NCBI RefSeq assembly: GCF_009761675.1
Contig: NZ_QUZH01000010.1
Span: 1 to 33,984 of the forward strand
Length of the DNA: 33,984 bases
Origin: Bhargavaea sp. CC-171006
GTDB taxonomy: Bacteria > Bacillota > Bacilli > Bacillales_A > Planococcaceae
Direction of reading: 5' to 3'
In this document: piece after piece, positions 1 to 33,984 of the stretch
Numbering within the stretch: position 1 is the stretch's first letter
Layout of the letters: every line of letters starts with the position of its first letter
Notes under the pieces: model-generated
The model's input: the letters and a program-made list of their open reading frames with translations, nothing else
Told to the model about the DNA's origin: nothing
Databases searched by the model: none
Position numbers and translations under genes: made by a program

Positions 1-62
1 GGGATTCGAACCCGTGTTACCGCCGTGAAAGGGCGGTGTCTTAACCGCTTGACCAAGGGGCC
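1..62 (-). tRNA. tRNA-Glu (UUC), cut by the window edge
   Basis: Read on the minus strand, this stretch begins GGCCCCTTGGTCAAGCGG and carries a D arm, a five-pair anticodon stem closing the loop CTTTCAC, and a T arm with GGTTCGAATCCC. The anticodon is TTC (plus-strand bases 27-29), so it reads glutamate codons. The 3' half of the acceptor stem and the discriminator base lie left of base 1, so the gene is partial. It lies just downstream of the sprT-like gene, as in B. subtilis, but has its own promoter at 128-156. Confidence 0.95.
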
Positions 63-120
63 ATATTCAATGTCTCGAGGTCGCTCAGCCGCTCAGGCTT
101 TCGTGTGATCTCTTGTCGAC

Positions 121-156
121 TTGTCCTATTATAGGGGGCATACGAAAATACGTCAA
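121..156 (-). promoter_or_regulatory. Sigma-A promoter of tRNA-Glu
   Basis: On the minus strand the -35 box TTGACG (151-156) and the perfect -10 box TATAAT (128-133) are separated by exactly 17 bp. Transcription should start near base 121, about 60 nt before the tRNA 5' end. The quality of the boxes fits a highly expressed stable RNA. Confidence 0.8.
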
Positions 157-185
157 CACTTTTCGCCAACTTTTTTATAAAAACA

Positions 186-230
186 TCAAAACCCTTGCCG
201 CACAACGGTTTTTCGCCGTCCGGCAAGGGC
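186..230 (-). terminator. Intrinsic terminator after sprT-like gene
   Basis: On the minus strand a nine-pair stem CCCTTGCCG / CGGCAAGGG (221-229 with 192-200) encloses a loop that contains a smaller hairpin. It is followed by TTTT and further T-rich sequence. It begins 9 nt after the stop codon at 238 and separates this operon from the tRNA promoter. Confidence 0.8.
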
Positions 231-237
231 TTTCCCT

Positions 238-693
238 TCAACTCTCTTCGACTTTTTGAATGTGCCCGCGACATTTTCCGCAACGGTAGCGGCTCGTGTC
301 CATCCGGATCTTCCGCGTGTAGGTTTGGCCACAATCCTTGCAGCGGTATAGGTACTTCGCTTTCCTCCGGGCCGGCTCCCTGATGACGGAACAGTGCCTT
401 GGCGCGCCGGTCTGCCTGAGCAGCTCCCGGAAATCCCTGTCGCGGTGCCGGTATCCCTTTCCTTCTATATGAAGGTGATAATGGCACAGCTCATGCTTGA
501 TGATGCCGGTCAGCTCATCCAGTCCGTATTTCCTGTAAGCTTCCGGATTGATTTCGATGTCATGGTCGTGGAGCCGGTACCTGCCGCCCGTGGTCCGGAG
601 CCTCGGATTAAAGTACACGGTGTGGCGGAACGGGCGCCCGAATGATTCCCGGGAAATCGATTCGGTCAAAAGCTGGAGTTCCCGCTCATCCAC
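238..693 (-). CDS. SprT-like zinc metalloprotease family protein (YdcK type)
   Basis: The 151-residue product belongs to the SprT-like family. It carries the HExxH zinc/catalytic motif as HELCH at residues 67-71. A C-terminal zinc ribbon is formed by two CxxC pairs (C118/C121 and C138/C141). The family has a metallopeptidase-like fold related to Spartan, but the substrate of the bacterial short forms is unknown to me, so no specific reaction is claimed. The start is GTG at 693, and the gene overlaps the end of tex by 8 nt, which indicates translational coupling. The same tex-ydcK-tRNA order occurs in B. subtilis. A terminator follows at once. Confidence 0.88.
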   Translation of the reverse strand: MDERELQLLTESISRESFGRPFRHTVYFNPRLRTTGGRYRLHDHDIEINPEAYRKYGLDELTGIIKHELCHYHLHIEGKGYRHRDRDFRELLRQTGAPRHCSVIREPARRKAKYLYRCKDCGQTYTRKIRMDTSRYRCGKCRGHIQKVEES

Positions 694-3178
694 GCCGGCT
701 TCCGCTTCCCTTCTTGTCCGGGTCGATCATCGTCAGCGAAATCTTCGAGGCGGCCGGGTCGACCGATTCGATCCATACCGCCACAGTGTCTCCCGGCTGC
801 ACGATTTCACTTGGGTCATTCACGCGCACGGGTGCCATTTTGGAAATATGGACAAGCCCGTCTTTCTCTGCCCCGACGTCTACAAACGCCCCATAGGGCT
901 GCAGCCGGCGCACGTGTCCCTTCACTTGAGTACCCGGCTCCAGTTCGGTGAGTTTTTTTACATTGCGCTTCCGTTCCTTCGGCTGGCGTCTCCGCTCTTC
1001 TGACCGCTTTTTCTTTTCTTCTTCCTCCTCGGGAGTGAGCATGGTGAGGGAAATCCGCCCTTTTTCCTGGTCGATATCATCAATGATGACCGTGACGACG
1101 TCCCCGGGAGCGAGAATGTCCAGCGGATGCCGGACACGCCCGGTGCTCATCTTGGTTACATGGAGCAGGCCGTCTTCTCCGACGCCGATATCGATAAACG
1201 CACCAAAGTCCACGACGTTGCGGACGGTCCCCTCCATCTCCATCCCGCGCTTCAGGTCCTTGAGCGTCAGCACTTCTTTCCTCAGGAGAGGCTGCGGAAA
1301 CTCGTCACGTGGATCCCGGTTCGGGCGGCTCAGTGTCTCAATGATGTCCCGGACGGTGACTTCACCCGCTCCTGCAGCTGTTGCCACTTCTTTTGCATCC
1401 AGCTGGGCAAGCGATGCCGCCGCATGCTCCGTTCCGATGTCCTTTTTATCAAGTCCGGCCGCCTTCAGGATCTCTTCCGCAAGTCCGTAGCTTTCCGGGT
1501 GGACACCGGTGGCATCCAGCGGGTTTTTCGCCCCTGGGACGCGCAGGAAGCCGATTGCCTGCTCGTACGTCTTGGCACCGAGGCGGGGCACTTTTTTCAA
1601 TTGTGCCCGGGAACTGAATCGTCCGAGTTCATCGCGGGCCCCAACGATATTGTCCGCAACGGTACGGGACAGGCCCGACACGTGCTGAAGAAGCGATGCC
1701 GAGGCCGTGTTCACATCGACGCCGACCCGGTTTACCGCGGTCTCCACGACAAAGTCCAACTGCTCCCCGAGATTCTTCTGCGAGACATCATGCTGATACT
1801 GGCCGACGCCGACTGATTTCGGCTCGATCTTCACCAGCTCGGACAAAGGATCCTGGAGTCGGCGCGCAATCGACACGGCGCTCCGCTGCTCGACCTGAAG
1901 GTCCGGGAATTCACGGCGCGCTTCTTCGGATGCGGAATAAACACTCGCCCCCGCTTCGTTGACGATGACATATGATGCGCCTCCGTCCGTCTCCTTCAGG
2001 CAGTCTGCGATGAACTGCTCAGTTTCGCGGGATGCCGTTCCATTTCCAATCGCAATAATGGAAACCGGATACTTGCGGAGCAGCTCGAGCACTTTCTTTT
2101 TCGCGCCTTCCGTATCCGATGACGTATGCGGATAAATGACGCCGAGCTCGAGCATACGTCCTGTATCGCTCACAACAGCCAGCTTGCAGCCGGTCCGGTA
2201 AGCAGGGTCCACACCGAGGACGGTCTTGCCCCTCATCGGCGGCTGAAGCAAGAGTCGTTTCAGGTTCTCGGAAAAAATCCTGATCGCCTGCTCTTCCGCC
2301 TTCTCTGTCAGTTCACCGCGGATTTCCCGTTCGATCGACGGCAGGAGCAGCCGCTTGAAAGCGTCTGCTGCCGCTTCTTCCACTTGCGCTGCCACAGGTG
2401 AACCCGGGCGGCGCACATAGGGGCGCCGGATTTCTTCAATCAGACGCTCTTCCGGGACCGAGACAGAGACCTTAAGCACACCTGTCTTCTCCCCCCGGTT
2501 CACTGCAAGCACACGGTGCGGCTTGATTTGCCTGACCGGCTCTTCATATTCATAGTACATTTCGAAGACGCCCTTCGGATCCTCGGCATCTTTTTTCCGC
2601 GAGGTGATGATCAGTCCGCCACGCCGGATGGCACTGCGGATCTTGTCACGGACCGAGGCATCATCGGAGATCCGTTCCGCAATGATGTCCCTCGCTCCTG
2701 CAAGTGCCGCTTCTGCATCGGGCACATCGTTATCAGCGTCGGCAAATCTCCCGGCCAGATCTTCAGGACGCTCTTTCGTATCTGAGAGGAGCAGGTCGGC
2801 AAGCGGCTCCAGGCCGCGCTCTTTCGCCGCAGTCGCCCGGGTCTTCCGCTTTTTCTGATAGGGGCGGTACAGATCCTCGACCCGCTGAAGCACGTCGGCC
2901 CCGCGGATCGCTTTTTCAAGGTCGCTGTCCAGTTTCCCCTGTTCCGAAATGATGCGGATGACTTCCTCTTTCCGCTCCTCCAGTTGCGAGAGATAGCGAT
3001 GGGCATCTTCGACCGCCTTGATCTGCACTTCATCTAACTCGCCCGTCGCCTCTTTCCGGTAGCGGGCGATAAACGGCACGGTCTTGCCCTCATCCAGCAG
3101 TCCGATCACCGCCTGGGCCTGCGCTGGCCGCACGCCTGCGCGCATCGCCGCTTTCTGGATCAATTCTTTTTCCTGCAT
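686..3178 (-). CDS. tex: Tex transcription accessory protein with two S1 domains
   Basis: Tex family nucleic-acid-binding protein, implicated in transcription and RNA metabolism in other bacteria. The order is an N-terminal helical HTH region, a YqgF/RNase H-like domain (TVLGVDPAYRTG), helix-hairpin-helix motifs (around HVSGLS and VPRLGAKTYEQA) and then S1 RNA-binding domains. Two S1 domains are present, at about residues 642-714 and 746-818, joined by a highly charged linker. The usual Tex, including the B. subtilis protein of about 719 residues, has one S1, so this 830-residue protein is about 110 longer. I start at ATG 3178 because GAAAGGGTG lies 8 nt upstream; an in-frame ATG at 3199 would add seven residues with a poorer ribosome site. 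It overlaps the sprT-like gene by 8 nt. Confidence 0.93.
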   Translation of the reverse strand: MQEKELIQKAAMRAGVRPAQAQAVIGLLDEGKTVPFIARYRKEATGELDEVQIKAVEDAHRYLSQLEERKEEVIRIISEQGKLDSDLEKAIRGADVLQRVEDLYRPYQKKRKTRATAAKERGLEPLADLLLSDTKERPEDLAGRFADADNDVPDAEAALAGARDIIAERISDDASVRDKIRSAIRRGGLIITSRKKDAEDPKGVFEMYYEYEEPVRQIKPHRVLAVNRGEKTGVLKVSVSVPEERLIEEIRRPYVRRPGSPVAAQVEEAAADAFKRLLLPSIEREIRGELTEKAEEQAIRIFSENLKRLLLQPPMRGKTVLGVDPAYRTGCKLAVVSDTGRMLELGVIYPHTSSDTEGAKKKVLELLRKYPVSIIAIGNGTASRETEQFIADCLKETDGGASYVIVNEAGASVYSASEEARREFPDLQVEQRSAVSIARRLQDPLSELVKIEPKSVGVGQYQHDVSQKNLGEQLDFVVETAVNRVGVDVNTASASLLQHVSGLSRTVADNIVGARDELGRFSSRAQLKKVPRLGAKTYEQAIGFLRVPGAKNPLDATGVHPESYGLAEEILKAAGLDKKDIGTEHAAASLAQLDAKEVATAAGAGEVTVRDIIETLSRPNRDPRDEFPQPLLRKEVLTLKDLKRGMEMEGTVRNVVDFGAFIDIGVGEDGLLHVTKMSTGRVRHPLDILAPGDVVTVIIDDIDQEKGRISLTMLTPEEEEEKKKRSEERRRQPKERKRNVKKLTELEPGTQVKGHVRRLQPYGAFVDVGAEKDGLVHISKMAPVRVNDPSEIVQPGDTVAVWIESVDPAASKISLTMIDPDKKGSGSRRG

Positions 3179-3308
3179 CACTCTCACCCTTTCGTTCATT
3201 GCCTCTACCCGTCCACTTTATCATAAAAGGCCCTGCATACTGCAGGTTGCCCATGACAGTATTCACTTCACTTGAGAGAATCGCACAGCTTCAATCCCCG
3301 TCTTGTCC

Positions 3309-3382
3309 CGAAAGTGAAGCAGGCTGTTCCGAATGTGAAGATTACGGCTCTGAATTTGAAGAATACAGCTTCGAATTTGAAA
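3309..3382. repeat. Intergenic 21-bp tandem array A
   Basis: Four imperfect units begin at 3310, 3331, 3352 and 3373, exactly 21 bp apart. Each begins with GAA followed by AGTGAAG, TGTGAAG, TTTGAAG or TTTGAAA. The array lies between the rsbX terminator and the tex start. The first unit's core, reverse-complemented, is CTTCACTTTC, the core seen in the arrays at 17971-18133 and 27683-27760. No function is known to me. Confidence 0.75.
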
Positions 3383-3408
3383 AAACCATCGCAAACCCAA
3401 GCAGACCT

Positions 3409-3444
3409 AAAACAAAAACCCGCTCCGCGGATTCAGCGGAGCAG
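3409..3444 (-). terminator. Intrinsic terminator of the sigB operon
   Basis: The stem GCTCCGC/GCGGAGC (3436-3442 with 3422-3428 on the minus strand) has a seven-base loop that contains the rsbX stop codon. It is followed by GGGTTTTTGTTTT. It closes the rsbR-rsbX transcription unit. Confidence 0.85.
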
Positions 3445-4032
3445 GCTTCCTGTGATATAAGTGGCATCATCGCCATGTTTGAGTGTTTCATGCACTTTCT
3501 TATACAGATCATACGGACCGGCGCTGTTCTGCATGAATGCCTTCGGGCTCCGGATGTCCACGCCGTCTGAGTGCAGAAGAAACAGGTCTCCCGGTCCGTA
3601 GTCAAAGCCCTGTGTGCGGAGTTTCTGCGGGCGACCGGACAGGTAGCCCATCACCGGGAGCGGGTAGATCATTTTGTCATCCGAACGCCGGTACAGATAA
3701 AATCTCACGTTTCCCACACAGCTGTACTCGATTGTCGACGTCTTGAAATACGCCTTGATGATCGCAACCGCAGCTCCCCGCTTCTGATGCATGTGCATGT
3801 TGCACCGGCTGAGCAGCTGGTCGATGGATTCATCATGGTGGCGTTCCAGGATCTCCGGCACGATTTCAGCCGATTCCCTGGCGATCGGACCGTTTCCAAG
3901 TCCGTCGGCAATCGCGCAAAGAAAGTAGTCCTCATTGGTGAAGGTATAGTACACATCACCCGATTCATGATTTCCCGGCTTGGCTTCCTGATAGATGTAC
4001 GCCTCTACACAGTCGTCCTTCACTGTCTTCAA
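3433..4032 (-). CDS. rsbX: RsbX, PP2C-type phosphatase, sigma-B feedback regulator
   Basis: RsbX dephosphorylates the stressosome proteins RsbR and RsbS and so resets the signal after stress. The protein has 199 residues, the same length as B. subtilis RsbX. PP2C-type metal-binding aspartates appear in SGD (D26), ADGLGNG (D43), HSDGVD (D156) and DDATY (D188/D189). The SVGNVRF and YPLPxxGYLSG segments are typical of RsbX. The start codon is TTG at 4032, forming a TTGA overlap with the sigB stop, with AGGTGGTGGGG just upstream. As the last gene of the sigma-B module it should rise with SigB activity and act as negative feedback. Confidence 0.95.
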   Translation of the reverse strand: MKTVKDDCVEAYIYQEAKPGNHESGDVYYTFTNEDYFLCAIADGLGNGPIARESAEIVPEILERHHDESIDQLLSRCNMHMHQKRGAAVAIIKAYFKTSTIEYSCVGNVRFYLYRRSDDKMIYPLPVMGYLSGRPQKLRTQGFDYGPGDLFLLHSDGVDIRSPKAFMQNSAGPYDLYKKVHETLKHGDDATYITGSLLR

Positions 4033-4814
4033 GAAGCCCCACCACCTGCCGCCGCAATGGCCTCCTGAAGCTTTTTGATCGCCTTCCTCTGAAGCCTGGA
4101 AACATGCATCTGAGAAATCCCGAGGCGTTCCCCCGCCTCCTTCTGGCTCATCTGTTCGATATATGTAAACTGGATGATCTGCTTTTCGCGCTCAGACAGG
4201 ACATTGAGCGCTTCTGCCACGATCAGACGCTGATCCGTCATCTCATAGCCGTCATCCGTATCCCCGATAATATCGAACAGTGTGACGGTACTGCCGTCGG
4301 AATCCGCCTCCAGCGAGTGGTCCATGGACAATGCCTGATAGCTTCGTCCCATCTCCATCGCTTCCAGCACATCGTCCTCATCCACCTCGAGGAAATCCGC
4401 GATCTCCTGCACCTTCGGGGAGCGCTGCAGCTCATTTGTCAGCGTCTCCGCAGCAGACTTGATTTTAGGGCCGAGTTCCTTGATCCTGCGGGGCACGTGG
4501 ACCGCCCAAGTCTTGTCCCGGAGGAACCGCTTGATCTCGCCGATGATGGTCGGCACTGCAAACGCCTCGAAACTGCGTCCGTATTCGGGATCGTAGCGGC
4601 GGATAGCACCGAGCAGCCCGAGCATGCCGACTTGCACGATATCTTCGTGGTACGATTTACCGTTGGAGTATTTTCGGGCGATGGACTGGACAAGACGTTC
4701 ATAGTGAAGTACCAGATTCGTCTGGGCTGCCTCATCGCCACTTTCCTGGAAAGCCCTGATCCAGTCCAGCACCTGTTCTTTTGACTTGGAATCAGGAGGA
4801 GACTGTTTCGACAT
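4029..4814 (-). CDS. sigB: RNA polymerase sigma factor SigB
   Basis: General stress sigma factor of the sigma-70 family (group 3), 261 residues and so close to the B. subtilis protein. Region 2 covers about residues 30-100 (HEDIVQVGMLGLLGAIRRYDP, then the conserved stretch around GEIKRFLRDKTW). Region 3 covers about 105-190, and region 4, with its helix-turn-helix (QKEAGERLGISQMHVSRLQRK), about 222-246. I start at ATG 4814 because AGGTGGAAAAGG precedes it; an in-frame TTG at 4838 is less likely. The start overlaps rsbW by 23 nt and the end overlaps rsbX by 3 nt, so translation is coupled to the anti-sigma factor. SigB is held inactive by RsbW and drives its own promoter at 5674-5698. Confidence 0.97.
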   Translation of the reverse strand: MSKQSPPDSKSKEQVLDWIRAFQESGDEAAQTNLVLHYERLVQSIARKYSNGKSYHEDIVQVGMLGLLGAIRRYDPEYGRSFEAFAVPTIIGEIKRFLRDKTWAVHVPRRIKELGPKIKSAAETLTNELQRSPKVQEIADFLEVDEDDVLEAMEMGRSYQALSMDHSLEADSDGSTVTLFDIIGDTDDGYEMTDQRLIVAEALNVLSEREKQIIQFTYIEQMSQKEAGERLGISQMHVSRLQRKAIKKLQEAIAAAGGGAS

Positions 4815-5265
4815 CCTTTTCCACCTGCTCTCCGCCAAGATATTTGGTCATGAAGACGGTGACCCCTTCGTCGTGGTGGATTTTAATCTCGTCCATCAGC
4901 GTTTCGATCAGGTAGAGGCCGAGACCCCCTTCCCGGAGGAACATGCCCTCTTCATGATCATGGTAAGGTCCCACACTCTTTTTGGTTTTCTCAAAATCGA
5001 AGCTCTGACCATGGTCGGCCACCATGATCTCCATCCGGTCTTCATACAGGGCGCAGCCGACGACGACTTCGCCTTCCTCGTCATCCTTGTATGCGTGCTG
5101 CACCGCGTTCGTGATCGCCTCGCTGGACGCGATCTTCATGTCCTCGATGTCGTCATAGGTGAAGCCGAGCCGGCTTGCGAGGCCTGAGATCGTGAGTCGC
5201 GCCACGCCCACATACTGGGCCTTGGCCGGCACACGGATCTCCACATAGTCATACGGTTGCATCAT
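4792..5265 (-). CDS. rsbW: RsbW, anti-sigma-B factor and serine kinase
   Basis: GHKL-fold kinase that binds SigB when RsbV is phosphorylated and phosphorylates RsbV at a serine. With the start at ATG 5265 it has 157 residues. The ATP-site N-box is SSEAITNAVQHAY (N53). The G1-type box is VADHGQSFDF and the G2-type box is EGGLGLYL (about 112-119). AAAGGTGGG lies 7-8 nt upstream of 5265; ATG 5262 is an equal alternative, and an upstream in-frame start at 5313 would run deep into rsbV. It overlaps rsbV by 17 nt and sigB by 23 nt, which fits the balanced synthesis needed for partner switching. Confidence 0.96.
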   Translation of the reverse strand: MMQPYDYVEIRVPAKAQYVGVARLTISGLASRLGFTYDDIEDMKIASSEAITNAVQHAYKDDEEGEVVVGCALYEDRMEIMVADHGQSFDFEKTKKSVGPYHDHEEGMFLREGGLGLYLIETLMDEIKIHHDEGVTVFMTKYLGGEQVEKDVETVSS

Positions 5266-5599
5266 TGAACCCACCTTTATCTGCTTTATGTTCTTCAATA
5301 TCCATGACCTCATCGAGACCCGTGATATCGAACAGCCGCTTTAGCCGTGGGGAAAGCCCTGTGATTTTCACATGGCCGCCGCTTTCCTTCACCTGTTTGA
5401 AATAGCCGACGAACACACCCAGACCCGTGCTGTCCATATATTCTACATCCGAAAGATCGATCTCGGCCTTCATGCCTTCCTGAACCGGAAGCTCTGAAAG
5501 CTTCTCCCGCAGGACAGGCGCCGTGAACGCATCAATCTCACCGACCACTTTAAAATGCTGCACACTGTTTTCTTCATGCAAATCAACTTGTAGATTCAT
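5249..5599 (-). CDS. rsbV: RsbV, anti-anti-sigma factor
   Basis: STAS-domain antagonist that captures RsbW and frees SigB when dephosphorylated by RsbU. The product has 116 residues. The phosphorylated serine is S58 in YMDSTGLGVF, and the fold motif RLKRLFDITGL follows. ATG 5599 is chosen because AGAGGTG lies 6 nt upstream; the GTG at 5605 would lie inside that ribosome site. The sigma-B promoter 75 nt upstream makes this the first gene of the autoregulated rsbV-rsbW-sigB-rsbX transcript. The C-terminus is a few residues longer than the 109-residue B. subtilis protein. Confidence 0.96.
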   Translation of the reverse strand: MNLQVDLHEENSVQHFKVVGEIDAFTAPVLREKLSELPVQEGMKAEIDLSDVEYMDSTGLGVFVGYFKQVKESGGHVKITGLSPRLKRLFDITGLDEVMDIEEHKADKGGFNDATV

Positions 5600-5673
5600 T
5601 TCCACACCTCTTCTTTAATTTCTCAATCTATAATCCCAAATCCATAATTACGTTTGAAGACAACATCAAGGTT

Positions 5674-5698
5674 TTACCCCTTCTGAAGAAATCCAAAC
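5674..5698 (-). promoter_or_regulatory. Sigma-B promoter in front of rsbV
   Basis: On the minus strand GTTTGG (5693-5698) and GGGTAA (5674-5679) are separated by 13 bp. This agrees with the sigma-B consensus GTTTWW-N12-15-GGGWAW. It lies in the 104-nt gap between rsbU and rsbV, the place where the autoregulatory sigma-B promoter lies in B. subtilis. It allows positive feedback on rsbVW-sigB-rsbX without raising the upstream rsbRSTU genes. Confidence 0.85.
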
Positions 5699-5703
5699 AT
5701 CCA

Positions 5704-6705
5704 TTACTCTTTTTTCAAGATTACAAGGGAGAAATCATCCTGGAGCTGGAAACCCTGCATGCGGTCCAATTCCGCGAAAACGTGCTCCGCCATTTCCTGG
5801 GCAGAGCGGTCCTTTACACTGCTGATGATCTCAAGGATGGTTTCTTTTTCGACAAAACCATCGGGTGTACGGGCTTCTGTTACCCCATCGGTCATGATGG
5901 CGACGAAATCATTGCGCTCAAGAACCACGCTTCCCTCCTCATAGCGGGCATCCGGAGATACGCCGAGAAGGAGCCCTTTGGCATCCAGTTCCACAAACCG
6001 GTTTTCCGAAGCCCGGTAATGGAGTGCGGGTTCATGCCCGGCGGATGCATAGGAAAAAGTGGAGCTTTTTGCATCAAAGCGCCCATACATCATCGTCACG
6101 AACATCGAGTCATTGACGCTTTTTTCCACGATCCGGTTAATGACCGAAAGCACACCGGATGGTCCTTCGGAGGAATGCTGGACACTGTCCATGCCGAACT
6201 TGACCATCGACATGCATAAGGCAGCCGGAATCCCTTTGCCCATGACATCTGCGACAGCTACGCCCGCTTCGTCCATGTCATTACCGACAAAATAGATATA
6301 GTCCCCGCTCATCGTACGTGAAGGTACGGTCACATAACCGATGTCCATGCCTTCGACGGCAGGGATTTTCGTTTTCAGAAGCGTCTCCTGAACCTTCGAG
6401 GCCACTTCCATCTCAAGCTGCATCTCTTCTTGCCGCTTGACGAGGGACTGATGTTCCTTCAGCGCAAGTCCGTAGCGGATCATCATTTCGATGAGGAAGT
6501 CGAAAGAATGCCAGACTTTCGACGGAAGGCCCGGCAACACGTCCTTGAGTGCGGACTTATGTATGCTGATGACCTCCTCGGGCGAAATGTCCCGCTCGAT
6601 CAGTTTGCGGCTGAACGCCTCTCCCATATATAAATTCTGTTCAGATTGATCCTCAAGGTATTGCCTCAATATTTCTTTATATTCTTTTTCAGTCTGCTGA
6701 GGCAT
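5704..6705 (-). CDS. rsbU: RsbU, PP2C-type phosphatase activating RsbV
   Basis: Dephosphorylates RsbV-P once RsbT is released from the stressosome and binds RsbU. The protein has 333 residues. An N-terminal helical RsbT-binding domain covers about residues 1-84, a coiled-coil linker about 85-105, and a C-terminal SpoIIE-type phosphatase domain the rest. Metal-site aspartates are visible in SGDYIYF (D135), VADVMGKG (D153), TDGVTE (D273) and QDDFS (D323/D324). Start ATG 6705 has a GGGGGATGA site. It follows rsbT with a gap of 17 nt. Confidence 0.95.
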   Translation of the reverse strand: MPQQTEKEYKEILRQYLEDQSEQNLYMGEAFSRKLIERDISPEEVISIHKSALKDVLPGLPSKVWHSFDFLIEMMIRYGLALKEHQSLVKRQEEMQLEMEVASKVQETLLKTKIPAVEGMDIGYVTVPSRTMSGDYIYFVGNDMDEAGVAVADVMGKGIPAALCMSMVKFGMDSVQHSSEGPSGVLSVINRIVEKSVNDSMFVTMMYGRFDAKSSTFSYASAGHEPALHYRASENRFVELDAKGLLLGVSPDARYEEGSVVLERNDFVAIMTDGVTEARTPDGFVEKETILEIISSVKDRSAQEMAEHVFAELDRMQGFQLQDDFSLVILKKE

Positions 6706-6722
6706 CTACATTCATCCCCCAA

Positions 6723-7124
6723 TCAGCGGAGCCATTTGACTGCAGTTATTGTTGTGCCTTTTCCGCGCTCGGTATCAATCCGGAAATCGTCCATCAGCCG
6801 CTTGACCCCGGGCATTCCGGCGCCAAGCCCTCCGGAAGTCGAATATCCGTCTTCCATCACTTTTCTGACATCGGGAATACCCGGACCTTCGTCGGAAGCG
6901 ATAATGGCAATTCCGAACATGCCGTCGTCGTTCAGGCGTTCGATTTCAATTTTTCCGGCTCCTGCATATAAATAAATGTTTCTTGCGAGTTCACTGATCG
7001 CCGTCGTAATACGGGCCTGGTCAACGGTGCCGAAGCCGACTTTCTTTGCTTCGTTCCGGCCCAGCTGCCTTGCAGCAACAATGTCCCATTCCGTATGAAT
7101 GTCAACTGAAGACCGGTACGCCAT
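6723..7124 (-). CDS. rsbT: RsbT, stressosome switch serine/threonine kinase
   Basis: GHKL-fold kinase that phosphorylates RsbR and RsbS under stress, leaves the stressosome and activates RsbU. With ATG 7124 as start it has 133 residues, the length of the B. subtilis protein. The N-box is TAISELARN (to N49), the G1-type box SDEGPGIPD (D78) and the G2-type box SGGLGAGMPGVKR. GGAGG lies 7 nt before 7124; the TTG at 7130 is too close to that site. Only 2 nt separate it from the rsbS stop. Confidence 0.96.
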   Translation of the reverse strand: MAYRSSVDIHTEWDIVAARQLGRNEAKKVGFGTVDQARITTAISELARNIYLYAGAGKIEIERLNDDGMFGIAIIASDEGPGIPDVRKVMEDGYSTSGGLGAGMPGVKRLMDDFRIDTERGKGTTITAVKWLR

Positions 7125-7126
7125 CG

Positions 7127-7489
7127 TCAAGCCTCCAATTCTTGCTGCAGTTTGTCCATTCCGTTTTCGAGGTCAAGGGCCGTCATGACATTTTCCAGAC
7201 GGATTCCGAGTTCGATGAGCGTAATGGCGACGGCCGGCTGGATGCCGGTGATGACCACCTTGGCACCCATAAGGCCCGACATGCTGATGACATCACCGAG
7301 CACCTTCGCGATGAAGGAATCGATGAAGTCAATCGGAGTCAGGTCGATCACAACGCCTTTGGCCGAAGTGTCATGCAGTTTTTTCAACAGGTCTTCCTGG
7401 AATTGGATCGCAGTCTGGTCGTCCAATTCCCATTGAAGCGAGACAATCAAGATTTCGTTAAGCTTGAGGATCGGGATACGCATGTTCAC
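7127..7489 (-). CDS. rsbS: RsbS, stressosome STAS-domain antagonist
   Basis: Single STAS-domain protein that, with RsbR, forms the stressosome core and holds RsbT. It has 120 residues. The phosphorylated serine is S58 in [14 protein letters not shown], equivalent to S59 of B. subtilis RsbS. The start is GTG 7489 (ATG 7483 is two codons later), with GGAGGTGG upstream. The GTGA overlap with the rsbR stop codon indicates translational coupling. Confidence 0.95.
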
Positions 7490-8316
7490 TGTTCATCCAC
7501 CTCCACGATTTTTCGGCTGGTCAACGCCAGCGCTTCCTGCATGCCCCTCTGCAGCGTGCTGGTCGTCGTAAAGTCTTCCAGGCTGATACCGAGCGCCACA
7601 ATCGTCTGTGCGATTTCCGGACGGATGCCGACCAGCATGCAGCGTGCCCCGACGAGGCGGACCGCGTCGGCCGCCTGGATAATGTGGTGGGCGACCATCG
7701 TATCCACTACGGGAACACTGGTGATGTCGAGCAGCACCACTTCCGCACGTTGGCGGACGACACCCTCCAGAAGGTTTTCCATGATGAGCTTGGCGCGTTC
7801 AGTATCGATTGTGCCGACAAGCGGCATGACGGAAATCTTGTCGAATACAGGAATCAGGGAAGCCGACAGCTCCTGCAGGGCAATCTTCTGGAGATTGACC
7901 GTACGTTCCCAGGTGTGGGAGTACATTTCGACGACTTCCTGACGGAGTGGCTTGATCCAGTTGTTCAGGATGTCAAAGTACTCCGCTACATTGCTGTCAT
8001 CAAGGATTTCAGCCTTTCGCAGCAGGTCATAGAGCGTATCCGAGAAGTTCTCGATCGCCTTCATGACAAGCGAAATCGACCAGCCGAGACGGACGATGCG
8101 CTCCGAGAAGTTATGGAGCTTTTCATCATATTGGTTCGAGTCTTCTGTAAGGCTCGAAACGATGAGGTCCGCGAAGTCCCGGCTTGTCCGCTCGATGACC
8201 TCTTCCGGCATGATGTGGAAGAATTTTTCACCATGCTCATCTTTCATGCGTGTTTTCCAGCTGTCGATGATCTCTTCGAGGTGAGTCTCGACAAACTGAG
8301 GAACTTTTCTATACAT
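7486..8316 (-). CDS. rsbR: RsbR-type stressosome sensor protein
   Basis: Stressosome scaffold and putative sensor, 276 residues. It has an N-terminal non-heme globin-like sensory domain (about 1-130) and a C-terminal STAS domain (about 150-265). Two phosphorylatable threonines, T172 in GTIDTERAK and T206 in [10 protein letters not shown], lie 34 residues apart like T171 and T205 of B. subtilis RsbRA. The first gene of the module, it is followed by rsbS with a 4-nt overlap. The operon promoter must lie in 8317-8564. Confidence 0.95.
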
Positions 8317-8564
8317 GGCTCTGTGGCCCCCTTTTACGGACTGTTCCTTTCATTGTAACGAAAATACTGGCGAAACACACTTTTTTCGCAAGATACGGAG
8401 ACCCATATAATATTCCGGGTCGCGGATCAGGTGAGGAATCTGGGATCACCACTCTCGGCGTATAGACCGGAACCGCACATCTGCCCTTATTATCCCACAA
8501 AAATATCACTGCATCGCATTCCAAATGAAGGGATGCACATTTTTTTATAGCGGAGCCGACGCAC
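8317..8564. other. Intergenic region upstream of rsbR
   Basis: About 250 bp without a gene, between the ndoA terminator and rsbR. It must hold the promoter for rsbRSTU. The best -10 candidate on the minus strand is TACAAT (plus 8352-8357), but no convincing -35 lies 16-18 bp upstream. I see no sigma-B box pair here. Confidence 0.4.
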
Positions 8565-8598
8565 AAAAAACCGTCCGGCAATGCCGGACGGCGTTTTT
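8565..8598. terminator. Bidirectional intrinsic terminator after ndoA
   Basis: A nine-pair stem CCGTCCGGC / GCCGGACGG with a three-base loop (8571-8591) is flanked by AAAAAA on the left and TTTTTT (8593-8598) on the right. It can therefore stop transcription in either direction. It separates alr-mazEF from the sigB operon. Confidence 0.88.
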
Positions 8599-8610
8599 TG
8601 TGTATGTATA

Positions 8611-8961
8611 CTAAAATTTTACCAGTCCGAGGCTGATTTCAAGTGCCTCTTCCACCTGCCGCATCATTTCTTCATCCAAATGTGTAATCTTGTCAGAAAG
8701 GCGGGATTTGTCAATAGTCCGGACTTGCTCAAGCAAGACGACGGAGTTTTTGTCCAATCCGTACCGTGCCGCATCGATTTCCACATGGGTGGGCAGTTTG
8801 GCTTTCTGTATCTGGGCCGTGATGGCTGCGACAATTACTGTGGGGCTGAACCGATTACCGATATCGTTCTGAATAACCAGGACGGGTCTTTTCCCGCCCT
8901 GTTCAGAACCTTTCACCGGCGACAGATCTGCAAAGAAAATGTCCCCGCGTTTTATGGCCAA
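8611..8961 (-). CDS. ndoA: NdoA/MazF endoribonuclease toxin
   Basis: Sequence-specific endoribonuclease toxin of the MazEF family, 116 residues and collinear with B. subtilis EndoA/NdoA. That protein cleaves mRNA at UACAU. The catalytic residues R25 (GGKRPVLV) and T48 (AAITAQ) are present. The start codon is TTG at 8961, with GGAGG 8 nt upstream; the ATG in between is out of frame. It follows the antitoxin gene closely and is neutralised by it. Confidence 0.95.
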
Positions 8962-8976
8962 AATCTCATCCTCCGA

Positions 8977-9243
8977 TTACGAGTTGCGCCACGCGTGCTC
9001 CGCTTCGTATTCCGCGTACAAACATTCGGAAGCGATCGAAAGATTGATCTGCGACATCTCCACGTAGCCTTTGACGATGGCTTCCCGTATAAGATTTGGT
9101 TGTTCTCTCCGTGTCTTCCGGGTCGTCGTCAGATAGACATACCCATCCTGTTCCGCTCGGTCGTAAGCGACGGAATCCCCGTCACACTGAAGCATCCTCT
9201 TCGGGATCTTCACCACGACTTTTTTTGTCTCTTTCTCTGCCAC
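8977..9243 (-). CDS. ndoAI: NdoAI/MazE antitoxin, probable 3' frameshift
   Basis: Ribbon-helix-helix antitoxin that binds NdoA and the operon DNA. An N-terminal strand KVVVKIPKR is followed by a C-terminal toxin-binding part, KGYVEMSQINLSIASECLYAEYEAE, split here as KGYVEMSQINL and SIASECLYAEYEAE. It resembles B. subtilis EndoAI. I start at GTG 9243 (88 residues) because GGAGG lies 8 nt upstream, whereas ATG 9267 has no ribosome site. The protein ends EHAW-RNS, but the next frame reads LVIGG-stop (stop at 8966-8968). That matches the conserved tail (R)LVSGG of the family, so a one-base deletion near 8983-8988 seems to have replaced the native C-terminus. Confidence 0.88.
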   Translation of the reverse strand: MAEKETKKVVVKIPKRMLQCDGDSVAYDRAEQDGYVYLTTTRKTRREQPNLIREAIVKGYVEMSQINLSIASECLYAEYEAEHAWRNS

Positions 9244-9285
9244 AGCAAACACCTCCGACGCAGCCATTCAACAAATTTCTATCCC

Positions 9286-9314
9286 ATCATACCATCGGAC
9301 AGACCTGTTGAAAA
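9286..9314 (-). promoter_or_regulatory. Probable promoter of ndoAI-ndoA
   Basis: On the minus strand TTTTCA (9309-9314) and TATGAT (9286-9291) are 17 bp apart, with a TGG extension directly before the -10. Transcription would start near 9279, 36 nt before the GTG start of ndoAI. This would let the toxin-antitoxin pair be expressed separately from alr. Confidence 0.55.
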
Positions 9315-9392
9315 GACACGTTCGGAAAGAATGTGACAAAATCCCGGCCATAACCGGCATTACCTGTCGGATATTGTCGGGCCGTGTTGGGG

Positions 9393-10526
9393 TTAGTATT
9401 CCCCGCGTCCCTGCAAATAAACTCTCGGAATCCTCTTTGACAGGGTGACCACCACCTCGTAGGGGATCGTACCGAGACGCTCCGCCCATTCATCCGGCCG
9501 GATCTCTTCCCCACCCTGTTTTCCGAGGAGGACAACCGGCTCACCCGGTGCCATCTCACGCGGAAGCCGGACCATGCACTGATCCATGCAGATTCGGCCG
9601 ACCACCGGGCAGCGGCGCCCGCCGATCAACACATCCTGCCCGCCGAGGCCCCGCAGAAACCCGTCTGCATAGCCGATCGGGAGCGTTCCGATCCACTCAT
9701 CTCCCGAAGCCCGGTAGGTTGCCCCGTAGCTGACGGTGTCCCCCCGGCCGAGACGCTTCACATGGACGAGTTCAGTCGAGAGTGCCAAGGCAGGACTGAG
9801 CAGGAATGGCAGGTGTTCCCTGACAAAACCGGACGGGGCGATGCCGTACATCGAGATGCCGAGGCGGACTGCATCAAACTTGCACTCCGGATGCATGAAT
9901 GTTGCAGCGCTGTTGGATGCGTGCACAAGGCGCGGCCGTTCGGGGAGAAGCGCGACGGCTTCCCGGAATCCTGACGCCTGCTTTCTCCAGACTTCATTGT
10001 CCGGCTCGTCTGCCGTCGCGAAATGGGTAAAGACGCCGTCAACCATAATTTTCGCAGCCTTGGCTTTCCTGTACATCTTAAGAAGATCTTCCCCGCTTCG
10101 GACGCCGAGACGCCCCATTCCGGTGTCGACCTTCAGGTGTACCCGGAGAGGGCGGGCGAAATCAGGCGCGTCGGCGGCGACTTTCTCCATCCAGGCCGGT
10201 GAGTCCGCAGTGATGATGATGTCCTTTTCCGCCGCGGCACGCGCGAACGGAACAGGGGAGGCGCCCAAAAGCAGAATGTCCGCTTTCAGGCCCGCCTCCC
10301 TGAGTTCCACCGCTTCTTCCGGAGTGGCGACCGCGAGCATCAGTGCCCCCGCTTCAAGCGCTGCCTCCGCGACCCGGACCGCACCGTGCCCGTAGCCGTC
10401 GGCCTTGACAACAGCGATCACGCCGGTGCCCGGACCGGTCAGGAGCGCCGTGTTGCGCACGTTTTCCCGGATCGCCTCCAGATCGATTGCCGCCACTGTC
10501 GGCCGTCCCCATTGCATTTGTTCCAT
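9393..10526 (-). CDS. alr: Alanine racemase
   Basis: PLP-dependent interconversion of L- and D-alanine, providing D-alanine for peptidoglycan. The enzyme has 377 residues, a full-length Alr. The PLP lysine is K41 in VVKADGYGHG, and the catalytic tyrosine of the second base is Y267 in DTVSYGATY. CMDQCMV lies in the C-terminal beta domain. Start ATG 10526 has AAGGGAG about 9 nt upstream. It lies between the lipoprotein gene and the toxin-antitoxin pair as in B. subtilis. D-alanine made here would feed ddl and murF, encoded 10 kb to the right. Confidence 0.97.
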   Translation of the reverse strand: MEQMQWGRPTVAAIDLEAIRENVRNTALLTGPGTGVIAVVKADGYGHGAVRVAEAALEAGALMLAVATPEEAVELREAGLKADILLLGASPVPFARAAAEKDIIITADSPAWMEKVAADAPDFARPLRVHLKVDTGMGRLGVRSGEDLLKMYRKAKAAKIMVDGVFTHFATADEPDNEVWRKQASGFREAVALLPERPRLVHASNSAATFMHPECKFDAVRLGISMYGIAPSGFVREHLPFLLSPALALSTELVHVKRLGRGDTVSYGATYRASGDEWIGTLPIGYADGFLRGLGGQDVLIGGRRCPVVGRICMDQCMVRLPREMAPGEPVVLLGKQGGEEIRPDEWAERLGTIPYEVVVTLSKRIPRVYLQGRGEY

Positions 10527-10613
10527 TTCCCCGTTCTCCCTTCCGAATTGCCGGATATCTCTTGATGTGTTTCATTATCCGCCCGGAGGGAGAATGCAGT
10601 CAATACTCCAAGG

Positions 10614-11768
10614 TCACTTCTGTTCCACTTCGATCATCGACGTCGCGACTTCAACCATCTCTTCCCGTGTCAGGGCGTTCGAGGCGAGGAAGTAAGACAC
10701 GCCGCCCTGTTCCCAGCTGACCGAGTTGTCGGTGATTGCGCCTATTGTGAAGCCGAGGTGCGCCGGATCCCCTTCCGCGAATACGGGAACTAGGGCTTCC
10801 TGAGGGGCCTTCGCATGCTGCTGGACGATGACGAATTCCTTCTCGCCGCCGTATGTCAGATAAACCCGCTTATCTTCACCGTTGCCGACAACTTCTTCTT
10901 CCAGCAGGTCGACGCCTTCCCATTTCAAGAGCGGATAGGATGTGCGGAACTCCTCACCATCCAATTCGGCACCCGCTTCTTCATCTCCTTCTTCCTTGCC
11001 TTCATCGTTGACGTTGCCTTCTTCATCAGACACGCCGTCCTGATCATCTGTGGTGCCTTCCTGGTCTTCGCCTTCCGTTGCTTCATCCGCTGCATCGGTG
11101 TCATCCGCGGATCCTTCCGCGCCTTCCGGTGCCTTCGAATGCTTTTCCACCGCATAGTCGCCGGCACCGCGCTCCGTGCCGAGGGAAATTTTCTCGAATG
11201 TGATCTTCATCTGTTCTTCTTTGTTTTCATTCAGCACCGACACTTTCACTGGCAGGAGCGACTTTTTGTCGATGTGGATCCGCTGATAAGGAAGCATTTT
11301 ACGATGATTGTTCCGTGTAGCTGTTTCAAAGATGTATTCCTTGTCTTCTTCCTTCATCACCGCATCCTTGTCCGCCCTGATGTCTTCCGCAAGCGCACCG
11401 ATCAGATAAGCCTGGCTGTTTTTCTCCGGCCAGTCGCTCTGGAACTTGTACGTCTTGCCGATTGAAGGCGTGACGACAAATACCCCGTCCTTGTTGCGGA
11501 GGATCATCTGGGACTCCTTGGAGCCCTGCTGGGCCACATTGACCCGGTAGTAGTCCGGCTTCGTATGCCACACTTCCACGTCGTACAGCCTTGGCTCATC
11601 GCCGGTCTTGATCTCCATGACGGCTGTGAGCTCATAGCCTTTTGCATCCGTCCATTTTCCGCTCAGCTTTTTCATGACGTCTTCCTTCGACTGTGACCCG
11701 CATGCTGCAAGCATCAAAGCGAGCACGATGAGCATTCCTGCGAATATCCGGCTCCGCAATTCCTTCAC
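10614..11768 (-). CDS. YdcC-like outer-leaflet lipoprotein with acidic linker
   Basis: A signal peptide with lipobox LAAC (lipidated C23) is followed by a LolA/LppX-like region (about 35-205) with phrases such as MEIKTGDEPRLYDVEVWH. A low-complexity Asp/Glu/Gly-rich segment follows at residues 213-273. A C-terminal domain of about 110 residues contains DNSVSWEQGGVSYFLAS. Position and domains match B. subtilis YdcC, whose biochemical role is not known to me. The acidic insert between the two domains is unusual. The start is GTG at 11768. An in-frame TTG at 11759 has the better-spaced AAAGGGTGA site and may be the true start. Confidence 0.85.
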   Translation of the reverse strand: MKELRSRIFAGMLIVLALMLAACGSQSKEDVMKKLSGKWTDAKGYELTAVMEIKTGDEPRLYDVEVWHTKPDYYRVNVAQQGSKESQMILRNKDGVFVVTPSIGKTYKFQSDWPEKNSQAYLIGALAEDIRADKDAVMKEEDKEYIFETATRNNHRKMLPYQRIHIDKKSLLPVKVSVLNENKEEQMKITFEKISLGTERGAGDYAVEKHSKAPEGAEGSADDTDAADEATEGEDQEGTTDDQDGVSDEEGNVNDEGKEEGDEEAGAELDGEEFRTSYPLLKWEGVDLLEEEVVGNGEDKRVYLTYGGEKEFVIVQQHAKAPQEALVPVFAEGDPAHLGFTIGAITDNSVSWEQGGVSYFLASNALTREEMVEVATSMIEVEQK

Positions 11769-11817
11769 CCTTTCTCATTTCGCTCCTGTGGAACATCCTA
11801 TGAGAGAGGGAACGGGT

Positions 11818-12192
11818 TTATTCGGACAGGGCTGCCGGGAATCCGGTCAGAATGACCTGGGCAGCGGCGTATTCACGCGTATGGGTGATCGACACAAATC
11901 CGTCAGCCGGCTCTCCCCTGAAGTAAAGTAACGGTTTTCCTTTTTCGTCCGGCAACACGCTGATGTCGCCGAATGCACACGCGCCGCCGATTCCGGTGCC
12001 GAGCGCTTTTGCGAACGCCTCCTTGGCGGCAAACCGGCCGGCAAGGTATTCGGTCCGCCTGGCAGTGCCAAGCTGTTCATATCTCTCCAATTCATCTTTG
12101 TTCAGGATCCTTCTTCTGAAGCGGTCGCTGCGGCTGTCCGCCTGCCGGATCCTTTCCATCTCCACGATATCCAGCCCGATTCCGGTGATCAT
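11818..12192 (-). CDS. acpS: Holo-[acyl-carrier-protein] synthase
   Basis: Transfers 4'-phosphopantetheine from CoA to acyl carrier protein for fatty acid synthesis. With the start at ATG 12192 it has 124 residues, the family's usual size. The magnesium-binding D8 (GIGLDIVE) and E58 (RFAAKEAF) are present, and SITHTREYAAAQV closes the fold. AGGG lies 8 nt before ATG 12192; an upstream TTG at 12222 would add ten residues without family support. It is transcribed away from the rhomboid gene and leads into the lipoprotein-alr genes. Confidence 0.96.
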   Translation of the reverse strand: MITGIGLDIVEMERIRQADSRSDRFRRRILNKDELERYEQLGTARRTEYLAGRFAAKEAFAKALGTGIGGACAFGDISVLPDEKGKPLLYFRGEPADGFVSITHTREYAAAQVILTGFPAALSE

Positions 12193-12260
12193 CCGTATTC
12201 CCTGCTTTCTGGACCGCGACAAACGCGGTATACTGTTCTTATGTAAATTGAGGTGAAACC

Positions 12261-12872
12261 ATGTTTATCAGAAGAGAAAGCTTCTCCGAGTACATCCGGT
12301 TCTATCCGGTCGTCTCGGCGCTGATCGCGGTCAACGTGATCATCTACATCCTGACCATCCTTCCGGGCATCGGTGACCTGATCATGTTTTATGGCATGGG
12401 CATCAACCGGCTGATAGCGGACGGTGACTGGTGGCGATTTATCACACCGATGTTCCTGCACGCAGGCTTCATGCATGTCCTGTTCAACATGTTCGCCCTA
12501 TTCCTGTTCGGTCCCGAACTTGAACGTCTCGCCGGCAAGGTACGGTTCCTGAACCTGTTTTTCCTGGCCGGCCTGTTCGGCAATGTAGCATCCTATTTCC
12601 TGCATGACGCCTCCTACGCCTACGTGGGTGCAAGCGGCGCCATCTACGGGATATTCGGCGCATTCGGCGCGTTTGTTTACCATACAAAAGGCGCATTCCC
12701 GCAGATCCGCCAGATTATCCTGCCGATCATCGTCATCAGCGTGATCATGACATTCCTGACACCGAACATCAACATCACCGCCCACCTGACGGGCCTGGCC
12801 GTCGGCTTTATCATCGGCCTCAGCTACTTCTCCCCGAAGAATATCACAAGCTGGCGCAAGAAGCGCCGCTGA
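12261..12872 (+). CDS. Rhomboid family intramembrane serine protease (YdcA-like)
   Basis: Membrane protease of 203 residues with about six hydrophobic segments. The catalytic dyad is S125 in GASGAIYG and H175 in NITAHLTG. N76 in HVLFNMFAL matches the oxyanion residue, and WWRFITPMFLHAG is the conserved rhomboid stretch. It corresponds to ydcA next to acpS in B. subtilis; its substrate is unknown. AGGTG lies about 7 nt before ATG 12261, and a TATACT -10-like box is present at 12229-12234. It is transcribed divergently from acpS. Confidence 0.93.
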   Translation: MFIRRESFSEYIRFYPVVSALIAVNVIIYILTILPGIGDLIMFYGMGINRLIADGDWWRFITPMFLHAGFMHVLFNMFALFLFGPELERLAGKVRFLNLFFLAGLFGNVASYFLHDASYAYVGASGAIYGIFGAFGAFVYHTKGAFPQIRQIILPIIVISVIMTFLTPNINITAHLTGLAVGFIIGLSYFSPKNITSWRKKRR

Positions 12873-12883
12873 AGTGACTTTGT

Positions 12884-12907
12884 CCCGCTTCCGCGGGGCT
12901 TTTTTTC
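12884..12907 (+). terminator. Intrinsic terminator of rhomboid gene
   Basis: CCCGC/GCGGG stem with the four-base loop TTCC (12884-12897), then GCTTTTTTT. It begins 11 nt after the stop codon. Confidence 0.82.
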
Positions 12908-12989
12908 TTGCAGCCGTTTCCTGCTCGTTCCGGTTGCCGAGCCCGCTCCCGTGTGTCAATCCCTCCCCAGAAAAATCTGAAACTTTCCA

Positions 12990-13017
12990 TTGACATTGCC
13001 GGCGGCTTTGCTATACT
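12990..13017 (+). promoter_or_regulatory. Sigma-A promoter of the S-box leader
   Basis: Perfect -35 TTGACA (12990-12995) and -10 TATACT (13012-13017) with a 16-bp spacer. The start near 13024 gives a leader of about 300 nt before the FMN reductase gene. Confidence 0.82.
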
Positions 13018-13047
13018 GTTCATCAAGCTGAAAAATTCATAATGTTG

Positions 13048-13161
13048 TTTCTTATCAAGAGAGGTGGAGGGACTTGGCCCTGCGAAGCCTCAGCAACCAG
13101 CAAACTGCGGTTTGTATGGTGCTAACTCCGGAAGGACAGATCTGTCCTGAAGATGAGAAAA
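13048..13161 (+). promoter_or_regulatory. SAM-I (S-box) riboswitch aptamer
   Basis: The highly conserved S-box sequence is present in order: CTTATCAAGAGAGGTGG, GGGACTTGGCCCTGCGAAGC, CTCAGCAACC, GGTGCTAACTCC and GATGAG. The P1 helix is formed by GTTTCTTATC and GATGAGAAAAC. SAM binding should stabilise P1 and permit the terminator at 13196-13236. In low SAM the 3' P1 strand can instead pair with the terminator's 5' arm (UCUUCUCUCAUUC region). It controls the reductase and monooxygenase genes that follow, so they should be on when sulfur is scarce. Confidence 0.95.
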
Positions 13162-13195
13162 CAGTCAGGCATCTAGGCGCATATGCGCTGCGGTC

Positions 13196-13236
13196 AGGCT
13201 CTTCTCTCATTCTTTCCATGGGAGAAGAGCCTTTTT
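13196..13236 (+). terminator. Riboswitch-controlled terminator
   Basis: An eleven-pair stem AGGCTCTTCTC / GAGAAGAGCCT (13196-13206 with 13222-13232) is followed by TTTT. It sits 35 nt after the aptamer and about 90 nt before the first gene, the standard layout of an S-box transcriptional off-switch. Confidence 0.93.
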
Positions 13237-13327
13237 CCATTCCTCATCCTTTCCGGAACTTTTTCAGCGAAACATCTTCCCCACTCTCTGTTTCATCGAC
13301 TGATTTGTAAAAGAAAGGATGATCAAT

Positions 13328-13873
13328 ATGTCAGAAATCGTCATCATCTCAGGCAGCCCGAATGCCGCCTCCCGATCGGAAAGTGTGCTCGGCTACATCG
13401 GCGGGCTGCTCGAAGACAGACACTTTACCGTTTCCCATCTGAGTGTACGCGATATCCCCGCTGAAGTGCTTTTTTCAGCCGACTTCAGCCATCCATCCGT
13501 GAAGGACGCCGCCAACAGAATTCGGGACGCGAAGGGGATCGTCATCGGCTCCCCCGTCTACAAGGCATCGTATTCCGGCGTCCTGAAAGCCTTCATCGAC
13601 CTCCTGCCGCAGGACGTACTGGAAGCGACTCCCGTACTGCCGCTCATGACAGGCGGCAGCCCGGGGCACCTGCTCGCTCTGGACTACGCGCTGAAGCCGC
13701 TCCTCTCCACGCTGAAGGGCCATGCCCTCAAGGGGATCTACCTGACCGACGATGTGATCGACAAGCAACTGGACATTCCGGTTCTTGATGGGGACTGTCT
13801 TGGAAGACTTGAGAAGCAGACCGCCTACTTTGCGGAGCTTGTCCGGAAGCAATACAGCCAAACCCATGCCTGA
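13328..13873 (+). CDS. SsuE-like NAD(P)H-dependent FMN reductase
   Basis: Flavodoxin-fold reductase that supplies reduced FMN to a partner monooxygenase. GSPNAASRSESVL is the N-terminal phosphate-binding loop. GSPVYKASYSGVLKAFIDLL and TGGSPGHLLALDYALKPLL (each a hallmark of SsuE) follow. ATG 13328 is chosen because AAAGG lies 9 nt upstream; the in-frame ATG at 13319 touches that site. The product has 181 residues. The SAM-I riboswitch and the neighbouring two-component monooxygenase indicate a role in releasing sulfur from organic compounds; the exact substrate cannot be read from the sequence. Confidence 0.92.
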   Translation: MSEIVIISGSPNAASRSESVLGYIGGLLEDRHFTVSHLSVRDIPAEVLFSADFSHPSVKDAANRIRDAKGIVIGSPVYKASYSGVLKAFIDLLPQDVLEATPVLPLMTGGSPGHLLALDYALKPLLSTLKGHALKGIYLTDDVIDKQLDIPVLDGDCLGRLEKQTAYFAELVRKQYSQTHA

Positions 13874-13899
13874 GCAGCAGGAATGAAAGGATGAGGACC

Positions 13900-15279
13900 A
13901 TGCCGAAAAAAAGAATTTACTTGAACGCTTTTGAGATGAACACTCCCGGCCACCAGTCTCCCGGCCTGTGGGCGCATCCGGACGACCAGTCCCACCGATA
14001 CAAGGACAGCGACTATTGGATCGAACTGGCCCGCATCCTGGAAGAGGCCCGCTTTGACGCCGTGTTCCTCGCGGACGTGCTTGGAACGTACGATGTCTAT
14101 GGGGGAACCCGGGATGCGGCCGTACGCCAGGGCGCGCAGTCGCCGGTCAACGACCCCACCCTTGTCGTGCCCCTCATGGCCGCCGTTACGAACCACCTCG
14201 GATTCGGAGTCACCGCATCCGTCAGCCATGAGCATCCGTATACATTCGCCCGCCGTATCTCGACGCTCGATCACCTGACAAAGGGGCGCGTCGGATGGAA
14301 CATTGTCACATCCTATCTCAAGAGTGCTGCGCTGAATATGGGACTGGACGGACAGGTTTCCCACGACGAGCGCTACGATATCGCGGAAGAATACCTGGAA
14401 GTGTGCTACAAACTGTGGGAAAGCAGCTGGGAAGACGATGCCGTGAAAGTCGACAAGGTGAACCGGGTATATTCGGAGCCTTCCAAAGTCCACGATATCG
14501 GCCATGACGGCAAATACTTCAAGGTGCCGGGCGCCCATCTGTCGGAACCGTCCCCTCAGCGGACGCCGGTGCTGTTCCAGGCCGGCGCATCATCAAAAGG
14601 CCGTGCATTCGCAGGAAGGCACACCGAGCTCGCCTTTATCGGGGCACCAACGAAAAACGCAGCCAAACAAACTGTCACACGGCTCCGGGAAGCGGCAGCG
14701 GATGCCGGTCGCAACCCGGAGGAAATCAAGATCCTGACCCTCATCACGCCGGTGATCGGCCGGACCGAGGAAGAAGCCCTGGCGAAGTTTGAAGAGTACC
14801 AGTCCTACATCTCCGACGAAGGGGCACTTGCCCTGTTCGGCGGCTGGACGGGTGTCGACCTGTCAGGGGCGGATCTCGATGCCGGAGTCGAATACGTCGA
14901 GAATGACGCCATCCGCTCCACGCTCGAGACCTTCACAAAAATCGATCCGGAACGCCACTGGACGATCCGCGAGATCATCAAGTCGGTCGGCGTCGGAGGC
15001 ATGGGCACCGCTGTAGTGGGCACACCGGAACAAGTCGCGGATGAGCTTGAGGCGTGGGTTGATGAGACCGGTGTCGACGGTTTCAACATCGCCTATGCCC
15101 TTGCCCACAAGACCTTCAGGGAATTCGGCGAATCGGTCATCCCGATCCTTCAGGAACGCGGCCGTGTTCCGAAAGGTTACGAAGGCACCTCTCTTCGGGA
15201 CAACCTGTTCGGCAGCGGCGATAGGCTGCCCGACCATCATCCCGGCAAACAGCACAGCCTGAAGCCGGAAACCGTATGA
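13900..15279 (+). CDS. FMN-dependent monooxygenase, NtaA/SnaA/DszA family
   Basis: Luciferase-like (LLM class) two-component flavin monooxygenase of 459 residues from ATG 13900 (AAAGG 9 nt upstream; ATG 13891 is too close to it). Family features include the N-terminal YLNAFEMNTPGHQSPGLWAH, VGWNIVTS in the middle, PQRTPVLFQAGASSKGRAFA and the C-terminal GVDGFNIAYA. Members attack sulfonates, dibenzothiophene sulfone, nitrilotriacetate or S-modified cysteines. The S-box and the SsuE-like partner 26 nt upstream favour an organosulfur substrate. It ends at a bidirectional terminator. Confidence 0.92.
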   Translation: MPKKRIYLNAFEMNTPGHQSPGLWAHPDDQSHRYKDSDYWIELARILEEARFDAVFLADVLGTYDVYGGTRDAAVRQGAQSPVNDPTLVVPLMAAVTNHLGFGVTASVSHEHPYTFARRISTLDHLTKGRVGWNIVTSYLKSAALNMGLDGQVSHDERYDIAEEYLEVCYKLWESSWEDDAVKVDKVNRVYSEPSKVHDIGHDGKYFKVPGAHLSEPSPQRTPVLFQAGASSKGRAFAGRHTELAFIGAPTKNAAKQTVTRLREAAADAGRNPEEIKILTLITPVIGRTEEEALAKFEEYQSYISDEGALALFGGWTGVDLSGADLDAGVEYVENDAIRSTLETFTKIDPERHWTIREIIKSVGVGGMGTAVVGTPEQVADELEAWVDETGVDGFNIAYALAHKTFREFGESVIPILQERGRVPKGYEGTSLRDNLFGSGDRLPDHHPGKQHSLKPETV

Positions 15280-15285
15280 ATCGAG

Positions 15286-15320
15286 CAAAGCCCCGAACCG
15301 TATCCGGCTCGGGGCTTTTT
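15286..15320. terminator. Bidirectional terminator between monooxygenase and DinB genes
   Basis: A nine-pair stem AAGCCCCGA / TCGGGGCTT (15288-15296 with 15309-15317) is followed by TTTTT on the plus strand, with AA before it. It stops the monooxygenase transcript and lies just beyond the convergent DinB-family stop codon. Confidence 0.85.
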
Positions 15321-15323
15321 CCT

Positions 15324-15800
15324 TCACTCGGCAGCACGGATCAATTTCCGCATCTGCCTGATTGTCTCCAGATGGAGGGCTTCATGATAAAAAGAGAACA
15401 GCAATGTCTCGCCGGCCATGCGAAACGTGAGGCCCATCCGGTTTGTGAACGGTTCAGGAAGCGGATCATCCAATCTGCCTGCCCGCAGCTTGTGCAACCG
15501 CTCCGTCTGCGCATCCAGTGCCTCACGGATCTCGATGAGCGTAGGGGGATTGCCGTTCCAATCAGCCGGCTTTGTACCCGCTGCAAAATAAGTCCTGTAT
15601 TCCTCCGGAAGTTCCATTTCCTCGCCTGCCACTTCCAGGGCGAGCCGCTCCTGGATAAACAAGATATGTCCAAAATTCCAATGGATGTTGTTCCGGTAAC
15701 CGTCGGGGACGACTCCTGTGATTTCCTCCGGTGTATCGTCCAGGCATTTCAGCGTCAGTTCGCGAACCGTCTGCATATGGCGGAATATCAGCTCTTCCAA
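15324..15800 (-). CDS. DinB-family (DfsB-like) putative metal-dependent protein
   Basis: Four-helix-bundle protein of the DinB/YfiT superfamily. From TTG 15800 it has 158 residues, the usual size. Family metal-ligand histidines are placed as NFGHI (N-terminal third) and FYHEALHLETIRQM near the C-terminus. TTG 15800 is chosen because ACAGGAGGGG lies 7 nt upstream; the longer open frame to 15926 crosses the ydbT terminator and part of ydbT. Bacterial members include bacillithiol transferases and enzymes of unknown substrate, so function is left open. It is transcribed towards the sulfur genes and separated from them by a shared terminator. Confidence 0.82.
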   Translation of the reverse strand: MEELIFRHMQTVRELTLKCLDDTPEEITGVVPDGYRNNIHWNFGHILFIQERLALEVAGEEMELPEEYRTYFAAGTKPADWNGNPPTLIEIREALDAQTERLHKLRAGRLDDPLPEPFTNRMGLTFRMAGETLLFSFYHEALHLETIRQMRKLIRAAE

Positions 15801-15817
15801 CCCGACCCCTCCTGTCA

Positions 15818-15846
15818 GAAAAGGGCCTCCCGGATCAGGGAGGCCC
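15818..15846 (-). terminator. Intrinsic terminator after ydbT
   Basis: A nine-pair stem GGGCCTCCC / GGGAGGCCC (15823-15846) with a six-base loop is followed on the minus strand by TTTTC. It stops the ydbS-ydbT transcript 12 nt after the stop codon. Confidence 0.8.
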
Positions 15847-15858
15847 GTCTGTTTGAAC

Positions 15859-17409
15859 TTATTCGCCTTCTGCAGCAGGAGTTCCTTCAACTGGAGATGG
15901 TGCCTGCAGCCGATTTCTCGGATCATACCAATCCATCAGCCGGTCCGCATCCGCTTCATCGATATGGCGGATTGGCGCTTTGCTCGGCATGATGCCAGAC
16001 TTGAATGCTGCCGTGACAGTCGCGACATTCCTCCGCTTCTGGAAGATGGTCTGATGCTCCTGCATCGACTGGATCCGTTTTCTCGATACATAGACCGTAT
16101 GCAGCGTAAATTCACGCCAGCGAACGGTCAGCTGGCGGTCATTGACTCTCCAGCCGGCGGAGCGGTGCTGCCAGAGTCCCAGGAGAATAATCACCGGAAT
16201 GATCAGCAACGCAAGCAGGCCGTACGGGAACAGGAAGTACCCTGCGGCCGCTGTCAGCGGAAGCACCCAAATGAAGTCAAGCCGGTAATAGAACGGACGG
16301 GACCTCACCGGAATCCCTGCCAGTTCCCCGGACGTTTCAATATCAGGGAAAAGCTCCGAAAGAAGACCGTTCACTTCCCGCTTCCTTACGAGCGGGAACA
16401 GCCCGATTGCCGCGCCCGCCTCCTTCACGCTGCCCCCGGCGCTATGCACCTTGACCGATACATAGCCGAGAAGCTTCTGGAACGGGTTCTCGCTTACCCG
16501 TACCGCCTGGATACGCTTCAGCGGCACGGTGACCCGTTTTTTCTCAAGAAGCCCCCTCGAGATGAACAGGTCGTCCCCGTCAAACGAGACAGTGAATCCA
16601 TAGAATCCGAGGTACGTCCAGGCAACGGACAGAATCCAGCCGACAAGCATCAGGACAAGGACCACCGCGGCGACCATGAATACGCCAAACCGGATAAATG
16701 CGACCACTTCATCATAGATCACATCAAACGGCAGGATGTCGGCGAACTGCGACAAGAAAATCGCGATCCCGGAAAAGATAAGGCCGATCCTTCCGGAGAA
16801 CGTCGCAAGGAGGAAGATCTCTTTCCGGCCCATCCGGAAAAGGGTTTTCACTTCTTCTTCCGGCTCTTCCGCCGGGAAGACACCGACAGCTTCTGCACCG
16901 TCCTCCTGCACTTCCTGTACGCCCGCCCGCCTGCGGCGCTTCGCTTCCGAGATGACCGCGCTTACCCGGTCCGCCTCCGCACGGGTTACCGCCGTCAGGT
17001 CCGCCTCCGCCCCCTCCAGGACGGATGAGTTCCCGGCGGTCTCAATCTTCACCTTGACGAGCCCGAACGGCCGGTGGAAAATCCCTTCCGTATAATCAAC
17101 ACTCTGGATCCGTTCAAACGGAATATAGCGCTTTTTCTTCACAAACAACCCGTGTTCAATCCGGAGCTCCCCGTCCTCGAACCAGTAGACGAACCGCTTC
17201 CACTTGATAAAACCGGCAACAGCCGTAATGACGATAAATGCCCCGAATATCAGAATGGTCAGGTTATCCAGCCAGAAATTCCCCGAACGTTCCCGCCCGA
17301 TGCCGTTCGCCACAACGATGACGAGGAGCGGAATGATCGCTTCCTTCAGCGTCTTGAGGAGTTCAATGACAGCAGTGACCCAGTGCAGCCTGTTCTTCTC
17401 AGACATCAT
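15859..17409 (-). CDS. YdbT-like membrane protein with three bacterial PH (bPH2) domains
   Basis: The product has 516 residues and two pairs of transmembrane helices plus a C-terminal pair. Between them are three bPH2 repeats at about 70-150 (GLFVKKKRYIPFERIQSVDY), 265-350 (GLLEKKRVTVPLKRIQAVRV) and 415-500 (YVSRKRIQSMQEHQTIFQKR). A charged segment (about 152-190, rich in Glu and Arg) separates the first repeat from the second membrane block. It matches B. subtilis YdbT in position and layout. YdbS-YdbT have been linked to resistance against Bacillus competitors' antimicrobial peptides, a role recalled from the family rather than shown here. Start ATG 17409 (or 17406) overlaps ydbS by 11 nt. 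Confidence 0.9.
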   Translation of the reverse strand: MMSEKNRLHWVTAVIELLKTLKEAIIPLLVIVVANGIGRERSGNFWLDNLTILIFGAFIVITAVAGFIKWKRFVYWFEDGELRIEHGLFVKKKRYIPFERIQSVDYTEGIFHRPFGLVKVKIETAGNSSVLEGAEADLTAVTRAEADRVSAVISEAKRRRRAGVQEVQEDGAEAVGVFPAEEPEEEVKTLFRMGRKEIFLLATFSGRIGLIFSGIAIFLSQFADILPFDVIYDEVVAFIRFGVFMVAAVVLVLMLVGWILSVAWTYLGFYGFTVSFDGDDLFISRGLLEKKRVTVPLKRIQAVRVSENPFQKLLGYVSVKVHSAGGSVKEAGAAIGLFPLVRKREVNGLLSELFPDIETSGELAGIPVRSRPFYYRLDFIWVLPLTAAAGYFLFPYGLLALLIIPVIILLGLWQHRSAGWRVNDRQLTVRWREFTLHTVYVSRKRIQSMQEHQTIFQKRRNVATVTAAFKSGIMPSKAPIRHIDEADADRLMDWYDPRNRLQAPSPVEGTPAAEGE

Positions 17410-17878
17410 CTTCCGCCACCCTCGCGAGCACGGAGATCCGGCTCCTCAGCTCGTCGGCTTCCTCCATCTGGAGCGCCGGGACCTCGTGGTTGGTCGCAGC
17501 CGTTGACACCGTAATGCCCGAAAGGCCGTATTTCCGAAGAATCGGGCCCTGGCTCGTGTCCACGTGCTGGACACGGACCATCGGGACAAGCGTCCGCTTC
17601 ACGATGAACAGGCCGTGCTGCAGCTCGATCTCCGTCTCCCGAACTTCATACCTCCAGCGCTGCCACCGGATCTTCGGAAACAGGAAGATCAGCAGGAATC
17701 CCGCAATCACGGAAACCGCTCCCGACACGATATAAATCCAGATCGGGCCTTCGAATATGTATGCCAGTACACTTGCCGCAATCGCCGGGACGAGGACAAT
17801 CAGCGTATAGAAGATCCCGTGGATCCTCCAGACGGTCAGCCCCTTTTCCGATATGCGGTTCGCCGGTTCTCTTCTCAT
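17399..17878 (-). CDS. YdbS-like bPH2-domain membrane protein
   Basis: The product has 159 residues from ATG 17878: two N-terminal transmembrane helices and then one bPH2 domain (GLFIVKRTLVPMVRVQHVDT, YGLSGITVSTA). AAAGGGGTG lies 7 nt upstream of 17878; the GTG at 17887 lies inside that site. It is the same length as B. subtilis YdbS, precedes ydbT with an 11-nt overlap and presumably acts in one membrane complex with it. The array at 17971-18133 lies directly upstream. Confidence 0.9.
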   Translation of the reverse strand: MRREPANRISEKGLTVWRIHGIFYTLIVLVPAIAASVLAYIFEGPIWIYIVSGAVSVIAGFLLIFLFPKIRWQRWRYEVRETEIELQHGLFIVKRTLVPMVRVQHVDTSQGPILRKYGLSGITVSTAATNHEVPALQMEEADELRSRISVLARVAEDDV

Positions 17879-17970
17879 CCGGTTCACCCCTTTGTTGACT
17901 TCTTTCTATTGTATACGGAAACGACGGAAAAACGTTTCATTAATTCGATTAAGCGTTTGGCCTTACGTGG

Positions 17971-18133
17971 CGATTCGTCACTTTCGAGAGCCGTTGCGTC
18001 ACTTTCGGAAGCCGATTCATCACTTTCGGTAGCCGATTCGTCACTTTCGGAAGCCGATTCATCACTTTCGAGTGCCGTTGCATCACTTTCGGAAGCCGTT
18101 GCGTCACTTTCGTGGGCCGATGCGTCACTTGCC
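17971..18133. repeat. Intergenic 21-bp tandem array C, eight units
   Basis: TCACTTTCG (TCACTTGCC in the last unit) begins at 17978, 17999, 18020, 18041, 18062, 18083, 18104 and 18125, exactly 21 bp each time. The rest of each unit reads GAAGCCGATTCG or GAAGCCGTTGCG with single changes. It lies 8 bp beyond the cshA terminator and upstream of ydbS. Open frames through it (Ser-Glu-Ser-Asp repeats on the minus strand) are a by-product of a period divisible by three. Confidence 0.92.
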
Positions 18134-18141
18134 CACACGAC

Positions 18142-18173
18142 AAAAAAACCGGAAAGCCGTGTCGGCTTTCCGG
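18142..18173 (-). terminator. Intrinsic terminator of cshA
   Basis: A ten-pair stem CCGGAAAGCC / GGCTTTCCGG (18149-18158 with 18164-18173) with a five-base loop is followed on the minus strand by TTTTTTT. It begins 14 nt after the cshA stop. Confidence 0.9.
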
Positions 18174-18187
18174 GTTCTTTACATGTC

Positions 18188-19648
18188 TTATCGGTTGCGC
18201 GGGCGTCCGCCTGGGCGGCGTCCGTCGCGACGTTTGCTGTCTCGGTTGTAGCCACCGCTGCGGCTGGAGCCGCTGCGGCCTTTGTAGCCGCCGCCACCAC
18301 TGCGGCCACCGCGGTTTCCACCACGGAACGGAAGCGGTTTTTCTTCCGTGATCTTGACCGGGGTATCGTCCGGCTCGCGCGTAAGTGTTTTGATCGCTGC
18401 GGCGATAAGGTCAACGGCTTCATTGTCCTTGAGCATTTCTTCCGCAAGGATCCGGTAGTCGTTGAGCTCGTTCTTTTCGACGATTTCCTTCAGCTGGCTG
18501 ACTGCAAGCTTCTGCTGGCCTGCCAGTGCTTCGTCCTCGGATGGCGGATTAAGAGGGGTCATGCGCTTCTTCGTCGTTTCTTCAACCGTGCGGAGGTAAC
18601 CCATCTCGCGCGGTGTGACGAATGTGACAGCAACCCCGCTCTTGCCTGCACGGCCTGTACGGCCGATGCGGTGGACGTAGCTTTCAGGGTCCTGAGGAAT
18701 GTCGAAGTTGTAGACGTGCGTGACGCCCGAAATGTCAAGACCGCGTGCTGCAACGTCAGTCGCAACAAGGATATCGATCTTGCCTTCCTTGAACTGGCGG
18801 AGGACCGACAGGCGCTTCGCCTGTGTCAGGTCACCGTGGATGCCTTCCGCAAGGTAGCCGCGGAGGTTGAGGGCCTGAGCGACTTCATCCACACGGCGCT
18901 TCGTGCGGCCGAAGATGATTGCGAGTTCAGGCGGGTGCACGTTCAGCAGGCGTGTAAGCGCGTCGAACTTTTCGCGTTCCTGTGCCTTCACGAAGTACTG
19001 CTCGATGTTCTCGACAGTCATTTCCTTTGCCTTGACACGGACTTCCACCGGAGACTTCATGTAGTTGTCCGCAATTTTACGGATCGGGCCAGGCATCGTT
19101 GCCGAGAAGAGAAGCGTCTGGCGCTCAGATGGGACGTTCTCGAGAATCGCGTTGATGTCCTCGATAAAGCCCATGTTCAGCATCTCGTCCGCTTCGTCAA
19201 GAACGAGCGTCTGGACACCGTTAAGCTTCATCGTGCCGCGTTTGATGTGGTCGAGAATCCGTCCCGGTGTACCGACGACGATCTGCGGGCGGTTGCGCAG
19301 CGCGCGGATCTGGCGGCCGATTTCCTGTCCGCCGTAGACGGATAGGATGCGGGCACGCTTGCCGTAGCCGATGCGGTAGATCTCTTCAGAGACCTGAATC
19401 GCAAGTTCACGGGTCGGTGCGATGATCAGCGCCTGGATGTCCGGGTTCTGCGTGTCGATCTTCTCGATGATCGGAACGCCGAAAGCAGTCGTCTTGCCCG
19501 TACCTGTCTGGGCCTGGCCGATTACGTCCTTGCCCTGCTGGCCGAGCGGAATCGTCTCTTCCTGGATTGGTGTCGCCTCTTCAAAACCCATGCGTTCGAG
19601 TGAAAGCTGTGTGGAGTCACTGATGTTCAGATCAGAAAACTTTGTCAA
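18188..19648 (-). CDS. cshA: DEAD-box RNA helicase CshA
   Basis: ATP-dependent RNA helicase that in Bacillus acts in RNA turnover, ribosome maturation and cold adaptation. The product has 486 residues. From the chosen start it carries AQTGTGKT (46-53), PTRELA, TPGR, DEAD (151-154), SAT (182-184), ARGLD and HRIGRTGR (326-333). A C-terminal tail rich in Arg and Gly, typical of CshA, likely binds RNA. The start is TTG 19648: GGAG lies 10 nt upstream and the length to [11 protein letters not shown] matches B. subtilis. The TTG at 19657 is only 1 nt from that site. A leader with an early terminator precedes it. Confidence 0.95.
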
Positions 19649-19893
19649 ATGTGTCAATCTCCTTATCCTTCATGTGATCATTGGATCCATTTTCAAATGA
19701 AGTCCGGCATGCCGTGCCGTTTCGGAGTTTTTCAGTGTTGCCCGCCATTCCGCGGCAAGGCAGTGCGCTCGAAAAGTTCCGGTTGCTGCCGGGCGGTCCG
19801 ACCGGAGAGGAACACGCCCTTCAACCGAACCGTTTCAAAAAAAACAACTCTTCCTAAAAAACGCGAAGAGTTCCCGTTCAAATGTATCCAATA
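19649..19893 (-). promoter_or_regulatory. Long cshA 5' leader, possible attenuator
   Basis: About 245 nt separate the predicted start site (near 19893) from the cshA start codon. The segment right at the 5' end, ATTGGATACATTT (plus 19880-19892), can pair at 12 of 13 positions with AAATGGATCCAAT (plus 19680-19692), which ends about 18 nt before the ribosome site. An intrinsic terminator lies between them. A switch between terminator, long-range helix and translation is a hypothesis. No known leader family was recognised. Confidence 0.5.
19837..19872 (-). terminator. Intrinsic terminator inside the cshA leader
   Basis: On the minus strand AACTCTTC (19865-19872) pairs with GAAGAGTT (19846-19853) around an 11-base loop, followed after one G by TTTTTTTT (19837-19844). 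It lies only about 22-57 nt downstream of the predicted cshA start site and well upstream of the coding region, so it should attenuate cshA transcription or yield a short RNA. Confidence 0.75.
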
Positions 19894-19899
19894 GTTAGC

Positions 19900-19928
19900 A
19901 GTATAACATGGCACGGCTCTTCTTGCAA
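19900..19928 (-). promoter_or_regulatory. Sigma-A promoter of cshA
   Basis: On the minus strand TTGCAA (19923-19928) and TATACT (19900-19905) are 17 bp apart, with a TG extension at the right distance before the -10. The predicted start is near 19893. Confidence 0.75.
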
Positions 19929-20020
19929 TGAAACCGGCGCGGGCCAGTGCCCGCGGGGGTCCATTGATGTTGCCTGAACCGGATTGGGGAATCCGGCCGC
20001 AGGCTTTGGGCATGGCAACG

Positions 20021-20186
20021 GGACTTTAATTCCGTGTTCCGGTTCTGCATCGCGGATATCGGACTTGGATTCCCGGATCCGGACTAACGGTTCGGATATC
20101 GGACTTAGAATCCGCTTTGCGGACTGACGGAACGGATATCGGACTTATAGAAGCGAATCCGGACTTGGCGCGCACTGGCCCCGCAC
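20021..20186. repeat. Intergenic 20-bp tandem array B
   Basis: GGACT(T/A/G) recurs at 20021, 20061, 20081, 20101, 20121, 20141 and 20161, all on a 20-bp grid. Degenerate units occupy 20041 and 20181. Units often end GGATATC or GAATCC. The period is 20, not 21, and so is not a multiple of three, which argues against coding. It lies between the murF stop codon and the cshA promoter. Confidence 0.88.
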
Positions 20187-20241
20187 TTTAAAAAGGAATG
20201 ATCGATGCGCTTGCTGAAATTCCTGTTCGCACGGACCTTGC

Positions 20242-21609
20242 TTATAATGTGTCCGCCAATTCCCCGATGATACGTTCAAGCGCCATTCCGCGGGAACCTT
20301 TCAGCAGGATCAGCGGAGCTTCTCCGAGCCGGCTTTTGAGTTTTCCGGTGATCGGTTCCAGGTCTTCCGCGCTCCAGACCAGCCGGTCCGCAGGGAATTT
20401 CCCTTCAAGCTTCCGGAACAGATGCTCCATCCGCGGGCCATACAGGCAGACGCCGTCAAAATCTGCCGGATCCAGTTCTTCGGCAAGTCCTTCGTGGGCC
20501 GGCACTTCCAGCGCGCCCAGTTCCAGCATGTCGCCGAGGACGACCCATTTCTCATCACGCAATGTCGAGCTTCTGACAAATCCGAGTGCCGCCCGCACAG
20601 ATGTCGGAGCCGCATTGTAGGCGTCGTTGATGAAAAGCGATCCGTTAGGCCCTTCGACCGTCTGCATGCGCATGCCGGTCAGTTCGACCGACTTCAGCGC
20701 TTCCCGGATCTGTTCATCGGTGAGCCCTGCTTCCCGCCCGATCAAAATGGCAGCAAGCGCGTTTTTGGCCTGATGCGCACCAAGTACAGGAATCATGAAC
20801 TCTCCATCAGCAGTCCGGAACACGCTTCCCGCTTCCGACGGCTCGACCGACATGAGGCGGAGACTGCACGTCTCCCCTTCCCCGAACGGCACGGCCGCGC
20901 CTTCCGGCAGTTTCTCCACATGCGGGGCGAGCAGCGGCTCGTCGCCGTCGTAGAACAGTTTTCCGCCGGGCTGTAGACCATCGGTGATTTCGGATTTCGC
21001 CTGTGCGATGCCTTCACGGGAACCTAGGTCCTGCATATGCGCCTCGCCGATGTTCGTGATGACCGCGTACTTCGGACGGGCCAGCTCGGACAGGAAGGAG
21101 ATTTCGCCAAACCCGCTCATGCCCATCTCGAGCACCGCGTACTCGGTGTCCTCCGGAAGCGACAGGATTGTCAGCGGAAGGCCGAGCTGGTTGTTATAGT
21201 TCCCTTCCGTTTTGCGCACGCGGAAGTAAGGGGAAAGCGTTCCTGCGACAAGATCTTTGGTTGATGTCTTGCCGTTCGATCCGGTGATGCCGATGATCAC
21301 GGCATCCAGTTCTTCGCGGTAGCGGCGCGCCATCTGCTGAAGCGCCAGTTCAGGATCTTCAACGAAAAGCACCGGCCGGTCATCCGGTGCCCCCGGAACC
21401 CCTTTTTGCCAGAGTGTCGCCGCGGCACCCTTGTCGAATGCCTGAGGGACAAAGCGGTGGCCGTCCGCCTGTTCCCCCTTGAACGGAATGAACAGATCAT
21501 CTTTTTTCAATGTCCGGGTGTCGATCGACACACCCGTTACGGCAACTCCGCCGCCTTCTGTGTGCGGAAGGCCGAGCCAGTCCGCAATTTCATTCAATGT
21601 ACGTTTCAT
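20242..21609 (-). CDS. murF: UDP-N-acetylmuramoyl-tripeptide--D-alanyl-D-alanine ligase
   Basis: Cytoplasmic Mur ligase that adds D-Ala-D-Ala to the UDP-MurNAc tripeptide. The enzyme has 455 residues. The N-terminal domain has SIDTRTLKKDDLFIPF. The central ATP site is GITGSNGKTST (107-117, K114). SGFGEI and TNIGEAHM follow, with NDAYNA in the C-terminal domain and LLKGSRGMALE at the end. Start ATG 21609. It follows ddl by 13 nt, so the D-Ala-D-Ala synthetase and its user are co-transcribed. I see no clear terminator before the 20-bp array. Confidence 0.97.
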   Translation of the reverse strand: MKRTLNEIADWLGLPHTEGGGVAVTGVSIDTRTLKKDDLFIPFKGEQADGHRFVPQAFDKGAAATLWQKGVPGAPDDRPVLFVEDPELALQQMARRYREELDAVIIGITGSNGKTSTKDLVAGTLSPYFRVRKTEGNYNNQLGLPLTILSLPEDTEYAVLEMGMSGFGEISFLSELARPKYAVITNIGEAHMQDLGSREGIAQAKSEITDGLQPGGKLFYDGDEPLLAPHVEKLPEGAAVPFGEGETCSLRLMSVEPSEAGSVFRTADGEFMIPVLGAHQAKNALAAILIGREAGLTDEQIREALKSVELTGMRMQTVEGPNGSLFINDAYNAAPTSVRAALGFVRSSTLRDEKWVVLGDMLELGALEVPAHEGLAEELDPADFDGVCLYGPRMEHLFRKLEGKFPADRLVWSAEDLEPITGKLKSRLGEAPLILLKGSRGMALERIIGELADTL

Positions 21610-21622
21610 AGAAAGGATTCCC

Positions 21623-22705
21623 TCAATCTTTGTTCGTATTCAGTGACTGTTTTTCATGATAGCGTTCCAGTGCCAGGCGGATCAGTTCCTCAAGCAGTTC
21701 CGGATAGGTCATGCCGGAGTTCTGCCAGAGAAGCGGGAACATGCTGGTCGGCGTAAAGCCAGGCATCGTGTTGACTTCATTGATGAGTACACTGCCGTCT
21801 TTCGTGAGGAAAAAGTCAGCACGCACAAGCCCGGAACAGTCGAGCACCTTGAACGCCGCTTTTGCAGCGCGTTCCATCTCTTCGGCCGCTTCTTCCGGAA
21901 CATCTGCCGGGATGGTCAGCATCGTGTTTCCATCCACGTACTTGGATTCATAATCATAGAAGTCGGAAGCAGAGCTGATCTCGCCTACGACTGAGCATTT
22001 CGGCTCGTCGTTGCCGAGAACGGCCATTTCGATTTCGCGCGCATCGACACCCTGCTCGATGATGACTTTGCGGTCATAGCGGAGCGCTTCCTCGATCGCC
22101 GTGATCAGGCTCTCACGGTCGGAAGCCTTCGAGATCCCGACGCTCGAGCCAAGGTTTGCCGGCTTCACGAATACCGGCCAGCCAAGCCTGGACTCAGACT
22201 CGCCAAGGATGCCGTCGCGGTTTTTGTTCCATTCGCTGCGGATAAAGTGGACATAAGGCACCTGGTTCAGTCCGGCCTGGGCGAACAGCTGCTTCATGAC
22301 GACTTTGTCCATCCCGGCTGCCGACGCAAGCACCCCGTTTCCTACATACGGGAGATCAAGCACTTCGAGGAGGCCCTGTACCGTGCCGTCTTCTCCGTTC
22401 GGACCGTGAAGAAGCGGGATGACGACAGGCGGAGCATCGGGAGTCTGCGCGGCAAGAGCGGCAATGCCGTCCGTGAGCCGGGCCGGCGCATTCGTGCCGT
22501 TTTCCCCGATCATCAGGTCGGTGACGTTCTCTGCCGGCCCTGCAAGCAGCGGCCCCGGACGCCATTCGCCTTCCGGAGTGATAAATACCGGTGTGACATC
22601 ATACCGGCCGAAATCAAGTGCATGGGTGACGGCGCGCGCGGTCGAAAGCGAGACTTCGTGTTCCGCGGACTTGCCGCCATATAAAAGAAAGATACGATTT
22701 TTCAT
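21623..22705 (-). CDS. ddl: D-alanine--D-alanine ligase
   Basis: ATP-grasp ligase joining two D-alanines, 360 residues from ATG 22705, which has GGAGG six nt upstream; the open frame extends to 22927 without support. GGKSAEHEVSLSTA is the N-terminal substrate loop, HGPNGEDGTVQG and VKPANLGSSVGISK line the ATP site, and NEVNTMPGFTPTSMFP is the signature near the C-terminus. A tyrosine in the omega loop (YDYESKY) points to D-Ala-D-Ala rather than D-Ala-D-lactate specificity, so no vancomycin-resistance type is implied. First gene of ddl-murF. Confidence 0.97.
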   Translation of the reverse strand: MKNRIFLLYGGKSAEHEVSLSTARAVTHALDFGRYDVTPVFITPEGEWRPGPLLAGPAENVTDLMIGENGTNAPARLTDGIAALAAQTPDAPPVVIPLLHGPNGEDGTVQGLLEVLDLPYVGNGVLASAAGMDKVVMKQLFAQAGLNQVPYVHFIRSEWNKNRDGILGESESRLGWPVFVKPANLGSSVGISKASDRESLITAIEEALRYDRKVIIEQGVDAREIEMAVLGNDEPKCSVVGEISSASDFYDYESKYVDGNTMLTIPADVPEEAAEEMERAAKAAFKVLDCSGLVRADFFLTKDGSVLINEVNTMPGFTPTSMFPLLWQNSGMTYPELLEELIRLALERYHEKQSLNTNKD

Positions 22706-22929
22706 GGTCAACCTCCATGTCTCGGATATTATCAGTGTAGCACGCGGGAGCCATCCCGTTACAGAAGCCCGGCAAAAAACATCCATGTGAAATGATAATG
22801 AAACATTTTCCAACGCCGGGCGTCCTTTAATGACGGAAGTCAGACAGGCAATCGGCACCGGTATGCGGTATAATGGAGCGTATTGCCGAAACCATTCTGT
22901 GAATCTTTGAAACGACCGGGTGATCAAAC
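22706..22929. other. Divergent intergenic region ddl / rodA-like
   Basis: These 224 bp must hold promoters in both directions. A TATAAT box at 22869-22874 is well placed for the rodA-like gene but lacks a clear -35. On the minus strand TACACT (plus 22734-22739) is the best -10 candidate for ddl. No regulatory RNA or operator was recognised. Confidence 0.35.
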
Positions 22930-24114
22930 ATGAAACTGAATAATCGGGCGTCAGACCGCTTTGACTGGACGCTGGCGTTCATCCTGCTTTTGTTCCTCAT
23001 CGTCAGCACAGTCGCCATCGCATCCGCGCAGACGACCGGACAATATAATATCAACTTTGTCCCCTCCCAGATCCAGTGGTATGTCGTGGGGGCCGCCATC
23101 ATCGCCGTGATGATGTATTTTGACCCGGAGCAGTACAAGAAAGCCGCCTGGGTCATTTACGGCGGCGGGGTATTCCTACTGTTCCTGCTCTTTATCCTGC
23201 CCGAAGGAATGGAACTCGTTGCCCGGCGCAACAATGCGAAAAGCTGGTTCCACCTGCCGGGTCTCGGCAGCATCCAGCCGGCTGAGTTCATGAAGACCTT
23301 CTATATCCTCGGGGCGGCACGCCTCATCACGATGCATAACGAGAAGCACATGAACCGCACGAGACAGACCGATCTGCTGCTTCTCGGCAAGATCACTGCA
23401 CTCCTGGGACTCCCGCTGTTCTTCATCCTGGAGCAGCCTGACCTCGGGACGGCTCTCGTCTTTATCGCGATTACGGCGGCGCTGATCCTCGTCTCCGGGA
23501 TCAGCTGGAAAATCATCGTACCCCTATTTGCGGGAGTCGCCGCATTCGGCACACTGCTGATCTGGATGGCCGTCAACATGCAGGATTTTCTCGTGAAGAC
23601 ATTCGGATTCAGCGCGTATCAGTTCGCAAGGATCTATTCCTGGCTGGATCCGTACGCGTATCCTTCCGATGAAGGCCGTCACCTGATCACATCGCTGAAC
23701 GCGATCGGCTCCGGCATGATCGACGGCAAGGGTTTCCAGGGCCGTGAAGTGTACGTGCCGGAAGCCCATACCGACTTTATCTTCTCGATCATCGGCGAAG
23801 ACTGGGGCTTCATCGGGGCAAGCCTTGTCATCAGCCTGTATTTCGTCCTGATCTATCACCTGACCCGGACAACACTGCAGCTCAAGGACCCGTTCTCCAC
23901 GTATGTATGCACCGGCATCATTGCCATGATCACGTTCCATGTGTTCCAGAACGTCGGCATGACCATCCAGCTCCTGCCGATCACCGGGATCCCTCTCCCG
24001 CTCATCAGCTACGGTGGCAGTTCCATCATGGGCAACATGCTTGCCCTCGGACTCGTCTTCAGCATGAAGTTCCACCACCGCACTTACATGTTCTCGTCCG
24101 ATCCGGAAGACTGA
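22930..24114 (+). CDS. RodA/FtsW-type SEDS peptidoglycan glycosyltransferase
   Basis: Polytopic membrane enzyme (394 residues, about ten transmembrane helices) of the SEDS family, which polymerises lipid II. RodA-like motifs are present: GSIQPAEFMK, EQPDLGTALV, PEAHTDFIFSIIGEDWGF with the catalytic aspartate D282, and LPITGIPLPLISYGGSS. The RodA assignment rather than FtsW or SpoVE rests on motif details and on its place beside ddl-murF, and is moderately sure. It is divergent from ddl and ends at a strong terminator. Confidence 0.9.
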   Translation: MKLNNRASDRFDWTLAFILLLFLIVSTVAIASAQTTGQYNINFVPSQIQWYVVGAAIIAVMMYFDPEQYKKAAWVIYGGGVFLLFLLFILPEGMELVARRNNAKSWFHLPGLGSIQPAEFMKTFYILGAARLITMHNEKHMNRTRQTDLLLLGKITALLGLPLFFILEQPDLGTALVFIAITAALILVSGISWKIIVPLFAGVAAFGTLLIWMAVNMQDFLVKTFGFSAYQFARIYSWLDPYAYPSDEGRHLITSLNAIGSGMIDGKGFQGREVYVPEAHTDFIFSIIGEDWGFIGASLVISLYFVLIYHLTRTTLQLKDPFSTYVCTGIIAMITFHVFQNVGMTIQLLPITGIPLPLISYGGSSIMGNMLALGLVFSMKFHHRTYMFSSDPED

Positions 24115-24123
24115 ATAGCGTAC

Positions 24124-24163
24124 AAAAAGCTCCCGCCTCTTGTGTTGAGGCGGGAGCTTTTTT
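24124..24163. terminator. Bidirectional terminator, rodA-like gene and small gene
   Basis: An eleven-pair stem GCTCCCGCCTC / GAGGCGGGAGC (24129-24157) with a seven-base loop is flanked by AAAAA on the left and TTTTTT on the right. It serves the rodA-like gene on the plus strand and the convergent small gene on the minus strand. Confidence 0.9.
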
Positions 24164-24168
24164 GAAGC

Positions 24169-24306
24169 TTAGGTCGTGGGTGCCTGGGAGCCAGCGGGCG
24201 GCGCAAGAGTTTTAAGCAAATCGAGGCGTGACTTTGTCAGCGTCACGGGAATGCCTAATGCTGTAATCCGCTCTGCGATCGTCTTGACGTCCTTTTTCTG
24301 GGCCAT
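24169..24306 (-). CDS. Unrecognised 45-residue small protein
   Basis: An ATG at 24306 preceded by AGAGGTGG at about 5-7 nt opens a 45-codon frame, and a strong terminator begins 6 nt after its TAA stop. The product starts MAQKKDVKTIAERI, is rich in Lys, Thr and Leu, has a predicted helical and basic middle (TKSRLDLLKTL) and a Pro-rich end. There is no signal peptide or membrane segment. I do not recognise a family. The ribosome site, stop and terminator together make it a credible gene. It lies between the rodA-like gene and the copper operon and is shorter than standard gene callers often accept. Confidence 0.6.
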   Translation of the reverse strand: MAQKKDVKTIAERITALGIPVTLTKSRLDLLKTLAPPAGSQAPTT

Positions 24307-24499
24307 CCGTTCCACCTCTTCCTTCCTTCAATATGACGCAGCAACCGGGGGCGAAGTTGCGTGAAAAATGGATGATACCGAACGTTCTAAATACACAACC
24401 CTACTATACCACCGGCGCTATGCGTCAAATCTTTCAATACTGTTACAATTGTTGCCTTGCCGTAAATGTTTTATTCTGAAAAAGTCCGCTTTCAAATGT

Positions 24500-24527
24500 T
24501 TGATTACATACCCCTCGATGGTATAAT
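24500..24527 (+). promoter_or_regulatory. csoR promoter with probable CsoR operator
   Basis: TTGATT (24500-24505) and TATAAT (24522-24527) are 16 bp apart. Between and over them lies ATACCCC-TCGA-TGGTAT (24508-24524), an imperfect inverted repeat with ATACC and GGTAT arms, the type bound by CsoR. Apo-CsoR bound here would block polymerase, and Cu(I) would release it. Confidence 0.68.
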
Positions 24528-24553
24528 GAGATTAGCAAAGGAGGCGGTGCCCA

Positions 24554-24877
24554 TTGACGACAGAGCCAATGGAAAGTCCGGTTCATGAAGAGTCCTGCCG
24601 GAAAAGCCACCAGACACCCGAGGTCAAGAAGAACCTCGCCACCCGGCTGAACCGGATCGAGGGCCAAGTGCGCGGCATCCGGGGAATGATTGAGCGGGAT
24701 GTATACTGCGACGACGTCATCACCCAGCTGGCAGCCACCCAGTCCGCCCTCAACAGTGTGGCGCGGATCCTGCTTGACGGACATCTGAAAGGATGCGTCC
24801 GTGACCGGCTGCTTGAAGGGGACGACGAAGTCCTTGATGAACTGACCGTCACCATCCAAAAACTGATGAGGAAATAA
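24554..24877 (+). CDS. csoR: CsoR copper-sensing transcriptional repressor
   Basis: All-helical CsoR/RcnR-family repressor, 107 residues, that leaves DNA when it binds Cu(I). The copper ligands C52, H77 and C81 occupy the positions equivalent to C45, H70 and C74 of B. subtilis CsoR, which distinguishes it from nickel or formaldehyde sensors. The start is TTG 24554, with AAAGGAGG nine nt upstream. The N-terminus has an extra Cys/His-containing stretch (HEESCRKSH). It is followed at 11 nt by copZ. Confidence 0.94.
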   Translation: MTTEPMESPVHEESCRKSHQTPEVKKNLATRLNRIEGQVRGIRGMIERDVYCDDVITQLAATQSALNSVARILLDGHLKGCVRDRLLEGDDEVLDELTVTIQKLMRK

Positions 24878-24888
24878 GGAGGAGATAC

Positions 24889-25101
24889 ATGATGGCAACC
24901 AATCTCGTACTGCAGGTGGAAGGCATGAGCTGCAACCACTGTGTAAACTCTGTTGAAAATGCGGTCCGCGGCCTGAATGGCGCGGATGCCGTGAAGGTCA
25001 ACCTTGAAGCAGGCACCGTGGAAGTCGCCTACAACGAAGACCTTGTAAACGACCAGCAGATCAAAGATGCGATCGAAGAACAGGGCTACGATGTAAAATG
25101 A
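24889..25101 (+). CDS. copZ: CopZ copper chaperone
   Basis: The 70-residue HMA-domain protein binds Cu(I) through C15 and C18 (GMSCNHCVNS) and delivers it to CopA. It ends with the fold-typical EEQGYDVK. AAGGAGG lies 6 nt before ATG 24889 (ATG 24892 is equally possible). A short hairpin and 75 bp separate it from copA, so more copZ than copA mRNA is likely. Confidence 0.95.
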   Translation: MMATNLVLQVEGMSCNHCVNSVENAVRGLNGADAVKVNLEAGTVEVAYNEDLVNDQQIKDAIEEQGYDVK

Positions 25102-25107
25102 CGGCAG

Positions 25108-25129
25108 GCTGCGGGGAACCGCAGCTTTT
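25108..25129 (+). terminator. Weak intercistronic hairpin between copZ and copA
   Basis: GCTGCGG-GGAA-CCGCAGC (25108-25125) is a seven-pair, GC-rich stem with a tetraloop followed by TTTT. It looks like a partial terminator or mRNA-stabilising hairpin that could set the copZ:copA ratio. Confidence 0.55.
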
Positions 25130-25176
25130 CCCGGGCATTGCGTATACCCCCCTCCCCTATGAAAGGATGAACTGCC

Positions 25177-27588
25177 ATGAGCAATGATAAGCGCGAACTT
25201 GCCATCACCGGCATGACGTGCGCTGCCTGTGCAAACCGGGTCGAGAAAGGGCTGGGACGGATGGAAGGCGTGGCGTCCGCTGCGGTCAACTTCGCGACAG
25301 AGAAGGCGACTGTCGAGTACGACAGCACCAAGACGGACATTCCCTCCATTGAAGAGAAAATCCGCAACCTCGGCTACGACGTGGCCAAGCAGGATGCCGA
25401 ACTGGAGATCATGGGCATGACCTGTGCGGCCTGTTCTGCCCGGATCGAGAAAGTCGTCGGCAAAATGCCGGGAGTGTCCCAGGCGAATGTCAACCTGGCG
25501 CTTGAGACCGGACACGTCACCTATGATCCGGCGCAGCTTGATCCGGAAGCAATCATCGAACGGATCCGAAAAATCGGTTATGACGCTCGCCTCAAACAGG
25601 AAGGTGATGGTGCACCCGACCACAGGAAGGAAGAGATCCGCAAGAAAACGAGAATGTTCATCATCTCGGCGGTCCTCTCCCTCCCGCTTCTCTGGACGAT
25701 GGTCGCCCACTTCTCGTTCACCGAATGGATGTACGTGCCTGACTTCCTGATGAACCCGTATGTGCAGTGGGCGCTTGCTACACCGGTCCAGTTCTGGATC
25801 GGATGGACGTTTTATAAAGGTGCCTACCACTCGCTCCGGAGCGGCAGCGCCAACATGGACGTCCTTGTCGCTCTCGGCACATCCGCCGCTTACTTCTACA
25901 GCGTGTATCTGGTACTGGCACACGCAGGAAGCGGACATATTCCCGGACTTTATTTTGAAACGAGTGCAGTCCTGATTACGCTGATCCTACTCGGGAAGGT
26001 GTTTGAGGCAAGGGCGAAAGGCCGTTCTTCGGATGCGATCCAGAAACTGATGGGGCTGCAGCCGCAGACAGCGACCATTGAGCGGGAAGGCCAAATGAAG
26101 GAGGTCCCGGTGGCCGATGTGATGGAGGGCGATGTTCTCGTTATCCGGCCCGGGGACTCGATTCCGGTCGACGCCCTAGTACTGTCCGGTAGTTCTTCCT
26201 TCGATGAATCGATGCTGACGGGCGAGAGCCTGCCTGTCGACAAATCCGAGGGGGATACGCTGTTCGCCGCGACGGTGAACGGCAACGGTTCGCTCCGCGC
26301 CAAAGCCGTGAGCGTCGGCAAGGATACGGTGCTGGCATCAATCATCCGCACAGTGGAAGAAGCACAAGGCTCAAAGGCTCCGATCCAGCGGCTGGCCGAC
26401 AGGATTTCCGGCATTTTCGTCCCAATCGTTGTCGGCATCGCAGCCGTTACATTCCTTGTGTGGTACTTGATCGTCGATCCGGGCAATTTCGCCCAGTCGC
26501 TTGAAAGCATGATCGCCGTCCTCGTCATCGCCTGTCCATGTGCATTGGGCCTTGCGACACCGACCTCGATCATGGCGGGATCCGGCCGCTCCGCCGAGCA
26601 AGGCATCTTGTTCAAGACTGCGGAAGCCATCGAGGGCACAAAACATATCGACACCGTCGTCCTCGACAAAACGGGCACCGTGACAAAAGGCAAGCCGGAA
26701 GTCACCGATTTCCTCACAACTGACGGCCTGGACCGTGAAGAGCTGATCCTTGCCGCGGCTGCCGCCGAGAAAGAGTCGGAACACCCGGTCGCTTCCGCCA
26801 TTACGGCATTTGGCGAAGAACATGCATCCACCCTTCCTCCGACTGCCGGTTTCTCTGCGATTCCGGGTCATGGGATTGAAGTACGTGTTGATGACAGCGA
26901 CATCCTTCTGGGCAACCGGAAACTGCTGGAAGACCGCGGCATCCCTCTCGACACATCGATTGCAGATATCGGTGCACTTGAAGACGACGGCAAGACTGTC
27001 ATGTTCATGGCAGCTGACGGACGGCATGCCGCCGTCATCGCGGTTGCGGACACGCTCAAGGACACATCGGCAGAGGCCGTCCGTGAACTGAAGGAATCGG
27101 GAATCGACGTCATCATGCTGACCGGCGACCAGCCGCGCACCGCGGAAGCGATCGCCCGCACGGCGGGCATAGAACATGTCATCGCCGGCGTCCTTCCGGA
27201 GAAAAAAGCGGCCGTCGTCAAAGACCTGCAGGAAAAAGGCCGGAAAGTCGCGATGGTCGGCGATGGCATCAACGACGCGCCGGCCCTGGCCACTGCCGAC
27301 ATCGGCATGGCGATGGGCACCGGCACCGCCGTGGCGATGGAAGCTGCGGACGTCACCCTCATGCACGGTGACCTGAAGCGGGTGTCCGACACGCTCCGCA
27401 TGAGCCGCCTGACTGTGCGCAACATCAAGCAGAACCTGTTCTGGGCCCTTGCCTATAACTCGGTCGGCATCCCGATTGCCGCAGCCGGCTTCCTTGCCCC
27501 ATGGGTTGCAGGCGCCGCGATGGCGTTCAGTTCGGTATCGGTCGTCCTGAACGCCCTCAGGCTGCAGCGCGTGAAGTTAAGGGATTGA
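25177..27588 (+). CDS. copA: CopA copper-exporting P1B-type ATPase
   Basis: Membrane pump of 803 residues exporting Cu(I). Two N-terminal HMA domains carry C15/C18 (GMTCAAC) and C83/C86 (GMTCAAC). The transmembrane metal site is CPC (C453-P454-C455). The actuator loop TGES (348-351), the phosphorylation site D497 in DKTGT, the SEHP motif (H536-P537) and GDGIND are all present, so the pump looks intact. Start ATG 25177 has GGATGA upstream. A second ATACCCC element (25145-25151) lies just upstream, but I do not count it as an operator. Last gene of the copper operon. Confidence 0.97.
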
Positions 27589-27599
27589 TATGATGGTGG

Positions 27600-27632
27600 A
27601 AATCCGCCCTCCCGGATGGAGGGCGGATTTTT
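27600..27632 (+). terminator. Intrinsic terminator of the copper operon
   Basis: An eleven-pair stem ATCCGCCCTCC / GGAGGGCGGAT (27602-27612 with 27618-27628) with a five-base loop is followed by TTTT. It begins about 12 nt after the copA stop. Confidence 0.9.
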
Positions 27633-27682
27633 GGGGTCCCAGGGGGCATCGTCCGCTGTACACTCGCCCCCCGTTGCATTCA

Positions 27683-27760
27683 TCACTTTCGGGGACCCTT
27701 TCGTCACTTTCAGCCCCGCTTTCGTCACTTTCGCCAGCGGCACCTTCATTTGTCACTTCA
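27683..27760. repeat. Intergenic 21-bp tandem array D
   Basis: TCACTTTC begins at 27683, 27704 and 27725, exactly 21 bp apart. A further TCACTT at 27753 is out of phase by seven bases. The core is the same as in the array at 17978. It lies 50 bp beyond the copA terminator and runs into the promoter of the next gene. Confidence 0.75.
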
Positions 27761-27779
27761 CCTCTCCCCGGAGTAGAAT
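27750..27779 (+). promoter_or_regulatory. Probable promoter of the first MFS gene
   Basis: TTGTCA (27750-27755) and TAGAAT (27774-27779) are 18 bp apart. The -35 box overlaps the last repeat core of array D. A start near 27786 would make ATG 27782 untranscribed and supports ATG 27818 as the gene's start. Confidence 0.45.
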
Positions 27780-27817
27780 AAATGCAACACATGTTTCTTG
27801 AAAGCAGGTCTCTCTCT

Positions 27818-28984
27818 ATGAAAAAATCGATTCTTCTACTCATGTCAGTCCAGTTCTTCGTTTATCTCGGGTTCGGGATCATCATCCCGGTGCTGCCGGA
27901 GGTCGTTGTGGCACAGGGATTCGATGAGTTGCATGTCGGCGGGCTGCTGACCGTCTATGCGCTGGCGTCATTCTTTACAGCACCGCTCTGGGGAGCGTAC
28001 TCCGACCGGACCGGACGCAAGAAGCTCATCGCGATTGGCCTGGCAGGTTTCAGCCTGAGCTTTTTCATGTTCGCGGCTTTCACCGACTCACTTGTGATGA
28101 TGTACCTGTCACGTGTGATCGGCGGGCTATTCTCCGGTGCGCTTTACACAGCGGTCACAGGCTTTGTCGCCGACCTGACCGATGAGGAAAACCGCAACAA
28201 GTACATGGGGCTCCTCGGAATGTCAATCGGCCTCGGCTTCATCTTCGGCCCGGCGATCGGCGGCATCCTTGGCGACATCCGCCTGTCGCTTCCGTTCATC
28301 GCTTCCGGTATACTCGTCCTGATTCTTCTCGGTTATGCCATGGTTGTCCTGAAGGAGCCGGAACGTAAGGGCGAAGCGAAAAAGCGGGCGATTGTCCCTG
28401 TTGGTGCGGCCAAGCTGTGGAGCTACCGCGTGCGCTATCTGTTCCTTATGTCATTCATGGTGACATTCATCCTCGCCGGCATCGAGGCGACCTTCCAACT
28501 GTTCCAGATGCATAAAATCGAAATTACGCCAAAGCAGATCGGCTACCTGTTCCTCTTTAGCGGGCTGGTCGATGCGGCCATCCAGGGGGGCGTCGTCCGC
28601 CGTGTCAAGGATGGCATGGAGACGAAGGTCATCATCATCGCCCAGTTGGTGACTGCTGCCGGGCTCGCCCTCACGGTGTTCACGGGCAGCCTGTTCTGGG
28701 CGGGTCTGTCGCTTTGTGTGTTCACAGCGGGCAATGCCCTTGCGCGCACGGTACTTGTGTCGCTCACGACAAAGGAATCGGGCGGCCGCTACGGTACGGC
28801 AGCGGGCATGAGCTACTCGATGGACAATGTGGGACGTATTGCGGGACCATTGCTGTTTACATGGCTGTTCACCAGGATGCCTGACGGCGTCTACTGGATC
28901 TCCGCCGCACTTGCTGTGCTCTCGGTGGCACTGATCCTCCTCTACCGGAAATCAGGGAAATCATTGAGGGAATCTGCAGCCTGA
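27818..28984 (+). CDS. MFS transporter, probable drug/proton antiporter type
   Basis: Major facilitator protein of 388 residues with about twelve transmembrane helices. Motif A is GAYSDRTGRKK between helices 2 and 3. An antiporter-like motif C region, GLGFIFGPAIGGILGD, lies in helix 5, which suggests export of small organic compounds. The substrate is unknown. I start at ATG 27818, directly before the first helix. ATG 27782 would add twelve polar residues and has GGAG at 8 nt, but it lies at or before the predicted transcription start. It ends at a strong terminator and is convergent with the diguanylate cyclase gene. Confidence 0.87.
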   Translation: MKKSILLLMSVQFFVYLGFGIIIPVLPEVVVAQGFDELHVGGLLTVYALASFFTAPLWGAYSDRTGRKKLIAIGLAGFSLSFFMFAAFTDSLVMMYLSRVIGGLFSGALYTAVTGFVADLTDEENRNKYMGLLGMSIGLGFIFGPAIGGILGDIRLSLPFIASGILVLILLGYAMVVLKEPERKGEAKKRAIVPVGAAKLWSYRVRYLFLMSFMVTFILAGIEATFQLFQMHKIEITPKQIGYLFLFSGLVDAAIQGGVVRRVKDGMETKVIIIAQLVTAAGLALTVFTGSLFWAGLSLCVFTAGNALARTVLVSLTTKESGGRYGTAAGMSYSMDNVGRIAGPLLFTWLFTRMPDGVYWISAALAVLSVALILLYRKSGKSLRESAA

Positions 28985-28989
28985 ATTTC

Positions 28990-29024
28990 AAAAGCCGCTC
29001 CGGATATAATCCGGAGCGGCTTTT
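28990..29024. terminator. Bidirectional terminator after MFS gene
   Basis: A 14-pair stem AAAAGCCGCTCCGG / CCGGAGCGGCTTTT (28990-29003 with 29011-29024) with a seven-base loop. The terminal A-T pairs provide a T run in both directions. Confidence 0.88.
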
Positions 29025-29058
29025 CGTCGCGTTGTTTATGGATGATTGGCGGCAGCTA

Positions 29059-29163
29059 CTTGGACTCTCGTTATCGCCGCTTGGGCTCTTGCTGTCCTTG
29101 CTTGTACTCTCGCTGCCGTCGCCTGGTCTTTCGCTGAACTTGCCTGGTCTTTCATTCAGGATG
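29059..29163. repeat. Intergenic 21-bp tandem array E, five units
   Basis: Units begin at 29059, 29080, 29101, 29122 and 29143, exactly 21 bp apart, with starts CTTGGACTCTCG, CTTGGGCTCTTG, CTTGTACTCTCG, CCTGGTCTTTCG and CCTGGTCTTTCA. The unit sequence differs from that of the other arrays. It fills the space between the MFS terminator and the stop codon of the convergent cyclase gene at 29168. Confidence 0.88.
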
Positions 29164-29167
29164 AATC

Positions 29168-30829
29168 TCACTCCACGATCCGGTACCGGTTCGGGCCTTC
29201 CTGCTTGGCGACATACATCGCGCGGTCAGCGAGTTTCAGAAGAACATCCGTGGAGGCCCGGCCCGGACCGGCAAAGGCGATGCCGATACTTGTGCTGATG
29301 GAAATCACATGCCCGCCGGCGACAATCGGTTCCCTGAGTGCGCCGATGATTCTGCCGGCAAGGTTTTCGGCTTCCTGATGGGTACTGCAGTCCGTAATTA
29401 AGACGACAAATTCGTCCCCTCCAAACCGGGCGGCGAGTACATGGTCAGCCGCATTCTCAATCCGGTTGCTGAACGCCCGGATCACTTCATCCCCGACATT
29501 GTGTCCCCATGTGTCGTTGACCTTCTTGAACCGGTCAAGGTCCATCAGGGCGACGGCAAACCGCCTTCCTGTCTTTTCAAATTCTATGATTCTGTCCTGC
29601 AGCCGGTTCAGGAACAGCCTGCGGTTCGGCAGACCGGTCAGTTGGTCATGATAGGCATAGTGTTCAAGGCGCTCTTCCTCCGCCTTCTGCCGGCTGATGT
29701 CCCGGATTACGACGACCATATGGAGGAATTCACCGTCCGGTCCCCGCACGGCGGAGGCATTCAGTTCTGACCAGATCCAGTTTCGGTTTTTATGGAGCAC
29801 CCGGAGGCGGAGACGGAAGATGTGCCGGCCTTCGAGAATCTCCTCGTACCCCCTGGCCAGATCCGGGAAGTCGTCGGGATGGATCAGTTCTTCTGTATCC
29901 TTCCCTACGACTTCCCGTGGGTCGTAGTCGTAATGGGCCTTTGATGACGGGGAGACATAAAGCAGGCGCCAATTCCCGTCAATTGTGACGATCACATCAC
30001 TCACGTTGTCGGTGATGATCTTGAACTGATTCAGGCTTTCCAGGTACAGGTCCGCCAGCTGATCCAGTTCACGCATGTCCTTCAGATTCGCAAAATAGCC
30101 GATCGGCTCGCCGTCCGGTGCGACCGGTGTGAACTTCAGCAGGCATCCGACAGGCCCCGCACTTTCCGTCAGGATATCAATGCGGACATCCTGCAGATGA
30201 CTTCCGGCAGCCAGGCGAAATGCAGCCTCCGCAAGCCCCCGGTCATTTTGTGAAACCAGGGAGGAAAACGGGCTTCCCGCCAGGGCTTCGGGGGCCCTGC
30301 CGAGCAGCCGGATGGCTGCGGGGTTAGCGCCTGTAATCTCGCCTGTCGGCCCCAGTTCCAGTACGGCGTCCCCGTTATTCTCGAAAAGGGCCCGGAAGCG
30401 GGATGAGCTTTCTTCCAGACGCTGAATCATCTCCCGCCGCATCAGTTCGTTCTGTTTACTGCCCGTGATGTCTTTGACGAGGGCTACGATATACCGGACC
30501 TCCCCTTCCTCGATAAGAGGCGTCAGCATGACTTCTGAATATCGGACCTCTCCGTCCTGTCCGATAAAATAATCCTCATACACCACCTGCGCGCCGCGAT
30601 TTACGACTTCTATGTAGCGATCCGTGAGGCTTCCCCCGACCTGTTCGCCGTAAACCTCATCGATCGTCCTGCCGATATGTTCATCGCTGAACCCCAGTTC
30701 TTCCCTTGCCTTTCGGTTGATCCACTCGTAGATGAATTCATCGGCCCGGCCAACTTTCATGATGAACAGCATTTCACCGAACCCTTCCGACAACACCTGT
30801 TCCATCAAACCAAGCTGCAGCCTTCCCAT
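29168..30829 (-). CDS. Three-PAS GGDEF diguanylate cyclase
   Basis: A 553-residue cytoplasmic protein that should make cyclic di-GMP from GTP. Three PAS/PAC domains lie at about 10-122, 140-255 and 265-380. A GGDEF domain of about 170 residues follows, starting at HDQLTGLPNRRLF, with an intact active site RFGGDEF (GGDEF 470-474). The RxxD product-inhibition site five residues before it is absent (ADHV instead). There is no EAL or membrane segment, so any signal is cytosolic or carried by a PAS ligand. ATG 30829 has GGAGAGGGGG 8 nt upstream. A TATAAT box lies at plus 30864-30869 (minus strand) without a clear -35. Confidence 0.92.
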   Translation of the reverse strand: MGRLQLGLMEQVLSEGFGEMLFIMKVGRADEFIYEWINRKAREELGFSDEHIGRTIDEVYGEQVGGSLTDRYIEVVNRGAQVVYEDYFIGQDGEVRYSEVMLTPLIEEGEVRYIVALVKDITGSKQNELMRREMIQRLEESSSRFRALFENNGDAVLELGPTGEITGANPAAIRLLGRAPEALAGSPFSSLVSQNDRGLAEAAFRLAAGSHLQDVRIDILTESAGPVGCLLKFTPVAPDGEPIGYFANLKDMRELDQLADLYLESLNQFKIITDNVSDVIVTIDGNWRLLYVSPSSKAHYDYDPREVVGKDTEELIHPDDFPDLARGYEEILEGRHIFRLRLRVLHKNRNWIWSELNASAVRGPDGEFLHMVVVIRDISRQKAEEERLEHYAYHDQLTGLPNRRLFLNRLQDRIIEFEKTGRRFAVALMDLDRFKKVNDTWGHNVGDEVIRAFSNRIENAADHVLAARFGGDEFVVLITDCSTHQEAENLAGRIIGALREPIVAGGHVISISTSIGIAFAGPGRASTDVLLKLADRAMYVAKQEGPNRYRIVE

Positions 30830-30886
30830 CGATGTCCCCCCTCTCCGCCATCGCTTTGGCTACATTATAGAGGAAAATCCTGTTAA

Positions 30887-30922
30887 ACGGAACCGGACGG
30901 GCATGCAGCCCGTCCGGTTCCG
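30887..30922 (-). terminator. Hairpin after the second MFS gene
   Basis: A 14-pair stem GGAACCGGACGGGC / GCCCGTCCGGTTCC (30889-30921) with a five-base loop lies 8 nt beyond the stop codon. On the minus strand only GTTT follows, so termination may be inefficient and read into the cyclase gene. Confidence 0.6.
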
Positions 30923-30929
30923 CTCTCTA

Positions 30930-32249
30930 TTATGATTCTGCAGGCGCCGGATTTTCCGGGCCATGCGGTGCTTCCTTACCAAGTTCCGGATGTGCTTTCC
31001 GCACCACAGACGGTCGCGCCAGAGTGAGGACCACCGCAATCAGAACGGCCGCAGAAATGATGAGGATCCATTCAGCCGCAAGCAAGTCATACAGGAAGCC
31101 ATACAGCACCGTTCCGAGCGGCATGAGGGCCATCGCCATCGTCTCCAGGATGGCGAATACCCGTCCTTTGTAGTCGTCATCGACCCGCTTTTGCATCATG
31201 ACCTGGATCGGTGTGTTGACGAGGATCATGACCAGCCCGAAAGCGAACATCACCGCTGCATAGAAAATGAAGAGCCCCGTGTACGGAAGGCTCACCAGGA
31301 GCGGCAGCGCGACGGCTGCCATGATCAGCCCCATCGTCACGATCCCCCATTTGGAGACGAGAAGCGGATACTTCACTTCTTTCCTGACACTCAAGTATAC
31401 GGACATGAGCAGCATCCCGACAGCGAACGCCCCTTCCGTCAGGCCGAAGTGCTCTGAAGCCATTTTCATCTTTTCGATGAGGATGTAGGAATAGCCGACC
31501 TGGAACGCTCCGAACAGGAAGTTGATGAACAGCGAAATCCAGATGATCGTCATGATGACCGGCTGGGTCTTCAGATAAGCGAGACCTGCCTTCATGCTCT
31601 GCAGAAGCTTCTCATTCACAGGTTCTTTCCCAGTCTCTTCCCCGGCATCCGCCTTGCGGTTAAACAGGCGGAAATTCATCGTCGCCTCCAAGAGGAGCGC
31701 GACGGCTTCCGCCGCCATGAACAGGATGAGGAACAGGTTCATCGAAACCGTGCCGTAAAGCAGCCCGCCGACAGCGGGTGCACCGATGGCCGCGATCGAG
31801 ATCGACATCTGGTTCAGCGACATCGCTTTCTGGATGCGCTCCTCGTCGACCAGCCCCGTGATCGCCGCGGAAAACGCGACACCGGAAAACGAAGCAGCCA
31901 GCGAGATGACGGCAGTGGTGGCATAGATGGCCGGAAGCGAGAGTCCGTAGATCATGCTGACCGAAAGCAGCCCTCCGATCGCAAGCACGATCGCCCCCTG
32001 CGCAGTCAGGACGATTGTTTTCTTCGGCCAGCGGTCAGCGGCATATCCGGCAAACGGAGCCGCGATTGTCCGCGGCAGGATGCTGCAGATCAGGTTCATC
32101 GCAAAGCTTGTGGCTGATCCCGTCAGCTGGAGGATGTAAAAACTGATGGCAAATGTATAGACTTGGGCACCAAAAGCGGAAATCAGCTTGCTCGCCATGA
32201 AAGTCCAGATGTGATAGGTGGCGCGGCGAAGTTTCACTGCCTGTTCCAT
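30930..32249 (-). CDS. MFS transporter (EntS/MefA-like), partner of XRE-TPR regulator
   Basis: A 439-residue major facilitator protein with about twelve membrane segments and a polar Pro/Glu-rich C-terminus. The N-terminus LRRATYHIWTFMASKLISAF and the loop AGYAADRWPKKT (motif A variant) place it among the macrolide/siderophore exporter-like MFS group. The substrate cannot be read from the sequence. ATG 32249 has GAGGAG about 8 nt upstream. The promoter is at 32282-32310, and operator 1 lies immediately upstream of it. It is divergent from the regulator at 32648, which probably controls it. Confidence 0.88.
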   Translation of the reverse strand: MEQAVKLRRATYHIWTFMASKLISAFGAQVYTFAISFYILQLTGSATSFAMNLICSILPRTIAAPFAGYAADRWPKKTIVLTAQGAIVLAIGGLLSVSMIYGLSLPAIYATTAVISLAASFSGVAFSAAITGLVDEERIQKAMSLNQMSISIAAIGAPAVGGLLYGTVSMNLFLILFMAAEAVALLLEATMNFRLFNRKADAGEETGKEPVNEKLLQSMKAGLAYLKTQPVIMTIIWISLFINFLFGAFQVGYSYILIEKMKMASEHFGLTEGAFAVGMLLMSVYLSVRKEVKYPLLVSKWGIVTMGLIMAAVALPLLVSLPYTGLFIFYAAVMFAFGLVMILVNTPIQVMMQKRVDDDYKGRVFAILETMAMALMPLGTVLYGFLYDLLAAEWILIISAAVLIAVVLTLARPSVVRKAHPELGKEAPHGPENPAPAES

Positions 32250-32281
32250 CTTCTTCGCTCCTCACTACATGAATTAGCTAA

Positions 32282-32310
32282 ATCATAGCACTGCGTTTTA
32301 CCCGAAACAA
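32282..32310 (-). promoter_or_regulatory. Promoter of the second MFS gene
   Basis: On the minus strand TTGTTT (32305-32310) and TATGAT (32282-32287) are exactly 17 bp apart. Operator 1 (32317-32333) begins 6 bp upstream of the -35, a position typical of an activator site. Confidence 0.65.
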
Positions 32311-32316
32311 GAAATA

Positions 32317-32333
32317 GTTAAATTTGATTAAAC
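32317..32333. promoter_or_regulatory. Operator copy 1, 17-bp inverted repeat
   Basis: GTTAAA-TTTGA-TTAAAC. In reverse complement it reads GTTTAA-TCAAA-TTTAAC and matches the other two copies in both arms with one change. It lies just upstream of the MFS promoter. Confidence 0.65.
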
Positions 32334-32354
32334 TTATCTCGCAAAAAAATAACC

Positions 32355-32519
32355 TTACAGCCAGCGTCTTGGTTTCATCCATTCCATCTCGGACGGATCC
32401 ACTTTACGGAATTCCGTTTTTCGCCTTGGTTCCGGATGTCCGCTCCGTTGCCCGGATGTTAGAATGAGCCTGCCTGCAATAATTCTCCATAGATGAGAGG
32501 TTGCCCGGCGCAATGTCAT
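32355..32519 (-). pseudogene. Internally deleted remnant of a second MFS gene
   Basis: A 54-codon frame starts MTLRRATSHLWRIIAGRLI. This matches the N-terminus of the neighbouring transporter (LRRATYHIWTFMASKLI) at 11 of about 22 positions including the following residues, and then loses similarity. A possible echo of the transporter's tail (HPEPR against HPELG) follows before EWMKPRRWL-stop. No good ribosome site precedes the ATG. I read this as the first about 23 codons of a lost tandem transporter gene joined to other sequence. A real small peptide derived from it cannot be excluded. Confidence 0.5.
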
Positions 32520-32546
32520 GGATTGTTCCACGTTGTTCTCCCCTTT

Positions 32547-32563
32547 GTTTAATTTGGTTAAAC
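32547..32563. promoter_or_regulatory. Operator copy 2, 17-bp inverted repeat
   Basis: GTTTAA-TTTGG-TTAAAC, a perfect six-base inverted repeat with a five-base centre. It lies 27 bp upstream of the transporter remnant and 22 bp before the -35 of the regulator's promoter. Confidence 0.75.
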
Positions 32564-32584
32564 AAACAATAACACACTTGCCAC

Positions 32585-32613
32585 TTCACAAGCAAGCATT
32601 TGTTTAATACACT
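32585..32613 (+). promoter_or_regulatory. Promoter of the XRE-TPR regulator gene
   Basis: TTCACA (32585-32590) and TACACT (32608-32613) are exactly 17 bp apart. The -10 lies inside operator copy 3, so a bound regulator would block its own transcription. Confidence 0.62.
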
Positions 32614-32618
32614 TAAAC
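32602..32618. promoter_or_regulatory. Operator copy 3, 17-bp inverted repeat
   Basis: GTTTAA-TACAC-TTAAAC, a perfect six-base inverted repeat whose centre forms the -10 box of the regulator gene. It is centred 55 bp from copy 2. Confidence 0.75.
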
Positions 32619-32647
32619 TACGCAAAATGATTGGAGGTGTTCCCTTT

Positions 32648-33892
32648 TTGGAAACATTGGGCGAACGGATTCGCCGGCTCCGAAAAACTCGTAAGATGAC
32701 CCTGCAGGAACTGGCCGGCGACAAAATGTCGAAGGGAATGCTTTCCCTGATTGAAAACAATAAGGCCAAGCCATCGATGGAGAGCCTGTCACATATTGCC
32801 TCACAGCTGAAAATACCCGCTTCCGACTTGCTTGAGGAAAGCAGCCGGGAGGAACTGAGGAAACTGCTGGATCAAGCAGAGGAATACGCCTCCGTCAGGC
32901 TGTTGGATGATGGTGCGAAGGAAGCCAGACAACGTCTCATAAATCTGATCAGGCCCTATATCGGCCGAATGGGCGAAGGGTACGAATCCGGCCGGTTGCT
33001 CGAGATGTACGGACGGTCTCTCCACAATTTGGAGGAAGACGGATGGGAAGAGCCGATCGACAGGGCGGCCGCCATCTACGATTCGCTGAACATCGTACCC
33101 AGGCGTGCAGCGATCGGCATGTTCCGCGCACAGCTGCTCTTTACCCGGCACCAATATGCAGAAGCCCTGGAAACGCTGCTCCGGGAGCGGGCAGCACTTG
33201 AGGAAAAGGGGCTCTTCATCGAACCGATGACGCGCCTCGACTTCGATTACCTGCAGGCCGCTCTGCTTTATGCGGTCGGCAAAACGGAAGAGGCCGTCTC
33301 AGTTATGGAGCGGGCACTGGCCTTTTCCCGTGAGAATGACCTTTACTACCATATGAGCGACTGGTACCGGCTGGCTTCGGTTCACGCCCTCATGGCCGGG
33401 ATGGAAGATGAATACGGGCACTACCGAAAAAAGATCAGGCAATATGCGGAGTTCGCAGACGACCAGGAAACGGCCGGTTTCTTGACGTTTCTCGATGTCC
33501 ACGAACTGAACTCATTCCGGAATGATTACGAGGAAGCATATCGTCGGATACAGGAATGGCCGGATGATCCGGAACAGGCCATGCCGAACCCGCTCAACTC
33601 TCCATATAAGTCACTTGAAATCGGAAAGGCGCTTTCCGGACTCGGCCGGCATGAAGAAGCACTCGACACTCTTGACCTCGCGCTTGTCCCCCGGGAATAT
33701 ATCCACCATCCGATCGACCTGTCGATCTTCATGGAGGGGGAAGCCTATAAAGCGGAATCCCTATGGGCGGCCGGTAAAACGGAAGAAGCCCTGTCACTGA
33801 TCCAAGATGTCTTTGAGCGCATCTCCCCCCTTCCCCGGACCCCTTACAAGGACCGGGTTGAGCAGGTGCGCAAACGGCTGACAGCACACTAA
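32648..33892 (+). CDS. XRE-family regulator with C-terminal TPR domain
   Basis: A 414-residue DNA-binding protein from TTG 32648, chosen because GGAGGTG lies 8-10 nt upstream; the open frame to 32600 crosses operator 3. The N-terminal XRE helix-turn-helix covers about residues 5-60 (LGERIRRLRKTRKMTLQELA, then KGMLSLIENNKAKPS). The rest is a series of TPR-like helical pairs with recurring YAEALETL, KTEEAVSVMERAL, HEEALDTLDLAL and KTEEALSLI. This plan resembles PlcR/RRNPP-type or efflux-pump regulators, so a ligand-binding TPR is likely. I see no peptide gene beside it. It probably controls itself and the divergent transporter through the three operators. Confidence 0.88.
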   Translation: METLGERIRRLRKTRKMTLQELAGDKMSKGMLSLIENNKAKPSMESLSHIASQLKIPASDLLEESSREELRKLLDQAEEYASVRLLDDGAKEARQRLINLIRPYIGRMGEGYESGRLLEMYGRSLHNLEEDGWEEPIDRAAAIYDSLNIVPRRAAIGMFRAQLLFTRHQYAEALETLLRERAALEEKGLFIEPMTRLDFDYLQAALLYAVGKTEEAVSVMERALAFSRENDLYYHMSDWYRLASVHALMAGMEDEYGHYRKKIRQYAEFADDQETAGFLTFLDVHELNSFRNDYEEAYRRIQEWPDDPEQAMPNPLNSPYKSLEIGKALSGLGRHEEALDTLDLALVPREYIHHPIDLSIFMEGEAYKAESLWAAGKTEEALSLIQDVFERISPLPRTPYKDRVEQVRKRLTAH

Positions 33893-33923
33893 AAAAGATG
33901 CCGTCCATTGAGTGGACGGCATC
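33891..33923 (-). terminator. Terminator for a gene entering from the right
   Basis: An eleven-pair stem GATGCCGTCCA / TGGACGGCATC (33897-33923) with a five-base loop. The T run (six bases, 33891-33896) is on the minus-strand side only, so it best serves a minus-strand gene beyond the window. Confidence 0.65.
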
Positions 33924-33928
33924 TCAGA

Positions 33929-33972
33929 CTGTAGACAAAGTGAGTGAACTACTCCTTGGTCTGCAGTTTTTT
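33929..33972 (+). terminator. Intrinsic terminator of the regulator gene
   Basis: CTGTAGACAAAG (33929-33940) pairs at 11 of 12 positions with CTTGGTCTGCAG (33955-33966) around a 14-base loop, followed by TTTTTT. It is oriented for the regulator's transcript. Confidence 0.7.
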
Positions 33973-33984
33973 CTATTCCTGAAA

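Follow-up and report, generated by a model that had tools for sequence, protein, structure and literature searches.

What are the 21-bp direct repeats that lie between a DEAD-box helicase gene and a bacterial PH-domain gene in the window, and what accounts for them? The window is the complete 33,984-bp contig (C5) of a 3.27-Mb Bhargavaea genome (G000), and the repeats, our type array (Table 1), stand in exact register: cores reading TCACTTTC start at 17978, 17999, 18020, 18041, 18062, 18083 and 18104, and the variant TCACTTGC at 18125 is the eighth, which bears out the strict eight-unit array described in the initial annotation (TRF gave a period of 21, 7.6 copies and 0% indels). We read the type array as, most likely, a solo (gene-less) putative target array of NERD-A, one of the NERD-ZH genes, whose products consist of a NERD domain, then a four-cysteine zinc ribbon and then an HTH-like C-terminus. 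A matrix built only from the arrays that flank NERD-A (in G000 and G005) matches seven units of the type array, and over the whole window its matches are confined to the two family A arrays (7 + 3 units). The number of units at the type locus differs between species, as the annotation had proposed checking: across the Bhargavaea genomes G000, G001 and G003 to G007 there are eight units in G000, six in G005, five in G007, three in G001 and, in G006, about 12 core-like copies, partly out of register and with the core TCAYTCTC, while G003 retains a degenerate remnant and G004 lacks an array. The array lies beyond the bidirectional terminator of the DEAD-box gene, yet it is also 5' of the PH-domain gene, upstream of a SigW-like promoter. 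The SigW-like motif, assigned by its consensus, is recognisable still in several related species, and the PH-domain gene pair beside the DEAD-box gene resembles the arrangement of ydbST next to cshA in Bacillus subtilis.

Table 1. Arrays and neighbouring features of the window, with face-to-face family B pairs elsewhere in G000
Feature	Position	Strand	Remarks
Family H-like array, about GARTTTGAAGAWTAC	3309..3382	+	period 21; candidate cognate NERD-H at G000:C10:130258
Bacterial PH-domain gene	17399..17887	-	Pfam PF03703 8.7e-18; downstream of type array
SigW-like motif TGAAAC-N16-CGTA	17914-17939	-	by eye; upstream of PH-domain gene pair
Type array, family A	17971..18133	+	8 units of 21 bp; core TTCRTCACTTTCR with variable 6-7 bp spacer
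Bidirectional intrinsic terminator	18149..18173	both	terminator scan; between DEAD-box gene and type array
DEAD-box helicase gene	18188..19657	-	Pfam PF00270 5.2e-51, PF00271 3.3e-33; 3' end toward type array
Family G array, core about ATCGGACTTA	20021..20186	+	period 20/40
Second family A array	27677..27760	+	3 clear units and a degenerate fourth; 3 matched by NERD-A flank matrix
Family M array, core about CTTGGACTCTCGYT	29058..29163	+	period 21; between convergent genes
Family B face-to-face pair	C6:58717-58908		G000
Family B face-to-face pair	C8:83674-83859		G000
Family B face-to-face pair	C10:118744-118905		G000
Family B face-to-face pair	C32:3460-3630		G000

Four further arrays of the same 21-bp design had been annotated in the window. 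All four exist, but the family G array has a period of 20/40, and only two of the five arrays, not three as had been claimed, carry TCACTTTC as an array. The position of all five 3' of a gene holds against called genes, and the terminators said to precede four of them divide into two contained in the terminator scan (18149-18173 and 3414-3450) and two recognised by eye only, as hairpins with T runs at about 27602-27631 and 29000-29024 that are absent from the scan list, which holds a smaller hairpin at 29016-29030. Orthologous arrays of both the second family A array and the family M array are present in G005. The candidate cognate gene of the family M array is NERD-M (G000:C19:367860), beside which a similar core is found in both G000 and G005, with a single unit of the window array above the strict matrix threshold. 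The likeness of the array at 3309..3382 to family H was judged by eye, with 0 units above that threshold, and no cognate NERD was found for family G among loci L200-L342, where 0 loci have at least three same-strand copies of TCGGACTT.

Such arrays recur well beyond the window. We read 736 kb of G000, in which the contigs beyond the window were picked for family A matches, so that family A density may be overstated, and the other families were unselected. Self-comparison of this sequence found 49 lag-21 runs and 11 lag-20 runs, and, leaving aside the multiples 40, 42, 60 and 63, none of the remaining lags between 8 and 69 had more than five; the suggested autocorrelation check for 20-21 bp intergenic periodicity thus found an excess, and a chance origin of the 21-bp periodicity is excluded. 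From the 60 lag-detected runs, three inside called genes were dropped, leaving 57 non-coding runs, a few of which adjoin or overlap. The pattern TCACTT-N15-TCACTT occurs 57 times in G000 versus three times for its reverse, and wherever consecutive TCACTTTC cores are no more than 70 bp apart their spacing is exactly 21 bp (39/39). An origin from coding repeats was ruled out by the 20-bp periods and the location between called genes. An attempt to assign all 57 runs to nuclease families placed 53/57, a figure that is not relied on since genuine arrays were present in the random windows used to set its thresholds and periodic DNA passes the test too easily. No excess of arrays away from NERD genes was seen in 20 genomes of other genera (at most 20 kb of each, two stretches being shorter).

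The arrays group into about a dozen motif families, for which we coined letters as labels; the unit consists of a roughly 14-bp core and a 6-7 bp spacer that varies. In family A, unit positions 18-21 and 1-9 make up TTCRTCACTTTCR, with an S-like and a W-like position ahead of it, and six positions carry little information among 41 units that had been preselected for at most one mismatch to TCACTTTC. The cores of other families are RRTYTCGTCATTCR (B), TTCTATGCGCGCTT (C), AACGTCTCA (D), GAGTTTGAAGATTA (H), TGAATGTCTCGATAC (I), TTTCGCGNCNGCAAC (J) and CTTGGACTCTCGYT (M), there is also a family L, and E, F, G and N have a period of 20 bp. Between G000 and G005, two orthologous array pairs differ at 26/48 spacer positions and at 2/24 positions of the TTC part of the core, the only part compared within the core because the TCACTTTC part was preselected at no more than one mismatch; a third pair has one differing position. 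Units had been described as homogeneous within an array and different between arrays, which is only partly right: near-identical units, pointing to recent local duplication, do occur in some arrays, as beside NERD-N and in 42-bp duplications in G005, but single cores recur in many arrays genome-wide and are kept, and the spacers drift and usually vary even inside one array. Family B arrays often stand face-to-face, an array followed by its reverse complement, forming large near-palindromes with no gene between (Table 1); these are possibly gene-less forms of the NERD-B locus. At C10:193099-193459 in G005 there are two adjacent 20-bp arrays of 10 and 7 units with a ATACTCCGAACTCG-like core, without a G005 NERD match nearby.

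The genes that accompany the arrays point to a cognate protein. In G000, two A arrays 1.1 kb apart flank NERD-A and B arrays lie on both sides of NERD-B, each gene standing alone between arrays of the same family. A whole-genome search of G000 with PF08378 gave nine matches, eight stand-alone and one a NERD-UvrD helicase; all eight stand-alone genes (one of them, on C26 with family C, truncated) adjoin 20/21-bp arrays on at least one side, of eight different families, and the NERD-UvrD gene has no adjoining array. We then took NERD loci of the taxonomic family in E-value order and scored them on lag alone, with an array threshold of 27 of 42 that was fixed after looser and stricter trials. A lag-20/21 array lies within 700 bp of 37/50 NERD-ZH loci, a count that takes in the eight discovery loci and some loci orthologous to one another, and 13/50 have none at the threshold used. 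Outside Bhargavaea the figure is 27/39, compared with 3/27 for NERD loci of other architecture, one place among which was counted twice as L217 and L240 (Fisher p 3e-6), and 4/245 for background 1.52-kb windows from 20 genomes of other genera; hardly any array was scored at lags other than 20/21. A later set from the taxonomic family gave 14/18 NERD-ZH loci with arrays (five of the 18 were already in the sample of 50), and in other families of class Bacilli 7/11 have 20/21-bp arrays, some of them weak. An early reading as a genus-only system, drawn from one pattern present in 6/200 genomes of the taxonomic family, was dropped when other genera and families proved to have NERD-ZH arrays with other cores.

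Our analysis of eight array-associated proteins placed all of them above the PF08378 gathering score (38.4 to 65.2 bits versus 22.1), and the same Pfam scan returned nothing else above cut-off, with no HTH, transposase or Cas domain; the C-terminus is called HTH-like from a reading of the sequence by eye. Twelve aligned, diverse NERD-ZH proteins share an invariant GxxGE, the D of QxD (whose Q is nearly invariant), ExK, a Q and the four cysteines, residues which we take to match an intact PD-(D/E)XK nuclease active site. A single-sequence AlphaFold model of one NERD-ZH protein reached a pLDDT of 35, and a PDB profile search returned weak zinc-ribbon look-alikes only (best E 0.0076).

The array motif also follows the protein. 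The eight Bhargavaea genomes hold 66 NERD-ZH proteins out of 69 NERD loci, 7 to 11 per genome, and 57/66 of the genes have a detected array, the other 9/66 having none at threshold. Orthologous NERD-ZH genes mostly have a common motif and related proteins have related motifs, mean motif similarity dropping from 12.1 for the closest proteins to 0.8 for the farthest (n=57), and a comparison of 28 orthologue groups gave a Mantel rho of -0.13 (p 0.02); similarity beside orthologous genes is in part due to common descent of the locus. The core motif changes with the nuclease, and in the clearest case, family A in G006, solo arrays elsewhere follow. There, the arrays flanking NERD-A read TCRTCAYTCTCA, and TCAYTCTC-N13-TCAYTCTC has 22 occurrences in G006, five in G001 and none in the other six genomes. 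The core is TCACTTTC in G000, G003, G005 and G007 and TCAYTCTC in G001 and G006 (the direction of change is unrooted), and G001 pairs with G006 in several NERD clades. Family C makes a weaker case, in which the NERD-C flank and most other C arrays of G007 read AGCGCT and G005 is mixed. Orthologues of families E and N seem to have switched motif between species. Close orthologues in the 20-bp NERD group (L200, L278 and L233 versus L283 and L280) have different cores, TTACTCCAAAT or TTGCCACATGG, as if the specificity of this group had switched recently. The abundance of arrays agrees with the cognate gene for family A in G001 and for TCAYTCTC in G006, and disagrees for family A in G003 and G007 and for family B in G003.

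Comparison of orthologous sites, which for NERD-A covered G000 to G003 and G005 to G007, revealed several states of the gene and its arrays. NERD-A and its two arrays lie between two convergent terminators in G000, G005 and G006, the site is empty in G003 and G007, and the G001 site retains decayed arrays and a NERD-A gene with an internal deletion. In G002 (L350, near C2:114900-115400) the site holds other repeats, matched by eye to two other families, suggesting that some gene-end sites may collect arrays repeatedly. For NERD-B, the left flank, the gene and the B arrays are common to G000, G005, G006, G001 and, over two contig ends, G007, with the right flank immediate in G000 and G007 and about 9 kb off in G005. 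Both flanks are joined in G003 via a single 3-unit B array, the outcome that would be expected of recombination between flanking arrays, or of insertion into an array; loss of NERD-B in G003 is the simpler reading, since five of the six species with B arrays have the gene next to this left flank. Inspection by eye of the empty sites in G003 and G007 and of the solo array in G003 revealed no target-site duplication. Spacer sharing between arrays at different loci was likewise not evident by eye, which means that solo arrays did not arise simply by recent copying from one another. Many intact family A arrays remain in G003 and G007 with no detected cognate NERD, and G003 retains many B arrays, with a perfect-core fraction of 0.82, but no detected NERD-B, which indicates that arrays need no gene in the short term. 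Decay of arrays after nuclease loss was rejected as a general rule, because the A arrays of G001 are decayed at the loci seen, yet the B cores of G003 are not; the A cores of G003 are partly decayed (0.58 perfect vs 0.84 and 0.75).

From the observed association, co-change and site states we infer that the window arrays are probably solo copies of the putative cognate DNA target of NERD-ZH nucleases, which would bind and cut there and might drive the arrays. The zinc ribbon and the C-terminal domain would read the core, and since 20-21 bp is two helical turns, copies of the protein could bind side by side along one DNA face, an arrangement that the initial annotation had proposed and that the matching nuclease genes support indirectly. 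The NERD domain may then nick or cut in or near the array, after which units would be gained, lost and seeded through repair and recombination at arrays, and recombination between the two flanking arrays could drop the gene and leave a solo array. Such a system would be genome-resident and largely selfish, possibly domesticated, its arrays being tolerated at gene ends since they keep clear of promoters. It is possible, rather than probable, that NERD-ZH genes and arrays form an intragenomic system of fast-changing specificity in which the nuclease drives the expansion, dispersal and rewriting of its own arrays. If so, a shift in specificity would change the core of arrays at many loci together, a switch or loss of the nuclease would leave array families behind as fossils, as the 20-bp families E, F and G in G000 may be (the only detected 20-bp-group nuclease there adjoins CTTACTCCAAAT), and the system would be the bacterial equivalent of PRDM9-style turnover and give the NERD domain its first DNA target. 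Simple drive is hardest to reconcile with two findings: B arrays stay intact in G003, where NERD-B was not detected, and arrays show no evident sharing of spacers. The flanking arrays of the 25 loci with arrays on both sides (12 direct, 13 inverted) run counter to clean transposon ends, and for the family G array of the window no cognate turned up among the loci searched.

Where the arrays sit bears on whether they might instead serve the host. Arrays avoid promoters and favour gene ends, and the enrichment 3' of genes anticipated in the initial annotation extends genome-wide: of 82 motif-seeded runs in G000 and G005, 33 lie between genes that converge, 46 between tandem genes and 2 between genes that diverge, and one is at a contig end, compared with 64 convergent, 293 tandem and 140 divergent among 497 intergenic regions of at least 100 bp (orientation classes from a simple in-house gene caller). 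A link between array polarity and replication strand was considered and rejected, family A being on the lagging strand in 9/10 and 8/11 and all families non-significant (p 0.10, 0.18). The positional bias would suit NERD-ZH proteins that act as gene-end insulator or nucleoid proteins, binding arrays cooperatively to block read-through or organise DNA, with the arrays selected by the host and NERD cleavage lost or rarely used. Conservation of cores while spacers drift, arrays at orthologous positions across several species and the survival of intact B arrays in G003 would fit as well. However, a 3' bias is equally expected from harmless insertion, because promoters are avoided, the nuclease-type residues are invariant, and 7 to 11 NERD-ZH genes per genome with differing motifs, gene loss and empty sites are ill-suited to housekeeping, so we consider a host function unlikely. 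We regard as distinctly improbable a role in defence or self-marking, in which host arrays would sequester NERD-ZH or mark self, and incoming DNA without arrays or with cognate sites would be attacked. A figure legend in PMC10910872 names NERD as a putative CRISPR auxiliary gene, NERD domains are sometimes fused to kinase or helicase domains according to the accessible text of PMC9040797, and two of four proteins have a weak similarity, below cut-off, to MAD6; against this, PADLOC gave 0 matches for four NERD-ZH proteins scanned, NERD-A and NERD-B stand alone between their arrays, and one viral-contig scan with NERD-A found no relative.

Two further explanations would separate the arrays from the protein. 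If transcribed, pyrimidine-rich arrays could be rut-like sites for Rho-type termination beyond a hairpin terminator, unrelated to NERD, in keeping with the location past terminators and with the pyrimidine-rich TCACTTTC strand of family A. This is very improbable: families B, G and H are found in both orientations, helical phasing is unnecessary for RNA, the NERD association is left unexplained, and a scan of window positions 17800-20300 found no Rfam family above cut-off (one isrG match, 15.4 bits versus a 100-bit cut-off). The near-identical units beside NERD-N and the 42-bp duplications in G005 are what neutral minisatellites arising by replication slippage would produce, their link to NERD being indirect because both lie in tolerant intergenic DNA; we give this almost no credence, as one core spans many arrays with different spacers, hardly any period other than 20 or 21 bp occurs, most NERD loci of other architecture have no array and the core change matches the nuclease.

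The preferred reading, that of NERD-ZH nucleases with cognate arrays, has its closest known way of working in the REP/REPIN and RAYT system, described in the accessible part of PMC2817692 as dispersed extragenic repeats with a nuclease gene flanked by its own repeats and with coevolution of repeat and protein. Like REP/RAYT, the arrays are dispersed in many extragenic copies, the NERD-ZH gene lies between members of its own repeat family with gene-less copies elsewhere, and array motif and protein coevolve. Unlike it, the protein has a NERD domain and zinc ribbon where RAYT is a tyrosine (HUH/Y1) transposase, TTCRTCACTTTCR and the other flank-matrix cores are asymmetric and stand in direct 20/21-bp arrays with free spacers where REPs are palindromes, the flanks are either direct or inverted (12 and 13 of 25) where those of RAYT are always inverted, and arrays can persist without a cognate gene, as in G003. 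The arrays are therefore not members of REP/RAYT, whose defining enzyme and palindromic repeat are absent. In plasmid iterons and parC-type arrays, direct repeats about two helical turns apart stack protein on one face; our arrays share this helical phasing but comprise dozens of chromosomal intergenic arrays in about a dozen families. CRISPR arrays alternate repeats with spacers of about 30 bp near a nuclease gene, whereas here the core is about 14 bp, the spacers are 6-7 bp, the arrays are dispersed and no Cas domain scored above cut-off in the eight associated proteins scanned.

The NERD domain (PF08378) was reportedly first described by Grynberg and Godzik in 2004. NERD-ZH proteins share this domain with known NERD proteins and retain conserved catalytic-type residues; SmdA lacks several conserved NERD residues and, to its authors' knowledge, NERD function in bacteria had never been studied before that work (accessible text of PMC9040797, 2022). 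No DNA target, array or dispersed repeat partner of NERD was found in the accessible parts of the open-licence literature, including PMC9040797, PMC10910872 and PMC4057527, nor was a named element like these arrays found in that literature, and subscription papers could hold one. One large group of these widespread domains thereby gains a concrete candidate DNA target, and an abundant class of unnamed intergenic repeats an explanation. If the nuclease does drive the arrays, they would represent a second, unrelated invention of the REP/RAYT lifestyle, one in which the unit is a helically phased array, and would supply dozens of natural DNA-reading domains, each with its matching motif.

Individual loci outside Bhargavaea also carry recognisable motifs. 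Lysinibacillus sphaericus (L144) and L. cavernae (L131) have CTATCCRTCACTTTC-like arrays, and the NERD-ZH gene at L235 (G020) is flanked by the matching TTCTATCCGTC. In other genera, the NERD-ZH genes at L381 (G068) and L384 (G009) are flanked by CGCTCATAGAA or CCGCTCTATC, motifs similar to that of Bhargavaea family C, a resemblance that suggests an old pairing of motif and nuclease.
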